Positions 1-64,000 of a stretch of 64,000 nt of DNA are shown one piece after another. Under the pieces are notes generated by a model. That model was not told the DNA's origin and made no database searches. It was given only the letters and a program-made list of their open reading frames with translations. The stretch comes from Bradyrhizobium arachidis. GTDB taxonomy: Bacteria > Pseudomonadota > Alphaproteobacteria > Rhizobiales > Xanthobacteraceae. The position numbers and the translations under genes were made by a program. Within the stretch, counting starts at the first letter, position 1. Each line of letters starts with the position of its first letter. Location: positions 4,650,001-4,714,000 of the forward strand of contig NZ_CP077970.1 in assembly GCF_024758505.1 (NCBI RefSeq), in the 5' to 3' direction.

Positions 1-357
1 GAGCTCGATGCGCTGAAACCCGAACGCATCTGCCGCTTCAATTGCGTGCCGCAGCAGTCCTTCGCCAAGGCCCTTGCCTCTATATTCCGGGATGAGGCCC
101 ATGAAGAGATCGCCGACATGCGCGGACACGGCCCGGCTCGCAGGGGGCACATTGCACCATCCGACGACCAGATCGTCCGTGACAGCGACGATCTGCGGAT
201 AGCCGTGCTCGACATTGCGTTTGACGAAGGCACGCACCTGTTCGATGGGCGGCGCCTCCAGCAGAGCAAGGTAGCTGCGTTCGCGGGCAACGCGGTCGAT
301 CGCCGCGCGAAAGGCGTCGGTATCTTCGGTCCGGATCTGGCGAAATTCGATAACCAC
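1..357 (-). CDS. GNAT family N-acetyltransferase (C-terminus cut by window edge)
   Basis: Reading the minus strand from a GTG at 357 gives 119 codons that run off the window start. The translation has the GNAT layout: an N-terminal beta strand (VIEFRQIR), a central beta strand with VVGWCNVPP, and acetyl-CoA-binding motif A as PEYRGKGLGEGLL (R-x-x-G-x-G). A GGGAG sequence eight bases upstream of the GTG supports this start. The family transfers an acetyl group from acetyl-CoA to an amine; the substrate cannot be told. A plus-strand ORF over the same bases is its shadow. Confidence 0.85.
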   Translation of the reverse strand, partial: MVIEFRQIRTEDTDAFRAAIDRVARERSYLALLEAPPIEQVRAFVKRNVEHGYPQIVAVTDDLVVGWCNVPPASRAVSAHVGDLFMGLIPEYRGKGLGEGLLRHAIEAADAFGFQRIEL

Positions 358-495
358 GGATCGATCTCCCGCTTCGACAAGAATAAGCCCGCTGAAAGCG
401 GATCTTCCGCTCAGGTCAATCCTGCGGCGCCCGCAATGCTTTCTACTGGAAGCCGACCCGAGGAGAGGGCCGACAAATATTCCGGTCAAGCGCCC

Positions 496-636
496 CTATC
501 GCGCGGCGGGAAGCGGCCGCCACGAGAGGTCGTCGGACCATAGGTAGATCGCAATTGCCGCAAGGCACAGAGCAATGCCGATCCAGAAGATCGGCGAATG
601 ATGGATCGGCCGTCGATCACGCGCAGTTGGCTTCAT
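496..636 (-). CDS. small single-pass membrane protein, 46 aa
   Basis: An ATG at 634-636 follows a strong ribosome binding site (GAGGTG, five bases away). The 46-codon frame ends with TAG at 496. The product has a basic, proline-containing N-terminus (MKPTARDRRPIHHSP), one hydrophobic segment (about residues 16-33, FWIGIALCLAAIAIYLW) and a short tail SDDLSWRPLP. This is a plausible type II or tail-in membrane miniprotein. Function is unknown. It sits between psiF and the GNAT gene on the same strand. It is easy to miss because of its length. Confidence 0.7.
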   Translation of the reverse strand: MKPTARDRRPIHHSPIFWIGIALCLAAIAIYLWSDDLSWRPLPAAR

Positions 637-693
637 TCGATCACCTCATCGGCGCGGGCCAAGTCTGCAGATTGAGAGCCGTGAATTGGCAAA

Positions 694-720
694 GATAAGC
701 CCGCCGGAGGCGGGCTTATC
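694..720 (-). terminator. intrinsic terminator-like hairpin downstream of psiF
   Basis: A perfect 12-bp inverted repeat (GATAAGCCCGCC / GGCGGGCTTATC) with a 3-nt loop lies 25 bp past the psiF stop. On the minus strand it is followed by TTTG, a short T tract. Confidence 0.7.
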
Positions 721-745
721 GCTTGTTGCAAATTCCGGGCAGCCC

Positions 746-994
746 TCACGCGCTGGTCTCGCACTTCTTCATAAAGCTGTTCTTGGCGGCGCCCGCGAGT
801 GGCTTGCCGTCGGAGCCGACGGCCTTGGCGGTGCAGGCGTCTTCCTTGCACTTCTTCATGAACGACGTCTTGGCGGCGCCGGCCAGCGCCTTGCCGTCCT
901 TCCCGACCGCCTTGCTCTCGCAGGTTTCTTGCGCGAATGCCGAGCCGGCCGCGAAGGTGGCAACGACCGCAGCCAGGAAAATCCGCTTCATCAT
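746..994 (-). CDS. PsiF repeat family periplasmic protein
   Basis: The 82-residue product has an N-terminal signal peptide (MMKRIFLAAVVATFAAGSAFA, cleavage after AFA). It then has two copies of the PsiF repeat: C-x-x-KAVGKDGKALAGAAKTSFMKKC and C-x-x-KAVGSDGKPLAGAAKNSFMKKC. E. coli PsiF is phosphate-starvation inducible, but no molecular role is established. GGGAG six bases before the first ATG of an ATGATG pair sets the start at 994, so the longer upstream reading is not used. A terminator hairpin follows. Confidence 0.88.
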   Translation of the reverse strand: MMKRIFLAAVVATFAAGSAFAQETCESKAVGKDGKALAGAAKTSFMKKCKEDACTAKAVGSDGKPLAGAAKNSFMKKCETSA

Positions 995-1084
995 GGGTGT
1001 CTCCCTAAACCAGAATTGGCGCTTCAAATTGAACGCGGAATCGTGGCGCAATCAAGCAGGATCGCATGAACGCGTCGTTCATAT

Positions 1085-1960
1085 TCATTTCTTCCAACGC
1101 TCGACGGCGGCGCGCGCCTTGGTCAGGACATCGCCGAGCGCGGCCTGATTGGCGCCGACGGACTGCCGGCGCGACGAGGGCTCGTCGAAACCATGCGTCG
1201 CGCCCGGATAGAGCGTGATGTCGATCGGGGTGCCAGCCGCCCGCGAGCGCTCCGCGACGTCCTGGCATTTCACCGCCGACACTTCCTCGTCACTGGTGCC
1301 ATGGAAGATCGCAATGGGCGTGGTCGTGACGACGGTCTGCTGAAGCAGAGCCTTCACGCCGCAGCCAGGGTAGAACGCCAGCGCGCCGCGAAAGCCCGTG
1401 CCTGCCCCCTGCCGGATCATCACATTGAGGGCCGTGCTGCCGCCGTTCGACCAGCCGTGCAAAAAGACCTGGCCGCCGCTGACGTCGCTTCGGCTGCGCA
1501 AATAAGCGAGCGCGCCCTCGGCATCCAGCGGCCGCACCGTCTTTTCATTGACGTCGTCGCGGTCGGGATCGCCGTGGGTGAAGCGGCCAAAGCCGTGCGC
1601 CTTGCCGCGCGGCCCAAAGCTGTCGGGCAGCAACGCCAGGTAACCGCGATCGGCCCAGTACTGGCCCCACATGACATTGCGCTTCGACAGCGTCGAGGCG
1701 TTGCAGGCCGATGTTATCTTTGGCGCGACGAGGGTGCAGCCGCCGTTGGTGTTGCTCGAATAGGGGCCGCCGCGACCGTGCAGCATGACGATGGCCGGGT
1801 AGGGGCCGGCCGTCTTCGGCTTGAAGACATAGCCGACGATTTGGGTCGTGCCGTCGCCACTCGGAAAATACACCGTTTGCGGTTCGGCGGCGGCGCCGGT
1901 GGCCAGCGACGTCCAGGCGAGGGCAGCACACAGGATCAAACGAGTTGGCATGGCCGGCAA
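1085..1960 (-). CDS. secreted dienelactone hydrolase-family alpha/beta hydrolase
   Basis: The 291-residue product begins with a signal peptide ending in GAAAEP (about residue 26). The alpha/beta hydrolase fold shows an oxyanion segment MLHGRGGP (about 59-66), a nucleophile elbow HGWSNGG (Ser about 171), a candidate acid in FHGTSDEEV (Asp about 224) and a histidine in GATHGFDE (about 256). This matches the dienelactone hydrolase family, which hydrolyses esters or lactones; the substrate is unknown. The frame starts at TTG 1960 with GGGGAG just upstream. The ATG at 1951 is the alternative. Four cysteines in the mature part suggest an exported, disulphide-bonded enzyme. Confidence 0.85.
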   Translation of the reverse strand: MPAMPTRLILCAALAWTSLATGAAAEPQTVYFPSGDGTTQIVGYVFKPKTAGPYPAIVMLHGRGGPYSSNTNGGCTLVAPKITSACNASTLSKRNVMWGQYWADRGYLALLPDSFGPRGKAHGFGRFTHGDPDRDDVNEKTVRPLDAEGALAYLRSRSDVSGGQVFLHGWSNGGSTALNVMIRQGAGTGFRGALAFYPGCGVKALLQQTVVTTTPIAIFHGTSDEEVSAVKCQDVAERSRAAGTPIDITLYPGATHGFDEPSSRRQSVGANQAALGDVLTKARAAVERWKK

Positions 1961-2088
1961 GAATCTCTCCCCGCGACAGCAGACACCAGCACGGTTACGG
2001 TTTCAACCGTCCTTGCTGCACTGCGCGCTGACGGAGCTGTGGAGAGCTGCTAGCCTTGTCGGTAACAACGCTGGAACGGAGCAACGTC

Positions 2089-2553
2089 ATGGACGCCGTG
2101 ACATCAAAGGGATCGCAGACCGCCGATCAGCATTCCCATCTCGTGCAGCCGCAAGGCATGGAATGGCAGAAGACGCGTTTTCCCGGCTGCGAGGCCAAGA
2201 CGCTCTTGTTCGACCGCTCTACCGGACTGATGACGGCGCTGATGCGCTTTGCGCCGGGTTCGGTGCTACCCGATCACGAGCACGTCGGCATCGAGCAGAG
2301 CTACGTGATCGAGGGCGCGCTCGTCGACAAGGAGGGTCCGGCCAAGGGCATCGCCTGCAAGGCCGGCGAGTTCATCTGGCGCGAGGCCGGCAGCCGCCAC
2401 GCCGCCTGGTGTCCCGACGGCGCGCTGATCCTGGCGATTTTCCAGGCGCCCAACAAGTTCTTCGAGGCCGACGGACGCGTCGTTGACGCGTCGGGCCAGG
2501 ACTGGGACGACGCCTGGGGCCATACCGACGCACAGCGGGCGCGCCGGGGCTAG
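2089..2553 (+). CDS. cupin domain protein (ChrR-like)
   Basis: The 154-residue product contains one cupin barrel. Motif 1 is GSVLPDHEHVGIEQSYVIEG, with histidines and a glutamate of the usual metal site. Motif 2 is GEFIWREAGSRHAAWCPDG. This resembles the ChrR/anti-sigma-associated cupin group, but no anti-sigma zinc-binding N-terminal domain is visible. The ATG at 2089 has CGGAG seven bases upstream, so it is preferred over the TTG at 2056. It converges with the neighbouring hydrolase gene, 7 bp away. Confidence 0.8.
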   Translation: MDAVTSKGSQTADQHSHLVQPQGMEWQKTRFPGCEAKTLLFDRSTGLMTALMRFAPGSVLPDHEHVGIEQSYVIEGALVDKEGPAKGIACKAGEFIWREAGSRHAAWCPDGALILAIFQAPNKFFEADGRVVDASGQDWDDAWGHTDAQRARRG

Positions 2554-2560
2554 AGCGCGC

Positions 2561-3523
2561 TCAGACGCCGCGCGTGAGCAAAACCTTGAAATCGGCGCGG
2601 GCGCGTTGCGCCTCGGCGCGTGCGACCTCCGACGTCTCGCCCATGCTGAAATAGCCGTGGATCAGGCCGGGTCCTTCGTGATGCTTGACTCGTACGCCGG
2701 CGGCTTCGAGGGCCCGCGCGTAGGCTGCGCCTTCATCGCGGAGCGGATCGAACCAGGCCGTGGTGACCACGGCCGGTGCTACGCCCGCGAGCGAGGCGGC
2801 GCGCAGCGGCGAGGCGCGCCAGTCGTTGGCGTGACCGGGGTCCGCAAGATAATGGCCGGCAAACCACTCCATCACGGCGCGTGACAGAAAATAGCCTTCG
2901 GCATTCTCGCTGCGCGAGGGGAAGCGGGCGTTCTCGCGCGTATCGGCGTAGTTGCCGACGGCGTCGGTCGCGGGGTAGACGAGGAATTGTCCGGCGAGCT
3001 TGATGCCGGCATCGCGACAGGCAAGGGCAGTTGCGGCCGCGAGATTGCCGCCGGCGCTGTCGCCGGCAACGCCGAGCCGTCTGGCATCGCCGCCAAATTC
3101 CGCGACACGGTTGAAGATGTCGCGTGTCGCCGCAAAGGCATCCTCGAACGCACCGGGAAAGCGCGTTTCGGGCGGGCGCCGGTAGTCCACGGACACGACG
3201 ACCGCGCCGGTTTCGATCGCAAGAAACCGCGCCTGCCGGTCATGCGTTTCGAGATCGCCCGCGACCCAGCCGCCGCCATGGAAGAACACTACCGTCGGCG
3301 CAGGACCCGAACCGACGCGATAGACCCGCGCAGGAATCGGCCCCGCGCCGCCTTTCACCTGAATATCACTGACGCGGTCGACGGCCGGCGGCGGCACCGC
3401 CGCGCGTGCGGCAGCGAGTGCACGCAAGGACTCGCGCGCGCTCTGCGGCGTCATGGTCGCGGGATCGCGGAGCGGCAGCAGCGGAATGATCTGGGCGATG
3501 ACGGGATCGAGCGGTGCGGCCAT
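2561..3523 (-). CDS. alpha/beta hydrolase, hormone-sensitive lipase family
   Basis: The 320-residue cytoplasmic enzyme carries the family signatures HGGGW (82-86, oxyanion hole) and GDSAGG (154-159, nucleophile Ser156). A catalytic Asp lies in FDPLRDEG (about 259) and a catalytic His in GLIHGY (about 289). These enzymes hydrolyse short- to medium-chain carboxyl esters. The start is an ATG with GGGGA eight bases upstream. It is divergent from the nitroreductase gene. Confidence 0.9.
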   Translation of the reverse strand: MAAPLDPVIAQIIPLLPLRDPATMTPQSARESLRALAAARAAVPPPAVDRVSDIQVKGGAGPIPARVYRVGSGPAPTVVFFHGGGWVAGDLETHDRQARFLAIETGAVVVSVDYRRPPETRFPGAFEDAFAATRDIFNRVAEFGGDARRLGVAGDSAGGNLAAATALACRDAGIKLAGQFLVYPATDAVGNYADTRENARFPSRSENAEGYFLSRAVMEWFAGHYLADPGHANDWRASPLRAASLAGVAPAVVTTAWFDPLRDEGAAYARALEAAGVRVKHHEGPGLIHGYFSMGETSEVARAEAQRARADFKVLLTRGV

Positions 3524-3682
3524 GATTATTCCCCGGATTTCCTTGACTGAGGGCTTCTTGGTTTTGATCGGTCGTTAGCATAGATTTCGCGCGCCGCGCC
3601 GGCAATCGGCCGGTCGATCATGCCCGCGTTGCGTCGAAGCAAGTGTCGGGCGAGGCCGCGGGCAAGGGCAGGGAGCAAAGAC

Positions 3683-4360
3683 GTGGAATTCGAAGATCTG
3701 GTGCAGACGCGTCGCAGTGTGCGCGGTTTCAAGAAGCAGGCGGTGCCGCGCGCGGTGATCGAGGCGATCATCGATGTTGCCAAGCGTGCGCCGTCCTCGA
3801 TGAACACGCAGCCCTGGCACGTCCACGTGCTCACGGGCGCACCGCTCGAAGAGGTGCGCCGCCGCAACATGGAGGAGATGATCGCCGGCGCCAAGGTCAA
3901 GCGCGACATCATCAGCCACGGCGAATACGAGGGTGTTCATCGTGGCAGGCAGGTCGATATTGCCAAGAAATTGTTCGGCGCGATGGGGATCGCGCGCGAC
4001 GACAAGCCGATGCGGCAGGATTGGGTGTTGCGCGGCTTCCGACAATTCGACGCACCGGTGTCGCTGGTCCTGACTTATGATCGCGTGCTCGATCCCGGCG
4101 CGGTCTGCCACTTCGATCTCGGCGCGCTCTGTTACGGCATCGTGCTGGCGGCGTGGGATCGCGGGCTCGGCTCCGTCATCAACGGGCAAGGCATCATGCG
4201 CTCCGACATCGTGCGCGAAGTGGCGCGCATTCCCGAAGACGAAGTCATCATGACCTGTGTCGCAATGGGATATCCCGACGACACCTTCGCGGCGAACGCG
4301 GTGCGCTCCGATCGCGAAGAGAATCGCGACTTCGTGCGCTATGTCGGCTTTGCCGAGTAA
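3683..4360 (+). CDS. nitroreductase family protein
   Basis: The 225-residue product has the FMN-binding N-terminal signature TRRSVRGFKKQ and RAPSSMNTQPWHVHV. It also has the C-terminal segment MGYPDDTFAANAVRSDRE. The family uses FMN and NAD(P)H to reduce nitro-aromatics, quinones or similar acceptors; the physiological substrate cannot be told. GTG at 3683 has GGGAG seven bases upstream. An ATG 63 bp further upstream is open but adds an arginine-rich extension foreign to the family, so I reject it. Confidence 0.88.
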   Translation: MEFEDLVQTRRSVRGFKKQAVPRAVIEAIIDVAKRAPSSMNTQPWHVHVLTGAPLEEVRRRNMEEMIAGAKVKRDIISHGEYEGVHRGRQVDIAKKLFGAMGIARDDKPMRQDWVLRGFRQFDAPVSLVLTYDRVLDPGAVCHFDLGALCYGIVLAAWDRGLGSVINGQGIMRSDIVREVARIPEDEVIMTCVAMGYPDDTFAANAVRSDREENRDFVRYVGFAE

Positions 4361-4510
4361 AACCTGCGCGTGTATGCGAGAAGAATATTCTCTGAGGTGC
4401 GTGCAGAAAATATTTTGAGTGAGGACCCGTCGGTGGCTCTTGCAATCTCGATCGGTCGGGAGGAACAATAAGGCGTTACGAGGGTTTGTTGCTGGCGCGA
4501 GGGATTTGTT

Positions 4511-4717
4511 ATGCGGCGGCTGGCTAGCCTGGTTCGATGGTTCTTCGGGCCACGTGTTATGCGACATCCAGTGGATGATGATCCTGGCCTGCCTTTCACA
4601 CCCGACGAGTTCGGTCGCCTGATCCGCAGCGGAAATCACGAAGACATGAAGCGGCTGGCGGACGGACTGGCCTGCCGGTCGATCCCGCGCCGATCCAGAT
4701 ACCGCGCCACGCATTGA
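4511..4717 (+). CDS. small hypothetical protein, 68 aa
   Basis: ATG at 4511 follows GAGGGA. The frame uses codons like its neighbours and ends 13 bp before the convergent HD-GYP gene. The product is basic at both ends, with a middle part PFTPDEFGRLIRSGNHEDMKRLADGL that looks like a short helix pair. I recognise no family. The 150 bp before it (4361-4510) is AT-richer and holds no other gene. Confidence 0.45.
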   Translation: MRRLASLVRWFFGPRVMRHPVDDDPGLPFTPDEFGRLIRSGNHEDMKRLADGLACRSIPRRSRYRATH

Positions 4718-4730
4718 TTCCGCCGGGGGA

Positions 4731-5849
4731 TTACCGCGTCAGGGCCACTGCCTTGAACGACGCGACCAGCGCCTTCTCCAGCTTTCCGTTCATTCCGCAG
4801 AGAATATTGTAGGCCTCCTGCCGCGGCATCGTCGGCTTGTAGCGCCGGTGCTCGATCAGGGCCGCAAAGATGTCGGAGATGGTGAGGATGCGAACGATAT
4901 CGGTGATGCTCTCGGCGCACAGCGCATCCGGATAGCCGCTGCCGTCGAGATATTCGTGATGGTGCCTGACGGCGTCGAGGATCTCGGGTGAGATGCCGTC
5001 ATGGTCCTTCAGATACTCATATCCCGCGACGGGGTGCGTCTCGATGAGCGCGCGCTCGTCGGCGTCGAGACGGCCGGGCTTGTCGAGGACCGCCAGCGGA
5101 ATCCTGGCCTTGCCGATGTCGTGGAACATGGCGGCAGTATAGAGCCGCTCGAGATCAGTCTTCCGAACTCCGAGGCTCAGGCCAAAGTCGATCGCGACGC
5201 CCGTCACCAGCAAGCAATGCTGGTAGGTTCCCTCGTGATGGCGCCGCACGGTTGTGAGCCATTCGGACAGTCCATGCTCGGAAATGCGATTGGCGATCTT
5301 GCGGCCGGCTTCCTTGGCGTTGTCGACGTCGATGGGCTGACCTAGCACGAGCGAGGTAAACATCGATGCGATCGCGGTGGCCCCGGCTTCGGCGGCGTTA
5401 TCCGATTGCGTATCGTTCCCTGACGAAGAGGCTTCCGCCTCAGCCGGGTCCCTCAACGCCGCCAGTAGCCTCGTCTGGTCAATCGTTCCGGGCAACACGA
5501 GCGTTGCGCCGAGCGCGTAGGCTTGCGAGATGCAGACGTGAGAGGCCTGCTCGACGATAAAGATGCGCTTGGTTGTCTTGGCGAAGCGGGAGGCGCGCTT
5601 CTTGAGGGCGGCGATGTTCTCGAGCGCGCGCAAATCGGCGCGCACCACCACGGCGAGCGGGGCGTTGGGAAGCTTTGCTTCGGCATCGAGCCGTTCGCCT
5701 GCGACGGTGAAGTTGCGTTCCACGATCGAGCAGACGCTCGTCAGCTTGTCCGAGCTGTCAGCCAGCACGTGCACGAAGGCGTTCGCCGTCGACGCACCCC
5801 GGGTGCTGTCGCGATTTTCGGCTAGCTTCGTTGGCCTTGCACTCTGCAC
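4731..5849 (-). CDS. HD-GYP domain protein with degenerate receiver-like N-terminus
   Basis: The 372-residue protein ends in an HD-GYP domain, the family that degrades cyclic di-GMP. Seen are HDIGK (243-247), HHHEYLDGSGYP (296-307) and upstream histidines at about 204-211. Residues 25-135 look like a receiver fold: beta strands VHVLAD, AVVVRADL and KRIFIVE, ending GATLVLPGTIDQTRLLAAL. They lack the acidic pocket, a convincing phospho-acceptor Asp and the conserved Lys, so phosphorylation is unlikely. The start is GTG. It is third in a same-strand group with PilZ and DUF2336 genes, which supports a role in c-di-GMP signalling. Confidence 0.88.
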   Translation of the reverse strand: MQSARPTKLAENRDSTRGASTANAFVHVLADSSDKLTSVCSIVERNFTVAGERLDAEAKLPNAPLAVVVRADLRALENIAALKKRASRFAKTTKRIFIVEQASHVCISQAYALGATLVLPGTIDQTRLLAALRDPAEAEASSSGNDTQSDNAAEAGATAIASMFTSLVLGQPIDVDNAKEAGRKIANRISEHGLSEWLTTVRRHHEGTYQHCLLVTGVAIDFGLSLGVRKTDLERLYTAAMFHDIGKARIPLAVLDKPGRLDADERALIETHPVAGYEYLKDHDGISPEILDAVRHHHEYLDGSGYPDALCAESITDIVRILTISDIFAALIEHRRYKPTMPRQEAYNILCGMNGKLEKALVASFKAVALTR

Positions 5850-5896
5850 GGGTGGTCTACGTTCCGTTGATGCTCAAAAATACCCTGCTGTGTCTC

Positions 5897-6235
5897 TTAT
5901 TTGCTCGCTGCCGGCTTCTGCTGCGCTGATGGCTGTGCGTCCGGTGCCTTGTGCCGGCCCTTCCTGTTCGCGAGAATGAAGTGAAGGCCCGCGGTGGTCC
6001 CGTCGATCCAGACCAGCTCGCAGCGCCGGTAGGCCAGCCCCGTCGACGACAGCAGCAGGAAGAATTCCTTGGCTTGCAGCACGTCGAGGGTTCCTTCGAC
6101 CTCGACCTTGGCGCCGGTGTCCGAAATGTCGAGCAGGACGCAACTGCGTCGCCACGTTCCATCCGAGCCCATCAAATTGACGGGCTGGCGGTGATCCATG
6201 CGCACCCGAAGCGCCTTGCGATTGTCGAATTTCAT
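5897..6235 (-). CDS. PilZ domain protein (c-di-GMP receptor family)
   Basis: The 112-residue product is essentially one PilZ domain: a basic arginine-rich N-terminus (RKALRVRMDHR) followed by the D-x-S-x-x-G motif as DISDTG. These two motifs bind cyclic di-GMP in the family. The ATG at 6235 overlaps the stop of the upstream DUF2336 gene (ATGA), a sign of translational coupling, so the longer reading frame is not used. HD-GYP follows 47 bp later, so a receptor and a hydrolase of the same second messenger are encoded together. Confidence 0.87.
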   Translation of the reverse strand: MKFDNRKALRVRMDHRQPVNLMGSDGTWRRSCVLLDISDTGAKVEVEGTLDVLQAKEFFLLLSSTGLAYRRCELVWIDGTTAGLHFILANRKGRHKAPDAQPSAQQKPAASK

Positions 6236-7335
6236 CGGCCGTCCCCCGATCTTGCGACTTTGCTGTCCTTGGACGCAGCTCCCGCGCCAGCGGCCATTTC
6301 GCCCCAGCGGACCGCCCATTGGCTGGTCGAGAGGTGCAGCGTCTCGAATAATTGCTGGGCGCGTTCGCGTTCGTTGAAGGAGAGCCGCGCGCCGCGATTG
6401 CTGAGAATGGCAAGTGTGGTCTGCCAGTTCAGGCGGGACGCCCGGCAGGCCATCACCAGGCCTTCGCAGTCTTCGTCCGCCACGACCGTCTCGATGACGT
6501 CGATCGGGGCCCCCGACAGAACCGACAATGCGGTCAGCAAATTTGCGATCTCGCCGCGGATCGCGAAGCGGTTCACGGCGGAGTCGTTCAGCTTGCCGAT
6601 ACGGTTGAGAGCAACGATCTGGGGTCGCGCATCCTCATACTCGGCGGCGCACGGCCGGCCAACAGCCTTTGCCGAGCCCCCAGTCTCGACGGACGTGGCC
6701 GCGCTCTGCACGGTCGCTGCCGCCTCCGGCGATGCGGCCGCGAGCAGTCTTCGGACCACCATGTCGGGGACGTTCGGTCTCAGCGCCAGCTCCTTCGTGA
6801 GCTCGCCGTCATGCTCGGCCCGGGCGACCAGGATCGCATAGGCGGCGTCGGATAGTTGCGCGCCCTGGTTCTTGGCGATCGCGAGGCAGACCTTCTTGCC
6901 GCCGCGCTTCACCAGGATGTCGGCGAGCGCCTTCTCGATCTTGCGCCGGCCCGCGATGGCAAGAAGGTGCTGCTCGCCGCGTGCCGACGCGATCGCTTCG
7001 AGGTCCTCCTGCGCGAGAACCGGCGAGTTCCGCAGGACGGGGGCAGCGACCGCGGGATCCTCGTGAGCGGCAAGACGCCGCAGCATCTTCTTCGGGCCGA
7101 TCTTCAGTTCGGCAAGCGAGACGCTGAGTGGAACCAACGCATCGGACGCGATGCGTTCCATCAGGTGAAGGAGGATATCGTCAAGAAGACTGACCTGTCG
7201 CTCTTTGAGCCTGTCCTGGCTTGCAAGCAGCAACGAAGTGGTCTGCTTGAGGATGAAAAGGCAGCGTTCGGGCGGGCAGGCCGCGATCGCATCCTCGAGC
7301 TCGACGACAATATCCGCAGGCGAAATCGCGCGCAT
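6232..7335 (-). CDS. DUF2336 domain protein
   Basis: The 367-residue, largely helical protein matches the alphaproteobacterial DUF2336 family: repeated leucine/alanine helices, segments such as LRRLAAHEDPAVAAPVLRNSP, and LNRIGKLNDSAVNRFA. The helical repeats resemble HEAT-like stacking. There is no signal peptide or membrane segment. The family is often found beside PilZ and motility or cell-cycle genes, but its biochemical role is not known. It is first in the DUF2336-PilZ-HD-GYP group. Its promoter must lie in the AT-richer interval 7336-7639. Confidence 0.8.
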   Translation of the reverse strand: MRAISPADIVVELEDAIAACPPERCLFILKQTTSLLLASQDRLKERQVSLLDDILLHLMERIASDALVPLSVSLAELKIGPKKMLRRLAAHEDPAVAAPVLRNSPVLAQEDLEAIASARGEQHLLAIAGRRKIEKALADILVKRGGKKVCLAIAKNQGAQLSDAAYAILVARAEHDGELTKELALRPNVPDMVVRRLLAAASPEAAATVQSAATSVETGGSAKAVGRPCAAEYEDARPQIVALNRIGKLNDSAVNRFAIRGEIANLLTALSVLSGAPIDVIETVVADEDCEGLVMACRASRLNWQTTLAILSNRGARLSFNERERAQQLFETLHLSTSQWAVRWGEMAAGAGAASKDSKVARSGDGR

Positions 7336-7507
7336 GGCGGGCCTGGTCTCTTTGAAAAGGACTACGTTCTAACAGTTCAATTGCGCGCCAAAGTTGTTAA
7401 CATGGGTTATAGAATTGAGTCGTTCGGGTATTTCAGCGCAGGAAAAGACTATCGAAATTTGGCAGGTCGCGTTGTTCTTTCGATTTTATGCATTGCAACG
7501 GGCATAT

Positions 7508-7529
7508 GTGAGCCGACGGATTGGCTCAC
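7508..7529. promoter_or_regulatory. inverted repeat in divergent promoter region
   Basis: Perfect 7-bp arms GTGAGCC / GGCTCAC are separated by 8 bp, in the AT-richer 304-bp interval (7336-7639) between DUF2336 and the AraC-type regulator. It could be an operator for the AraC protein or an RNA hairpin. I see nothing else distinct in the interval. Confidence 0.35.
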
Positions 7530-7639
7530 TGGAGCATCGCCAAGAGGGGGGGAAATAGCGCCGGCTATTTGCCGGACGCGCGTCATTTAATCACGCGCCA
7601 ATTTCAAGAAGTTCCATGAGCATTGATGATGGAGCGCCA

Positions 7640-8563
7640 ATGTTGGCGCCAAGGACGTTTAGATTCACCGACGTTGACGAGTTCCGCAGTTCCATACGAG
7701 CTCTCAACGTCGAATTCACGCCGCTCGTGCGCAAGATCGCGGCCGAGCAGGTGATCCTCAATCTCCCCGGCTGCGACGTCAATTTCACCAAGGCTTTTCC
7801 GCGCGTCATCGATGCGCAGCTCGGGCCGAACTGCACGGCGATCGGCTTCTTGATGGACGACCACGAGGTTCCCGTTCGCTTCAACGGCGCACAGCGCGAC
7901 CGTGCGGCGATCGTCATCGGCCGCAGCGGGGGCGCCTACAACACATTTGAAGCGGTGGAGCGACGATATGCTTTCATCGTGTTCACGCCGGAGGTGAAGG
8001 ATCGCGGCTGGCCCGAGACAAAGACGGGCTTTAAGATTGCTGAAACGAGCACCGTCGCACTTCATCAGTTGCGACGGCTGATCACCGAAGTGATCGCCAC
8101 CGCATCCGAGCCTGCCGACGCGATCGAGGCGCGCCTGAAGGCGGCGGCGATGCGGCAATCCCTGCTCGGCGCGATCGATACGGCATTCGCCGCCGCCGTT
8201 CCGGCGCGATGGACGGTGCGCCCGAACGATGAGCGCCACTTCAAGATTTTCCAGGACATCAGGGCGCTGTTGTCGGACGATCTCGGCCAGCCCATTTACA
8301 GCGAGCAAGTGGCGAGGAAGCTCGGCCTCTCTGTCCGCAGCATCCACGACGCGGTTCAGCGCTATCGCGGCATGAGCCTGCACCGGTATCTGCGCCTGAG
8401 GCGGTTGTGGCTCGTGCGCAAGAGATTGCTGACCGGCCCCGAGAGCGTGAAGGCCACGGCTCTCGCCTTCGGCTTCTGGCATCTCAGCGATTTTTCCAAG
8501 AGCTATCGCGACCGGTTCGGCGAAACGCCGTCGGAAACGCTGGAGCGCGCCCGCAGGGCGTGA
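7640..8563 (+). CDS. AraC family transcriptional regulator
   Basis: The 307-residue product ends in a two-helix-turn-helix AraC/XylS DNA-binding domain. It shows YSEQVARKLGLSVRSIHDAVQRYRGMSLHRYLRLRRLW for the first part and ATALAFGFWHLSDFSKSYRDRFGETPSETL for the second. The N-terminal 180 residues are an effector or dimerisation domain without a recognised name. ATG at 7640 has GGAG five bases upstream. An in-frame ATG at 7616 lacks a good site. The target may be the nearby FMN reductase, but this is only a position argument. Confidence 0.88.
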   Translation: MLAPRTFRFTDVDEFRSSIRALNVEFTPLVRKIAAEQVILNLPGCDVNFTKAFPRVIDAQLGPNCTAIGFLMDDHEVPVRFNGAQRDRAAIVIGRSGGAYNTFEAVERRYAFIVFTPEVKDRGWPETKTGFKIAETSTVALHQLRRLITEVIATASEPADAIEARLKAAAMRQSLLGAIDTAFAAAVPARWTVRPNDERHFKIFQDIRALLSDDLGQPIYSEQVARKLGLSVRSIHDAVQRYRGMSLHRYLRLRRLWLVRKRLLTGPESVKATALAFGFWHLSDFSKSYRDRFGETPSETLERARRA

Positions 8564-8607
8564 GGACTTGCGCGGACGTGACTCGGCCCGCATCCGGGCA
8601 CGTGCTA

Positions 8608-8670
8608 GATCTTTTTTTGGACGCGTTTTCTTGACGCGAACCGGTATCCACTTCGCTTGAAAACGCTTTA
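8608..8670. repeat. dispersed intergenic repeat, class A, copy 1
   Basis: The core TTGACGCGAACCGGTATCCA followed by CTTCGCTTGAAAACGCTTTA recurs in inverted orientation at 26677-26778 and, slightly diverged, at 61573-61670. Such elements are common between genes in Bradyrhizobium. This copy lies between the AraC and FMN-reductase genes. Confidence 0.8.
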
Positions 8671-8680
8671 GTATGCGATC

Positions 8681-9271
8681 ATGAGCAACCGCATCCTCGT
8701 CCTTTACGGCTCCTACCGTTCCGACCGCATGGGCATTCGCCTTGCGCATTTCGTCATCGAGCGCCTGCGCCGCCGCGGCGAGGACGTCGAGCTGATCGAC
8801 GCCAAGGCCATCGGCCTGCCGATGCTCGACCGCATGTACAAGGAACATCCCAAGGGCCAGGCGCCCGCGGCGCTGGAGAAGCTCGCGACCCAGATCCGGG
8901 AAGCCGACGGCTTCGTCTTCGTCACCGGCGAATATAATTGGGGCATCCAGCCCGGCCTGAAGAACCTCACCGATCATTTCCTGGAGGAGTGGTTCTGGCG
9001 GCCCGCGGCGATCGCGAGCTATTCCGCCGGCCGCTTCTCCGGCGCGCGTGCGGCGACCGCGTGGCACGGCACGCTGTCGGAAATGGGCATGGTGGTGGTG
9101 TCGAGCACGATCGCCGTCGGCCCGATCGCGCAGTCCTTGTCGGAGGCGGGCGAGCCGACCGGCGAGGGCGGTGCCGCGCTGGAGCGCGCCTTCCCCCGTT
9201 TTGCCGACGACCTTTTGTGGTGGGTCGAGGCCGCAAAAAGCCAGCGCGCCAGAAAGAAGCCGCCTTACTAA
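8681..9271 (+). CDS. NADPH-dependent FMN reductase family protein
   Basis: The 196-residue flavodoxin-fold protein has an N-terminal phosphate loop (LVLYGSYRSDRMG), the conserved segment VTGEYNWGIQPGLKNLTDHF, and a late FSGARAATAWHGTLSEMGM. These match the NADPH-dependent FMN reductase / chromate-quinone reductase family. It probably transfers electrons from NAD(P)H via FMN to quinones or metals in the cytoplasm. It is preceded by a class A repeat and followed by a class C repeat, so it is probably transcribed alone. Confidence 0.88.
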   Translation: MSNRILVLYGSYRSDRMGIRLAHFVIERLRRRGEDVELIDAKAIGLPMLDRMYKEHPKGQAPAALEKLATQIREADGFVFVTGEYNWGIQPGLKNLTDHFLEEWFWRPAAIASYSAGRFSGARAATAWHGTLSEMGMVVVSSTIAVGPIAQSLSEAGEPTGEGGAALERAFPRFADDLLWWVEAAKSQRARKKPPY

Positions 9272-9310
9272 GGCGCGATGAGATGGAACTGGCGCGGCAT
9301 TGACGCTGCA

Positions 9311-9440
9311 CCCTCTCCCCTTGTGGGAGAGGGTGGCTTCGCGAAAGCGAAGCTCCGCGCGCGAGCCGCTCGCATCGAGTTCGCTGAGAGAACCCCTCAT
9401 CCGGCGCTTCGCGCCACCTTCTCCCACAAGGGGAGAAGGA
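9311..9440. repeat. dispersed repeat, class C (two complementary hairpins)
   Basis: Two hairpins, CCCTCTCCCCTTGTGGGAGAGGG (9311-9333, given here as one site) and a close complement at 9418-9440, flank about 85 bp with further small palindromes. The pair forms a long imperfect dyad of REP type, common in Bradyrhizobium intergenic DNA. It may serve as transcription end for the two convergent genes. Confidence 0.75.
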
Positions 9441-9490
9441 AAATCGCGGTCACTGAACCAAACGCAATCAGGCTTGAACGAGTTGCGCGT

Positions 9491-11575
9491 TCAGGCGGCT
9501 CGCACCTCAGATAGGAAGCGGTTCACTTGTCCTGCGAGGTCGCGCGACTGTGTCGAGAGCTGCTCGGCCGCGCCCAGCACCTGGTTGGCGGCAGCACCGG
9601 TGTCGTCGGCGGCACGCTGCACGCCGGTGATGTTGCTGTTGACCTCCTGGGTGCCGCGGGAGGCCTCCTGGACGCTGCGCGAAATCTCCTTGGTCGCGGA
9701 ACCCTGCTCCTCGATTGCGGAGGCGATCGCAATCCCGATCTGGTCGATCTCGGCGATGACGTCGGCGACGTTGCGGATCGCCGCGACCGTCTCGTCGCTG
9801 GCGGTCTGGATTGCCGAGATCTGCTCGGAGATCTCTGTGGTGGCCTTCGCGGTCTGGCCGGCCAGCGATTTGACTTCGGAGGCGACCACGGCAAAGCCGC
9901 GGCCGGCATCGCCCGCGCGCGCGGCCTCGATGGTGGCGTTGAGCGCGAGCAGATTGGTCTGCTCGGCGATGCTCTGAATCAGCGTGACGACGTCGCCGAT
10001 CTTCTGGGCGCCTTCCGCGAGCGCGCGCGCCGTGTCGCCGGTGCGGCGGGCGTTGTCGACCGCGCGGGAGGCGATCTCGGTGCTTTGTGCGACCTGACGG
10101 GCGATCTCGGCGATCGAGGAGGTCAGTTCCTCCGTGGCACTCGCGACCGTCTGCACATTGGTCGAGGTCTGCTCGGACGCCGCGGCGACGACCGCGGCCT
10201 GGCTGTTGGTTGCCGATGCGGTCGAGGTCATCGACTGCGCCGTGCTCTCCATCGTGGCGGAGGCTGACGACAGGCCGCCGACGAGTTCGCCGACCTTGGT
10301 CTCGAAGCTACGGGTGAGCTCATCGAGCAACTGGGCGCGCCGCATCTTGCCGTCGTTCTCGGCCTGCTTCTCGGCGGCGAGCCGGTCGGCCCTGATCATG
10401 TTGTTCTTGAAGACCTGGACGGCGGCGGCCATGTCGCCGATCTCGTCGGAGCGCGCGGCACCGGGAATTTCACCGGCCATGTCGCCGCCCGCAAGGCTCG
10501 ACATCCGCGAGGTGAGGTTCACGATCGGTGCGCAGACGCGACGGCGGACCATCACGACGAGACCGATGCTGGCGACGAGCACTGCGGCGAGGCCGGCGAG
10601 CGCGATGGCAAAGCTCAGCCGCGCGGCCGAATAGGCCGAACCCAAGACCTGCTCGGCATTGTCGTAAAAGGCCTCGCGCACGCCGATGACGGCGCCCAAG
10701 CCGCGCTGCGAGCTCGCATAGAAGGTGTCGACCTCGATCTCGTATTTGCCGCTGGCGGCGCCGTCCTTGACCAGTTTGAGATCGCGGCCAAAGCCCTCGA
10801 CATAGTCGGTGTTCATCTTCTCCAGCGCGGAGGCGACGTTGGCCGGCGTCGTCGGATTGCCGCGCAGTTCCTGCAGCGACATCAGGATCTGGTCGTTGCG
10901 GCCCTGCGAGCGGGCGATGTCGGCCTTCTCGGCGTCCGTTGCCGCCTTCTTTGCGCCGACGAGGTTCTTGTGCAGGCTGGCGTTGAAACCGCCGACATCG
11001 CGCAGCGCCCAGGCGACGTTGGCGTAGCTCGCCTGCCGGTAGGCGTCGCCGTTGAGAATCGCCATGCGGCGGACCTGCTCGTTGAGCAGCGCGGTGACGC
11101 CGGCGTTGAACACGGCATTGTCGGCGACGATCTTCTTCGCCGCGTCCTTGCGCGCGTCGGCGGGGCCATCGATGGCTTTGTCGATGGACTCGCGCAAGGC
11201 GGCAAACTTCGCATTCAGCGCCTCGATCTGGCTTGCGATCGTGCCGCCGTCGTCGAGCGAGCCCGGCAGTTGCTCCTTGCGCACCGCATTCATCTTGTCG
11301 CGGGCGCCGTCGGTCAGCTTGCGCAGCTTCTCGTGCTCGGCGCGCTGGGCCGGATCCACAGTCGCGGGCCCGTAGAGGATGTTGGTCGCAAAGCCGCGCT
11401 CGGGGTTGAGATAGCGCGGGATGTCGCCGACCGCACGCACGATTCCAAGCCGGCTCTGCGCCTCCGCAACCCTGTCCATCGTCTGGTACCGGGAAACTGC
11501 GACATAGACGGCAAGGCCGCCGCCGACGGTCGAGAGCGAGACGATGGCGGCCGTCAGAAGCGTACCGATTTTCAT
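9491..11575 (-). CDS. methyl-accepting chemotaxis protein
   Basis: This transmembrane chemoreceptor of about 694 residues has TM1 close to the N-terminus ([22 protein letters not shown]), a large periplasmic sensor of about 290 residues, and TM2 ([22 protein letters not shown]). A HAMP linker ([13 protein letters not shown]) and a long helical signalling domain follow, with hairpin tip [29 protein letters not shown] sequence. The sensor is alanine- and asparagine-rich; the ligand is unknown. ATG 11575 is preferred; a TTG at 11617 in frame would add 14 residues. No che genes are adjacent. Confidence 0.92.
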
Positions 11576-11673
11576 GATGGGTCCGGCCAATTTGCTGCGG
11601 GCGAAAAAGCGCCGCAACGATAGGTTGGCCGGATTAATCCTGGGTTTACGGTCGCCGCCGCGGCGACCTGAGT

Positions 11674-12456
11674 CTAGGCATAGGTCGCCGTCACCGTTCC
11701 GAAGGGCCCGTAGTCGGCCGTATAGGTCTCGCCGGCCTTGGGCCGCAGCATGCCCGTCAGCGTTCCCGTGCTGATGGTCTGGCCCGCCTTCAACCCGATA
11801 CCGGTGCGCGACAGTTCGTTGGCGAGCCAGGCGAGGGGGACCATGGGATGATCGAGGGCGGCGGCCGCGCTGCCGCGCCGGCGCGGCGTGCCGTTGGAAC
11901 TCAGCACCACCTCCTGTGCCGCGATATCACGGTCGCGCCAGTCGGCGATGGCTTCACCAATCACGATGGTGCCGGAGCCCGCGCCGTCAGCCAGGATCGC
12001 CGGCATCGGCGGGAAGGCTGCATCGTGCACGAAGCGGCATTCGGCAAGCTCGATGCCCGGATGGAGTGAAGCGACGGCCTCGGTGACCTCGGCGACGGAG
12101 TAGGGTTTTACGCGGGGCGGCAGGTCGGCGCCGAGACGGGCCTGGTATTCGACTTCCGGAATCGGGCTGCATTGCCGCGCGTGCTCGACGCGCCCGGGCG
12201 AGGCCATGAGGGGCACGAGCACGCGACCGTAGATCGGCGATGAGGTCCGCAATTGCTTTTGCAACTCGGCCTTCATGCCGGCGATCTTCCAGCCCACGAC
12301 CTCCCAGCCCAGCTCCTCCTCGACCATCCGTGCGACGCGATAGGCCGTCTCCGCATCCGGCGGCACGAGACGCTCCTCCAGGCCGCTTTGCTGATGGCCC
12401 TCGCGGCGAAGGTTTGCGAGATGGCGTGCGAGCTCGCGCTGCCGGCTGATATCCAT
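11674..12456 (-). CDS. FAH-family hydratase/decarboxylase (2-keto-4-pentenoate hydratase-like)
   Basis: The 260-residue protein matches the hydratase/decarboxylase branch of the fumarylacetoacetase family: [23 protein letters not shown], the metal-binding region with PEVEYQARL and GIELAECRF, and [25 protein letters not shown]. Relatives hydrate 2-hydroxypenta-2,4-dienoate or decarboxylate 4-oxalocrotonate in meta-cleavage pathways. It lies 15 bp downstream of the tetR gene on the same strand. The divergent operon encodes a tautomerase and a crotonase, which fits a ring-cleavage-type catabolic unit. Confidence 0.82.
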
Positions 12457-12471
12457 CGGCGTCTCCCGTTT

Positions 12472-13092
12472 TTATTCTGATGTTTGGCTGAGCGTGTCGG
12501 ACAGGATCAGCTCGAGCTCCTGCTGCACCTGATCAAGCGGCAACGCGCTGCGTGCCGCGCGGCATAGCGCGACCGTACCCTCGATGGACGCGACGACGAG
12601 CGTCGCAAGCCGTTTTGCGCGCGGCGCCGGCAAGCCCTCGCGCCGGAGCGCCGCGTGCATGATCTTCTGCCAGTCGGCGAACACGCCGTTGGCGAGATCG
12701 AGCAGATGGTCTTGCGCGGCCGCGTCGAGCGCCTCGGCCTTGTCGGAGGGCTCGCCGACATAGTGATCGACCGCGACCGCAAGAACGGGGCAGCCGGCCT
12801 CGAACTCCGTCGTCACTAGCCGACGGCGCCAGGATACTACGAAGGCCTTTAGCCCTGCGATGGCGCCGAGCTCGTTGAGTGATTTTTCCAAGGGAATGGA
12901 GACCTGCTTTCCGGCGAACATCACAGCTTCCGCGATCAGTTGCGGCTTGCCGTCGGGGAAGTGATGGCCGATCGAGCCGCGCGGCGTCGCGGTGTGGCGG
13001 ACGACGTCGCGCATGCTGGTGGCGTTGACGCCGCGACGGCTCATCAGGTCGGCGGCGCCGGCAATCATCTTGTTTCGTGTGGTGGAATTCAT
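12472..13092 (-). CDS. TetR family transcriptional regulator
   Basis: The 206-residue product has an N-terminal TetR helix-turn-helix (AADLMSRRGVNATSMRDVVRHTATPRGSIGHHFPDGK) and a helical ligand-binding domain. It is divergent from the tautomerase gene and co-directional with the FAH-family gene 15 bp downstream. Two closely related 16-bp palindromes at 13121-13136 and 13155-13170 lie in the divergent promoter. I infer that it represses both sides and itself, and is released by a pathway intermediate. Confidence 0.88.
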   Translation of the reverse strand: MNSTTRNKMIAGAADLMSRRGVNATSMRDVVRHTATPRGSIGHHFPDGKPQLIAEAVMFAGKQVSIPLEKSLNELGAIAGLKAFVVSWRRRLVTTEFEAGCPVLAVAVDHYVGEPSDKAEALDAAAQDHLLDLANGVFADWQKIMHAALRREGLPAPRAKRLATLVVASIEGTVALCRAARSALPLDQVQQELELILSDTLSQTSE

Positions 13093-13120
13093 CTGGTCAT
13101 CCGGATGTCATGCCGTCGAA

Positions 13121-13136
13121 TATGACGCTTGACATA
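13121..13136. promoter_or_regulatory. putative TetR operator O1
   Basis: TATGACGCTTGACATA. Its reverse complement matches O2 (13155-13170) at 14 of 16 positions. It covers a good -35 element TTGACA (13129-13134) for the tautomerase operon. Confidence 0.6.
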
Positions 13137-13154
13137 GTAGGGCGGGCGATGAAG

Positions 13155-13170
13155 TATGACAAGTGTCATA
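13155..13170. promoter_or_regulatory. putative TetR operator O2
   Basis: TATGACAAGTGTCATA is a perfect 7-bp dyad with a 2-bp centre, 34 bp centre-to-centre from O1. It lies 15 bp before the tautomerase GTG start and covers the expected -10 region. Confidence 0.65.
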
Positions 13171-13184
13171 TAACGGAGCCTGAC

Positions 13185-13667
13185 GTGACCATCATTACCG
13201 TGACTGCGCCCACAGGTAGGCTTGGCCTCGACCAGCGCCGCCGCCTTGCCGGGAGCCTGACGGATGCGGTGCTCGAGCCCGAAGTGGGGCAGCTTGCGCC
13301 GGCTGCGCGGCCCGGCTTTCAGGTGCATTTCCATGAACTGCCCGCCGACTGCATGGCGATCGGCGGCCGGCTTTTGTCCGAGCAGGAGACACCGAGCGAC
13401 ATCATCACTATCAACGTCGCGGTCATGAACGCGGCCTGGCCCGCCGATGTGCGCGCGCAGGTGATCCGCAATTTGCTGGCGCGGCTTGCCGAGGCCTGCG
13501 GCATGGAAAAGCCATCGCCGACCTGGTGGGTCAACTTCGGGATCATCGAGGAGGGAAGCTGGGGCTCGCGCGGCAACGTGCTTTCGATCCTGCAACTGCT
13601 CGAGAGCGGCGTGTTCACGCCCGAGCGGATCGCGGCGATCCGCGCCGCCATGGCAGCGCCGGTCTGA
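13185..13667 (+). CDS. tautomerase family protein
   Basis: The 160-residue product begins VTIITVTAPTGRLGLDQRRRLAGSLTDAVL, the N-terminal pattern of a 4-oxalocrotonate-tautomerase/MIF superfamily member. Later it has VHFHELPADCMAIGG and NVAVMNAAWPADVRAQVIRNLLARLAEACG, which look like the second beta-alpha-beta unit. The usual catalytic Pro after Met is not the second residue with this start; a proline lies at position 9, so activity should not be assumed. GTG at 13185 has GGAG six bases upstream. An ATG at 13149 would place operator O2 inside the gene. Confidence 0.75.
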   Translation: MTIITVTAPTGRLGLDQRRRLAGSLTDAVLEPEVGQLAPAARPGFQVHFHELPADCMAIGGRLLSEQETPSDIITINVAVMNAAWPADVRAQVIRNLLARLAEACGMEKPSPTWWVNFGIIEEGSWGSRGNVLSILQLLESGVFTPERIAAIRAAMAAPV

Positions 13668-13714
13668 CGCTCGCCGACATATCGGAAATTCAAACGCAAA
13701 GCAGGGAGCAAGAC

Positions 13715-14491
13715 ATGTCCGAAGGACAGATCCGCAGCGAGGCCCATGGCCACATCTTCAAGATCATCATCGACAATCCCGCGAAGAAAAACTCCTTCAC
13801 GCCGCTCATGATGGAGCAGCTCTCCGATGCGTTGACCGAGCTGCACAACAACGAGACCTATTGGGTCGGCGTCGTCTGCGCCGAAGGCAAGGACTTTACC
13901 GCCGGTCTCGACATGCCAAAATTCTTCGGCCCGACGGCGGAGAAGCGCAATATCAGGGACGGCAACGTCGATCCCTTTGGCCTCAGCAAGCGTTGTAAAA
14001 AACCTGTAGTCACGGCGGTGCAGGGCATCGTCTTCACCATCGGCATCGAGCTGATGCTCGCCGGCGACATCGTGGTGGCGACCGAGGATGCGCGCTTCTG
14101 CCAGATGGAATCCAAGCGCGGCATCGCCCCGCTCGGCGGCGCGCATTTCCGCTTCCTGTCGCGCGCCGGCTGGGGCGATGCGATGTACCATCTGTTCCTG
14201 TGCGACGAGTTTTCAGCGCAACGTGCGCGCGAAATCGGCCTCGTGCAGGAGGTTGTGCCGGCGGGCCAGCAGATCGAGCGTGCCATGGCGCTCGCCGAGA
14301 TCATCGCGCGCAACGCTCCGCTCGGCATCCAGGTCACCAAGGAGGCGGCGGCCAAATATATCGAAGGCGGGGAGGCGGCGGCGATCGCCTATATTCCAAA
14401 GATCAAAGATCGCGTTCTCAACAGCGCCGACGCCCGCGAAGGCATCCAGTCCTTCATCGAGCGACGGGCCGCGGTTTTTCAGGGCCGCTGA
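13715..14491 (+). CDS. enoyl-CoA hydratase/isomerase (crotonase) family protein
   Basis: The 258-residue crotonase-fold protein has the acyl-CoA oxyanion region GVVCAEGKDFTAGLDMPKF and the second oxyanion/active-site segment KPVVTAVQGIVFTIGIELMLAGDIVVATEDARF. ESKRGIAPLGG follows. It probably hydrates or isomerises an acyl-CoA. ATG 13715 has GGGAG seven bases upstream. It is 47 bp after the tautomerase gene and probably in its operon under the TetR regulator. Its last 13 bases overlap the convergent DUF1810 gene. Confidence 0.88.
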   Translation: MSEGQIRSEAHGHIFKIIIDNPAKKNSFTPLMMEQLSDALTELHNNETYWVGVVCAEGKDFTAGLDMPKFFGPTAEKRNIRDGNVDPFGLSKRCKKPVVTAVQGIVFTIGIELMLAGDIVVATEDARFCQMESKRGIAPLGGAHFRFLSRAGWGDAMYHLFLCDEFSAQRAREIGLVQEVVPAGQQIERAMALAEIIARNAPLGIQVTKEAAAKYIEGGEAAAIAYIPKIKDRVLNSADAREGIQSFIERRAAVFQGR

Positions 14492-14916
14492 TCGAGCCTC
14501 GCCAGGATCTCCAGCGTCGCCCCATCGCGCTCGCCGCCAAAATATTTGGCGAGCGTGCGGTCGAACACTGGTTCGTCCGAGACCGCCGCGAACAGCGTCA
14601 TCGAGGAACGGAGCTTGACGTCGTCGGGCGAGCCCATGATGGCGTTGATGGTCCGGTCCCTCACCGCAAGGACGAGGCCGGTGCATTCGACCAGCCGCGA
14701 GCCGAGGAGGGGGTGCGCAAGATAGGCCTCGGCCTCCCTGCGGGAGCCGATGGCATAGCGCTGCGACAAGGCGCTGAAGCCGAGGCCTGTGACCTGCGGG
14801 AAGATGTACCACATCCAGTGGCTCCGCTTCCGGCCGTCGGCGAGTTCGGCCAAAACCCTGGGATAGACCCCGTCCTGGGCCTCGACGAAGCGATTCAGGT
14901 CGAAAGTTGCGGTCAT
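14479..14916 (-). CDS. DUF1810 family protein
   Basis: The 145-residue protein has the DUF1810 signatures DLNRFVEAQDGVYPRVLAEL, RKRSHWMWYIFPQ, GLGFSALSQRYAI and AYLAHPLLGSRL. It has no signal peptide or membrane segment. The family is widespread but its biochemical role is unknown. The 3' end overlaps the crotonase gene by 13 bp in convergent orientation. Confidence 0.87.
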   Translation of the reverse strand: MTATFDLNRFVEAQDGVYPRVLAELADGRKRSHWMWYIFPQVTGLGFSALSQRYAIGSRREAEAYLAHPLLGSRLVECTGLVLAVRDRTINAIMGSPDDVKLRSSMTLFAAVSDEPVFDRTLAKYFGGERDGATLEILARLDQRP

Positions 14917-15038
14917 TGGCTACCTCGGCCCCCTCTGTGGTCGCGATTATGCCTCACTTTTGGACGCTGATATGGTAGCTGGTATAGAGTCTCGACGGGG
15001 TTGGGCACCCCGGGGGTTCGGGTCGATTTGGGGATCTG

Positions 15039-16088
15039 ATGGTTTCCGACGCAAGGCATGCCGAAAGGCTGTTGTCGCGCCGCCGCAGTATCGGGCGGGG
15101 GGAGACCATTCTGCTGTCGCTCGCCGCGATGGCGCTGTCGCTCGGCGCGGCCGCCTGGATCGCCGACCTCGGTTCGAGCACGCCCTTTGCCACCGCCGCC
15201 CTGACCCCGGGCCCCCAAGCCTCGTTTGCCGACCGCTTTGCCCCGCCGATGGCGAGCGCGCCGGCCGGCCCCGATTCCAGCATTCGGCCGCTTGAGCGTT
15301 CGGCGGTCAGCGCGTTCCGCCTCAAGCTCCAGGATGCCAAGGCGCTCCTGGCCCAGCAGCTGCTCTACCAGGACTGGCGCGCGGGCCTTTCCGAAGATAC
15401 CGATGACGACGACGCGCCGGCCGAGGACGCCAGGCAACCGGTGCAGAAGACCGACATCCCGATGCCGCGGTCGCGGCCGGCCCAAGCCGATATTGCGGCC
15501 CAGATCGCGTCCAGCCAGGCCTTTGCCAGCACAACGCCCGCGACCGACAACCGCACGATGCTGCAAAAGCTGGGCGATTTGTGGCCCGGGAAGATCCGAC
15601 TGGCGTCGCTGACGCCGGGCGACGGTCTATTCCGCAAGGGGCCTGACCTCGCCGCCCTCGGCTATGATTCCCAGACCGCGGTCTACGACATCTCGGCGCG
15701 GGCGGTGTACCTGCCGGGTGGTCTTGTCCTGGAGGCGCATTCGGGCATGGGCAACCTGAAGGACGATCCGGATCACGTGGACAAGCGCATGGTCGGTGCC
15801 ACACCGCCGGCCACCTACGACCTGAAGCCGCGCGAAAAACTGTTCCACGGCGTGCGGGCCCTGCGCATGACTCCGGCCGAGGGCAGCAGCGCGCTCGGGC
15901 GCGTCGGCCTGTTGACCCACAGCTACATGCTCGGGCCGGGCGGCGATTCCAACGGCTGTGTTTCCATCAAGGACTACGAACGGTTCCTAAAGGCCTACGA
16001 CAATGGCGAGTTCAGCCGCCTCGTCGTCGTGCCGAACCTGAGCGGCGCGACGTCGGCGTCGAAGCGCGCCACGTCGTCGGACTCCTGA
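15039..16088 (+). CDS. DUF2778 (Tlde1-like) domain protein with N-terminal membrane anchor
   Basis: The 349-residue protein has a hydrophobic segment at about residues 23-43 (ILLSLAAMALSLGAAAWIADL), then a long Pro/Ala-rich linker. The C-terminal DUF2778 domain (about 225-335) shows LPGGLVLEAHSGMG, MVGATPPATYDL and SNGCVSIKDYERF. The SNGCVS cysteine and preceding His resemble L,D-transpeptidase active sites. In Salmonella, Tlde1 of this family cuts or exchanges peptidoglycan peptides. Here the membrane anchor and lack of T6SS genes favour a cell-wall role. Confidence 0.8.
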   Translation: MVSDARHAERLLSRRRSIGRGETILLSLAAMALSLGAAAWIADLGSSTPFATAALTPGPQASFADRFAPPMASAPAGPDSSIRPLERSAVSAFRLKLQDAKALLAQQLLYQDWRAGLSEDTDDDDAPAEDARQPVQKTDIPMPRSRPAQADIAAQIASSQAFASTTPATDNRTMLQKLGDLWPGKIRLASLTPGDGLFRKGPDLAALGYDSQTAVYDISARAVYLPGGLVLEAHSGMGNLKDDPDHVDKRMVGATPPATYDLKPREKLFHGVRALRMTPAEGSSALGRVGLLTHSYMLGPGGDSNGCVSIKDYERFLKAYDNGEFSRLVVVPNLSGATSASKRATSSDS

Positions 16089-16152
16089 GCTTCATCGGAA
16101 CGGCTTGCCTACATTGTCGTTTCGTTAAGCCGTCCTCCTCCAGAAGCAGCGT

Positions 16153-16410
16153 ATGAGCGATCCGTCCAATTCCGAAACCCCGCTGCGCACCACGTTCAAG
16201 ATCCGCCTGAACGGCGACACGCTGGCGATTGCGACCGTCGGCCAAGCTTATCAGTTCCTCACCAATTTCAACTCGGTCGAGTGGATGGAATTCCGCACGC
16301 TGCATGACGAGGCTGTCGCAGCGCTCGAAGGCGCCGCCGAGAACGCGATGCTCTCGGTGCAGGCGACGAATGCCGTCCGCGCGCTGTTCGTGAGCGCGAA
16401 GCTGCTGTGA
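16153..16410 (+). CDS. DUF982-type small protein
   Basis: The 85-residue soluble product resembles the rhizobial DUF982 family: an N-terminal strand pair (FKIRLNGDTLAIATVGQAYQFL) followed by a helical half ending VQATNAVRALFVSAKLL. Function is unknown. Its start has no strong ribosome binding site. A class D repeat follows directly. Confidence 0.7.
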   Translation: MSDPSNSETPLRTTFKIRLNGDTLAIATVGQAYQFLTNFNSVEWMEFRTLHDEAVAALEGAAENAMLSVQATNAVRALFVSAKLL

Positions 16411-16420
16411 GTACGGGTCT

Positions 16421-16555
16421 GTCACCGTCACCCTGAGGTGGCCGCTTCTTCAGCGGCCCTCGAAGGGCGACGGCCCGGCTGCATCGGGGCCGTTCATCCT
16501 TCGAGGCTCCCGCACGGCGCATTTGCGCCGCGCACTCGCACCTCAGGATGACGGG
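16421..16555. repeat. dispersed repeat, class D
   Basis: A long imperfect inverted repeat has ends CCGTCACCCTGAGGTG and CACCTCAGGATGACGG. It contains inner hairpins CGCTTCTTCAGCGG and GCACGGCGCATTTGCGCCGCGC. It is an intergenic palindromic element of a kind common in Bradyrhizobium. Confidence 0.75.
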
Positions 16556-16653
16556 TTGGCACGGGCTTCGTCCTCACCCCGGCGAAATCTCGAACCACAT
16601 TCCGCATCACTGCGACGAACACCCGGACCATCATTGGGCAGGGAGCGTGTCGC

Positions 16654-17163
16654 ATGGACCTCGCAAAATTCATTTCCGGTATCGACTGCGGCGACGCGCC
16701 AAAACCGACGGCGGCGGCGCTGGAGGAGTTTGAGACGCGGATCGGCTGCCGATTGCCGGAAGACTATCGCCTGTTCCTGCTAACCTGCGCCGGCGGCTAT
16801 TGCGAAGGCCCTGCGGACTTCAACTGGCCGCACGGGGATTGGGCCGGTGCCGTCCAGATGGTCGGCGGATTGCGGCAGGACAATCCCGACAGTTCGCTGC
16901 TCCAGGTGCGCACGACGCCGCAATGGCCGACCGTGGACGAGCTGCTCTGGATCATGTGCGATCACGGCGGCAACCCCATCTGCATGACGATCGATCCCGC
17001 GCATTTTGGCCAGATCTGGTTCGTCGACCACGAAGTCGCCGAGTACGACAAGCCATGGACCCTGGCCGAGGCGATGTCGGATAATTGGGGCTATGTCTTG
17101 CCGCTCGCGCCATCATTCAGCGAATTCATCGCTGGACTCTACGAGGACGGCGACGCGGCCTGA
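16654..17163 (+). CDS. SMI1/KNR4 (SUKH) family protein
   Basis: The 169-residue product has the SUKH pattern: LEEFETRIGCRLPEDYRLFLLTCAGG near the N-terminus, WIMCDHGGNPICMTID with GQIWFVDHE in the centre, and FSEFIAGLYED at the end. Many SUKH proteins are immunity factors against polymorphic or contact-dependent toxins; others are regulatory. No toxin gene is adjacent, so it could be an orphan immunity protein. It starts with ATG after GGGAGCG. Confidence 0.83.
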   Translation: MDLAKFISGIDCGDAPKPTAAALEEFETRIGCRLPEDYRLFLLTCAGGYCEGPADFNWPHGDWAGAVQMVGGLRQDNPDSSLLQVRTTPQWPTVDELLWIMCDHGGNPICMTIDPAHFGQIWFVDHEVAEYDKPWTLAEAMSDNWGYVLPLAPSFSEFIAGLYEDGDAA

Positions 17164-17264
17164 TTCGCCTGCGTACGGCCGTGTGGACGACGCCATTGCC
17201 GGCCCTTGTTGCGCTCGACGGGCCCCGATCGGGTTGTTAATCCCGCTCTCCGCTGGGGGAGAGT

Positions 17265-18773
17265 TTGAGTCGGAATATGACCGTTGCGATCGAGATGGGG
17301 CACACGAGCGCCGGCGCCCCCGCGACTCTCGACCTCGAGGAGTTGCTTGCGACCCGCCTCCTGGTGCAGGGCAATTCAGGTTCCGGCAAATCCCATCTGC
17401 TGCGGCGGCTGCTGGAACAGAGCGCCGCCTGGGTGCAGCAGGCCATCATCGATCCCGAAGGCGACTTCGTGACGCTGAGCGAGGCTTTTGGTCACCTCGT
17501 GATCGATGCCGAGGACCATACCGAGCGGGGCCTCCAGGTCGCGGGCGAGCGGGCGCGCATCCACCGCGTCTCGACCGTGCTCAACCTCGAAGGGCTGGAC
17601 GCCGAGAATCAGATGCGCCGCGCCGCCGCTTTTCTCAGCGGTCTCTTCGACGTCGAGCGTGACCACTGGTACCCGATGCTCGTCGTGGTCGACGAAGCCC
17701 AGCTCTTTGCGCCGGCGGTTGCGGGCGAAGTGTCGGACGAAGCGCGAAAACTCTCGCTCGGCGCCATGACCAATCTGATGTGCCGCGGCCGCAAGCGCGG
17801 CCTCGCCGGCGTCATCGCAACCCAACGCCTGGCAAAGCTCGCCAAGAACGTTGCGGCCGAGGCGTCCAATTTCCTGATGGGCCGGACCTTCCTCGATATC
17901 GACATGGCGCGCGCCGCCGATCTGCTCGGCATGGAGCGGCGACAGGCCGAGGCCTTCCGCGACCTCGAGCGCGGACAATTCATGGCGCTTGGCCCGGCGC
18001 TGTCGCGCCGTCCACTCGGCCTGCGCATCGGTTCGACCGACACGCGCGCGCGCAATGCCAGCCCGAAGCTTATGCCGCTCCCCGAAGCGGCACTCGAGGA
18101 TGCGCGTGCCGTGATCTTGGCGGCCCCGCCGCCCGAGGCCGGCCGCCCTCAGCGCCGGCCGTCGCCTGATCTTCTCGATCAATTGAGGGCGGCGAAGGCT
18201 GCTGCGACCGAGATTCGTTCCGAGGCGATCGAAATCCCCGTCAGCGCCGAGCAACTTGCCGAGCGGCGCGAGCGAGTGGATGGCATCCTCGGTGCGATCC
18301 TGGCCGAACCGGATGCGGGATTCCGCGCCGTCGGCGTGCTCTACCAGGAGTTCGTGGTTCGCTGCCGGATCGAGGGCCTCGGTTCTGATGTGCCTGATCT
18401 CGGTGAATTCCGCCGCATGCTGACGCGCGCCCGCGCAGGCCTCGGCTCCGATCTCGCCGAGGACGAGGCGTGGGAGGACGTCACGCTCCGCGCCGGGATT
18501 TTGCCGGAGGATATGCAGGGCGTTTTCATGATGATCGCCCGTGCCGCGAAGGAGGGCTGGCCGTGCCCGAGCGATATCGCGATCGCGCGCGCCTATGGCT
18601 CGCATTCGCTGCGCCGCGCCCAGCGCCTGCTCAGCTATATCGAGGAGCAGGGGCTCATCGTCTGCCAGCTCGACGGCGCTGGCCGGCGCATCGTGACGCT
18701 CGTCGAGCTCGCCTGGGCGACGGCGCCCGGCGACCCTAACGCCGAGGAGGCGTTGCAGAGCAGGGCGGGTTGA
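17265..18773 (+). CDS. HerA/DUF87-like ATPase
   Basis: The 502-residue P-loop protein has Walker A GNSGSGKSHLLRRLL (about 36-50), Walker B MLVVVDEAQLFAP (about 137-149), a conserved LMCRGRKRGLAGVIATQRLAKL segment and an arginine near NFLMGRTFLD, as in HerA/FtsK-type hexameric translocases. The C-terminal third has two winged-helix-like segments, the last being YGSHSLRRAQRLLSYIEEQGLIV. No NurA nuclease gene is adjacent. Start choice is open: TTG 17265 lies three bases after GGGGGAG, ATG 17277 further away. The role is probably in DNA processing or defence; the substrate is unknown. Confidence 0.83.
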   Translation: MSRNMTVAIEMGHTSAGAPATLDLEELLATRLLVQGNSGSGKSHLLRRLLEQSAAWVQQAIIDPEGDFVTLSEAFGHLVIDAEDHTERGLQVAGERARIHRVSTVLNLEGLDAENQMRRAAAFLSGLFDVERDHWYPMLVVVDEAQLFAPAVAGEVSDEARKLSLGAMTNLMCRGRKRGLAGVIATQRLAKLAKNVAAEASNFLMGRTFLDIDMARAADLLGMERRQAEAFRDLERGQFMALGPALSRRPLGLRIGSTDTRARNASPKLMPLPEAALEDARAVILAAPPPEAGRPQRRPSPDLLDQLRAAKAAATEIRSEAIEIPVSAEQLAERRERVDGILGAILAEPDAGFRAVGVLYQEFVVRCRIEGLGSDVPDLGEFRRMLTRARAGLGSDLAEDEAWEDVTLRAGILPEDMQGVFMMIARAAKEGWPCPSDIAIARAYGSHSLRRAQRLLSYIEEQGLIVCQLDGAGRRIVTLVELAWATAPGDPNAEEALQSRAG

Positions 18774-18781
18774 GCTCCCGC

Positions 18782-19369
18782 TCAGACGCGCCGCGGGGGC
18801 CGGCGTCGGATCCGATAGACGGACGCCGGCGGGATGTTGAGCGCCGTTCGCCCGACTAAGCTGGCCTTCAGTCCAAGACGATCGAGAAGCGGCCGCGGCA
18901 CCGGGCAGCGCGGTCCGTATGTGAATTGATAAAGCGTGCCTCCCTCCTGCATGTGACGGAAGGCGCCGGTCAGGATTGCGATCACCTTGCGCGGCGACAT
19001 CGACAGGAGCGGGAGGCCGCTGACGACGGCAGCGGCAGGCGCCATGAACGGCTCGTATTGCCAGAGCTGGCGTGCATCCATCCAGAGCACGCGCGCCTTC
19101 GGAAAACGTTCTTGCAGAAGGTGGACGAAATCCGAGCCGTATTCGACGAGCAACAAGTCGCGTTCCGGCACGCCGCGCCGAATGACCGCCTTGGTGAAAA
19201 TGCCGGTCCCAGGCCCCAGTTCGATTACCGGTCCGGCACCGGGTACGATCTCCTGCGTCATCAGGCGCGCCAGCGACTGACCTGACGGCGCTACGGCGGA
19301 GACTTGCCAGGGATTGGAAACATACGAACGGAAGAACTGGAAAAAGTCTGCAACGGCGCTGGCGTTCAT
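18782..19369 (-). CDS. SAM-dependent methyltransferase (phospholipid N-methyltransferase-like)
   Basis: The 195-residue protein starts FFRSYVSNPWQVSAVAPSGQSLARLMT. It has SAM motif I as VIELGPGTGIFT, then LLLVEYGSDFVHLLQERFP and VVSGLPLLSMSPRKV. This order matches the PmtA-like/COG3963 group, which methylates phosphatidylethanolamine toward phosphatidylcholine or acts on related lipids. ATG 19369 follows AGAGGA; the reading upstream of it is not family-like. It converges with the HerA-like gene 8 bp away. Confidence 0.8.
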   Translation of the reverse strand: MNASAVADFFQFFRSYVSNPWQVSAVAPSGQSLARLMTQEIVPGAGPVIELGPGTGIFTKAVIRRGVPERDLLLVEYGSDFVHLLQERFPKARVLWMDARQLWQYEPFMAPAAAVVSGLPLLSMSPRKVIAILTGAFRHMQEGGTLYQFTYGPRCPVPRPLLDRLGLKASLVGRTALNIPPASVYRIRRRPPRRV

Positions 19370-19434
19370 CGCGGTCCTCTTTTTCCGTTCGCAATGAGCA
19401 AACGGACTCATTTCATGGAAAGCGGCTGGCACGA

Positions 19435-20283
19435 CTACGACGCGATGTTGTGCGGCCTTGCTTCGCCTTGCGCTGCGTTGGAAAGAAGCTCCCACGCTTC
19501 CCACGTCGCGAGCCGTTCCGCGTAAACGGCACGGGCGTGCGGCAATCCCTCCGTACCGACGAAGAACCGCAACGGAGGGTTCTTGGCGTCCACGATCTTC
19601 AGGATCACATCGGCCGTCGCTTGCGGGTCGCCGAATGCGAGCTTGGCGCCCGCCGCAAACACCTCCGCCCTTGTATTGCTGTAGGCCTCGATGACGGGCG
19701 AGATCCTGAGCGAAGCCATGCTGGCGAACCCAGTCGCGTAGGCGCCCGGCTCGAGCAGCGTGACCTTGATCCCGAAGCTCTTGACCTCCTGCGCCAGGCT
19801 CTCATGAAGGGCTTCGAGCGCAAATTTCGAGGCATTGTAGAATCCGGTGATCGGGCCGGCGACGACGCCGGCGACACTCGACACGCCGATGATATGGCCG
19901 CTGCGCTGCCGTCGCAGCAGGGGGAGGGCGGCCTGAATGACCCGAAGGGAGCCGAAGAAGTTCGTGTCGAACTCGGCGCGAACATCGGCCTCGCTCGCTT
20001 CCTCGATCGCGCCGACGAGCGCGTAGCCCGCGTTGTTGAGGACGACGTCTAGCCGTCCGAAGTGCAAATGAGCCCTGCCCACGGCGCTCTGGACTGCCTG
20101 GGCATTGGTCACGTCCAGTGCCATCGGGAGCACCGCGTCACCATAGCTGTCCGCAAGGTCAGCCACGTCTGCCGCGATGCGGGCGGTGGCCGCCACCTTG
20201 TCGCCGCGCTTGAGCGCGGCCTCGGCCCAGATACGGCCAAAGCCGCGCGATGCTCCGGTGATGAACCAGATTTTGCCAGACAT
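19435..20283 (-). CDS. SDR family oxidoreductase
   Basis: The 282-residue classical short-chain dehydrogenase has the cofactor motif TGASRGFG (9-16), NNAGYA, active-site Ser in SSVAG and the catalytic pair Y-x-x-x-K in FYNASKFALEAL. It probably reduces or oxidises an alcohol or keto group with NAD(P)H; the substrate is unknown. ATG 20283 follows GAAGGGG. It lies downstream of an AraC-type regulator and a second SDR on the same strand. Confidence 0.9.
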   Translation of the reverse strand: MSGKIWFITGASRGFGRIWAEAALKRGDKVAATARIAADVADLADSYGDAVLPMALDVTNAQAVQSAVGRAHLHFGRLDVVLNNAGYALVGAIEEASEADVRAEFDTNFFGSLRVIQAALPLLRRQRSGHIIGVSSVAGVVAGPITGFYNASKFALEALHESLAQEVKSFGIKVTLLEPGAYATGFASMASLRISPVIEAYSNTRAEVFAAGAKLAFGDPQATADVILKIVDAKNPPLRFFVGTEGLPHARAVYAERLATWEAWELLSNAAQGEARPHNIAS

Positions 20284-20459
20284 GCGATACCCCTTCGTGA
20301 GTTGAGTTGGTCTGCTGGTTTTCGTAGCGCCGGGCGGGGCGATCGGCAGTGGCGAACCGCGCCAACGAAGTTGCCGCAAGCGCCAAAGAACATGGAGGAC
20401 GAACGGAGGGCAGGCGCTCTCGGTATCGCCTGATGTCGGCAGCGTTCGGCTCCGAACGA

Positions 20460-21476
20460 TCAGTGGATTTTGTTGCCGTGCAGCTCTCGCCAGCGGCTGG
20501 GCGTCACGCCTTCCCAGTATCGGAAAGCGCGATAGAAGGAGCTTGCATCCTGGTAGCCGAGCAGGCACGCGACCTCGTCGATCTCGGCCGTCGGATCCGA
20601 CAGAAGTTGCCGCCCGAGTTCCTGCCGGGCCTCAACGAGAAGGTCGCGGAAGCTCGTGTCTTCTTCGGTGATACGCCGCTGCAGCGTTCGTTCGCTCAAA
20701 CCAAGGTCGCGCGCCACCTCCGACAGGTCCGGTCGCCCGCTTGCCAGGCTTCTCTTGAGGACGACCTTGACCTGCTCCCTGATCGAGCTGCGCGCTTGTA
20801 GCTCGCCCAGCGCGGAAGCCAACGCCGGCGTAAGGATTTCGAGCAGTTCCTGGTTGTGTCCGGGGAACGGGCGATCCAGATCGGCAGGCTTGAGGATGAG
20901 GAGGTTTTGTGCCGCGCCAAAGCGGAGCGGGCACGCGAAGTAGTCTTGATAGGCGTCGCTCTTCGGGCGAGGACGGACGAGTTCCACACGCTTCGGTGTC
21001 AAGTGCTGTCCCGTGCCGCGCCGTCCGAGCTCGACCAGCGACGCGAATGTCACATCGGTTGAAATCGCGGGCTCGGGTTCGCTTGCGTACGGCCACTCCG
21101 CCCTGATGATGCATTCATCCTTGCCTTGTTCAACGCTTAGCTGTTCGGGCGAGCACAGCCGCTTGAAACGAGCGATGCGGAGCAGCCCGTCGCGATAATC
21201 TCTTGCGTAGAACGCAGCCAGGCTCGACGGGGGGTGAACGGCCGTTTCGGTACGCTGGACCAGCTTGAGACCGAGACCAGGCTCCGGCTTGAGTTGCTCC
21301 AGAGCCTTCCAGAGAGCAAAGAACTGGTTCGTGGTGACCTGCCCCTGTTCATTCAGGTGCAAGGTGGCCGGCAGCTTGGCCTGTCGCAACAGCGCCGCCG
21401 GCGGGACGCCGATATGCTCGACGGTCTGCCAGAAGGCCCGTGGCACCTTGCATCGGTCAGCTGCCGTTCCACTCAT
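20460..21476 (-). CDS. AraC family regulator with arabinose-binding-like N-terminal domain
   Basis: The 338-residue product has the N-terminal domain seen in OruR/ArgR-like and virulence AraC regulators (about residues 20-200: GVPPAALLRQAKLP and FFALWKALEQL). It ends in an AraC helix-turn-helix pair (LSEVARDLGLSERTLQRRI and IDEVACLLGYQDASSFYRAFRYWEGVTPSRWRE). It is 16 bp downstream of an SDR gene (21493-22323) and upstream of another (19435-20283), so it probably controls this group. Confidence 0.9.
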   Translation of the reverse strand: MSGTAADRCKVPRAFWQTVEHIGVPPAALLRQAKLPATLHLNEQGQVTTNQFFALWKALEQLKPEPGLGLKLVQRTETAVHPPSSLAAFYARDYRDGLLRIARFKRLCSPEQLSVEQGKDECIIRAEWPYASEPEPAISTDVTFASLVELGRRGTGQHLTPKRVELVRPRPKSDAYQDYFACPLRFGAAQNLLILKPADLDRPFPGHNQELLEILTPALASALGELQARSSIREQVKVVLKRSLASGRPDLSEVARDLGLSERTLQRRITEEDTSFRDLLVEARQELGRQLLSDPTAEIDEVACLLGYQDASSFYRAFRYWEGVTPSRWRELHGNKIH

Positions 21477-21492
21477 CGCGGGGTCTTGATCC

Positions 21493-22323
21493 TTAGCGCA
21501 TCTGGCTCATGATCACGCGGTCGAACATCCGATCGCCCAACCATTCGCGGATTTTGATCATGGGCAAGGCGTACCTGCCAGCGACGTAGCGCGTACGCGG
21601 CTTGGCTGCTGCGACGGCCGTCGAGACGACGTCGGCGATGACGCTCGGGTTGGTGCCGCGTCCCTGGCCATAGGCGTCCCGCGTCGATTTTGCGACCGCT
21701 TGCGTGAGCTTGGCATACGGACCCGCACCCGAGCGCTGGAGCAGGCCATTGGCAACGACATCGCCGAATCCCGTCTCGATCAGGCCGGGCTCGACGACGA
21801 CGACGTTGATGCCGAACGGAGCGAGTTCGAGCCGCAGACAATCGGACCAGCCTTCCAGTGCATGCTTGGTCGCGTGGTACCAGGCGCCCAGCAGGGTATA
21901 GATCTTGCCGCCCATCGAGGTGATGTTGACGATGGTGCCGGAACGCTTTTCCCTCATCTTCGGTAGCAGAAGCTGCGTCAGCCGGGCGGCACCGAACAGG
22001 TTCACTTCGAACTGGTACCGAGCTTCGTCGATGCCGACGTCCTCAACGGGACCGTACAACCCGAACCCCGCGTTGTTGACGAGCACATCGATGCCGTCGA
22101 CCTCTTCGAGGATGGTGTCAACAGCCGCCTTGATCTCGGCGTCCTTGGAGACATCCATACGCAACGGCTTCGCGCCGAGCTTTGTGAGGTCGCCCATTTT
22201 CTCGACGCTGCGCGCGGCGACGTAGACCTGGAAGCCGTCCTTGATCAGGCGCTTTGCGATTTCCTTCCCCATGCCGGACGAGGCTCCGGTCACGAGTGCG
22301 GTTCTTTTTGACTTGTCCGACAT
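21493..22323 (-). CDS. SDR family oxidoreductase
   Basis: This 276-residue classical SDR has TGASSGMG near residue 12, NNAGFG, the active-site Ser in NITSMGG and catalytic Y-x-x-x-K in WYHATKHALEG. Its C-terminal extension (YVAGRYALPMIKIREWLGDRMFDRVIM) resembles SDRs acting on larger or lipid substrates. ATG 22323 follows AGAGAGG. It is first of the SDR-AraC-SDR group. Confidence 0.9.
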   Translation of the reverse strand: MSDKSKRTALVTGASSGMGKEIAKRLIKDGFQVYVAARSVEKMGDLTKLGAKPLRMDVSKDAEIKAAVDTILEEVDGIDVLVNNAGFGLYGPVEDVGIDEARYQFEVNLFGAARLTQLLLPKMREKRSGTIVNITSMGGKIYTLLGAWYHATKHALEGWSDCLRLELAPFGINVVVVEPGLIETGFGDVVANGLLQRSGAGPYAKLTQAVAKSTRDAYGQGRGTNPSVIADVVSTAVAAAKPRTRYVAGRYALPMIKIREWLGDRMFDRVIMSQMR

Positions 22324-22465
22324 GCCAACCTCTCTTCGTTCTCGTGTCTCTTGTGGGCCCTCCATGAGGCGACTGGACTAACAGAGCGCGCCAATAGACT
22401 TGCGCAATGCGCCAATTCCGGTGAACCTTTTAGGTCATTATAATTGCAGGAGAATTCCAAAAGAA

Positions 22466-22489
22466 GAAGCGCGGCGTGGGCCGCGCTTC
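22466..22489 (-). terminator. intrinsic terminator after the DUF2147 gene
   Basis: Perfect 10-bp stem GAAGCGCGGC / GCCGCGCTTC with a 4-nt loop lies 34 bp past the stop codon at 22523. On the minus strand it is followed by TTCTTTTG. Confidence 0.8.
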
Positions 22490-22522
22490 GGCAAAACGAT
22501 TTCGGATCTGACGGAAATCCGT

Positions 22523-22993
22523 TCAGCCCCGGGCGCGGTGGAAGGCGCGGGTTTGCCCCATGGCCGGAAGACCGAGATATCCTCTGAGGTGCATCTTGCC
22601 GTCTTTGACGGTGGCCTTGCAGTTGTAGGTGCGGCCGGACGAGGCGTCATAGATCGAACCGCCGCTCCACTCGCCATCCGCCCAGCGCAAGCCCGTGATG
22701 AACACGATGTTCTTCAGCGACCGCGAGCGCAGCGCGGGATCAGGGTTATTGGCGTCCTTCTTGAAGGTGACGTTGTCCGCTTCGACGATCTCGTTGCCGT
22801 AGAGCATGCGGGCCTGGAATTCCGCTCCAGCCTTGAACATGTCGAGCTTCACAGTGCCGTCGTCCGCTTCCCATGTCCCGACGATGGCATCGGTGACGGG
22901 CGGCTCGCCATGCGCCATCGGCATCAATCCGACATTCAGGGTCGCCATGAGCAGGAAAATCGCGGATCGCCGGGAAAGCGGGGATGTTTGCAT
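22523..22993 (-). CDS. DUF2147 domain secreted protein
   Basis: The 156-residue product has a signal peptide (RRSAIFLLMATLNVGLMPMAHG) and a DUF2147 domain: IVGTWEADDGTVKLDMFK, GRTYNCKATVKDGKMHLRGYLG, and ending GQTRAFHRA. The domain is a periplasmic beta-barrel of unknown function that often has two cysteines. ATG 22993 follows AAGGAA. A clear terminator follows it, so it is a single-gene unit. Confidence 0.85.
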   Translation of the reverse strand: MQTSPLSRRSAIFLLMATLNVGLMPMAHGEPPVTDAIVGTWEADDGTVKLDMFKAGAEFQARMLYGNEIVEADNVTFKKDANNPDPALRSRSLKNIVFITGLRWADGEWSGGSIYDASSGRTYNCKATVKDGKMHLRGYLGLPAMGQTRAFHRARG

Positions 22994-23337
22994 GCTGTGT
23001 TCCTTGGTTTGCAGTGGAGGCGAGCGATCAAGCCGTGCGCTCGGTGGTCTCGCAGGTGTCTGTAGATTTCGGTGTTGGAGTCGGCAGCGGCAGAAGGCGC
23101 CAGCCGAATTGCGCGACACGCCAATCGAGGGTGAAGGGCATGCATCAGACGCGAGGAGTTGACGTCCCTGTCGCAATGACGGGTGTGTTGACGCAGCCGC
23201 GCCTCCGCCGTCCCACCCGAAAGCCCTGGCGACCGGCCATCCCCGGGTTCCACGTAACCCCACGGGAGAAATTAACTCGCCATTAACCACGTCGGGCCGA
23301 TCATTAACACTTCAATAACAAGGACGAGTCGGCCGCC
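22994..23337. other. 344-bp intergenic region upstream of minC
   Basis: The interval carries divergent promoters for the DUF2147 gene and the min operon. I see no gene in it. Its right end becomes AT-rich and holds a CtrA-type box (separate entry). Confidence 0.6.
23273..23287. promoter_or_regulatory. CtrA-type box (TTAA-N7-TTAA) upstream of minCDE
   Basis: TTAACTCGCCATTAA is a perfect TTAA-N7-TTAA followed by C, the consensus of the alphaproteobacterial cell-cycle regulator CtrA. It ends 50 bp before the minC ATG. Confidence 0.65.
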
Positions 23338-24039
23338 ATGGAGGCAGCAGCAGCAAGACCCCAACGCCAATTGGTTCGCCTGCGCGGGCGCTCCTATGTT
23401 GCTTTCGTCTTCGTGCCGACGGTCCCGATCGTGGACTGGCTGCAGGAGATCGACGCGACGATTGCGCGTTCGCCGGGTTTTTTCGTCGGCCGCCCGGTGG
23501 TGGTCGACCTGTCGTCGGTCGATCTCAGCCAGTCCGGCATCACGCATCTCCTGGCGAGCCTTCAGGAGCGCAACATCCGCGTGCTCGGCATCGAGGGGGT
23601 GGAGGAGGCGCGCCTGACTGCCGCGATGCCGCCGCTGCTCTCGGGCGGCCGCTCCTGCGCAATCGAGCAGAGCGCGCCGAAAAAGCCGGCGGCAAAGATC
23701 GACCTCAAGCCGACCTCGCTGCTGCTGGAGCACCCGGTCCGCTCGGGTCAGACCGTGATCTTCCCGGAAGGCGACGTGACCATCTTGGGTTCGGTCGGCT
23801 CCGGGGCCGAGGTCGTGGCGGGCGGTTCCATCCACATCTATGGCGCGCTGCGCGGACGCGCCATGGCCGGTGTCAACGGACACTCCTCCGCGCGTATCTA
23901 TTGTCAGAAGATCGAGGCTGAACTGCTTGCAATTGATGGATTTTACCAGACCGCGGACGACATCGACGCCGCCTTGCGCGGCAAGCCGGCCCAGGCCTGG
24001 CTACAGGGCAATACCATGCGAATTACAGCACTGAACTGA
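23338..24039 (+). CDS. minC: septum site-determining protein MinC
   Basis: The 233-residue product has an N-terminal MinC domain (LRGRSYVAFVFVP) and a C-terminal beta-helix domain with PVRSGQTVIFPEGDVTILGSVGSGAEVVAGGSIHIYGALRGRAMAG, which is diagnostic. MinC inhibits FtsZ polymerisation away from mid-cell when bound to MinD. It is first in minCDE, 21 bp before minD, with a CtrA-type site upstream. Confidence 0.96.
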   Translation: MEAAAARPQRQLVRLRGRSYVAFVFVPTVPIVDWLQEIDATIARSPGFFVGRPVVVDLSSVDLSQSGITHLLASLQERNIRVLGIEGVEEARLTAAMPPLLSGGRSCAIEQSAPKKPAAKIDLKPTSLLLEHPVRSGQTVIFPEGDVTILGSVGSGAEVVAGGSIHIYGALRGRAMAGVNGHSSARIYCQKIEAELLAIDGFYQTADDIDAALRGKPAQAWLQGNTMRITALN

Positions 24040-24060
24040 CCAGAAAAGGAGACATTTCAG

Positions 24061-24876
24061 ATGAGTAAGGTACTGGTCGTGACATCAGGCAAGGGCGGGG
24101 TCGGCAAGACCACGACCACAGCGGCCCTTGGCGCGGCGCTGGCGCAACGCGGCGACAAGGTCGTCGTCGTCGATTTCGACGTCGGCTTGCGCAACCTCGA
24201 CCTCGTGATGGGCGCCGAACGCCGCGTGGTGTTCGACCTGATCAATGTGGTGCAGGGGGTGGCGAAGCTCCCGCAGGCGCTGATCCGCGACAAGCGGCTG
24301 GAGAACCTCTGGCTGCTTCCGGCCTCCCAAACCCGCGACAAGGACGCGCTGACGGAAGAGGGCGTGGGGAACGTCATCTCCGACCTGCGCTCGCGGTTCG
24401 ACTGGGTGATCTGCGACAGCCCGGCGGGCATCGAGCGCGGCGCCTCGATGGCGATGCGCTTCGCCGACGAGGCCGTGATCGTCACCAACCCTGAAGTCTC
24501 CTCGGTGCGCGACTCCGATCGCATCATCGGCATGCTCGATTCCAAGACGGTGCGGGCCGAGCGCGGCGAGCGGGTCGAGAAACACATTCTCATCACCCGC
24601 TACGATCCCGTGCGTGCCTCGCGCGGCGAGATGCTGACCATCGACGACATCCTCGAGATCCTGGCGACGCCCTTGCTGGGCATCATCCCCGAAAGCCAGG
24701 ACGTGCTGAAGGCCTCCAACGTCGGTACGCCCGTGACACTGTCCAATGCGGACGGTGCGCCCGCGCGGGCCTACATGGACGCGGCAAAGCGGTTGTGTGG
24801 CGAAAACATCCGGATGTCCGTGCCCTCGGAGAGAAAAGGCTTCATGGATCGCCTCTTGCGACGGAGGGCGGCATGA
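24061..24876 (+). CDS. minD: septum site-determining ATPase MinD
   Basis: The 271-residue ATPase has the deviant Walker A SGKGGVGKTTTTAALG, switch regions DFDVGLRNLDLVMG and DSPAGIERGA, and the C-terminal amphipathic helix KGFMDRLLRRR that binds membrane. MinD recruits MinC and, with MinE, forms the dynamic division-site gradient. GGAGA precedes the ATG. The stop overlaps the minE start (ATGA). Confidence 0.98.
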   Translation: MSKVLVVTSGKGGVGKTTTTAALGAALAQRGDKVVVVDFDVGLRNLDLVMGAERRVVFDLINVVQGVAKLPQALIRDKRLENLWLLPASQTRDKDALTEEGVGNVISDLRSRFDWVICDSPAGIERGASMAMRFADEAVIVTNPEVSSVRDSDRIIGMLDSKTVRAERGERVEKHILITRYDPVRASRGEMLTIDDILEILATPLLGIIPESQDVLKASNVGTPVTLSNADGAPARAYMDAAKRLCGENIRMSVPSERKGFMDRLLRRRAA

Positions 24877-25154
24877 GCATGGGTCTGCTCCGGCTTCTGC
24901 GCGGCAAGAAGGCGTCTGCACCGGTCGCTCGCGAGCGGCTGCAGATCCTGCTGGCGCATGAACGCGGAATGCGCGGTCAGCCCGATCTGCTCGGTGTGCT
25001 GCGTGAGGAAATTCTCGCCGTGGTTTCCAAGCATGTGATGCTCGACCCGACCAAGGTCGTCGTGCGGCTCGAACGCGGCGACGAGGTATCGACGCTCGAG
25101 GTCGACATCGAGGTGCCCAACGATATTGATCGCAAGCGCGTGGCGGTCGCATAG
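24873..25154 (+). CDS. minE: cell division topological specificity factor MinE
   Basis: The 93-residue protein has the N-terminal membrane/anti-MinCD part (LLRLLRGKKASAPVARERLQILLAHER) and the C-terminal dimerisation part (LREEILAVVSKHVML...). MinE stimulates the MinD ATPase. ATG 24873 overlaps the minD stop. A strong terminator follows at 25188. Confidence 0.97.
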   Translation: MSMGLLRLLRGKKASAPVARERLQILLAHERGMRGQPDLLGVLREEILAVVSKHVMLDPTKVVVRLERGDEVSTLEVDIEVPNDIDRKRVAVA

Positions 25155-25187
25155 CGCCCGGCCCGAAAGAATTTGAATCAACTGCGT

Positions 25188-25235
25188 GAGGGCAGTCCGC
25201 TGACGAAGCGGACTGCCCTCTTAATTTTGATTTTG
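25188..25235 (+). terminator. intrinsic terminator of the minCDE operon
   Basis: Perfect 13-bp stem GAGGGCAGTCCGC / GCGGACTGCCCTC, 7-nt loop, followed by TTAATTTTGATTTTG. It begins 33 bp past the minE stop. Confidence 0.92.
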
Positions 25236-25301
25236 CCGGATTGCCCTTCGACCCTAGATTGCCACCGATCGGTGTTGCTCTCTCGGATCGTCGAAACGGG
25301 G

Positions 25302-26384
25302 ATGCGGAACATGCAGCAGAGGAATTCCATCCGCCGACGCTTCGCGGCGCTCGGTCTTGCCGCAGCGATGGCCGGCATTCCATCCCTCGCGTTGTCCTGC
25401 ACGCGCCTCGTCTACCACGGCGTCGGAAATCAGGTGATCACGGCGCGGACGATGGATTGGAGGAGCGACGTCGAGACCAATCTCTGGATCTTCCCGCGTG
25501 GCATGGCGCGTAACGGCGAAGTCGGGCCGAATTCGCTGAAATGGACATCGAAATACGGCAGCGTCATCGCATCGGGCTATGACTTTTCCACCACGGACGG
25601 GCTGAACGAGGCCGGCCTCGTCGCCAACATCCTGTGGCTGGTTGAGTCAGAATATCCAAAATTCGACCAGAGCAGGCCGGGCCTCACGATTGCGGCTTGG
25701 GCACAATTTATGCTGGACAATTTTGCGACGGTACAGGAGGCCGTGGAGGCGTTGGAGAAGGAGCCGTTCATCATCGTGACCGACAACGTGCCGGGCGAGA
25801 AGCGGCTCGCGACGCTGCATCTGTCGATCTCCGATGCCACCGGCGACAGCGCGATCGTCGAATATATCAGGGGTAAGCAGGTCATCCATCACGATCGCAA
25901 ATACCAGGTGATGACCAACTCGCCCGTGTTCGACGAGCAGCTCGCGCTCAACGCCTATTGGGAGCTGATCGGCGGCACGGTATTTCTGCCGGGCACCAAC
26001 CGCGCCTCCGACCGATTTGCGCGCGCCAAGTTCTATGTCAATGCGATCCCCAAGCCGGAAGATCCCAATCGCGCGCTGGCGAGCGTCTTCAGCGTCATCC
26101 GCAACGTCTCGGTACCGTTCGGCATCACGACGCCGGACGAGCCGAACATCTCCTCGACGCGCTGGCGCGCCGTGGCCGACCATCAGCGCAAGCTCTACTT
26201 CTTCGAATCGGCACTGACGCCGAACACATTTTGGGTCGATCTCAAGAAGATCGATTTCTCGCCTTCGACAGGCAAGGTGAGGAAGCTCGACCTCGGTCCG
26301 GACCAGGACCACACCTTCTCAGGCGATGCGACCGCGAGTTTCCGCGACACCGAGCCGTTTAGGTTCCTGGGGCTGCCGATGTGA
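25302..26384 (+). CDS. secreted linear amide C-N hydrolase (choloylglycine hydrolase family)
   Basis: The product of about 360 residues has a signal peptide (RRRFAALGLAAAMAGIPSLALS) directly before Cys33 in CTRLVYHG. In this Ntn-hydrolase family the N-terminal cysteine is the nucleophile, so signal cleavage would expose it. Other family signs are TARTMDWRSD, GLNEAGLVANILWL and MTNSPVFDEQL with a conserved Asn. Relatives cleave bile-salt, penicillin V or acyl-homoserine-lactone amides; the substrate here is not known. The ATG at 25311 is an alternative start. Confidence 0.87.
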   Translation: MRNMQQRNSIRRRFAALGLAAAMAGIPSLALSCTRLVYHGVGNQVITARTMDWRSDVETNLWIFPRGMARNGEVGPNSLKWTSKYGSVIASGYDFSTTDGLNEAGLVANILWLVESEYPKFDQSRPGLTIAAWAQFMLDNFATVQEAVEALEKEPFIIVTDNVPGEKRLATLHLSISDATGDSAIVEYIRGKQVIHHDRKYQVMTNSPVFDEQLALNAYWELIGGTVFLPGTNRASDRFARAKFYVNAIPKPEDPNRALASVFSVIRNVSVPFGITTPDEPNISSTRWRAVADHQRKLYFFESALTPNTFWVDLKKIDFSPSTGKVRKLDLGPDQDHTFSGDATASFRDTEPFRFLGLPM

Positions 26385-26484
26385 GCTCCCGGGGAACCCG
26401 GCCTCCGCGAAGCCGTTGATCGGTAGCCGCGGCGGATCCTGCGCGATCCGACGCTGTTCCGACGCGTCAAATGGGAGAGCGCCC

Positions 26485-26670
26485 ATGATCTCCGAGATTC
26501 AGATTCATACGATCGCTCGGCAGATGCTCGAAAAGCACGGCTTCGAAGCGATTGCCCAGGCCGCCAGCCAGGCACAGGCCTGCGAAAGCCGAGGTGAGAC
26601 GGATGAGGCACGGGAATGGCGCCATATCGAGGACGCCATGAAGATCATCCGTGGACCGCATCAGAGCTGA
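26485..26670 (+). CDS. small hypothetical protein, 61 aa
   Basis: ATG 26485 has GGGAGAG six bases upstream. The 61-residue acidic, helical protein (ISEIQIHTIARQMLEKHGFEAIAQAASQAQACESRGETDEAREWRHIEDA, in outline) has the look of the short rhizobial proteins with repeated Ala/Glu helices. Function is unknown. A class A repeat begins 7 bp after its stop. Confidence 0.7.
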   Translation: MISEIQIHTIARQMLEKHGFEAIAQAASQAQACESRGETDEAREWRHIEDAMKIIRGPHQS

Positions 26671-26676
26671 GCGTTC

Positions 26677-26778
26677 AGAGCGTTTTCGAGCGAAGTGGAT
26701 ACCGGTTCGCGTCAAGAAAACGCGTCAAAACAAGAATCTGGAGCCGCGTTCCGATTTCATCGGAACGGAAACGGCTCT
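26677..26778. repeat. dispersed repeat, class A, copy 2 (inverted)
   Basis: Inverted copy of the element at 8608-8670, extended by a hairpin GAGCCGCGTTCCGAT.../...CGGAACGGAAACGGCTC. It carries the first base pairs of the stop codon of the gene on the minus strand (26777-27019). Confidence 0.8.
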
Positions 26779-27019
26779 AATGCTGGTCTCCGGCCTGTGT
26801 TGGGGACCGATGCTGCGTTTGCGTCTGGTTGTTGCGCTCGCCGGTCTCCTTGCACGGGAGCTGGATCCAGGAACCGTCGTCCGCCTGCTGATAGGCGCTG
26901 CAGGACGAGGCGGCCGATTTATCCTCGGCCTTCTGGGTCTCGGAATTCTTCGCCAGCACCGGCGCGGTGAGTGCCGCGAGCGCCATGATTGCGGCGGTGG
27001 CGGCTGAGGCAATCCGCAT
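26777..27019 (-). CDS. small secreted protein, 80 aa
   Basis: AAAGGAG six bases before the ATG is a strong ribosome binding site. The product has a signal peptide (RIASAATAAIMALAALTAPVLA) and a mature part of about 57 residues, with two cysteines in SSCSAYQQADDGSWIQLPC. This C-x-AYQ...W-x-x-x-PC pattern suggests one disulphide. Function is unknown. Its stop codon is formed by the adjoining repeat. Confidence 0.78.
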   Translation of the reverse strand: MRIASAATAAIMALAALTAPVLAKNSETQKAEDKSAASSCSAYQQADDGSWIQLPCKETGERNNQTQTQHRSPTQAGDQH

Positions 27020-27132
27020 GGATGTTCTCCTTTGAAGAAGCTGCAGCCATGCTTGTGAGGATTGTGACGATTATTGGCCGCGCGGCGGGTTCCATCGCCG
27101 CGTGCTTAACTCTGCCAAAACGTAGGCCCGTC

Positions 27133-28260
27133 TCACTGCCCGGCGGGCTCGATCGAGATGCCGTTGCGGCGGGCGCAGGCGCGCAGCCAGCCGATCACGC
27201 CGCCATGGACCGAAAATTCGTACTTGTCCTCGACCTTGCTTGCCCTGAGCTCGAAGACGGAGCGCTTCTCGAGCGCGGCCACAAGCGCGTTACCATGCTG
27301 CGGGAATAGGCCAATTTCGTCGTGACCGAGCACCTGGGCGGACAAGGCCGGGAACGGCTCGCCGCCAACCTTCAGCGTCGCTTCGATGGTCGTGCCATCA
27401 GGCAGATCGAGCTTGGAGTCCTTCACCATCATCGAAAACCCCTTCAGCCGGCTCGCCATCAGGAAGGTGCCGAACCGGCGCGGGGGGCCGTCGCCTGGGA
27501 TGACGTAGTGGCGGCGGATGAAGCAGACCATGATGGCGCCGTCGCGGTTGCGCAGCTCGGAGGCGTCCCAGCCTTCGATCTTCTGCTTATCCTCGATGCC
27601 TGGCGGGCCCGCCGGTGTGGCCTGCATGACTGCGATCTTCGGCGAGCGCGGCCGCGGTGTCGGCATGTCCGGCGCGTTGGGATCGGTCGGCTTGTCGATT
27701 GCGATGTCAAAGGTCTTGCCGCATTGCGTGAGCCAGCCCAGCGCGTCCTGCGGAAGGTTGATGGCAACAGCGCCGGAATCGATGCCGGCGCCGTCTGAGC
27801 GCAGCGTCACCTGCTTGGCCTTGCCGAGCGCGGTGAGCGCGCCGTCGGCATCGCCGGGATGAAGCGCGAACGCGGTGCCGACCGAAAATCCAACGGCCGG
27901 AAAGCTCCGGCCGTCGATCACGATCTCGGCCTGGTCGTCCAGCACCTGTTCGGTCGGCAGGCCGTCGTCCATCATCGTAAAGACGAGGCCGGAGCCGCGG
28001 CTGATGTTTAGTGCAAAGCGGGTATCGACTTTGCCGTTCGCGTTGGTGCGTTGCCGCAGTGCGACCAGGACGCATTGGCGGACCTGGCCGTCGGGACCGG
28101 TCTGGGGCAGGGCGCTCCAGGCTCCTTGCGGAAAGCGGACCTGCTGCCCGGCGACGGGCTTGTCGGCCGGTGCCGCGGAGGCGGCGGGCGACGGAGCCGC
28201 CGCTAGCAGCGCTGCGAGCGCCGCCGCGGCCTTCCAAAGATGTCTGAGGCTTGCCGGCAT
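27133..28260 (-). CDS. secreted protein with two tandem related domains
   Basis: The 375-residue product has a signal peptide (LAALLAAAPSPAASA) and two related halves. Half one (about 42-185) has GQVRQCVLVALRQR, GSGLVFTMMDDGLP, VIDGRSFPAV and DALGWLTQCGK. Half two (about 226-370) has GAIMVCFIRRHY, LKGFSMMVKDSKLDLP, VGGEPFPALS and GVIGWLRACARRNG. Each half ends with GWL-x-x-C. The pattern recalls invasion-associated locus B-like proteins, but I do not claim that name. Function is unknown. Confidence 0.75.
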   Translation of the reverse strand: MPASLRHLWKAAAALAALLAAAPSPAASAAPADKPVAGQQVRFPQGAWSALPQTGPDGQVRQCVLVALRQRTNANGKVDTRFALNISRGSGLVFTMMDDGLPTEQVLDDQAEIVIDGRSFPAVGFSVGTAFALHPGDADGALTALGKAKQVTLRSDGAGIDSGAVAINLPQDALGWLTQCGKTFDIAIDKPTDPNAPDMPTPRPRSPKIAVMQATPAGPPGIEDKQKIEGWDASELRNRDGAIMVCFIRRHYVIPGDGPPRRFGTFLMASRLKGFSMMVKDSKLDLPDGTTIEATLKVGGEPFPALSAQVLGHDEIGLFPQHGNALVAALEKRSVFELRASKVEDKYEFSVHGGVIGWLRACARRNGISIEPAGQ

Positions 28261-28344
28261 GGGCCCTCGCGCGATGTCCTCTGCAGGATTTGACGCGGAG
28301 GGCCGGGCCGAGGTTCACGGACTGTGCAGTCCGTGGTGCGCGGA

Positions 28345-28722
28345 CTAGTTGTTGCGAATGAGGCCGGCGAGGGCGGCCTTCTGGGTTGCGCACCAGCTCG
28401 TCATGCCGAGGCGGCGCTGATCCATGTCGGTTGCCTGAGTCGCCACGGCGACCTCAGCCATCAGATCGTCGTCCTGCTTCTCGCCCATCTTGCCGCCGGT
28501 ATGCATGAAGGCGATCGCCTTGCGGACCTTCTCGGTGGTGCCGTCCGGAAGGTGCATGTCCTGCGCCTTCTGCACCATGCCCTGATAGACGACATCCGTG
28601 CCGGGGCATTCCACCTTGGCGGCAAATGCTTGCAGCACCATCGTCACATAGACCGATCGCGGCTCAGCCTGTGCGGGTGCAGCAACCAAGAGCAGGCCGG
28701 CGATCAACAAACCGTAGCGCAT
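28345..28722 (-). CDS. small secreted hypothetical protein
   Basis: The 125-residue product has a signal peptide (YGLLIAGLLLVAAPAQA). The mature helical part has two cysteines and a KAIAFMHTGGKMGEKQDDDLMAEV stretch. The ATG follows GGGAGGA. It lies 84 bp upstream of, and on the same strand as, the tandem-domain protein gene. I recognise no family. Confidence 0.72.
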   Translation of the reverse strand: MRYGLLIAGLLLVAAPAQAEPRSVYVTMVLQAFAAKVECPGTDVVYQGMVQKAQDMHLPDGTTEKVRKAIAFMHTGGKMGEKQDDDLMAEVAVATQATDMDQRRLGMTSWCATQKAALAGLIRNN

Positions 28723-28858
28723 TCCAACGTCCTCCCGTTTTTTGGGAGGCTAGCGTCCGCTGCGCCGCTCTGCAATGGGGGTACGCGGCGCGATCTTGCC
28801 GGATTGTCGATGGCCGCGCGGCTGCGCTATCGTGAACGCCTTGGTCCGGGAGTTCGAC

Positions 28859-29644
28859 ATGAGCCTGTTGAGCACACCATTCGATCCTGCGCGCGATACG
28901 GCTGTTGTGACCGGCGCCGGCAACGGCATCGGCCGCGCCATTGCGCTGGCCCTGGTCGGCGAGGGCGTGCGGACGGTGCTCGCCGACGTCAGCGAGGAGC
29001 GGGTGAGCGCCGCGGTCAAGGCCGCGGCCCGGCCCGAGCTCGCGCTGCCCTGGGTCGGCGACCTCTCCAGTCTCGAATCCTGCGACGCATTGCTTGGGAC
29101 CGCCGTTGCTGCGTTCGGACAGGTCACGCATTTCGTGCACAGCGCATCGCCGCCGCGACGGGAGGCCGATCACGCGCTCGCGGTCGATCGCACGACGTGG
29201 CAGGAGATGCACGCGGTCAATCTCGATGCCGGCTTCCATCTGTCGCGCGAGATCGCGAAACGGCTGATCGCGGCGAAGCAGCCCGGCTCGTTCCTGTTCC
29301 TGACGTCGCTGCATGCGGGCACGCCGCGCAACCTGCCGCATTATTCGACCGCGAAGGCGGCGATGGCGATGCTGGTGAAGGAGCTCGCGAAGACGTATGG
29401 CCGTTACAACATTCGCGTCAACGCGCTGGTGCCGGGCGCGATCGCGGCAGGCGGCTTCATCGCCGATCCCTCGCTTGCGCGGCACATCCCGCTCGGTCGT
29501 CTTGGCGAGGCCGACGATCTCGCGCCGATGGCGCTCGCGGTGCTCTCGAACAAGCTTTCAGCCTATGTCACCGGTGCAGCCTTCGTCGTCGACGGCGGAC
29601 TGTCGCTGACGAACTGGTTCGAGCCGCCGGAGCTCGAGGGTTGA
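28859..29644 (+). CDS. SDR family oxidoreductase
   Basis: The 261-residue classical SDR has TGAGNGIG near residue 17, LADVSEERV after beta-2, active-site Ser in LTSLHAG, Y-x-x-x-K in HYSTAKAAM and the usual C-terminal VTGAAFVVDGGLS. The N-A-G of the NNAG motif is replaced by HSAS, which is unusual. ATG 28859 has GGAG six bases upstream. Substrate is unknown. Confidence 0.9.
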   Translation: MSLLSTPFDPARDTAVVTGAGNGIGRAIALALVGEGVRTVLADVSEERVSAAVKAAARPELALPWVGDLSSLESCDALLGTAVAAFGQVTHFVHSASPPRREADHALAVDRTTWQEMHAVNLDAGFHLSREIAKRLIAAKQPGSFLFLTSLHAGTPRNLPHYSTAKAAMAMLVKELAKTYGRYNIRVNALVPGAIAAGGFIADPSLARHIPLGRLGEADDLAPMALAVLSNKLSAYVTGAAFVVDGGLSLTNWFEPPELEG

Positions 29645-29655
29645 GCTCTTTTGCT

Positions 29656-29704
29656 TGAGCATGATCTTCCGGAAAACCGCTACACACTTTTCCGGATCAT
29701 GCTT
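29656..29704. repeat. dispersed palindromic repeat, class B
   Basis: GAGCATGATC-TTCCGGAAAA at the left end pairs with TTTTCCGGATCATGCTT at the right end around ACCGCTACACAC. This is a Bradyrhizobium intergenic palindrome. It separates two convergent genes and touches the TAA of the DUF6894 gene. Confidence 0.8.
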
Positions 29705-29940
29705 TAACTCGATCGTTGCCAACTCGGCACGGGATCGAGCGGCGTGCGATAGAGCTCGTTATGGTCGCGGTCGGTGACGCGCACCGCGCAGCCCTTGCTC
29801 TGAAGCTCGGGCTTCACCTGCGACAACTCGCTCGCCAACTGGTGGGCGCGATCCGAGGCGACCTCCAAGTCTTCGAGGATAATGCCGCCCTGGTTCTTGA
29901 ACTCTTCACCAACCACAAGATCGAAATAGTAGTAAGGCAT
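29704..29940 (-). CDS. DUF6894 family small protein
   Basis: The 78-residue product begins MPYYYFDLVVGEEFKNQGGIILEDLEVASDRA. It has the core VRVTDRDHNELYRTPLDP, matching the small rhizobial family DUF6894 (Pro-Arg/Tyr-Tyr-Phe-Phe start, V-x-D-x-x-G/N-x-x-x motif). ATG has GGGGA seven bases upstream. Function is unknown. Confidence 0.75.
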   Translation of the reverse strand: MPYYYFDLVVGEEFKNQGGIILEDLEVASDRAHQLASELSQVKPELQSKGCAVRVTDRDHNELYRTPLDPVPSWQRSS

Positions 29941-30069
29941 CCGAATTCCCCGAGTCCAACGTCCTCAAGTCCATGAGGGATCGTACCACTGAGTCGATCG
30001 TTATCGAATGAACGGCGCGCGTAATCTCTGTGCTTATGGCGCAAAAATCATGTGCAGCACGAGCGCTCG

Positions 30070-30084
30070 TTAAGTTTTTATTAA
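30070..30084. promoter_or_regulatory. CtrA-type box (TTAA-N7-TTAA)
   Basis: TTAAGTTTTTATTAA is a perfect TTAA-N7-TTAA. It is 2 bp before a possible -10 element TATATC (30086-30091), within the 313-bp gene-free interval 29941-30253. The local AT-richness raises the chance of a random match. Confidence 0.45.
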
Positions 30085-30094
30085 ATATATCTGC

Positions 30095-30200
30095 ACGATG
30101 CTGTGCGCATGGGAATTGCAACGGAACCGGGCTCCGGGAACCGGCAGTTGCAAGAGAAGGCCGTCGGCATAGATCCCGGCGGCCTTTTCTCTTTGCGCAT
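30095..30200 (+). ncRNA. candidate small RNA
   Basis: In a gene-free interval, an AT-rich possible promoter (TATATC at 30086) is followed by a stem TTGCAAC (30117-30123) / GTTGCAA, with internal CCGG pairing. Then comes a terminator-like hairpin AGAGAAGGCCG.CGG / CCG.CGGCCTTTTCTCT (about 30153-30193). No coding frame with a binding site is visible. A terminator with no gene before it is the main argument. Confidence 0.35.
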
Positions 30201-30253
30201 GGCGCTCACCGTAGTCGCCCGGGATTAACGCCGCGCGCCGACTCAGGAAACGT

Positions 30254-30514
30254 CTACTGCGGCCTTCGCGCCAGCATCCATCGCGCCAATGCGACGAGTG
30301 CGTAGAGCGCGATGGCCAGCGGCGTGAACAACACGAGCATGCCGAACAGCGTCATGACGTCGGCGACGAAATTATCCGACGCCTGAGTGCCTGCGATGCG
30401 CGCGATGATCGCGCTTGCGAGGCCGATCAGCGTGAACGCAACCACCGTTGCAAGCAGCATGACGAGCGGCGGTGCCGCCAGCCACGCATTCGAGATCAAG
30501 CGTCGGGTCGTCAT
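30254..30514 (-). CDS. small membrane protein, 86 aa
   Basis: The product has two hydrophobic segments (about 13-38, LAAPPLVMLLATVVAFTLIGLASAII, and about 56-80, LFGMLVLFTPLAIALYALVALARW), separated by a short hydrophilic stretch. I recognise no family. The start (ATG 30514, or GTG 30517) has no clear ribosome binding site. Confidence 0.55.
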   Translation of the reverse strand: MTTRRLISNAWLAAPPLVMLLATVVAFTLIGLASAIIARIAGTQASDNFVADVMTLFGMLVLFTPLAIALYALVALARWMLARRPQ

Positions 30515-30600
30515 CACAACATTGGACCAGAGGACCGCTTGCGGAATGCCGCGGGCCTCTGCCTTTGTGTCGAACGCGCCCTGATCGGTTCAGTCGCGCT

Positions 30601-31626
30601 TTACCGTACCGGCATCGGCGGCCGCACCACCGGCCCGTCATCATCGGCGACGGCCTGCGTCGGCGCCGGCGGCGGGGGAATGGCGGCCGCCTGCGAGGGC
30701 GGCGGCGCGATCGGCATCGGCGCATAACTCGGGGCATATGCCGACGTGTAGGCCGGCTTCGGCTTCCGCACCGGCGGCACCGCCGTTGCGGTCGGCTTCG
30801 GCGGGAGAGCGGAGACCCTGGCGCGGGGATCGACGATCTTTGCTTCGGCAGGTTTCGGTGCCGACGCCTTCGCCATCTCGCGGGCCATCTGCTCCTGACC
30901 CGCTTTCAGCTCTGCAATCGTCGCTTTCAATTGCTCGATCTGCTGTCCCATCGCGGCGAGATCGCGCGTCATCGATTGCAATGCCTGCGGCGCCTCTGCT
31001 GGTGCTACTGCTACTGCTACTGGTGCAGCTGCTGCCGGTGCCACTGGGGTCGTGTCCTGAGGCGGCTCGGCGGGTGCTGCCGCGGGTTGATCCACCGCGG
31101 CCACCTGAGTCTCGGACGCGGCAGGTTGCTCGGCGGCGGCGGGCGTTGCCTGCGAGGCGGTCAGCGTCGGCACCCAGGCGGCAATCATCTCCTTTGCGGT
31201 GTCGCCATGCGCCTGCCAGGCGATGGTGGCGGCCGCGCTGCCCGCGGCGAACAGCATGCTGAGCGACGCCCCCGCAAGCCATCTGCCGACCCGCGAACGC
31301 TTGCGGGTGACCCGAAGATCGTTCGCCGCTTCACGCACCGCCGTATCGACCGACGGCGCGGCAGTGGGGAATACGGGTGTCACGCTGACCTTTGGTTCGG
31401 CGATCTTTGGTTCGGCTCTCACCGTCGGATCGGGCGCGAGCGTCGCCGCGTCCGCATCGGGGCGCGAGGCGCGCACGATGTCGGGCAAGATCTTGAACGC
31501 GTCGTGCGGATCGTTGTCCTTCACGACTTCCTTCGCCCCATCCTTGACCGCGTCCTTGGCCACATCCTTGGCAATGTCCTTGACGATTTCATCGACGATT
31601 TGCTTGCTGTTCAGCGTCGCGAGCAT
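30601..31626 (-). CDS. proline/alanine-rich membrane-anchored protein of unknown function
   Basis: The 341-residue protein starts with a lysine/aspartate repeat (VKDIAKDVAKDAVKDGAKEVVKD). It has one membrane segment at about 118-135 (WLAGASLSMLFAAGSAAATIAW), an Ala/Pro-rich linker, a coiled coil (about 217-250, MTRDLAAMGQQIEQLKATIAELKAGQEQMAREM) and a Pro-rich tail. It resembles other alphaproteobacterial envelope or scaffold proteins with a cytoplasmic charged repeat, but no named domain is visible. Confidence 0.75.
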   Translation of the reverse strand: MLATLNSKQIVDEIVKDIAKDVAKDAVKDGAKEVVKDNDPHDAFKILPDIVRASRPDADAATLAPDPTVRAEPKIAEPKVSVTPVFPTAAPSVDTAVREAANDLRVTRKRSRVGRWLAGASLSMLFAAGSAAATIAWQAHGDTAKEMIAAWVPTLTASQATPAAAEQPAASETQVAAVDQPAAAPAEPPQDTTPVAPAAAAPVAVAVAPAEAPQALQSMTRDLAAMGQQIEQLKATIAELKAGQEQMAREMAKASAPKPAEAKIVDPRARVSALPPKPTATAVPPVRKPKPAYTSAYAPSYAPMPIAPPPSQAAAIPPPPAPTQAVADDDGPVVRPPMPVR

Positions 31627-31796
31627 CGAAGCTCCCCTAAAGCCTGATCGTCCGCATTCGCGCGAGCCGATTGAAATGAGGTCAGCCGACCTCTGTCCCT
31701 GACAGCACGACTCCAGCCGGGTTTGACCAAAGCAAGGCGAAGGGAAGGAGAGTGTGGGGCCGTAATTTGCCGGACGTCAGGGAACCCGAATTTATT

Positions 31797-31814
31797 GAAC
31801 ACGTCTAAGTGTTC
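31797..31814. promoter_or_regulatory. inverted repeat upstream of the L,D-transpeptidase gene
   Basis: GAACAC-GTCTAA-GTGTTC: 6-bp perfect arms around 6 bp, 72 bp before the start codon. Possible operator or short hairpin. Confidence 0.3.
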
Positions 31815-31886
31815 CACGCCCATTGCCATCTTTTTTGCACGATTTGGGCAGTATGATTTCGTTCCAATCTGCACTGGAGGCAGGCG

Positions 31887-32534
31887 GTGCAAAAGTCCCT
31901 TTTGGCAGGGCTGCTGGCGGCGTTGCTGCCGCTGGGCGGCTGCATGCAAGCGACCCTTTCGCCCTCATCCAGCGCCAGCATGACGCCGCGTGACCGGCAG
32001 TTGCTGGCGCATACGCCTTACGCGCAGGCGAGCGTGCCCGAGCAATATCAGCGGCATATCGTCGACTATTCGCGCAAGGAGCAGCCCGGCACGATCCTGG
32101 TCGATACGGATGCGCGCTATCTCTACTACGTGCTGCCGGACGGCAAGGCGATTCGCTATGGCGTGGCCGTCGGCGAAGAGGCGATGGCGTTCTCCGGCGT
32201 CGCGCGAGTCGGCCGGATGGCGGAGTGGCCGGATTGGATTCCGACGGCGGAGATCCAGGCGCGCCTCGGGCCCTATCCGGCGCGCGTTCCCGGCGGCCCG
32301 GCAAACCCGCTCGGCGCCCGTGCGCTCTATCTCTACGCCGGCAACAAGGACACGCTCTATCGCATCCACGGCACCAATCAGCCGGAATATATCGGGCAGG
32401 CGATTTCATCGGGCTGCATCCGGATGCGCAACGAGGACGTCATCGACCTCTACGACCGGGTGAAGGCGGGTTCGATGGTGGTGGTGCTGCCACCGGCGGC
32501 GGCGGCCGCGACCGGATCGCGCTGGCGCGGGTGA
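31887..32534 (+). CDS. L,D-transpeptidase lipoprotein (YkuD family)
   Basis: The 215-residue product has a lipoprotein signal ending LPLGGC. A YkuD domain follows, with VDTDARYLYYVLPDGKAIRYGVAVGEE at its start and the catalytic signature HGTNQPEYIGQAISSGCIRMRNEDV, whose His and Cys (in SSGCIR) are the active site. It makes 3-3 cross-links in peptidoglycan or attaches proteins to it, from the periplasmic side of a membrane. GTG start with GGAGG eight bases upstream. Confidence 0.93.
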   Translation: MQKSLLAGLLAALLPLGGCMQATLSPSSSASMTPRDRQLLAHTPYAQASVPEQYQRHIVDYSRKEQPGTILVDTDARYLYYVLPDGKAIRYGVAVGEEAMAFSGVARVGRMAEWPDWIPTAEIQARLGPYPARVPGGPANPLGARALYLYAGNKDTLYRIHGTNQPEYIGQAISSGCIRMRNEDVIDLYDRVKAGSMVVVLPPAAAAATGSRWRG

Positions 32535-32634
32535 GGGGAACCCGTGGCGGGTTCGTCGCCGACAATTTTATCCAATCCTTTGCGTCGCCCGTAACGACTC
32601 GCGTCTAGCGTGCAAGCGAGAAGGGGTTGCTCGC

Positions 32635-33630
32635 ATGCACATCGTCAAGAATTCGCCGCGCGCGCTTTTTGTCGCGCTGATCCCGCTGGCTCTGGTTGAA
32701 GCCGTGCTGCTCGTCTTTGCCCTGGCGGGCGCGCAGGTGACGGACCCCGTGGGCGTGCCGACGCCCGACCAGATTCTCGTCTTTTACGCCGAGCGCATGG
32801 CGCTGAACGCCGGCCTGCTGTTCGCCGGACATTTCATGCTGCGGCAGTGGACGATCTCCAGCCGGCTTGCCTATTCGCTGATGGGCGGCGTGATGGCCGC
32901 GATCAGCTACGGCATTGCGATCCGCAACCATCTCGAGCTCGCCGCGCCCGGCGACGGCACGGTGGTGACCATCGGCCTGTTGCCGACCCTTGCGGGAATG
33001 ATCTGTGGATTTCTCTATGGGCAGTTCGCTGGTCTCAGCGTCGTTGCGGGCGCGCCGCGAGCCGCGTCCTCTGCAGGGGCAGATTCACCTGCAAGCCCGG
33101 CGCCTGCACTGGTCTTCGATGGGCCCGTCCGGGTGCGCACCTCGGTCGCCGGAATTGCGATTGCCGCAGTGCTGCCGGCGGCCCTGGCGACTCTGGTGCC
33201 CTACACGCTGTTGCCGTTGCTGCTGCACGGCTTCTCCGACAAGAGCGCCGCGCATATCTTCGCAGCCGTCATCCCTGCGCAGACGTTCCTGACAATGCTG
33301 GTGGTGACGGCCATTCCCTCGACCATCTTCGCGCTGTGCATGCATCACATCGCCCGCGCCATGGGCCGGCATCGCGCGCTCGACTACGCGGCGATCGGAG
33401 CCGCCATGGCGTTCACCTGCATCCTCCTGCTCACGCTGCTGTCGCCGCTGGTCGCCGTTCTCCTGGTGCCTGCGGCGGTCACCGGCGCGATCATGGGCGC
33501 GCTCTATCGCCGTTTCGCCGGCCTCGAGCCGGTGCCGCTGCCCGAGGCCGTGATCGCGAGCGACCCCGCCGCACTGGTCGGCGCCGATCATCCGTCACGG
33601 CGCCAGCACGGCGTGATCCTCAGCAACTGA
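32635..33630 (+). CDS. multi-pass membrane protein of unknown function
   Basis: The 331-residue product has about seven to eight hydrophobic segments (ALFVALIPLALVEAVLLVFAL, LAYSLMGGVMAAISYGIAI, VVTIGLLPTLAGMICGFLYG, VAGIAIAAVLPAALATLVPYTLL, FLTMLVVTAIPSTIFALCM, AAIGAAMAFTCILLLTLL). It has a soluble linker near residue 145. I recognise no family. The next gene starts 17 bp downstream. Confidence 0.8.
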   Translation: MHIVKNSPRALFVALIPLALVEAVLLVFALAGAQVTDPVGVPTPDQILVFYAERMALNAGLLFAGHFMLRQWTISSRLAYSLMGGVMAAISYGIAIRNHLELAAPGDGTVVTIGLLPTLAGMICGFLYGQFAGLSVVAGAPRAASSAGADSPASPAPALVFDGPVRVRTSVAGIAIAAVLPAALATLVPYTLLPLLLHGFSDKSAAHIFAAVIPAQTFLTMLVVTAIPSTIFALCMHHIARAMGRHRALDYAAIGAAMAFTCILLLTLLSPLVAVLLVPAAVTGAIMGALYRRFAGLEPVPLPEAVIASDPAALVGADHPSRRQHGVILSN

Positions 33631-33647
33631 TCGCGACGGAGACGGTC

Positions 33648-33812
33648 ATGAAAGAGCTCGCGGCGCTCGGCGCCGGTGTCCTCATCGCGGCGGTGGCTGC
33701 GCTGTGGTTCACGACCAAGCCAGTGCTGGTGAATGCGAAGGTGAGGCCGCTGCAGGCAAGCGCCGATGTGCCGGCCTTCAGGCCGATTGCGCCTGATGGT
33801 CGAGCCGATTAG
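33648..33812 (+). CDS. small membrane protein, 54 aa
   Basis: ATG 33648 has GGAG six bases upstream, 17 bp after the stop of the membrane protein gene. The product has one hydrophobic segment (LAALGAGVLIAAVAALWFTT) and a short tail. It is probably co-expressed with the preceding gene. Function is unknown. Confidence 0.65.
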   Translation: MKELAALGAGVLIAAVAALWFTTKPVLVNAKVRPLQASADVPAFRPIAPDGRAD

Positions 33813-33836
33813 GCCGGCTGGCCTCCGCGCGGTGAC

Positions 33837-34271
33837 TTACTCTTCCGGCCGGGCGACCCGCCAGAGCATGGTCGTGGCGTTGCCGTTGATGTCCCCGGGG
33901 GCCTTGTCCGCGGGCGACGTATAGAGCGGGCGATAGCGATAGGCCCACATCTTGCTGCCGTCGTTGCGGGTGATGATCGTGAAATCGCCGACCGCCTTGG
34001 CGTCCTTTGGCGCGGAGAGCGGGGTCCAGCTCTCGGTGCATTTGCCGTCGCAGCTCGACGTCTTTCCGCTGGTATCGCGCTCATAGTAGTAGAGCGTCAT
34101 GCCCTTGAGATCGACGAGCTTCGGGCCTTGCTTGGTCTGGACCACGCGCGCCGGCGAGGTCTGCGCGTCCGGCTTCGGCGGCGGCGGTTCCGAAGAGCCG
34201 CCATGTCCGTTCGCAAGCGCCTGGTCAGCCGAGACCAGCACGGCCGCGGCCAAAAATGCGAACTTCAACAT
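33837..34271 (-). CDS. secreted-repeat protein (lipoprotein_15-like, PF03640 type)
   Basis: The 144-residue product has a signal peptide (LKFAFLAAAVLVSADQALA) and a Pro-rich linker. It then has the Y-x-Y/F/W-x-x-D motif repeats of the secreted-repeat family: GMTLYYYERDTSGKTSSCDGKCTESWTPL and a second part GSKMWAYRYRPLYTSPADKAPGDINGN. Function is unknown; relatives are exported. A perfect CtrA-type site lies 20 bp upstream. Confidence 0.85.
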   Translation of the reverse strand: MLKFAFLAAAVLVSADQALANGHGGSSEPPPPKPDAQTSPARVVQTKQGPKLVDLKGMTLYYYERDTSGKTSSCDGKCTESWTPLSAPKDAKAVGDFTIITRNDGSKMWAYRYRPLYTSPADKAPGDINGNATTMLWRVARPEE

Positions 34272-34291
34272 CCAAGCCCCCGATCGCAAAG

Positions 34292-34306
34292 TTAATCGCG
34301 CGTTAA
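34292..34306. promoter_or_regulatory. CtrA-type box (TTAA-N7-TTAA)
   Basis: TTAATCGCGCGTTAA is a perfect match, 20 bp upstream of the secreted-repeat protein gene (start 34271). It lies in the divergent interval shared with the SH3-domain gene at 34516. Confidence 0.6.
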
Positions 34307-34515
34307 GCGCCGAATAGAGTGCGGATGGTAGCCGCAGAAGGTTAGTTCCAGGTTTCGCGCGGCTGCGGCAATTATGGGCAAGCGCGCTTGGCCCTCCGGC
34401 ATGAACGGCGGATGAATGATGCGGTCGCGCATTTGCGCAATCGCTCCACCTTTCGGCGAATGCCGCGGAACGCCTCTTCTGCTCGAACGTTCGGCCATGA
34501 GAGGAGGAACGTGTC

Positions 34516-35475
34516 ATGAAACTGAAAGGCGTTTTGATAGCAGCATTGCTGCTCGCGCCCGGCGCAGCGTTGGCGGCGCCGGGTATCGTCACAGCATCCG
34601 TAGGCCTGCGCGCAGGCCCGGGACCGGGCTTTCCGATGGTCGATCGCATTCCCGCGGGCGCCCGCGTCAACATCCACGGCTGCCTCAGGGGCAATGCCTG
34701 GTGCGACGTGAGCTGGACCGACGATCGCGGCTGGGTATCGTCGCAATATCTCGAATATCTGTACCGCAACCGTTACGTCTATCTCCCCGATTATGTCGAC
34801 GAGATCGACGTGCCGGTCGCGCCGTTCGTGCTGAGCTCGTACTGGTCGAGCTACTATTCTGGGCGGCCCTGGTATCATCGCCGTGCCTACTGGAATGACT
34901 ATTGGAGTTCGCATCAGAGCACCGCGATGCGGCCGACCATCGATCCGCGCGCCGCTCGTATCGGCCGCGCCGCCGCCGCGCGCGATGCCACGATTGCCGT
35001 CCGCGGAGACACCGCCAAGCGCGACGCCGCGCCGGTCGCAGGCCGGACGCGAGCCGGTGTCAGCGAACGCGTGACGCGCGAGCAGACCATCGACCGCGCA
35101 CGCGATGCGCGTGAGGCGCGTGGTCGCGCACTGGACGCACGGGCGCGCATGACGCGTGAGAACGGTCCGGCGCGTGCAGCCGCCCGCGTGCAGCAGCAGC
35201 CGATCGCGCATGCGCGTCCGCAACCGCCGGCGATGGCGCGTGGCCATGAGGCGCCGCGGGTTTCGGCCGCCCCGGCGGCACGTCCGGCGACGCCGCACGT
35301 CGCGCAACCCAGTGTCAGTCACGGTCCGCCGATGAACGCGCGTGCGCAAATGCCGGCGCCGCGCGCGGCCGCGCCCGCGATGCCGCATGCCGGGGGCGGC
35401 GGCGCGCCCCACGTCAACGCCGCGCCTCGTGGCGGTCCGGCGGCCGGCGGCCCTCCCGGGCATCAAAAGCACTGA
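34516..35475 (+). CDS. SH3 domain secreted protein with basic Ala/Arg/Pro-rich tail
   Basis: The 319-residue product has a signal peptide (KLKGVLIAALLLAPGAALA) and a bacterial SH3 domain (about 22-80: VTASVGLRAGPGPGFPMVDRIPAGARVNIHGC and WCDVSWTDDRGWVSSQYL). A Tyr/Trp-rich stretch follows, then a long low-complexity arginine, alanine and proline tail. SH3 domains of this type bind cell-wall peptides. ATG has GAGGAGGAACG-type binding site upstream. A terminator follows. Confidence 0.85.
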   Translation: MKLKGVLIAALLLAPGAALAAPGIVTASVGLRAGPGPGFPMVDRIPAGARVNIHGCLRGNAWCDVSWTDDRGWVSSQYLEYLYRNRYVYLPDYVDEIDVPVAPFVLSSYWSSYYSGRPWYHRRAYWNDYWSSHQSTAMRPTIDPRAARIGRAAAARDATIAVRGDTAKRDAAPVAGRTRAGVSERVTREQTIDRARDAREARGRALDARARMTRENGPARAAARVQQQPIAHARPQPPAMARGHEAPRVSAAPAARPATPHVAQPSVSHGPPMNARAQMPAPRAAAPAMPHAGGGGAPHVNAAPRGGPAAGGPPGHQKH

Positions 35476-35485
35476 TAATTCCCTC

Positions 35486-35512
35486 GAAAGCCCGGCCTTG
35501 CGCCGGGCTTTC
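35486..35512 (+). terminator. intrinsic terminator after the SH3-domain gene
   Basis: Perfect 11-bp stem GAAAGCCCGGC / GCCGGGCTTTC, loop CTTGC, followed by CTTTGG. It begins 11 bp after the stop codon. Confidence 0.85.
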
Positions 35513-35652
35513 CTTTGGCGTCATCGAAAGGGCATGGAACCCGCAAAGGATGCAATTTGATCCAATTGCACCCAAGCAGATTTCATTGATCGTAACATCT
35601 CGCATCAATGCTGAAACCATCCACTCGGGCAGGGGGCTCGGAGGGATGAACG

Positions 35653-35934
35653 ATGAAGCATCAGAACCAACTGGAGACGCGACGCCAAAATGTCGCTTTG
35701 AAGTCGATGTCGAAGGAAGCCAAGCAACTTGCGGGCCTGATCGCCGGCCTTCGCAAGTCGCTCTCCGGTATCGACAAGCAGCGGACCAAGGACGGGTTGT
35801 CGAACGCCGACATCGGGATCTTGGATGAACGGCGGAATAATTTGCAGGTGACGATTGCAGCATTGGAAGACCGCCTGTCGGCGGTGCAGGGATTGATCGA
35901 CCTGGGGCGTCCGCACATCATTCGCGTGCACTGA
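35653..35934 (+). CDS. small coiled-coil protein of unknown function
   Basis: The 93-residue soluble protein consists of two predicted amphipathic helices (QLETRRQNVALKSMSKEAKQLAGLIAGLRKSL and ILDERRNNLQVTIAALEDRLSAVQGLIDLG), probably a helical hairpin. I recognise no family. The ATG follows GGAGGGATGAACG. Confidence 0.65.
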   Translation: MKHQNQLETRRQNVALKSMSKEAKQLAGLIAGLRKSLSGIDKQRTKDGLSNADIGILDERRNNLQVTIAALEDRLSAVQGLIDLGRPHIIRVH

Positions 35935-36072
35935 TAGTCCTACGTAAGCGGCGCACGATCCGTGTCCACGCAAAGGCGGCGGCCTTGCGGGACCGGGCAG
36001 TCCTTGCATTCCCCAGGAAATTGGTGAAACCCTAGGTCCACAAAACAACAATTGGACTGAGGGAGATCCGCC

Positions 36073-36591
36073 ATGGCCTTTTCGCTCTACGACGCAACGG
36101 TCGCCAACTATCTGCAAATCCTCGGCGCCGCCAGCGGCTTCCTCGACAAGGGTCTCGCCCATTGCAAGGAGAAGGGCATCGATCCGGCCGAGGTGGTCGA
36201 GACGCGGATTGCGCCCGACATGCTGCCGTTCCGCTTCCAGGTCGTCTCGCTCGCGCATCATTCGCGCGGCGCGATGCAGGCGGCGAAGAACGGCGTGTTC
36301 GTGCCGCCTGCGCCCAAGGGTGAGGACTATGCCGCCCTGCAAGCCCTGGTGACGGCCGCGCGCGACGAACTATCCGCCTTGACGCGTGAGGAGGTCAACG
36401 CGCTGCTTGGCCGCGACGTCATGTTCAAGCTCGGCGAGCGCACGCTGCCGTTCACGGCGGAAGGCTTTTTGATGTCGTTCTCGCTGCCAAATTTCTTCTT
36501 TCACGCGACCACTGCCTACGCCATCCTCCGCCACAAGGGCGTGCCGCTCGGCAAGCGCGACTTTATGGGGCGGTTGAATCTGAAGACGTAG
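36073..36591 (+). CDS. DUF1993 family protein
   Basis: The 172-residue product matches DUF1993, a helical-bundle family of the DinB type: MAFSLYDATVANYLQILGAASGFLDKG, DMLPFRFQVVSLAHHSRGA near the centre, and LPNFFFHATTAYAILRHKGVPLGKRDFMG at the end. The two conserved histidine regions could bind metal. The function is unknown. GGGAG precedes the ATG. It converges with the marR gene. Confidence 0.87.
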   Translation: MAFSLYDATVANYLQILGAASGFLDKGLAHCKEKGIDPAEVVETRIAPDMLPFRFQVVSLAHHSRGAMQAAKNGVFVPPAPKGEDYAALQALVTAARDELSALTREEVNALLGRDVMFKLGERTLPFTAEGFLMSFSLPNFFFHATTAYAILRHKGVPLGKRDFMGRLNLKT

Positions 36592-36600
36592 GCGCGCCTG

Positions 36601-37065
36601 CTAGGCCTGCGCGTCGCGCAGCGGCGCGCGGCTCAATTCGTTGCCGGCTGCAATGGCCTTGCGCATCAGCCGCATCAATTCGGCCGCTTCCTTAGGCGTG
36701 AGGCCGCGCAGCATCATGCGCTGGGCCTCCTCGACCGCCGGCGTGATCGCGCGCAGCGTCCGCTTGCCTTCGTCAGTGATCTCCAGCTCGCGGGCGCGGC
36801 GGTCGCGGCTCGAGGCGCGGCGCTCCAGCAAATTCTTCTGCACCAGACGATCGACCACGCCGGTGATGGTGGTTCGGTCGTAGGCGATCAGCCCGGCCAG
36901 CGTCGCCTGGTCGATTCCCGGGTTCGCCTTGATCGAGGCGAGGGCTGCGTATTGCACCGGCGTCAGGTCGAAACCGGCCTCTCCGACCTCTGCCAGGAAC
37001 ACCGCCACCGCGATCTGCTGGAAACGGCGGGCCAGATGCCCGGGCATCTCGTTGTTGTCTCTCAC
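36601..37065 (-). CDS. MarR family transcriptional regulator (MobR-like)
   Basis: The 154-residue protein has a MarR winged helix: FDLTPVQYAALASIKANPGIDQATLAGLIAYDRTTITGVVDRLVQKNLLERRASSRDRRARELEIT. GTG 37065 with GGAGG five bases upstream sets the start. It is divergent from the 3-hydroxybenzoate 4-monooxygenase gene. In Comamonas the MarR protein MobR represses the divergent mobA gene and responds to 3-hydroxybenzoate; the same arrangement here suggests the same function. Confidence 0.88.
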   Translation of the reverse strand: MRDNNEMPGHLARRFQQIAVAVFLAEVGEAGFDLTPVQYAALASIKANPGIDQATLAGLIAYDRTTITGVVDRLVQKNLLERRASSRDRRARELEITDEGKRTLRAITPAVEEAQRMMLRGLTPKEAAELMRLMRKAIAAGNELSRAPLRDAQA

Positions 37066-37086
37066 GGAAACCTCCGAAGGCGGCGT

Positions 37087-37129
37087 GATATTGACAAGTA
37101 TACTGATAGTCAGCATACTGAGCAATATC
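37087..37129. promoter_or_regulatory. divergent promoters inside one long dyad (MarR operator)
   Basis: The site is a nested dyad. Outer arms GATATTG (37087-37093) and CAATATC (37123-37129) are perfect. Inner arms AGTATACTGA (37097-37106) and TCAGCATACT (37110-37119) have one mismatch, around TAG. Forward promoter: TTGACA (37091-37096), 17 bp, CATACT (37114-37119). Reverse promoter: TTGCTC, 17 bp, TATACT (reverse of 37097-37102). A MarR dimer here would block both. Confidence 0.78.
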
Positions 37130-37180
37130 GAAGTGAACGCCGGGCCGCAGAATGCAGCCCATGACGGGGAGGAGCTGGCC

Positions 37181-39082
37181 ATGCAATTCCATCTCAACGG
37201 CTTTGAGCCGGGCGATCCCGAGATTGCCGATCCCGCCGAGCGCGTCCTGCCGTCGGGCATGCCGGGCGCCGTTCCGGAAGAGGTCGACGTCCTCATCGTC
37301 GGCTGCGGGCCCGCCGGGCTGACGCTGGCGGCGCAGCTCTCCCAGTTTGCGGACATCAAGACCTGCATCGTCGAGCAGAAGGCCAGCCGGCTGTTGCGCG
37401 GTCAGGCCGACGGCGTCGCCTGCCGCACCATGGAGATGTTCAACGCCTTCGGTTTTGCCGAGCGGGTGTTGAAGGAGTCCTGCTGGATCACGGAGACGAC
37501 TTTCTGGAAGCCCGACGCGAAGCGGCCGGACAGGATCGCACGCAGCGGACGGGTGCAGGATGTCGAGGACGGGCTGTCGGAATTCCCCCATGTCATTCTC
37601 AACCAGGCGCGCGTGCATGACGGCTACCTCGACGTCATGCGACGATCACCGACCAAGCTCGATCCGTACTACGCGCGCCGTCTGCTCGATCTGACGGTTG
37701 ACCCAAATGCGTCGCATCCGGTGACGGTGAGGCTCGAACGGGTCGATCCCGACAACGAGGGCAAGGTCGAAACCGTCAGGGCGCGCTACGTCGTCGGCTG
37801 CGACGGCGCGCGTTCGTCGGTGCGCAAATCGATCGGGCGCGAGCTCGTGGGCGAGTCCGCCAACCACGCCTGGGGCGTGATGGATGTGCTCGTGGTCACC
37901 GACTTCCCCGACATCCGCTTCAAATGCCTGATCCAGTCCGCCCATGACGGAAGCATCATCATCATTCCGCGCGAGGGCGGCTATCTGGTCCGGCTCTATG
38001 TCGAGCTGACGAATCTGGACGCAGGCGAGCGCGTCGCCAACCGCAACATCACCGCCGACGATCTGATCGCGAAAGCGCGGCGAATCCTTCATCCCCATAC
38101 GCTCGAGGTGAAGGAGATCGCCTGGTGGTCGGTCTATGAGATCGGCCAGCGCCTGACCGACAAGTTCGACGACGTGCCGGAGAGCGAAATCGCAACGCGC
38201 CTGCCGCACGTGTTCATCGCCGGCGACGCCTGCCACACCCACAGCCCGAAGGCCGGGCAGGGCATGAACGTCTCCATGCAGGACGCCTTCAATCTGGGCT
38301 GGAAGCTGGCCGCCGTGTTGCGCAAGCGCTCTCCGCCGAGCCTGCTGCACAGCTATTCCGCCGAGCGCCGCGCGATCGCCAAGGAGCTGATCGATTTCGA
38401 TCGCGAGTGGGCCGACATCCTCGCCTCCGCCAAGGGCGACGGCGTAGGCGCCGACGCCGCGAAAACGCAGGATTATTTTGTCCGGCACGGGCGCTACACC
38501 GCAGGGACCGCCGCGCATTATCGCCCGTCGCTTCTCACGGGCGAGGCGACGCACCAGGACCTTGCCAGGGGATTTGTGGTCGGCATGCGTTTTCATTCGG
38601 CGCCCGTCGTGCGCCTGTCGGATGCAAAACCGGTTCACCTCGGCCATGTCGCCAAGGCCGATGGCCGCTGGCGGATCTACGCCTTTGCCGGAGCGCAAGA
38701 GGCAGGCATTCGCGGCTTGTGCGACTTCCTCAGCGATGACACGAAATCGCCGGTCAGGCGCTACACGCCGGCCGGGGCTGACATCGATGCGGTGATCGAC
38801 GTCCGCGCGGTATTCCAGCAGGCGCATACGGCCCTCGACATCGCGGCGATGCCGTCGCTGCTGCTGCCGGCGAAGGGGCGCTATGGCTTACGCGACTACG
38901 AGAAGGTGTTTTGCCCCGACCTCAGGGACGGCCAGGACATTTTTGCGATGCGCGGCATCGACCGCACCAGGGGCTGCGTGGTGATCGTGCGGCCGGATCA
39001 GTACGTCGCACAAGTGCTGCCGCTCGACGCGCACCGGGAGGTTGCGGCGTATTTCGACGCGTTCATGCTGCCGCAGGGGTGA
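37181..39082 (+). CDS. mobA: 3-hydroxybenzoate 4-monooxygenase (FAD-dependent)
   Basis: The 633-residue flavoprotein has GxGxxG as IVGCGPAGLTL (about residue 38), the DG motif VVGCDGARSSVRKSIGREL and the GD motif FIAGDACHTHSPKAGQGMNVSMQDAFNLGWKL. A C-terminal thioredoxin-like phenol-hydroxylase domain ends DQYVAQVLPLDAHREVAAYF. Its start MQFHLNGFEPGDP and overall order match, from memory, MobA of Comamonas testosteroni, which converts 3-hydroxybenzoate to protocatechuate. ATG has GGGGAGGAG upstream. The gene is divergent from a MarR-type regulator. Confidence 0.87.
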   Translation: MQFHLNGFEPGDPEIADPAERVLPSGMPGAVPEEVDVLIVGCGPAGLTLAAQLSQFADIKTCIVEQKASRLLRGQADGVACRTMEMFNAFGFAERVLKESCWITETTFWKPDAKRPDRIARSGRVQDVEDGLSEFPHVILNQARVHDGYLDVMRRSPTKLDPYYARRLLDLTVDPNASHPVTVRLERVDPDNEGKVETVRARYVVGCDGARSSVRKSIGRELVGESANHAWGVMDVLVVTDFPDIRFKCLIQSAHDGSIIIIPREGGYLVRLYVELTNLDAGERVANRNITADDLIAKARRILHPHTLEVKEIAWWSVYEIGQRLTDKFDDVPESEIATRLPHVFIAGDACHTHSPKAGQGMNVSMQDAFNLGWKLAAVLRKRSPPSLLHSYSAERRAIAKELIDFDREWADILASAKGDGVGADAAKTQDYFVRHGRYTAGTAAHYRPSLLTGEATHQDLARGFVVGMRFHSAPVVRLSDAKPVHLGHVAKADGRWRIYAFAGAQEAGIRGLCDFLSDDTKSPVRRYTPAGADIDAVIDVRAVFQQAHTALDIAAMPSLLLPAKGRYGLRDYEKVFCPDLRDGQDIFAMRGIDRTRGCVVIVRPDQYVAQVLPLDAHREVAAYFDAFMLPQG

Positions 39083-39196
39083 GGCGGTACCGCTCGCCGG
39101 CGCCACAATTGTCTCGATCCGGCCAAAAACTGCGCTACGATGGCGCTTAGCGCGCGTCAGCCGCGCAGAGAGCAACGAGACGATTGAGGAAACGAT

Positions 39197-39745
39197 ATGA
39201 AGGTGACGAAGACGAAGGCCGCGGTGGCTGTGGTGGGCGCGGCGATGACGGCGGCTTTTGCCCCGAGCTGGGCCCACGGGCCGACCCGGCAAAAGGTGCG
39301 GGAATCCATCGAGATCAACGTGCCGCAGGCCAAGGTCTGGGCGGCGATCGGCAATTTCCAGGACATGAGCTGGCTCGCGCCGGTCACCAAGACCGAGGGC
39401 GAGAAGGGCAATGAGATCGGCGCGACGCGGAAGCTGACCCTGACGGGCGGCGCGACGGTTGACGAGGAGCTCTACAAATACGAGCCGGACATGCTGAGCT
39501 ATTCGTACCGGATCACGGCCGTGGATGTAAAAGTGCTGCCGGTCACCAATTATTCCTCGACGCTGACCGTGTCGCCGGCGTCAGACGGCAAGTCGAAGGT
39601 GGAATGGGCCGGTGCGTTCTATCGCGGCTTTCCCAACAACGATCCGCCGCCGGAGCTGAGCGACGAGGCCGCCGTGAAGGCGGTGAGCGGGCTTTACAAG
39701 GCCGGGCTCGAGGGCCTGAAGAAGAAGCTCGAAAGCGGAAGCTGA
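39197..39745 (+). CDS. secreted SRPBCC (MxaD-like) protein
   Basis: The 182-residue product has a signal peptide (AAVAVVGAAMTAAFAPSWAHG) and an SRPBCC/polyketide-cyclase-like fold: VRESIEINVPQAKVWAAIGNFQDMSWLAPV at its start and GLYKAGLEGLKKKL as the long final helix. MxaD of methylotrophs belongs to this group. The ligand is unknown. Only 3 bp separate it from the YVTN propeller gene, so both are probably one operon. Confidence 0.82.
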   Translation: MKVTKTKAAVAVVGAAMTAAFAPSWAHGPTRQKVRESIEINVPQAKVWAAIGNFQDMSWLAPVTKTEGEKGNEIGATRKLTLTGGATVDEELYKYEPDMLSYSYRITAVDVKVLPVTNYSSTLTVSPASDGKSKVEWAGAFYRGFPNNDPPPELSDEAAVKAVSGLYKAGLEGLKKKLESGS

Positions 39746-39748
39746 GCC

Positions 39749-40702
39749 GTGCGCGTCCTGGTTCTGGCGGCGCTCGCCGCCAGCATCGCGCAGGCCGCGG
39801 TTGAAGGCGCCTCCGCCGAAGAAGCCTTCGTCACCAATCAGCTCAGCGAAAATCTGACGGTCGTCGACCTCGCAACCGTGCGGCCGGTCGCGACCATCGC
39901 GATCGGTGGCAAGCCCGCGGGCGTCGCCGTCACCCGGGACGGACGCTTCGCCTATGTGACGAGCCCCGACGCCAAGGCGCTGACGGTGGTCGATGCCGCC
40001 GCCCGCCAGATCGTCGGCAAGATCCATGTCGGCGGCGGTCCGCTCGGGGTCGCGGTGGCGCCGGATGGTGCGGCGGTCTATGTCGCCGATTGGTACGCCG
40101 CGGCCGTGCGGGTGATCGATCCGAAAGAGCTGCGCGTGATCGCCGATATCGCGGTCGGCGCCTCGCCGTCGGGGCTTGTGCTGACATCGGACGGGCGGCT
40201 CCTGCTCTCGGCGGACCGCGATGCCGACAGCGTATCCGTCATCGATACCGCAACGCGCGAGCGGCGGGCCGTCATCAAGGTCGGGGTGCGCCCGTTTGGC
40301 ATGACCATCGATGCCGAGGGACGGCGCGCCTACACTGCCAATGTCGGATCGAACGATGTGTCGGTCATCGATGTCGCGGAGGCCCGCGAGATCGGACGTG
40401 TGAAGACTGGTCTTCGCCCCTATGCGGTGGCGCTGGCGCAGGGCCGCGGCTTCGTCACCGACCAATATGACGGCACCGTCAGCGTGTTCGATCTCGCCAC
40501 GCTTGCGCCGGTCAAGCGCATCGGCGTCGGCGACTATCCCGAAGGAATCGCGGCGACAGCGGACGGCAAGCGCATCATCGTGGCGAACTGGGAGAGCAAC
40601 TCGCTCAGCATCATCGACGCGGTCGAGCTGAAAGTGGTGGGCGAGGTCAAGGTCGGCGACGGCCCGCGCGCGTTCGGGGCATTCTTGCGGAAGACGGAGT
40701 AG
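39749..40702 (+). CDS. secreted YVTN beta-propeller protein
   Basis: The 317-residue product has a signal peptide (VLVLAALAASIAQAAVEGASA) and about seven YVTN-like repeats of some 42 residues (GRFAYVTSPDAKALTVVDAA, GAAVYVADWYAAAVRVIDP, GRRAYTANVGSNDVSVIDVA). It would form a periplasmic beta-propeller. Relatives accompany PQQ-dependent dehydrogenases, but none is in this window. GTG start. Confidence 0.87.
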   Translation: MRVLVLAALAASIAQAAVEGASAEEAFVTNQLSENLTVVDLATVRPVATIAIGGKPAGVAVTRDGRFAYVTSPDAKALTVVDAAARQIVGKIHVGGGPLGVAVAPDGAAVYVADWYAAAVRVIDPKELRVIADIAVGASPSGLVLTSDGRLLLSADRDADSVSVIDTATRERRAVIKVGVRPFGMTIDAEGRRAYTANVGSNDVSVIDVAEAREIGRVKTGLRPYAVALAQGRGFVTDQYDGTVSVFDLATLAPVKRIGVGDYPEGIAATADGKRIIVANWESNSLSIIDAVELKVVGEVKVGDGPRAFGAFLRKTE

Positions 40703-40802
40703 GGGCGGCGTGGCCATCGAACCAAATGTTGCGCTCCGCCGACAGATGCTATCTAGGATTGCTTTGAGCCGCCATGCGCGGTGAGACTGGAGATGTTTTT
40801 TG

Positions 40803-41021
40803 ATGGGCAAATGGGTGGAGTTGCTGATCTCGTGGATGCCGTTCGTGGTGCTGATGGGGCTCTGGTTTTGGTTTTCGCGAAGGAACGGAATGCAGGCACG
40901 TGGCTCGTCAGGCGCGACCTTGATCGAGCTTTACGAGCAACAGGTCGTCGAGACACGGCGGATGAACGGTTTTCTTGAGCGGATCGCGGCAACGTTGGAA
41001 AAGCGCGAGACGGCGAGGTAG
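40803..41021 (+). CDS. small membrane protein with basic helical tail, 72 aa
   Basis: The product has one hydrophobic segment (VELLISWMPFVVLMGLWFWFS) followed by RRNGMQARG and a helix LIELYEQQVVETRRMNGFLERIAATLEKRE. The layout resembles the N-terminal part of FtsH/phage-shock type membrane proteins, but no domain is recognised. GGAG nine bases before the ATG. A class E repeat starts right after the stop. Confidence 0.68.
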   Translation: MGKWVELLISWMPFVVLMGLWFWFSRRNGMQARGSSGATLIELYEQQVVETRRMNGFLERIAATLEKRETAR

Positions 41022-41172
41022 GTGCGTAGGGTGGGTTAGCCCCGCGGCCGCGCGAAAGCGCAGTCCGCTCGGCGTAACCCACCGCTTTAGTTTCCGCGTC
41101 AACAGAAGTGGTGGGTTACGCCTAGCGAATTGCGCTTTGCGCAATCCGCGGGGCTAACCCACCCTACGGCAC
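41022..41172. repeat. dispersed repeat, class E (nested inverted repeat)
   Basis: Outer arms GTGCGTAGGGTGGGTTAGCC...GCGG (from 41022) and its near-perfect complement (to 41172) enclose inner arms GGCGTAACCCACC and GGTGGGTTACGCC. It fills the space between two convergent genes and contains the stop codon of the nucleoside hydrolase gene. Confidence 0.85.
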
Positions 41173-42093
41173 TTTCGACGCGGCGAAGGCCTGCAGCTTT
41201 AGGAAAAAGTCCCTCAGAATCGGATTGCGGTTGACGTAGGTGACATAGCGGATCGCATGACGCCGGCGATCGGTGCTCCATGTCATCTGATCCGTCAGAA
41301 CCGGCGATGGAATGATCACGCTCGGCGCCCAGTCGGGGTTGAGCAGCCAGCCGACCGGCGCCATGTCCCAGATCTCCTTGGCCCAGCCGAGATGGTCGGA
41401 CGAATACTCCTTGAAGCGCATGGCGAGGAAGGCGCCGATGCTGCCGTGCGGTTCGACGTAGCGCTCGATCTCCGCCACGGTCGAGTGAAGGTGCGAGGTG
41501 ACGCCCTTGCACGGCACCAGCACCAGCGGCACGCCGCTGTCGAGCAGCACCTGCGCGCCGCCGACGTCCTGCTTGAGATTGAACTCGACGGTGTCAGGCC
41601 ATTCCAGCGCATGGCCGCCAAGCCAGACCACGACGGTGCGATCGATGATGTCAGGCGCCTTCAGAAGCGCCGAAGCGACGTTGCTGATGGCGCCGATGGC
41701 GACGATATAGAGCGGTTTGTCCGGCGAGCCCGCGCGGGCGCGGGCAATCATGTTGTCGACGGCGGACGCTTCCCGGGCTTGCTTGGCGGGTCCGACATAG
41801 TCGGTGACACCACGGTGAACCAGGCCTTCGGGCGTGACGTTCATGCGCTCCAGCAGGCGCAGGATCTCCTGATAGCTCAGCTCCATGCCGTGACCGGGGC
41901 TGTCCGCGCGCGTGTTGAAGAACGGCGCGGCGTAGATCGCCTCGACGTCGAAGCGGTCTTTGGACAGCAGCAGCTGGACCAGCGCAAATTGGTCGTCGAT
42001 CTCGTTGTAGGTGTCGGTGTCGAGCACGACGCGCACACGGCCGACGGGCGGGGTCAGGAGTTTGAGGCGCGCTGCTTCCGTCAGTGCCATCAT
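41164..42093 (-). CDS. nucleoside hydrolase
   Basis: The 309-residue enzyme has the N-terminal aspartate cluster VVLDTDTYNEIDDQFAL, the calcium and ribose-binding region of inosine-uridine nucleoside hydrolases. Further family segments are IVAIGAISNVASALL and VVWLGGHALEWPDTVEFNLKQDVGGAQVLLDS, with LVPCKGVTSHL. It hydrolyses N-glycosidic bonds of ribonucleosides. The start (ATG 42093, AGGGAG upstream) overlaps the stop of the HAD gene, so translation is coupled. Its stop is inside a dispersed repeat. Confidence 0.88.
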   Translation of the reverse strand: MMALTEAARLKLLTPPVGRVRVVLDTDTYNEIDDQFALVQLLLSKDRFDVEAIYAAPFFNTRADSPGHGMELSYQEILRLLERMNVTPEGLVHRGVTDYVGPAKQAREASAVDNMIARARAGSPDKPLYIVAIGAISNVASALLKAPDIIDRTVVVWLGGHALEWPDTVEFNLKQDVGGAQVLLDSGVPLVLVPCKGVTSHLHSTVAEIERYVEPHGSIGAFLAMRFKEYSSDHLGWAKEIWDMAPVGWLLNPDWAPSVIIPSPVLTDQMTWSTDRRRHAIRYVTYVNRNPILRDFFLKLQAFAASKVP

Positions 42094-42764
42094 CGTCTCC
42101 CTGGGCGCGCCTCGGCGTTGCTCACGCCTGCGCCAAAGTCCGGCGCAAGCATAGCCACGATCTCGTCCATCCGCTCGAACATGTGATCCGGCGCCAGTGC
42201 CCGCAGCGCCGCCGGCGCGGCATAGCCCCAGCACACTGCGCCGCAGGCAATTCCGGCACTGCGCGCCGCCTCGATGTCGCGCACCTCGTCACCGATCGAA
42301 ATCACGTCGGCCGGCTTCGCGCCCGCGCGGCGGACGACGCGACGGAATTTCGTCGCCTTGCCGAACAGCGAGGCGGAGCAATCGAAATGGGCGATCAGCG
42401 TCGCGGCAGGCCCAAGCTTCTCCCGCGCATTGGCCTCGCTGTCCGACGTCACCAGCGCCAACTGCACGCCGTTATCCACGAGCGTCCGCAGCATTGCCTC
42501 GACGCCCGGAAAGAGCGGGATGGTCGCCGCATGCTCCGCTTTCAGTCGCCGCGCATACCGGGCGATCATCGGCAGTTTCCAGACCGGCACCTCGAGCGCG
42601 CTCAGGATCTCGCGGGTGGAGGCATGACGCAACGCTTCGATCTCGTCATCGGCCACCCGGCGAAAGCCGAAGCGATCGGCGATGTCGTTGATGGTGCGCA
42701 AAAACCACGGAAAGCTGTCGGCCAGCGTGCCGTCGAGATCGAAGATGGCGAGGGAGTAGGGCAT
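42090..42764 (-). CDS. HAD family hydrolase (phosphoglycolate phosphatase-like)
   Basis: The 224-residue protein has HAD motif I DLDGTLADSF (9-18), motif II LVTSDSEA, motif III Lys in FGKATKFRR and motif IV ISIGDEVRDIEAARSAGI. It probably removes phosphate from a small metabolite in the cytoplasm. It is upstream of and overlaps the nucleoside hydrolase gene, suggesting a joint role in nucleoside or nucleotide salvage. Confidence 0.88.
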   Translation of the reverse strand: MPYSLAIFDLDGTLADSFPWFLRTINDIADRFGFRRVADDEIEALRHASTREILSALEVPVWKLPMIARYARRLKAEHAATIPLFPGVEAMLRTLVDNGVQLALVTSDSEANAREKLGPAATLIAHFDCSASLFGKATKFRRVVRRAGAKPADVISIGDEVRDIEAARSAGIACGAVCWGYAAPAALRALAPDHMFERMDEIVAMLAPDFGAGVSNAEARPGRR

Positions 42765-42822
42765 GATATAGGTTATTCAAGCCACATCTCCTATCCAGAT
42801 GTAAAGAGCGGACGCTTTGACT

Positions 42823-43350
42823 ATGAATGAAGAGCAACGCAAGCTTTGCCGCGGCTTGATCATGAGCCCAAGAGGATCAAGAGAGATTTCAAAGGAGACC
42901 TTCTTGCAGCGGTTTCCTTCTGCTGTCGACGATGGCGGTCTCGCTTTGAAGTGGCTTGATGAAGCCTATCGAGCGCGACACGCCAAAGATTTGGACTGCT
43001 CTCTGATCGTCGGATTTGTTTTTGGTTTTACTCCGGAGCACGTGGTTATTCTCTGCCGTCTCGTAGATGCCGACTGGCATCATAGCCACGAAGATGTTGT
43101 CAGCGCATTGGATGAGCTGCGGACTCCAGCAGCGGCAGAGGCGCTGTTTCGCGCAACTCGATGGGTGCCGAAATATCTCGAATTTGATGATAGCCGGGCT
43201 TTGGCAAGCAAAGCCATTTGGGCGCTTGGGAAACTAGCCGGCGGTGAAGCCGAGAGCAAGCTGGCGATACTTGCCGCATCCGACGATGAGTTTCTGAGAA
43301 ACGCGGCGCTCAAACAAATCGAGCGGCGGCGCAGATCGGTCGTTCGCTGA
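42823..43350 (+). CDS. HEAT-repeat-like protein
   Basis: The 175-residue soluble helical protein has HEAT-type repeats in its second half (SHEDVVSALDELRTPAAAEALFRAT, RALASKAIWALGKLAGGEAESKLAILAASDDEFLRNAALKQIERRR). Base composition is visibly less GC-rich than in neighbours, a possible sign of transfer. The family includes immunity and scaffold proteins. ATG 42823 or TTG 42817 is the start. Confidence 0.7.
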   Translation: MNEEQRKLCRGLIMSPRGSREISKETFLQRFPSAVDDGGLALKWLDEAYRARHAKDLDCSLIVGFVFGFTPEHVVILCRLVDADWHHSHEDVVSALDELRTPAAAEALFRATRWVPKYLEFDDSRALASKAIWALGKLAGGEAESKLAILAASDDEFLRNAALKQIERRRRSVVR

Positions 43351-43385
43351 CGCCGAAAAGTCAGGTTGGCCGCCGCTCCCGAGTG

Positions 43386-46364
<2,979 letters not shown>

Positions 46365-46462
46365 CCCGGTGGTCCCCAAGGAAAAACCCAAAGACGCCGA
46401 ACGCGCCGATGGTCAGGCGCGCCTCGCCCGGAACCGGGGATGGACGCCATTGGGTGTGCTGC

Positions 46463-46477
46463 GAACGTAGGAAGAAC
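46463..46477 (-). promoter_or_regulatory. LexA-type SOS box of uvrA
   Basis: GAACGTAGGAAGAAC is a perfect GAAC-N7-GAAC (GTTC-N7-GTTC on the uvrA strand), the alphaproteobacterial LexA operator. It is in the 290-bp interval shared with the divergent gene at 46655. Confidence 0.78.
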
Positions 46478-46654
46478 GACGGCGGATTTCCAGTGCGAGT
46501 TGCGAATCGTCAACGGATTGTTGGGCGCGTGGCGGGACGTGGCAGGAGCGGCCGAGACGGTGAGGTGTGAGATTAACCACAGACCGCAATCTCAGATTGT
46601 GCTATAGTGCATTCAATAGTTTTACTGACGTCTATTTCATTTCCGGGAGGGCAC

Positions 46655-48400
46655 ATGGAAGTCCTCACCAAATTCGCGATCTATTTCACGGGTGGCCTGG
46701 CGCTTCTGGCCTGCAATGTCTGGTTCTTCAGCGCGGTCTACCAGAGCGTAACGGGCGGAAATCTCGTCGTCGCGCCGGTCAAGGTCGTGGGCGGAACCGG
46801 CGATCCGAACCTTGCCGGCGAGGCGTTGGCGCGGCTGATCATTGCGCGCCTCCAGGCGCTGCAATGGGACCTGAAGGAGTCGCAGTCGTCCCTGACGTCG
46901 GAAAATCAGCGGCAAATTCAAGCGCAGCAGCAGGCCAGGCCGGCCGCCTCCGAGATCGCGCTGCCCCGCGGGGTAGCCGCTGGCATGCTCGGAATCCCCC
47001 AAACCGCGGCCTTGAATGCGCAATTGTTCGAACCGACGACGATCGACGTCAAGGTGGCGGGCGTCGACGTCGGCGGGCTGCTGCCCGGCATCCAGCGCTG
47101 GTTCGTCCACGACAAGACGCTAACCTTCGCCGTCTCCATGGATGGGACGTCCGCCATCGTCGCGGGAAACATCGATCCGCTCGCACCGGGCAAGGCCAAG
47201 CCAATATGGATGTCGGTCAAGAACGCCAATCCGAATGCCATCGCGGACGCCATTGCGTTGGCCCTCATTCACCGGCGCTGGGCCACCGACAGTCCCCAAT
47301 ACCGAGAGCTCAGCGATGACGAGTTCAGTCAGCTCGTCGAGTCCATCAACGGGACGGCGAAGGCCAATCGCCGCTTCACGATCTACGGTGACGAGGCCAA
47401 GCCCGATTTCGTGAAGATTTCGGATGCGCTCCATCCACTCGCAGATCGCATGGTGAGCTGGAACGAGCTGACGTCCTTTGCCGCCTCGATTGCGGAGAGC
47501 GCCGAGAACTACGAGCGCGCGCTGAGCTATTATCGCCGGCTCGCGGCCTCGCCCAAGCCTGGACTGGACCCGCAAACCCTGCAGGCAAAGATATCGGCGA
47601 TCGAAGCGCTCGCGGCCAAGCTCGGCCCGGCGGCTGCCAAGCTCGCCCCGGCGGCGACGGAAGACGTCGCGCTGAAGAAGATGCGCGGGCACGTCGCCGA
47701 CGCCACCCGCATCCTGAACGGCCTCTTCAACGCGAGTTTGCCTGAACCCGAGCTTAAGCTCATTTCGGACGACCAGCGCAACGCATATTGGGATGGCACA
47801 GCGATCAACGTTCCCCCGAGCGTGCAGGACATCCCTGATGTGATCTATCACGAGGTCGCCTGGCCATTCGTTCAATCGCGCTGGCCCAAGTTCAAGTATG
47901 AGGGGCAGGAGGGAGCGCTGGTCCAATCCTACACGGACGTGCTCGCAACGCTGGTGAAGCAGAAGAAGCTGAACCAGACCGCGTCGACCGCCGATTGGGT
48001 CATTGCGCCTGGGGCGATGGCGTGGATCGAGGGCAAGCCCGATCGCACCGACACGCGACCGCTGCGCTCGATGAAAGCACCCGGGACGGCCTATGACCGG
48101 GATGCGCAGTCAAACCATTTCAGCAAGCTCTACAAGGCGCCCAACACCGCCGCCGGCGATTTCGGCGGCGTGCACATCAACTCCGGGATTCCGAACCGCG
48201 CATTCTACGAGACGGCGATGAAGATCGGCACCGACAGCGCAGGAAAGATCTGGATCGCGAGCCTTGACCAGTTCAAGTCACCGACGGACCTGCGCACGGC
48301 GGCCAAGGTCATCCTCGAGACCGCCACGAAGCTGAACGGCGCGGACAGCAAGGAGACGAACTCCGTCAAGGCAGCGCTTGATACGGTCGGACTGCTTTAG
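46655..48400 (+). CDS. membrane-anchored thermolysin-like (M4) protein with lost zinc site
   Basis: The 581-residue product has an N-terminal membrane segment (FAIYFTGGLALLACNVWFFSAVY), a long unassigned region and a C-terminal half that follows thermolysin in order. It has DVIYHEVAW (His399-Trp403) for the HExxH helix and YEGQEGALVQSYTD for the helix with the third ligand. GGVHINSGIPNRAFY (His507) covers the H231 region, and it ends SVKAALDTVGLL. Two of three zinc ligands differ (second His to Trp403, Glu166 to Gln424). It is probably not an active peptidase. ATG has GGGAGGG upstream. Confidence 0.78.
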   Translation: MEVLTKFAIYFTGGLALLACNVWFFSAVYQSVTGGNLVVAPVKVVGGTGDPNLAGEALARLIIARLQALQWDLKESQSSLTSENQRQIQAQQQARPAASEIALPRGVAAGMLGIPQTAALNAQLFEPTTIDVKVAGVDVGGLLPGIQRWFVHDKTLTFAVSMDGTSAIVAGNIDPLAPGKAKPIWMSVKNANPNAIADAIALALIHRRWATDSPQYRELSDDEFSQLVESINGTAKANRRFTIYGDEAKPDFVKISDALHPLADRMVSWNELTSFAASIAESAENYERALSYYRRLAASPKPGLDPQTLQAKISAIEALAAKLGPAAAKLAPAATEDVALKKMRGHVADATRILNGLFNASLPEPELKLISDDQRNAYWDGTAINVPPSVQDIPDVIYHEVAWPFVQSRWPKFKYEGQEGALVQSYTDVLATLVKQKKLNQTASTADWVIAPGAMAWIEGKPDRTDTRPLRSMKAPGTAYDRDAQSNHFSKLYKAPNTAAGDFGGVHINSGIPNRAFYETAMKIGTDSAGKIWIASLDQFKSPTDLRTAAKVILETATKLNGADSKETNSVKAALDTVGLL

Positions 48401-48434
48401 GACGACGTCGTCTCCCAGCCTCCTCGAAAAGCAA

Positions 48435-48459
48435 AAAGGCCGGCACAAGGCCGGCCTTT
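48435..48459. terminator. bidirectional terminator (copy 1 of three)
   Basis: AAAGGCCGGC / GCCGGCCTTT, 10-bp stem, loop ACAAG, with A and T runs on the two sides. It lies between two convergent genes. Near-identical copies are at 49358 and 50418. Confidence 0.85.
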
Positions 48460-48486
48460 CGCAAGTGAGATGATGTCGGGCGAAGA

Positions 48487-49170
48487 TCAGTACTTCGCGA
48501 CCACCGGACCGCCGAAGTGATAGTTCACGCCGACCTGGACGCTGTGCAGGTTGAGCGTGCCCGAGGGGACGCCGAAATAGTTCTCGCTGCCCAGGCTGCG
48601 GTAAAGATACTCGCCCTTGACCGACCATTGCGGGGCGAAGAAGGCCTCGATACCAGCACCAACGGTCCAACCGTTGTGGAAGTGGCTCTCCGAGACGGTC
48701 ACGCCCAGCGCGCTGACGCTGAACTTGTTATCGATCCAGGCATAGCCGCCGGTCGCATAGAGCAGCACCTGATCGAAGGCCACGCCGACGCGGCCGCGAA
48801 CCGTGCCGAGCGCGTCGATGCGTGCGCTGGTGGTCACCGGAGCGACAACGGCGCCGAAGACGACGGGCACCGTCGAGGAGGCGTTCACGTCAGCCCAGGC
48901 GCCATCGGCCTCGAGACCGAAGACGATGTTGCTGGTCTGCCAGTTGTAGCCGATCGTGCCGCCGACAAAGCCGCCCTTCATCTTGGGGTCGCCGCCGCTT
49001 TCCGAGGCGTAGCCGCCCATGGCACCGATGTAGAACCCGGTCCAGTTGTAGACTGCGGCGAGCGGCGCCGGCGCCTTGGTGTAGGGCCGCGCAGCCAGAT
49101 CGGCCGCCATGGCCGGCGCAAATGTGCTGAATGCCAACAGACTGGCCGAAGCCAGCAAAACCTTCTTCAT
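48487..49170 (-). CDS. outer membrane beta-barrel protein (Omp25/31 type), paralogue 1
   Basis: The 227-residue product has a signal peptide (KKVLLASASLLAFSTFAPAMAADLAARPYTKAP) and an eight-stranded beta-barrel pattern: NWTGFYIGAMGGY, GGFVGGTIGYNWQTSNIVFGLEADG, VGVNYHFGGPVVAKY at the C-terminus. It belongs to the rhizobial Omp25/31-like porin family. It is the nearest of three tandem paralogues to uvrA. It ends at a shared terminator. Confidence 0.9.
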   Translation of the reverse strand: MKKVLLASASLLAFSTFAPAMAADLAARPYTKAPAPLAAVYNWTGFYIGAMGGYASESGGDPKMKGGFVGGTIGYNWQTSNIVFGLEADGAWADVNASSTVPVVFGAVVAPVTTSARIDALGTVRGRVGVAFDQVLLYATGGYAWIDNKFSVSALGVTVSESHFHNGWTVGAGIEAFFAPQWSVKGEYLYRSLGSENYFGVPSGTLNLHSVQVGVNYHFGGPVVAKY

Positions 49171-49357
49171 TTCAATAATCCCCAATCACAGAGTCTTCTT
49201 GCCTTCCACGATCTGGAAGGGTGCCCGGGCGTCGCCGCCCAACCAGTTCCGTCTGTACAGGGATAAACGCGTAAGTTGTGTATCAAATCAGCAACATTGC
49301 ACGAGAAACGTGTGGAGCCATGCAATTACGTACAGGTGGCTGTGTTGCGCCCAACAA

Positions 49358-49382
49358 AAAGGCCGGCACGAGGCCGGCCTTT
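49358..49382 (-). terminator. terminator after Omp paralogue 2 (copy 2 of three)
   Basis: AAAGGCCGGC / GCCGGCCTTT, loop ACGAG. Same stem as at 48435; 41 bp past the paralogue 2 stop. Confidence 0.85.
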
Positions 49383-49422
49383 TCTACAGAAGAGGAATTT
49401 CAGGCGAAGATCAGTACTTCAA

Positions 49423-50172
49423 TCAGTACTTCGCAATGATGGGGCCGCCCCAGCGGTAGTTCACGCGGATCAGGCCGAGGTCCACGTCCTGACCGACGCG
49501 ATCGCTCTGGAAGGCTACGCCGGCGGCGGTGTTGAGGGTGAGGGTGCGGTTGCCGCTGAAGATGTGGTCGTACTCGACGCCGACCGACCAGTTCGGCGCA
49601 AAGCCGACCTCGAGGCCGGCACCGACCGTTCCGCCCCAGCGGGTTTCACGGGCCGAGGCGAGCAAGACGCCGCCAGGCGTGGTGAAGACGTCGTATTTGT
49701 CGCCGACAACAGCGCCGCCGCCCTTCACGTAGAACAGCACGTTGTTCCAGGCGTAGCCGAGCTGACCGGTGACCAGGCCAAAGGCGTCGATGCGGCTGCG
49801 GTTGAGCTGGGCGGGAAAGAGGACGCTGGTGTTGCTGCCGGAGAAATCGGCCCAGTTGCCCTGGCCTTCGACGCCGAACACCCAGTTACCTGACTGCATG
49901 CGGTAGCCGAGCTGGCCACCGACCGTGCCGCCGGTTGCGTTGTGGCAGCCTTCACCGCCAACGAGCACGCCGGCGAATGTGTAGTTGTCCCAGCACTTGT
50001 GCGCGGAGCCGCCGCCGCCGTTGAGGCCGATGTAGAAGCCGCTCCAGTCGTAGATCGCGGCGATAGGGGTGGGGGCCTTGACGTAAGGACGGGCCGCGAG
50101 GTCCGCGGCGCTTGCCGGAGCAGACAGGCTCAACGCGATCGCACCGATTACACCGACCAAAATCTTCTTCAT
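49423..50172 (-). CDS. outer membrane beta-barrel protein (Omp25/31 type), paralogue 2
   Basis: The 249-residue product has the same layout as its two neighbours: signal peptide (KKILVGVIGAIALSLSAPASAADLAARPYVKAP), DWSGFYIGLNGGGG, GGTVGGQLGYRMQSGNWVFGVEGQGNWAD and C-terminal NYRWGGPIIAKY. Two cysteines in the first extracellular loop (HKCWDN and GEGCHN) are unique among the three. The start at 50172 has GGGG seven to ten bases upstream. It has its own terminator. Confidence 0.9.
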   Translation of the reverse strand: MKKILVGVIGAIALSLSAPASAADLAARPYVKAPTPIAAIYDWSGFYIGLNGGGGSAHKCWDNYTFAGVLVGGEGCHNATGGTVGGQLGYRMQSGNWVFGVEGQGNWADFSGSNTSVLFPAQLNRSRIDAFGLVTGQLGYAWNNVLFYVKGGGAVVGDKYDVFTTPGGVLLASARETRWGGTVGAGLEVGFAPNWSVGVEYDHIFSGNRTLTLNTAAGVAFQSDRVGQDVDLGLIRVNYRWGGPIIAKY

Positions 50173-50417
50173 TTTGTATCCCCGGCTGTGGCCGCTTCTT
50201 GCTGTCCCCGAAGCGGCCAATCAGGCGCGACGCCCAAATGATCAAATTCCGGTGCGATCCTAGCCCGGTTTCACGCCAGCGTCCGTCTCCCAAGTGCAAC
50301 ACTCGGGCGAGAAGCGTCGTGAGTACAAGTCAATGCGGACGAACGGTTTTCCCCAGCGTTCCGAGACGGCATCGCGCTGTGCACGGCGCCGTGCAGTGGC
50401 TGGCTGGCGACCAGCAA

Positions 50418-50442
50418 AAAGGCCGGCGCAAGGCCGGCCTTT
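50418..50442 (-). terminator. terminator after Omp paralogue 3 (copy 3 of three)
   Basis: AAAGGCCGGC / GCCGGCCTTT, loop GCAAG; 27 bp past the paralogue 3 stop. Confidence 0.85.
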
Positions 50443-50468
50443 TCAGGAGATGATGTCAGTACTTCAGA

Positions 50469-51218
50469 TCAGTATTTGGCGACGACCGGGCCACCCCAGT
50501 TGAAGTGGTAGTTCACGCCAGCCTTGACGGTGTGGACGGTGTCGGTCCACTCGGAACGATTGGCCGGAGTGGGGTCGTACTGGAGCGTGCTCCTGCCGAA
50601 ATCGATGTAGTTGTACTCGACCTTGGCCGACCAGTTCGGGGCGAACATGTATTCGGCGCCGGCGCCGACCGTCCAACCCCAGCGGGTGGTGCTGGTGGCA
50701 GCGGAGCCGCCGAACGGGTTGTCATAGCGATGCTGGAGGTCGCCGACGGCGGCGCCACCGCTGACGAACCACAGCGCCGGACCGGTCGAGTAGCCGAGGC
50801 GGCCCTTGATATCGCCGAAGCCGCGGATGCGGGTGAAGAAGCTGTCACCAACGCCAAGGTTGACCTCGGCGGAACGGCCATTGATGTCAGCCCAGTGATA
50901 GTCGCCCTCGATGCCGAACACGACCGGGCCCGACTGCCAGTTGTAGCCGAACACGCCGCCGACGAAGCCGCCGCTGGTGTCATAGCTCTGGCTGCCAAGG
51001 AACACGGGCGAATTCGGCAGCAGGAAGAAGGTTTCGTTGCTGCGGCCCCAGCCGCCACCGCCCTGGATACCGACGTAGAACCCGGTCCAGGTGTAGATCG
51101 GAGCCGGCGCCACAACCGGAGCCTTGGTGTAGGGGCGTGCTGCCATATCCGCCGCGCCGGCGGGGGCCGAAACAGCCAAGGCAACTGCACCGACGGTACC
51201 CAACAAAATCTTCTTCAT
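50469..51218 (-). CDS. outer membrane beta-barrel protein (Omp25/31 type), paralogue 3
   Basis: The 249-residue product has signal peptide KKILLGTVGAVALAVSAPAGAADMAARPYTKAP and the barrel pattern TWTGFYVGIQGGGG, GGFVGGVFGYNWQSGPVVFGIEGDYHWAD and GVNYHFNWGGPVVAKY. GGAGAG lies before the ATG at 51218. Its upstream DNA (about 51238-51360) resembles that of paralogue 2 (about 50187-50310), so gene, leader and terminator were duplicated together. Confidence 0.9.
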   Translation of the reverse strand: MKKILLGTVGAVALAVSAPAGAADMAARPYTKAPVVAPAPIYTWTGFYVGIQGGGGWGRSNETFFLLPNSPVFLGSQSYDTSGGFVGGVFGYNWQSGPVVFGIEGDYHWADINGRSAEVNLGVGDSFFTRIRGFGDIKGRLGYSTGPALWFVSGGAAVGDLQHRYDNPFGGSAATSTTRWGWTVGAGAEYMFAPNWSAKVEYNYIDFGRSTLQYDPTPANRSEWTDTVHTVKAGVNYHFNWGGPVVAKY

Positions 51219-51670
51219 CTTTTTTCTCTCCAAGTACGGTCCGCTTCTGGCTGTCCCCAAAGCAGAGGTCAGGGGCGAGGCCCAAACATCCAAATCGTGA
51301 GCAAGCCTTAGCTCGATTCCGGGGCAGAGTCCGTCTCCCAAACGCAACACTTCGGAGTGAACTGCGCCCGCGCTAACTTAATGAATGTTAAGTATTTTTT
51401 CCCATTTTAGGGAACCCAAAAAGGTTCCATCCGGTTCCGCCTTTTGAGCAACTTTTTGCTGCCTGATTGCCGACATATTTGGCGCCAATTCGACTTGGAA
51501 CAAAGCTGGAACGTTTCGGCGGCCAATGCTATATATGGGGATAACCTGCGGGATCGTGGGCTCGCTGGCGCGGCCCGGCGTATAGGGTCCTCAGCAGGGG
51601 CGCGGCTGGTGGTTTTCGGGCGACGGGCCCATCTTTTCGAATAGTTCAGCGGTTGGAGTGGAGAGCGGCG
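51219..51670. other. 452-bp gene-free interval upstream of ssb
   Basis: The left part is the leader duplicated with paralogue 2. The middle has a perfect palindrome CTTAATGAATGTTAAG near 51380 and GGAACC-CAAAAA-GGTTCC near 51411. The right part holds the ssb promoter: a LexA-type box and a TATATA -10 (51530-51535). I see no gene. Confidence 0.6.
51498..51512 (+). promoter_or_regulatory. LexA-type SOS box of ssb
   Basis: GAACAAAGCTGGAAC is a perfect GAAC-N7-GAAC. It lies 18 bp before a -10-like TATATA at 51530 and so covers the expected -35 region. Confidence 0.78.
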
Positions 51671-52162
51671 ATGGCGGGAAGCGTCAACAAGGTCATTCTG
51701 GTTGGAAATCTCGGCAAAGATCCTGAAATTCGCCGTACCCAGGACGGGCGGCCGATCGCGAATTTGAGCGTCGCCACCTCGGAGACGTGGCGTGACAAGG
51801 CGACCGGTGAGCGCAAGGAAAAGACCGAGTGGCACCGCGTCGTGATCTTCAATGAAGGGCTCTGCAAGGTCGCCGAACAGTACTTGAAGAAGGGCGCCAA
51901 GATTTATGTCGAGGGCGCGCTTCAGACCCGCAAATGGACCGACCAGAGCGGCGTCGAGAAGTACTCCACCGAAGTCGTGCTCCAGGGCTTCAACTCGACG
52001 CTGACGATGCTTGACGGCCGCGGCGGTGGAGGGGGCGGCAGTTTTGGCGACGATGCGGGCGGCGACTTCGGCTCAAGCGGTCCTGTCTCGAGCGCGCCGC
52101 GCCGTGCCGTGGCCGCCGGCGGTGGCCGCAACAACGACATGGACGACGATATTCCGTTCTGA
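51671..52162 (+). CDS. ssb: single-stranded DNA-binding protein
   Basis: The 163-residue product has the OB-fold start [38 protein letters not shown] and [37 protein letters not shown] glycine-rich linker and the conserved acidic tip DMDDDIPF, which recruits partner proteins, follow. It protects single-stranded DNA in replication and repair. An SOS box lies 159 bp upstream of the ATG. Confidence 0.98.
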
Positions 52163-52351
52163 GGCGGGGCACGGCGCGAGCACAGCGTCGGAAGGGCGGT
52201 GCTCGCATCTCACTCGAACTGTCAGCATCCCTTACCAATCTATCGGTATTGCTGGGGTTTTCCTGGCTGCGTTCACGTAGCGCCTGAAGTTCTTGACGAG
52301 GCGCGCCACGGAACCATGTCGTTCCGGGCGTCGTGATTGTGAGCACCGAGC

Positions 52352-52750
52352 ATGACGTTGGCGCCACTACTTGACGCTGCTCCCGCGATCCCGCTGCATG
52401 CCTCTGCGGCCATGGGTGCCTTCATCCTCGGTCTCGTTCAATTCGCCGCGCCAAAAGGCACGCTACCGCACCGGACGATCGGCTGGATTTGGGTCGCCCT
52501 GATGCTGCTGGTGGCGGTGTCCTCGTTCTGGATCCACACCATCCGCCTGGTCGGCCCCTTCAGCCCGATCCACCTGCTGTCGATCCTCACTTTGGTCGTG
52601 CTGCCGCTCGCGGTTTGGCGGGCGCATACCCATCGGGTGGCCGATCATCGGCGGATGATGATCTTCCTGTTCGCCGGCGCGCTGGTGATCGCAGGTGTGC
52701 TCACGCTGCTGCCGGGACGGGTGATGCACCACGTGATTTTCGGGTCGTGA
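52352..52750 (+). CDS. DUF2306-type membrane protein
   Basis: The 132-residue protein has four hydrophobic segments (AAMGAFILGLVQFAA, IGWIWVALMLLVAVSSFWI, IHLLSILTLVVLPLAVW, MMIFLFAGALVIAGVLTLLPG). It has the motifs GTLPHRTIGWIWV and HRVADHRRMM of the DUF2306 family. Function is unknown; conserved histidines suggest haem or metal contact. It lies between ssb and gyrA. Confidence 0.82.
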   Translation: MTLAPLLDAAPAIPLHASAAMGAFILGLVQFAAPKGTLPHRTIGWIWVALMLLVAVSSFWIHTIRLVGPFSPIHLLSILTLVVLPLAVWRAHTHRVADHRRMMIFLFAGALVIAGVLTLLPGRVMHHVIFGS

Positions 52751-52918
52751 GAGGCGGTTTTGGCCGGTCGATTCCGCGGCTCCTAAAAGAGACTCGGCAA
52801 GGCCCGTAAGTCTCTGGAAAAATTAGCGGAAAAACCGGTTTCAAAACGCGCCCGAGGGTGGTTATCAGGCCTCCAATGCGCTATATGATTCCCGGATCAA
52901 AACTCACCGGATTCCCCC

Positions 52919-55642
<2,724 letters not shown>

Positions 55643-55753
55643 GGAACGGGCAACCGAACGGCGAATAGGGCGGTTACCCTATTCGCGAGCTGACTATGTC
55701 TCGTTCGATTGATGAGTCGTCACGCGCCCGCGGCGATGGGTATGCGTTGCGCC

Positions 55754-58492
55754 TCACCAATTGTAGCGCAGGCCGATATTGCCCTGGGCGCCGGGGCGGC
55801 TTCCGGCAATGTTCTGACGGAGCGTAAACTGGTAGCCGCCTTGCGCGTAGAGGCTGAGCTGGCTGTTGAGCCTCGACGTTACGCCTGCAAAGGCATCGAC
55901 ACGTTCCGCATTCTCGACGAGGAGCGCCTCGTCAGTGCCGGAAAACGTCGTCGCGGACAGCGTGCTCCAGGTCTTCCAATAGTTGATCCCCGCATAAGGC
56001 TGCCACACGATCCCATTGCTCGCCTCAATCGTCCATCGGCCTCGGACACCCAAGCGCCCTGTCGGCCCTGAGGTCGAGCCTGGGGCAACGAGCCCGAGGC
56101 CATCATTGGCGTCGGCGAACGACACTCTCTGCCAAATGAGCTGCGCTTGCGGCTCGATCACGAAGCGCGGGCCAAGCGGCAGCGGGATCGGATAGCCGGC
56201 CTCGAGCGAAGCAATGATGCCTGAGCCTTTGGTCGGCAATTGCGCAAACTCGGTCGTCGCACTGCCTCGGTACAGGGTGCCCTGGAGGATCGCATCGAAG
56301 TACCAGCCCGCGGGACCGTAATGCGTCCAATAGGCCGCGGCAGAATACGCATCGAGATTGAACGCTCCGGTGTGCGTCAACACATAGGCGGTCGCGGCCG
56401 GATTGGTAATGAGGCCGTCGACATTGGTGCCCGCGCGGCTATAGGCGAGGTAGACGCCGGCCGCATCGCGATGGCCGGGAAGTGAGCTGCCTCGCCACAG
56501 ATCGACGCCGCCCTGGAAACCGGCGAGCCATCCACTGGTTCGCGGATCGGCGAATGCCCGGTAGTGATTGTCCACCTGCTGACCGAAGAAGCGCCCCCAG
56601 TCCGGCCGGCCCCATCCTGTCGAAGCGCCGGCCGCGTTCGCGGGCGTCATCGTGTCTCCGATGCGCTGGTTGAGCGTGCCGAGCGTCGCAAGACCCAGCT
56701 GCCGCGCCACCGGTTGAATCACCCCATAGGTGGCGACTTCGGGCCCGATGATAGGATACACCCCGGGCGGGAGCGTAGTCGGCGGGGGATCTGCCGGCAG
56801 GACCGGCGGTGGGATGATCTCCTCGGGCGGCTCGGGCGTCGGGATGGGCGGCTGCACCTCGAAGGTCGATCGCAGGAACCAGTCGTTCGCAGAGCCGCCG
56901 TTGAGGCCACCTCGATACAAAAAGTAATCATAGGCGCCGCCGCGCACCTCGCCGGCAAGCGAAAACGCACCGGCAGCCGTCGTGCCGCCATCGGTCGTGC
57001 TCACGACCAGGATGCCGTCCGCGACCGTCTCGGCGCCCGGGCCGTTGGTGTTTTGAATCCTCAGCCGGGTCGAGCCCGTGGCAGTGCCGCCGTTCACGAC
57101 CAGCCGGTCGGACGGCGAATTGTCCCCGCCGAGATACGTGTTCAGCGTGATCGTTCCGCCGCTTCCCGCGTAGTTCGTCACCGTCAGCGTCTTGAAGGCA
57201 TTTCCCGATGGCGCCGTGAAGACGATGTTGCTGTCGTTGTTCGCGAGATTGGTGACATTGGAACTCGCAGTCATGGTCCAGACCGTTTGCGCGCTCAGCG
57301 AGACATTGGTGGTGCTGGAGCTGTCGGTGAAGATGGCGCCCGTCAGATCGGATCCGCGGTTCGTCATCGTAACGGCCGCGCTCTGCGAGGCGCTCAACAG
57401 GATTCCGTTGTTGCTGGTCACGACGGAGCCGACGGTGTCGATGCTGGCGCCGCCGCCCTGGACGACGAGCGCGTCGAAGGTGGATGTGACGAAGGTACGG
57501 TCGAGGCTCAGCCCGTTCGTTACGCCGGTTGCAGCCTGAAGCAGAAAACCGAAACTGCCACCGGTGCCGGTCGTCGTGACGCGGCTGTCGGTCAAGGCAA
57601 TCGACGCGCCGTTCATCAGCACGCCGCCGCGCGCGTTTCCGCCGCTGGAGACGTCGATCGTCATACCGTGTCCGGCGATGTTGCTGCCGGAACCGGTCGC
57701 CAGCAGACCGTTCTCGCCGCCGCCATTTCCGGTAACGCTGATCAATCCGCCGTTGAGCGTGGCGGCGGCGCCGGTATCGGCGCGCACGCCGGTATCGTTG
57801 CCGCCAGCACCGCCGCTGCTCGGGAGCCTGACAATTGCGTCGTTGGTGATGACTTGGCTGTTTGTGCCTGAGGCCCAGAGGCCGGTATTGCCGCCGCCGC
57901 CCGGAAGAAAGTTGATCGAGCTTCCGTTGTTCAGGGTCACCGTGCCGCCGTTGGTGGCCTGGGCACCCACGTTATTTCCAGCACCGCCCAGGTTCACCGC
58001 CAGGCCGGTCGCGATGATCTGGCTATTGGCTCCGTCGGCAATCACGCCGACATTCTGGCCGCCGCCATTGATGCCGAGGTTGATCGTCGATCCGCCGAAT
58101 AACGGATCGACGCCAAGGGTGACGATGCCGCCGTTGCGGGCCTGGGCGCCGATGCCTTGGCCGTTCATGAAGCTCGCCGTGACGCCATTGGCGGTGATCT
58201 GCGCTGCGTCGGCGCTGATCGAGGTCGGCGACGGGTAGGGCGACGCACCAAGTGAGGTGCCGGGGTCGATCGCGCAGGATGTGCCGACGACGGCAACGTA
58301 GGTGCCGTTGTAATTTGAAGAGATCGAGCAGGCGGCCTCGGCAACGTCGAACACGCTTGCCCCGGCCGACCACATGAGGGTTGCGAGCAGGAACGAACGC
58401 CAGGCGACGGTCTGTCGGTACTGGCGCCGCGCCAGCGCGATGTCACCGGCGAACAATGCACGCGTTACATTGCGTGCCGAGGCTCCCGCCAT
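55754..58492 (-). CDS. autotransporter (type Va) with beta-helix passenger
   Basis: The 912-residue protein has an extended signal region (RRQYRQTVAWRSFLLATLMWSAGASVFDVAEA) and a passenger of about 450 residues rich in Gly/Asn/Thr repeats (GGTVTLNNGS, GAAATLNGGLISVTGNGGG). A proline-rich linker (PPIPTPEPPEEIIPPPVLPADPPPT) precedes a C-terminal autotransporter beta-domain ending GAQGNIGLRYNW. It is exported across the outer membrane. The last residue is Trp rather than the more usual Phe. Adhesion is a likely role. Confidence 0.9.
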   Translation of the reverse strand: MAGASARNVTRALFAGDIALARRQYRQTVAWRSFLLATLMWSAGASVFDVAEAACSISSNYNGTYVAVVGTSCAIDPGTSLGASPYPSPTSISADAAQITANGVTASFMNGQGIGAQARNGGIVTLGVDPLFGGSTINLGINGGGQNVGVIADGANSQIIATGLAVNLGGAGNNVGAQATNGGTVTLNNGSSINFLPGGGGNTGLWASGTNSQVITNDAIVRLPSSGGAGGNDTGVRADTGAAATLNGGLISVTGNGGGENGLLATGSGSNIAGHGMTIDVSSGGNARGGVLMNGASIALTDSRVTTTGTGGSFGFLLQAATGVTNGLSLDRTFVTSTFDALVVQGGGASIDTVGSVVTSNNGILLSASQSAAVTMTNRGSDLTGAIFTDSSSTTNVSLSAQTVWTMTASSNVTNLANNDSNIVFTAPSGNAFKTLTVTNYAGSGGTITLNTYLGGDNSPSDRLVVNGGTATGSTRLRIQNTNGPGAETVADGILVVSTTDGGTTAAGAFSLAGEVRGGAYDYFLYRGGLNGGSANDWFLRSTFEVQPPIPTPEPPEEIIPPPVLPADPPPTTLPPGVYPIIGPEVATYGVIQPVARQLGLATLGTLNQRIGDTMTPANAAGASTGWGRPDWGRFFGQQVDNHYRAFADPRTSGWLAGFQGGVDLWRGSSLPGHRDAAGVYLAYSRAGTNVDGLITNPAATAYVLTHTGAFNLDAYSAAAYWTHYGPAGWYFDAILQGTLYRGSATTEFAQLPTKGSGIIASLEAGYPIPLPLGPRFVIEPQAQLIWQRVSFADANDGLGLVAPGSTSGPTGRLGVRGRWTIEASNGIVWQPYAGINYWKTWSTLSATTFSGTDEALLVENAERVDAFAGVTSRLNSQLSLYAQGGYQFTLRQNIAGSRPGAQGNIGLRYNW

Positions 58493-58776
58493 CTGTTCAT
58501 CTCCGAACAGGTTGCAATCGCCTACGTCATCAAATGTCGCGTGAAACTACGAATCGCCCAATCTACACGTTCGATCTTACAGTGCTGGTCTATCGATCTG
58601 CAACGATGGGTAGCGTCGCGATTGGCGGCTTCGCCGACCAAATCGATGGATGTTGCAGATCGGCAGCACATCGATGGAACTTGACGAAAATTCTCGTCAG
58701 CGCGGGCTTTGCGCTCGCAAGGGTTGTCCTCGATTGCAGCTTTGAGTAGAGTCAGGCTACCGACGGTAGAGCGCTT

Positions 58777-59502
58777 GTGAAATTTGGACTCGCTAGGAAC
58801 GTGCGTGCCATCTGCATTTTGGTTGTTGGATGGCTTGCGGCCGCGTTAGCCGGGCACGCCGTGGGCCAGAGTGCTTCCAGCGCTGCCGCTGACACTTGCC
58901 GCGCTGATATCGAAGACAACAAGCTCGACGCCCGAGAGCTTGTATGTTTGCGCGAGCTTGGAAGGCTCGCGAACCGCCGTGGTGATACGCTGTCGCTCCA
59001 ACTCGAGAACGGCACGTCAAAAGTCTATCGGACCGATACCAAGGCCTGTGAGGCCGACGACGCGCAGCATTGCGTTCAGTACTGGCTCGCCGGCTACCAT
59101 CCGGTGGCCCACGTCTATTCCATCGTGGTTAAGTATTACGAGGGTAGCGGCGTCGAGCTCGTCAGCGCACGCACGGGGGCCAAGCTGCTTCTCCCTGGCG
59201 TGCCATTCTTTTCGGATGACGGCGCGAATTTTCTCATCATCGATAATGATTATGCGCATGGCGGCGAGTATGACCTCGCCGTCGGCTCGACTGCGGGCGA
59301 CGCGCCTGCGCTGCAATGGAAGCACGCGCAGGACGCGCTATTCGAATGGCGCCATCAGCGCTGGATCGACGAGGATCACGTCGCGCTGCGCGTATTTCCA
59401 GCCGACACCGAGCAGAAATGTCCGGACGATAACTGCGACGCAGTCTTGGTGCGTTTTAACGACGGCTGGACGGTTCGGCGGGTGCCGGCCACATCAAAGT
59501 AA
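58777..59502 (+). CDS. secreted protein of unknown function
   Basis: The 241-residue product has a signal peptide (ICILVVGWLAAALAGHAVG) and a mature part with six cysteines. The repeated W/Y-rich beta-strand pattern (YWLAGYHPVAHVYSIVVKYYEGSGVELVSARTG, DGANFLIIDNDYAHGGEYDLAV) looks like beta-propeller blades. GTG start with GGTAGAG upstream. No family is recognised. The 284-bp interval before it (58493-58776) has no gene. Confidence 0.72.
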   Translation: MKFGLARNVRAICILVVGWLAAALAGHAVGQSASSAAADTCRADIEDNKLDARELVCLRELGRLANRRGDTLSLQLENGTSKVYRTDTKACEADDAQHCVQYWLAGYHPVAHVYSIVVKYYEGSGVELVSARTGAKLLLPGVPFFSDDGANFLIIDNDYAHGGEYDLAVGSTAGDAPALQWKHAQDALFEWRHQRWIDEDHVALRVFPADTEQKCPDDNCDAVLVRFNDGWTVRRVPATSK

Positions 59503-59542
59503 GAGCGGCAGTGCGGGCTAACGGCCAGTCTCGTTCGATGTG

Positions 59543-61453
59543 CTAGATCTCCAGCTCCGTGCCGAACTCGATCACCTGTCCTGTCGGCACGCCGAAGAAC
59601 GCCGCCGAGCGTTCGGCGTTGCGCTGCAGGAATGCGAACAGCGACTCGCGCCAGACCCACATGCCCGGCACGTCCTCGCGTGGGATGATGGTTTCGCGGC
59701 CGACGTAATAGGTGATGTCTGAGAGGTCGATGCCCGGCAGCTTGCCCTGCCGGCAGGCGAGCTTCAGCCCCTCGTAGATGGTCGGGTTCTGCATGAAGCC
59801 ATAGTGCAGGACCACGCGCGCGATCGCCGGGATGATCTCGATCACCTCGGCGCGCTCCTCGTCGGGAACGTGCGGGACCTCTTCGATCAGCACGGTGACG
59901 AGAACCACGCGCTCGTGCAGCACGCGGTTGTGCTTGACGAACTGGGTCAGCGCAAGCGGCACGCCTTTCGGCGCCGAGGCGAGGTAGACGGCGGTGCCGG
60001 GGAGCCTCGCGCGACACTTGTTGACGGCGGTCTCGATCAGGTCTTCCTCGGGCTGGCGCAGCTTTCCGCGCGCGCTTTCGACCAGCTTCACGCCGCTGCG
60101 CCAGGTCAGCATCAGGAAGGCGACGAAGCCTGCGAGCAGCAGCGGAAACCAGCCGCCCTCGAACAGCTTGATCGAATTGGCAGAGAAGAAGATCACGTCG
60201 ATCACGAAGAAGAAGCCGTTGACCGCGATGACCAGCCACGGCGAATAGCCCCACTGGATCGCCACGAGCGCGGCAAGCAGCGTGGTGATGGCCATCAAGA
60301 GCGACACCGCGATGCCGTAGGCACCGGCCAGCGCGTCCGACGAGCCAAAGGAGAGCACGGCGCCGAGCGTTGCGGCGGCGAGCAGCCAGTTCACCAGTGG
60401 CACATAGATCTGACCCATCGCATGGCTGGTGGTGTGACGGATCTGCATGCGCGGCAGGAAGCCGAGCTGGATCGACTGCTGGGTCAGCGAGAACACGCCG
60501 GAGATGATCGCCTGCGAGGCGATCACGGTCGCGACCGTCGAGAAGGCGACCAGCGGATAATGCAGCGCATCGGGGCAGAGCTGGAAGAAGGGATTGTCGA
60601 TCATGCCGGGATCCGTGACCAGAAGCGCGGCCTGGCCGAAATAATTCAGCACCAGCGCCGGCAGGCAGATCGCGAACCAGGCGAGCCGGATCGGGAAGCG
60701 CCCGAAATGCCCCATGTCGGCATACATCGCCTCGCCGCCGGTGACGGCGAGGAAGGCGGCGCCGAGGATACCGAAGCTGACGTGGAAATCCTGGTGGATC
60801 AGGAACTCGAAGGCATAGAGCGGGCTCAGCGCCGCCAGCACCGCCGGCGCCTTGGCGATGCCGTGGATGCCAAGTGCTGCGAGCACGAAGAACCAGGCGA
60901 GCATGACCGGGCCAAAGATCCGCCCTATGAAGGCGGTGCCCTGTTTCTGAATCATGAAGAGGCCGACCAGAATCGCGATGGTGAGGGGCACCACGGCGGG
61001 TGCCAGCGACGGAGCGTCCACCTTCAGGCCTTCGACGGCGCTCAGCACCGAGATGGCCGGCGTGATCGCGCCGTCGCCGTAGAGCAGCGCTGCGCCGACG
61101 AGACCGACGATCAGGAGATGGGCGCGCCAGGTGCCGGGCTGGGCGTGGCGGGCGTGCAGCAGCGCCAGCAGCGCGACTATGCCGCCTTCGCCGCGGTTGT
61201 CCGCGCGCAGGATCAGCAGCGCATATTTCAGGGAGATGATCAGCAGCAGCGCCCAGAGGATCAGCGATGCCACGCCGAGCACGGCGTCAGGGCTTATCGT
61301 TCCGCCGTGGGCGGCAGCCCTGGCGGCTTCCTTCAGTGCGTAGAGGGGGCTGGTGCCGATATCGCCATAGACCACCCCGAGGGCGCCCATGGTCATTGCT
61401 AGCGGGAGTTGGTTGGAATGGCCGGCGGCGACGGCGGGACTGGACAAAGGCAA
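59543..61453 (-). CDS. kup: Kup system potassium uptake protein
   Basis: The 636-residue protein has the Kup/HAK start TMGALGVVYGDIGTSPLYALKEA, about twelve membrane segments (for example LLIVGLVGAALLYGDGAITPAISVL) and a C-terminal cytoplasmic domain (about 460-636). It imports K+ with protons. The start is a TTG at 61453 or the TTG at 61447, which has GGGGG six bases upstream. It is convergent with the gene at 58777. Confidence 0.95.
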   Translation of the reverse strand: MPLSSPAVAAGHSNQLPLAMTMGALGVVYGDIGTSPLYALKEAARAAAHGGTISPDAVLGVASLILWALLLIISLKYALLILRADNRGEGGIVALLALLHARHAQPGTWRAHLLIVGLVGAALLYGDGAITPAISVLSAVEGLKVDAPSLAPAVVPLTIAILVGLFMIQKQGTAFIGRIFGPVMLAWFFVLAALGIHGIAKAPAVLAALSPLYAFEFLIHQDFHVSFGILGAAFLAVTGGEAMYADMGHFGRFPIRLAWFAICLPALVLNYFGQAALLVTDPGMIDNPFFQLCPDALHYPLVAFSTVATVIASQAIISGVFSLTQQSIQLGFLPRMQIRHTTSHAMGQIYVPLVNWLLAAATLGAVLSFGSSDALAGAYGIAVSLLMAITTLLAALVAIQWGYSPWLVIAVNGFFFVIDVIFFSANSIKLFEGGWFPLLLAGFVAFLMLTWRSGVKLVESARGKLRQPEEDLIETAVNKCRARLPGTAVYLASAPKGVPLALTQFVKHNRVLHERVVLVTVLIEEVPHVPDEERAEVIEIIPAIARVVLHYGFMQNPTIYEGLKLACRQGKLPGIDLSDITYYVGRETIIPREDVPGMWVWRESLFAFLQRNAERSAAFFGVPTGQVIEFGTELEI

Positions 61454-61572
61454 CCCCCATTGGCGACATCGCGCCCCGACGGGTCATTCCGAGGGGCGCG
61501 CGTGACGCAGTCTGCGACGAGACGTCGCAAATTTCCATGGGGTTCGTGTGACGAAAGGCTAGGCAGCCAACT

Positions 61573-61670
61573 GGAGCTTCCGTTCCGAAGCTCCTGATTC
61601 TTGTCTTGGCGCGTTTCTTGGCGCGTCTTCTTGGCGCGAACCGGGGTCCACTTCGCTGGAAAACGCTCTA
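61573..61670. repeat. dispersed repeat, class A, copy 3
   Basis: A diverged copy of the 8608 element: CTTGGCGCGAACCGGGGTCCACTTCG and GGAAAACGCTCTA, preceded by a hairpin GGAGCTTCCGTTCCGAAGCTCC. It contains the stop codon of the small secreted protein gene at 61668. Confidence 0.75.
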
Positions 61671-61925
61671 CGGGGTGCGGTCCGCGCTGACCAGGCGGGC
61701 GACCCGGACGTCCTTCTTGGTGCCGGCCTGCCGCAGGCAGGAGGCTTCGAAATTCGGCCAGGCCTGCTGCGAGCAATCCTTGCCGATCACACGGATGTCC
61801 AGCCGGTCGCTCTTGGCAAGCGGCTGCGGGACGCTGGCTTCCACCTTCGGGGCAAAGCCCGGCAGGACGGTGAGGGCTGCGGCTACGCACGCGGCGAGAG
61901 CGATCGCTGAAAGAGCCTTGATCAT
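61668..61925 (-). CDS. small secreted protein, 85 aa
   Basis: ATG 61925 has AGGGGA upstream. The product has a signal peptide (KALSAIALAACVAAALTVLPGFA) and a mature part SVPQPLAKSDRLDIRVIGKDCSQQAWPNFEASCLRQ with two cysteines. It resembles short rhizobial secreted proteins of unknown function. Its stop lies in a class A repeat. Confidence 0.75.
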   Translation of the reverse strand: MIKALSAIALAACVAAALTVLPGFAPKVEASVPQPLAKSDRLDIRVIGKDCSQQAWPNFEASCLRQAGTKKDVRVARLVSADRTP

Positions 61926-62175
61926 TGACGGTCCCCTGTGATCGGCCGCTGCGCCCATTTTGCTGCGGCCCGTCGTTTCGTTGGCCGGATTAGTAACCAT
62001 GGCCAGTTTCCGGACGTCTTCGCGGATGGGCAAAATGGTTTCGTTCGCCATCCGTTTTGTTTCGTCGCTGCCTCAAGGACGAAACACTTCGGGCGATTCC
62101 GACAGGTTTTGCGGAAAAACCGGCAGAAAACCTGTCCGGCTTGCCGGGCTGCTCGGAGCGCGGTAGGACGGGTCC

Positions 62176-62670
62176 ATGCCGCGCATTGCTTTCTATCCGG
62201 GTTCCTTCGACCCCATCACCAACGGCCATCTGGACGTCGTCCGGCACGCCGTTCCCCTATGCGACAGGCTTGTTGTCGCAATCGGTGTCCATCCCGGCAA
62301 GAAGCCGCTGTTCTCAAGCGAGGAGCGGCTGAAGATGCTTCACGATGTCTGCGGGCCGGTGGCCGCCCAGGCCGGCTGCGCCTTCGAGGCCACCACGTTC
62401 GACGACCTCACCGTCACCGCGGCGCAGAAGCACGGCGCGACCATCATGATCAGAGGTCTGCGCGACGGCACCGACCTCGACTACGAGATGCAGCTCGCCG
62501 GCATGAACGGGGCGATGGCGCCGGACGTGCACACCATCTTCCTGCCGGCCTCGCCGATGGTCCGCCCGATCACCGCCACACTGGTGCGCCAGATCGCAGC
62601 CATGGGCGGCGATGTTTCGACGTTCGTGCCGCCGCTCGTTGCAGCCCAGCTCAAGGCCAAATTCGCCTGA
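62176..62670 (+). CDS. coaD: phosphopantetheine adenylyltransferase
   Basis: The 164-residue enzyme has the nucleotidyltransferase motif [16 protein letters not shown] (T/HxGH as TNGH). It has [39 protein letters not shown] and a final [20 protein letters not shown]. It converts 4'-phosphopantetheine and ATP to dephospho-CoA, the fourth step of CoA synthesis. It is 38 bp before ppiA, probably in one transcript. Confidence 0.97.
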
Positions 62671-62708
62671 CAAAGGCGACTGCTATTCTTACCTGATCCG
62701 GAGTTTTC

Positions 62709-63284
62709 ATGATCCGTCGTCTCGCAATTCTTGCCACGATTTTCGTCGCGCTCGCCGGCGCGGCCCCGGCGGTCGCGCAGTCCCTGCCGGCGAATCTCGA
62801 CAAGGCCAATGCCATCGTCATCGACACCACCAAGGGCCGCATCGTCATCAAGCTGCGGACCGACATCGCGCCCCAACATGCCGAGCGCATCAAGCAGCTC
62901 ACGCGCGAAGGCTTCTACAACAACGTGCCGTTCCACCGCGTGATGGACGGCTTCATGGCGCAGACCGGCGACGGCCAGAACGGCAACGGCACCGGCGGCT
63001 CGAAATATCCGAACCTGAAGCAGGAATTCTCCAAGGTGCATTTCGCGCGCGGCATCGTCGGCATGGCCCGGCGCGGCGATAGCGTGGATAGCGCCAATTC
63101 GCAGTTCTTCATCATGTTCGCGGACGGCGGCAGCCTCGACAACAACTACACCGTGATCGGCGAGGTTGTGCAGGGCATGGACGTCGTCGACAAGCTGAAG
63201 AAGGCGCCGCCCGGCTCGGGCAGCGGCACCGTCACCGATCCCGACAAGATGGTGAAGGTGCAGGTCGCCTCCGACATCAAATAG
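62709..63284 (+). CDS. ppiA: periplasmic peptidyl-prolyl cis-trans isomerase (cyclophilin)
   Basis: The 191-residue product has a signal peptide (RRLAILATIFVALAGAAPAVAQ) and a cyclophilin domain: VPFHRVMDGFMAQTGDGQNGNGTGG, RGIVGMARRGDSVDSANSQFFIMFADGGSLDNNYTVIGEVVQGMDVVD. It isomerises X-Pro bonds during folding in the periplasm. A second, cytoplasmic cyclophilin follows two genes later. Confidence 0.94.
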   Translation: MIRRLAILATIFVALAGAAPAVAQSLPANLDKANAIVIDTTKGRIVIKLRTDIAPQHAERIKQLTREGFYNNVPFHRVMDGFMAQTGDGQNGNGTGGSKYPNLKQEFSKVHFARGIVGMARRGDSVDSANSQFFIMFADGGSLDNNYTVIGEVVQGMDVVDKLKKAPPGSGSGTVTDPDKMVKVQVASDIK

Positions 63285-63291
63285 CCGAGCC

Positions 63292-63702
63292 ATGGCGCGC
63301 CGCGGCCAAAAGCTCATCGTAGCTGCCGCGGTGCTCCTGCTTGGCGCGAGCGGCGCATCGGCGCAAGGCGAGCAGGTCAATACTATCCGCGATATCTTCG
63401 TGCGGTTGGGCCGTTGCTGGAAACCGCCGCCGCCCTCGAAGGCTCGCCCCATCGACATCACCGTCGTCGTGAGCTTTAACCGCGCCGGAGAGATTTTGGG
63501 TCATCCGAGGATCACCTACGAGTCCAAGGATGCTTCAGATAATGACCGGCTCCAGTACCGGGTCGCTGTGATGGAGGCATTGCAACGCTGTACGCCGATG
63601 CCATTTACCGAAACGATGGCAGGCGCCGCTGCGGGGCGTCCATTCGCGGTCCAGTTCCACGGCCGGAAGACTTCACCCCCAACCCAAGAGAGAAAAGCAT
63701 GA
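63292..63702 (+). CDS. small secreted protein with TonB-C-like region
   Basis: The 136-residue product has a signal peptide (KLIVAAAVLLLGASGASA). The pattern IDITVVVSFNRAGEILGHPRITYES...YRVAVMEALQRCTPMPF resembles the C-terminal domain of TonB/TolA proteins. It has no membrane anchor. It sits between two cyclophilin genes, 7 bp after the first and overlapping the start of the second by 4 bp (ATGA), so all are co-translated. Confidence 0.72.
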   Translation: MARRGQKLIVAAAVLLLGASGASAQGEQVNTIRDIFVRLGRCWKPPPPSKARPIDITVVVSFNRAGEILGHPRITYESKDASDNDRLQYRVAVMEALQRCTPMPFTETMAGAAAGRPFAVQFHGRKTSPPTQERKA

Positions 63703-64000
63703 GCGTCACCGAAAACACCTTGATCCTCGAAACCACGCAGGGCCCCGTCACCATCGAGATGCGACCCGACCTCGCGCCCGGCCACGTCGCGCGCATCAAG
63801 GAGCTGGTCCGCGAGGGCTTCTACGACGGTATCGTGTTCCATCGCGTGATTGACGGCTTCATGGCGCAGACCGGCTGCCCACACGGCACCGGCACCGGCG
63901 GCTCCGGCAAGAAGCTGAAGGCCGAGTTCAACGCCGAGCCGCATGTTCGCGGCACCGCCTCGATGGCGCGCGCCGCCAATCCCGATTCCGGCGACAGCCA
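63699..64000 (+). CDS. ppiB: cytoplasmic peptidyl-prolyl cis-trans isomerase (cut by window end)
   Basis: ATG 63699 overlaps the previous stop. The 100 visible residues lack a signal peptide and show a cyclophilin domain: ILETTQGPVTIEMRPDLAPGHVARIKELVREGFYDGIVFHRVIDGFMAQTGCPHGTGTGG and HVRGTASMARAANPDSGDSQ. The gene continues beyond the window. Confidence 0.93.
   Translation, partial: MSVTENTLILETTQGPVTIEMRPDLAPGHVARIKELVREGFYDGIVFHRVIDGFMAQTGCPHGTGTGGSGKKLKAEFNAEPHVRGTASMARAANPDSGDS

What the first reader, a model, noticed from the sequence alone, without database searches (positions are those of the whole stretch)
46655..48400. A membrane-anchored thermolysin-like protein that has lost two zinc ligands
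The C-terminal half follows thermolysin nearly segment by segment, including the last residues (SVKAALDTVGLL against SVKQAFDAVGV in thermolysin, from memory). HExxH has become HEVAW: His399 and Glu400 stay, the second His is Trp403, and the third ligand Glu166 aligns with Gln424. His507 of GGVHINSG is kept. Added to this is an N-terminal membrane segment and about 350 residues of unassigned sequence. It looks like a pseudopeptidase with a new role (binding, scaffolding or inhibition), placed beside uvrA and an Omp cluster.
Basis: partly seen in the sequence, partly recalled or inferred. Interest (0 to 1): 0.72.

Follow-up and report, generated by a model that had tools for sequence, protein, structure and literature searches.

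The report
Membrane-anchored dead thermolysin-like protein family
A soil bacterium makes a membrane-anchored protein ending in a protein-cutting enzyme that has lost its zinc site but keeps its shape; relatives carry the same anchor joined to other kinds of dead protein-cutting enzyme, which suggests that these bacteria use disabled proteases as binding heads.

Summary

Best reading: a membrane-tethered protein that uses an exchangeable dead-peptidase cleft to bind a peptide or protein, as receptor or scaffold. Ligand, partner, topology and output are not shown.

The parts
46655..48400 (+). coding sequence of the 581-aa membrane-anchored pseudo-M4 protein, stop codon included
   Evidence: full-length orthologues L008 (95%), L009 (60%), L010 (58%); dN/dS 0.11-0.24 over the whole gene in six pairs of four orthologues
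46645..46650 (+). GGGAGG, Shine-Dalgarno-like, 4 bases before the ATG
   Evidence: read directly from the sequence
46673..46729 (+). membrane segment, residues 7-25 (helix 2-33 in the model)
   Evidence: hydropathy, secondary structure of the model; topology unresolved
46754..47554 (+). N-terminal module, residues 34-300: alpha/beta part then TPR-like helices; shared with the dead-subtilisin and dead-papain proteins
   Evidence: weak TPR_7 match at 275-302
47645..48397 (+). M4 (thermolysin/protealysin) fold domain, residues 331-581
47849..47863 (+). HEVAW, residues 399-403: HExxH with the second zinc His replaced by Trp
47924..47926 (+). Gln424 at the place of the third zinc ligand (Glu)
48173..48175 (+). 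His507 of GGVHINSG, the retained counterpart of the substrate-side histidine
   Evidence: His in 48 of 57 rows, 4 gaps
48434..48460 (.). hairpin (11 pairs) between this gene and the convergent Omp gene; could end transcription for the - strand gene and perhaps for both
   Evidence: found on the - strand (1 found in the region, 1.9 expected in shuffles, so weak by itself)

Best explanation
Shown: the gene encodes a protein with a membrane segment whose C-terminal domain is predicted to have the fold of an M4 zinc peptidase but lacks zinc ligands, the second zinc His in every row compared; four orthologues are under purifying selection; and the same N-terminal module is joined in other proteins to dead peptidase domains of two further unrelated families (subtilisin S8, papain C1). 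Inferred: the protein is a membrane-tethered binder. The dead peptidase cleft, which keeps most of the residues that hold a substrate chain, recognises a peptide, protein or peptidase inhibitor without cutting it, and the helical N-terminal module passes this on or holds a partner. The dead peptidase head is the exchangeable, ligand-choosing part. In the TIR-bearing relative the same kind of head would be the sensor and TIR the output.
Against: No ligand, partner or output is known. No partner gene was recognised beside the gene, only housekeeping genes and Omp genes. The side of the membrane is unresolved (46 of 49 A1 members with a segment found: 35 Lys/Arg and 39 Asp/Glu before it, 74 and 39 in the 20 residues after it). 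Nothing aligned with the first 55-60 residues of thermolysin, so the cleft may be incomplete. The first zinc His and catalytic Glu are kept in 51 and 48 of 57 rows, which could reflect structure only. P0050 keeps the zinc Glu and two rows (P0049, P0052) have His there. dS is near or above 1 in four of six orthologue pairs, so those dN/dS values are rough. The papain case is one protein; the trypsin-like part of P0123 is weakly supported; the S8 triad was judged on an alignment to one intact subtilase, with the His place unsure. Few genomes carry the gene (5 of 265 in the genus with any N-module).
Confidence: 0.5

Rival explanations
1. Decoy for peptidase inhibitors or regulator of the active M4 enzymes: the dead domain binds the emfourin-type inhibitors or propeptides of the cell's two intact M4 peptidases, or competes with them for substrate.
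For: The genome has two other M4 proteins, both with HELTH and the zinc Glu, and an emfourin match lies beside each (8395452 and 9019415); emfourin binds the active-site region of protealysin (PMC9505478, passages). Pseudoenzymes sometimes regulate their active cousins (PMC11266112 abstract).
Against: No emfourin match near the dead gene (2 matches in the genome); co-occurrence of intact M4 with the dead gene was not tested in other genomes; it does not explain dead S8 and C1 heads on the same module.
Confidence: 0.12
2. Structural or inert head: the domain only holds shape, spacing or oligomer contacts and the cleft has no role; the N-module does the work.
For: N-module is about as constrained as the M4 domain (dN/dS 0.06-0.23 and 0.10-0.23); nothing aligned with thermolysin residues 1 to about 55-60.
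Against: Substrate-side residues are kept in most of 57 rows; three unrelated peptidase folds were recruited, which is hard to explain if the cleft does not matter.
Confidence: 0.2
3. Still an enzyme, by another metal site or another chemistry built from His399, Glu400, Asp428 and His507.
For: These four are kept in 51, 48, 54 and 48 of 57 rows.
Against: The second zinc His is gone in 57 of 57 rows and the zinc Glu is not kept in 56 of 57 (one a gap); no intact set was seen in any N-module protein aligned.
Confidence: 0.07
4. Sequencing error or decaying gene.
For: None found.
Against: Intact frames in four Bradyrhizobium genomes, the site lost in all 57 rows, dN/dS well below 1.
Confidence: 0.01

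Closest known systems
M4 peptidases, protealysin (2vqx) and thermolysin
   Same: fold of residues 331-581, conserved NAYWDG, DWxI, LRSM, APGTAY, GGVHINSGI segments, C-terminal end
   Different: no second zinc His, no zinc Glu, nothing aligned with thermolysin 1 to about 55-60, GDGD loop absent, membrane helix and N-module added
Inactive trypsin- and caspase-like domains in the effector position of vWA-MoxR ternary conflict systems (PMC7159879)
   Same: dead peptidase domains kept as modules, read there as peptide binders or dominant-negative regulators (section 12 passage)
   Different: those are trypsin and caspase domains on vWA proteins with MoxR and third components; here M4, S8 and C1 domains on a membrane-anchored N-module; none of those components was recognised among the neighbours read (by eye; Pfam for eight neighbour genes of three loci)
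CspC/CspA subtilisin-like pseudoproteases of C. difficile
   Same: dead subtilisin-like proteins that act in signal recognition (PMC12880746 passages)
   Different: soluble proteins of a clostridial subtilisin-like family, encoded with the active CspB; sequences were not compared here
Pseudometallopeptidases reviewed in PMC11266112 (M1, M12, M13, M14, M15, M16, M24, M41)
   Same: loss of metal ligands, in some cases with reuse of the pseudo-active site for protein binding; Goe is membrane-anchored (section 13 read)
   Different: no thermolysin case: the word thermolysin does not occur in its main text

Membership tests
M4 peptidase (active enzyme) | M4 fold | tested here: met
M4 peptidase (active enzyme) | HExxH | tested here: not met
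   HEVAW; 0 of 57 rows have the second His
M4 peptidase (active enzyme) | third zinc ligand Glu | tested here: not met
   Gln424; Glu in 1 of 57 rows, P0050
M4 peptidase (active enzyme) | N-terminal M4 domain PF01447 | tested here: not met
   no match at E 0.05 in any of 49 members; model aligns from thermolysin residue about 56-61 on, so the end of that lobe is present
M4 peptidase (active enzyme) | proteolytic activity | not testable with these tools
   bench assay needed
Pseudopeptidase | peptidase fold with catalytic or metal residues lost across relatives, under purifying selection | tested here: met
   (four orthologues)
Pseudo-subtilisin (the N-module relatives, not the window protein) | subtilisin fold without Asp/His/Ser triad | tested here: met
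Conflict systems of the vWA-MoxR / EAD type | EAD, vWA, MoxR, STAND or known defence genes in or beside the protein | tested here: inconclusive
   no PADLOC match in P0001, P0121, P0122, P0124, P0050, P0053 at E 0.1; TIR matches in P0123. Beside the gene, uvrA and three Omp genes in the window and ssb and gyrA in L009 were identified by Pfam; other neighbours were read by eye

The most novel reading that the evidence does not exclude
A bacterial membrane receptor or scaffold family in which one N-terminal module carries interchangeable dead peptidases of unrelated catalytic types (metallo M4, serine S8, cysteine C1) as ligand-binding heads, each having lost catalysis, so that dead proteases as a class serve as swappable recognition domains, the dead M4 head being wired to a TIR output in one lineage.
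Probability: 0.35. Interest if true: 0.8.

Novelty: new variant of a known kind. Interest (0 to 1): 0.62.

Why it matters
Dead peptidases are usually met one family at a time, as odd cousins of active enzymes. Here one membrane module has taken up dead members of three unrelated peptidase families, and no active one was found on it in the 145 proteins collected. If the heads bind peptides or proteins, this is a natural series for asking what a peptidase fold recognises once catalysis is gone, and it gives a way to find further dead peptidases that profile searches miss: the subtilisin-like domain was almost invisible to Pfam (2 of 20 members, weakly) and was seen through the shared module and the predicted fold.

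Tried and rejected
Sequencing error and decay were rejected on relatives, intact frames and dN/dS. A functional link to uvrA or the Omp genes was considered and set aside as positional: 14 of 16 Bradyrhizobium uvrA loci show no trace of the gene within the roughly 1.5 kb held (the rest of those genomes was not searched in that call). Searches for the N-module over sampled genomes gave little: 1 of 397 in the order (profile A2), 1 of 385 in the class (profile A5), both being the window's own genome; the first look of that tool may miss distant cases. The window's own genome has no S8-like member: P0124 finds there the window gene itself (E 1.1e-8, through the module) and two marginal matches (E 0.035, 0.042). 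The module has no convincing solved relative by sequence (best E 0.31) and its fold was not tested alone; weak Foldseek rows (CadC periplasmic part, HPF, E about 0.8 and higher) are not used, and VIA-align spanned mainly residues 331-581. A profile of the S8-like family found nothing in PDB sequences at E 0.5; P0124 alone matched MHETase sequences at 7e-5, which I judged spurious against the subtilisin fold but did not test further. The profile search with alignment A3 returned only P0124-family proteins, so its candidates seem to come from the first row and further heads on the module may exist. One search listed 120 of 126 hits and scored only the 7995 candidates sharing most words. Rfam: no match in the window at gathering scores. 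Papers: searches listed no paper that by its title, abstract start or the passages seen describes this family; the library lacks most subscription papers and preprints.

Full report
THE GENE. Window 46655-48400 (+) is an open frame of 581 aa, preceded by GGGAGG, between uvrA (43386-46391, -) and three Omp beta-barrel genes (48487-51350, -; Pfam). GC (63%) and GC3 (82%) are a little below uvrA (65%, 88%) and close to the nearest Omp gene (64%, 84%).

THE LOST SITE. I compared 57 rows (the window protein P0001, P0002-P0055, P0122, P0123) with 65 ordinary M4 proteins (P0056-P0120). Thermolysin numbering is recalled. First zinc His 51 of 57; catalytic Glu 48 of 57; second zinc His 0 of 57 (Trp 37, Phe 8, others 12); third zinc ligand Glu 1 of 57 (P0050; Gln 33, one gap, others 22, of which His 2 in P0049 and P0052). 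Counterparts of Asn112 55, Asp170 54, Arg203 51, Asp226 46 (7 gaps), His231 48 (4 gaps); some gaps are in truncated rows. The ordinary M4 rows have all nine in 65 of 65. A maximum-likelihood tree of 118 M4 domains (truncated rows P0044, P0045, P0051, P0052 left out) puts 53 dead and 65 intact rows on two sides of one branch, 100/100, which fits one origin of the loss; some long branches on the dead side are unsure.

SELECTION. Four Bradyrhizobium orthologues (window, L008, L009, L010) give dN/dS of 0.10-0.23 for the M4 domain and 0.06-0.23 for the N-module (six pairs); in four pairs dS is near or above 1, so these are rough. The domain is about as constrained as the module.

THE ASSOCIATION. 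A profile of the module (A5, built from pieces of 12 of these proteins) hits 79 of the 145 proteins collected: 55 dead M4, P0122, P0121 and the 22 of the S8-like family; none of the 65 intact M4, and not the TIR protein P0123. No intact catalytic set was seen on the module in the rows that were aligned. The collection was gathered by searches that started from this protein and from P0124, so other heads, dead or alive, may have been missed.

A TIR RELATIVE. In a Chloroflexi MAG (L011) an open frame of 673 aa (P0123) has TIR (PF13676 8e-26), one hydrophobic segment (162-180), a weakly trypsin-like stretch (chymotrypsin E 0.04; GDQGG by eye) and a dead M4 domain (PF02868 4.4e-24; YQLSS at HExxH). 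In the tree it groups with P0053, an N-module protein. If TIR is cytoplasmic, the dead peptidase lies outside: an input-output arrangement, by inference.

OCCURRENCE. Module present in 5 of 265 genomes of the genus, 1 of 397 sampled in the order, 1 of 385 in the class, the last two being the window's genome. The genome-contig scan gave 26 loci: three are full orthologues, L011 is the TIR protein, and the other 22 (L012-L033) have intact M4 zinc motifs (L026, HELCH, read by eye). The four M4 carriers in the genus have the gene at the same place beside uvrA, while 14 of 16 Bradyrhizobium uvrA loci examined show no trace of it: an optional gene at a fixed place.

WHAT IT MOST LIKELY DOES. Shown: dead M4 fold (predicted), membrane segment, conservation, and sharing of the module with other dead peptidases. 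Inferred: the dead cleft binds rather than cuts, and the module anchors and relays. The strongest argument is the recruitment of unrelated dead peptidases by one module. The closest published statement seen is that in vWA-MoxR systems about 70% of caspase and nearly all trypsin domains in effector position are inactive and may be dominant-negative or peptide-binding (PMC7159879, passages; section 32 read). Dead subtilisin-like proteins act in germinant signalling in C. difficile (PMC12880746, passages). A review of dead metallopeptidases does not use the word thermolysin (PMC11266112, outline, section 13 and word search). A 2021 paper mentions inactive zincin-like metalloprotease domains among effectors of one system (PMC8195603, passage). 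The paper searches listed under Tried and rejected showed me no description of this family.

RIVAL. The genome's two other M4 genes, both with the zinc motif, each have an emfourin inhibitor match alongside, so a decoy role for the dead domain is testable; it would not explain the S8 and C1 heads.

VERDICT. The wider pattern, one module with dead peptidases of three unrelated families (the papain case resting on one protein), is the more interesting result and a new variant of a known kind. Mechanism is inferred at about even odds.

Noticed in passing
L037 433-2703 (-) (genome G437, same genus): 756-aa protein with four hydrophobic segments, the shared N-module and a cryptic dead subtilisin-fold domain almost invisible to Pfam; 21 related proteins, one named as from a Sphingomonadales MAG.
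   Followed up: yes
L011 8738-10759 (+) (Chloroflexi MAG): TIR, membrane segment, weakly trypsin-like stretch with GDQGG and dead M4 domain in one protein; the same genome has 24 further matches to the TIR part and one M4 protein with HELTH.
   Followed up: partly
P0121 (protein cluster, 190-kb contig): N-module joined to a papain-like domain whose catalytic Cys is Val while His and Asn remain.
   Followed up: partly
G000:C1 8394688-8395724 and 9019415-9020203: Two M4 genes with intact zinc motifs, each with an emfourin inhibitor match next to it.
   Followed up: partly
window 48487-51350 (-): Three consecutive Omp beta-barrel (PF13505) genes next to the gene; by eye, similar Omp-like frames adjoin uvrA in several Bradyrhizobium loci that lack the dead peptidase gene.
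   Followed up: no
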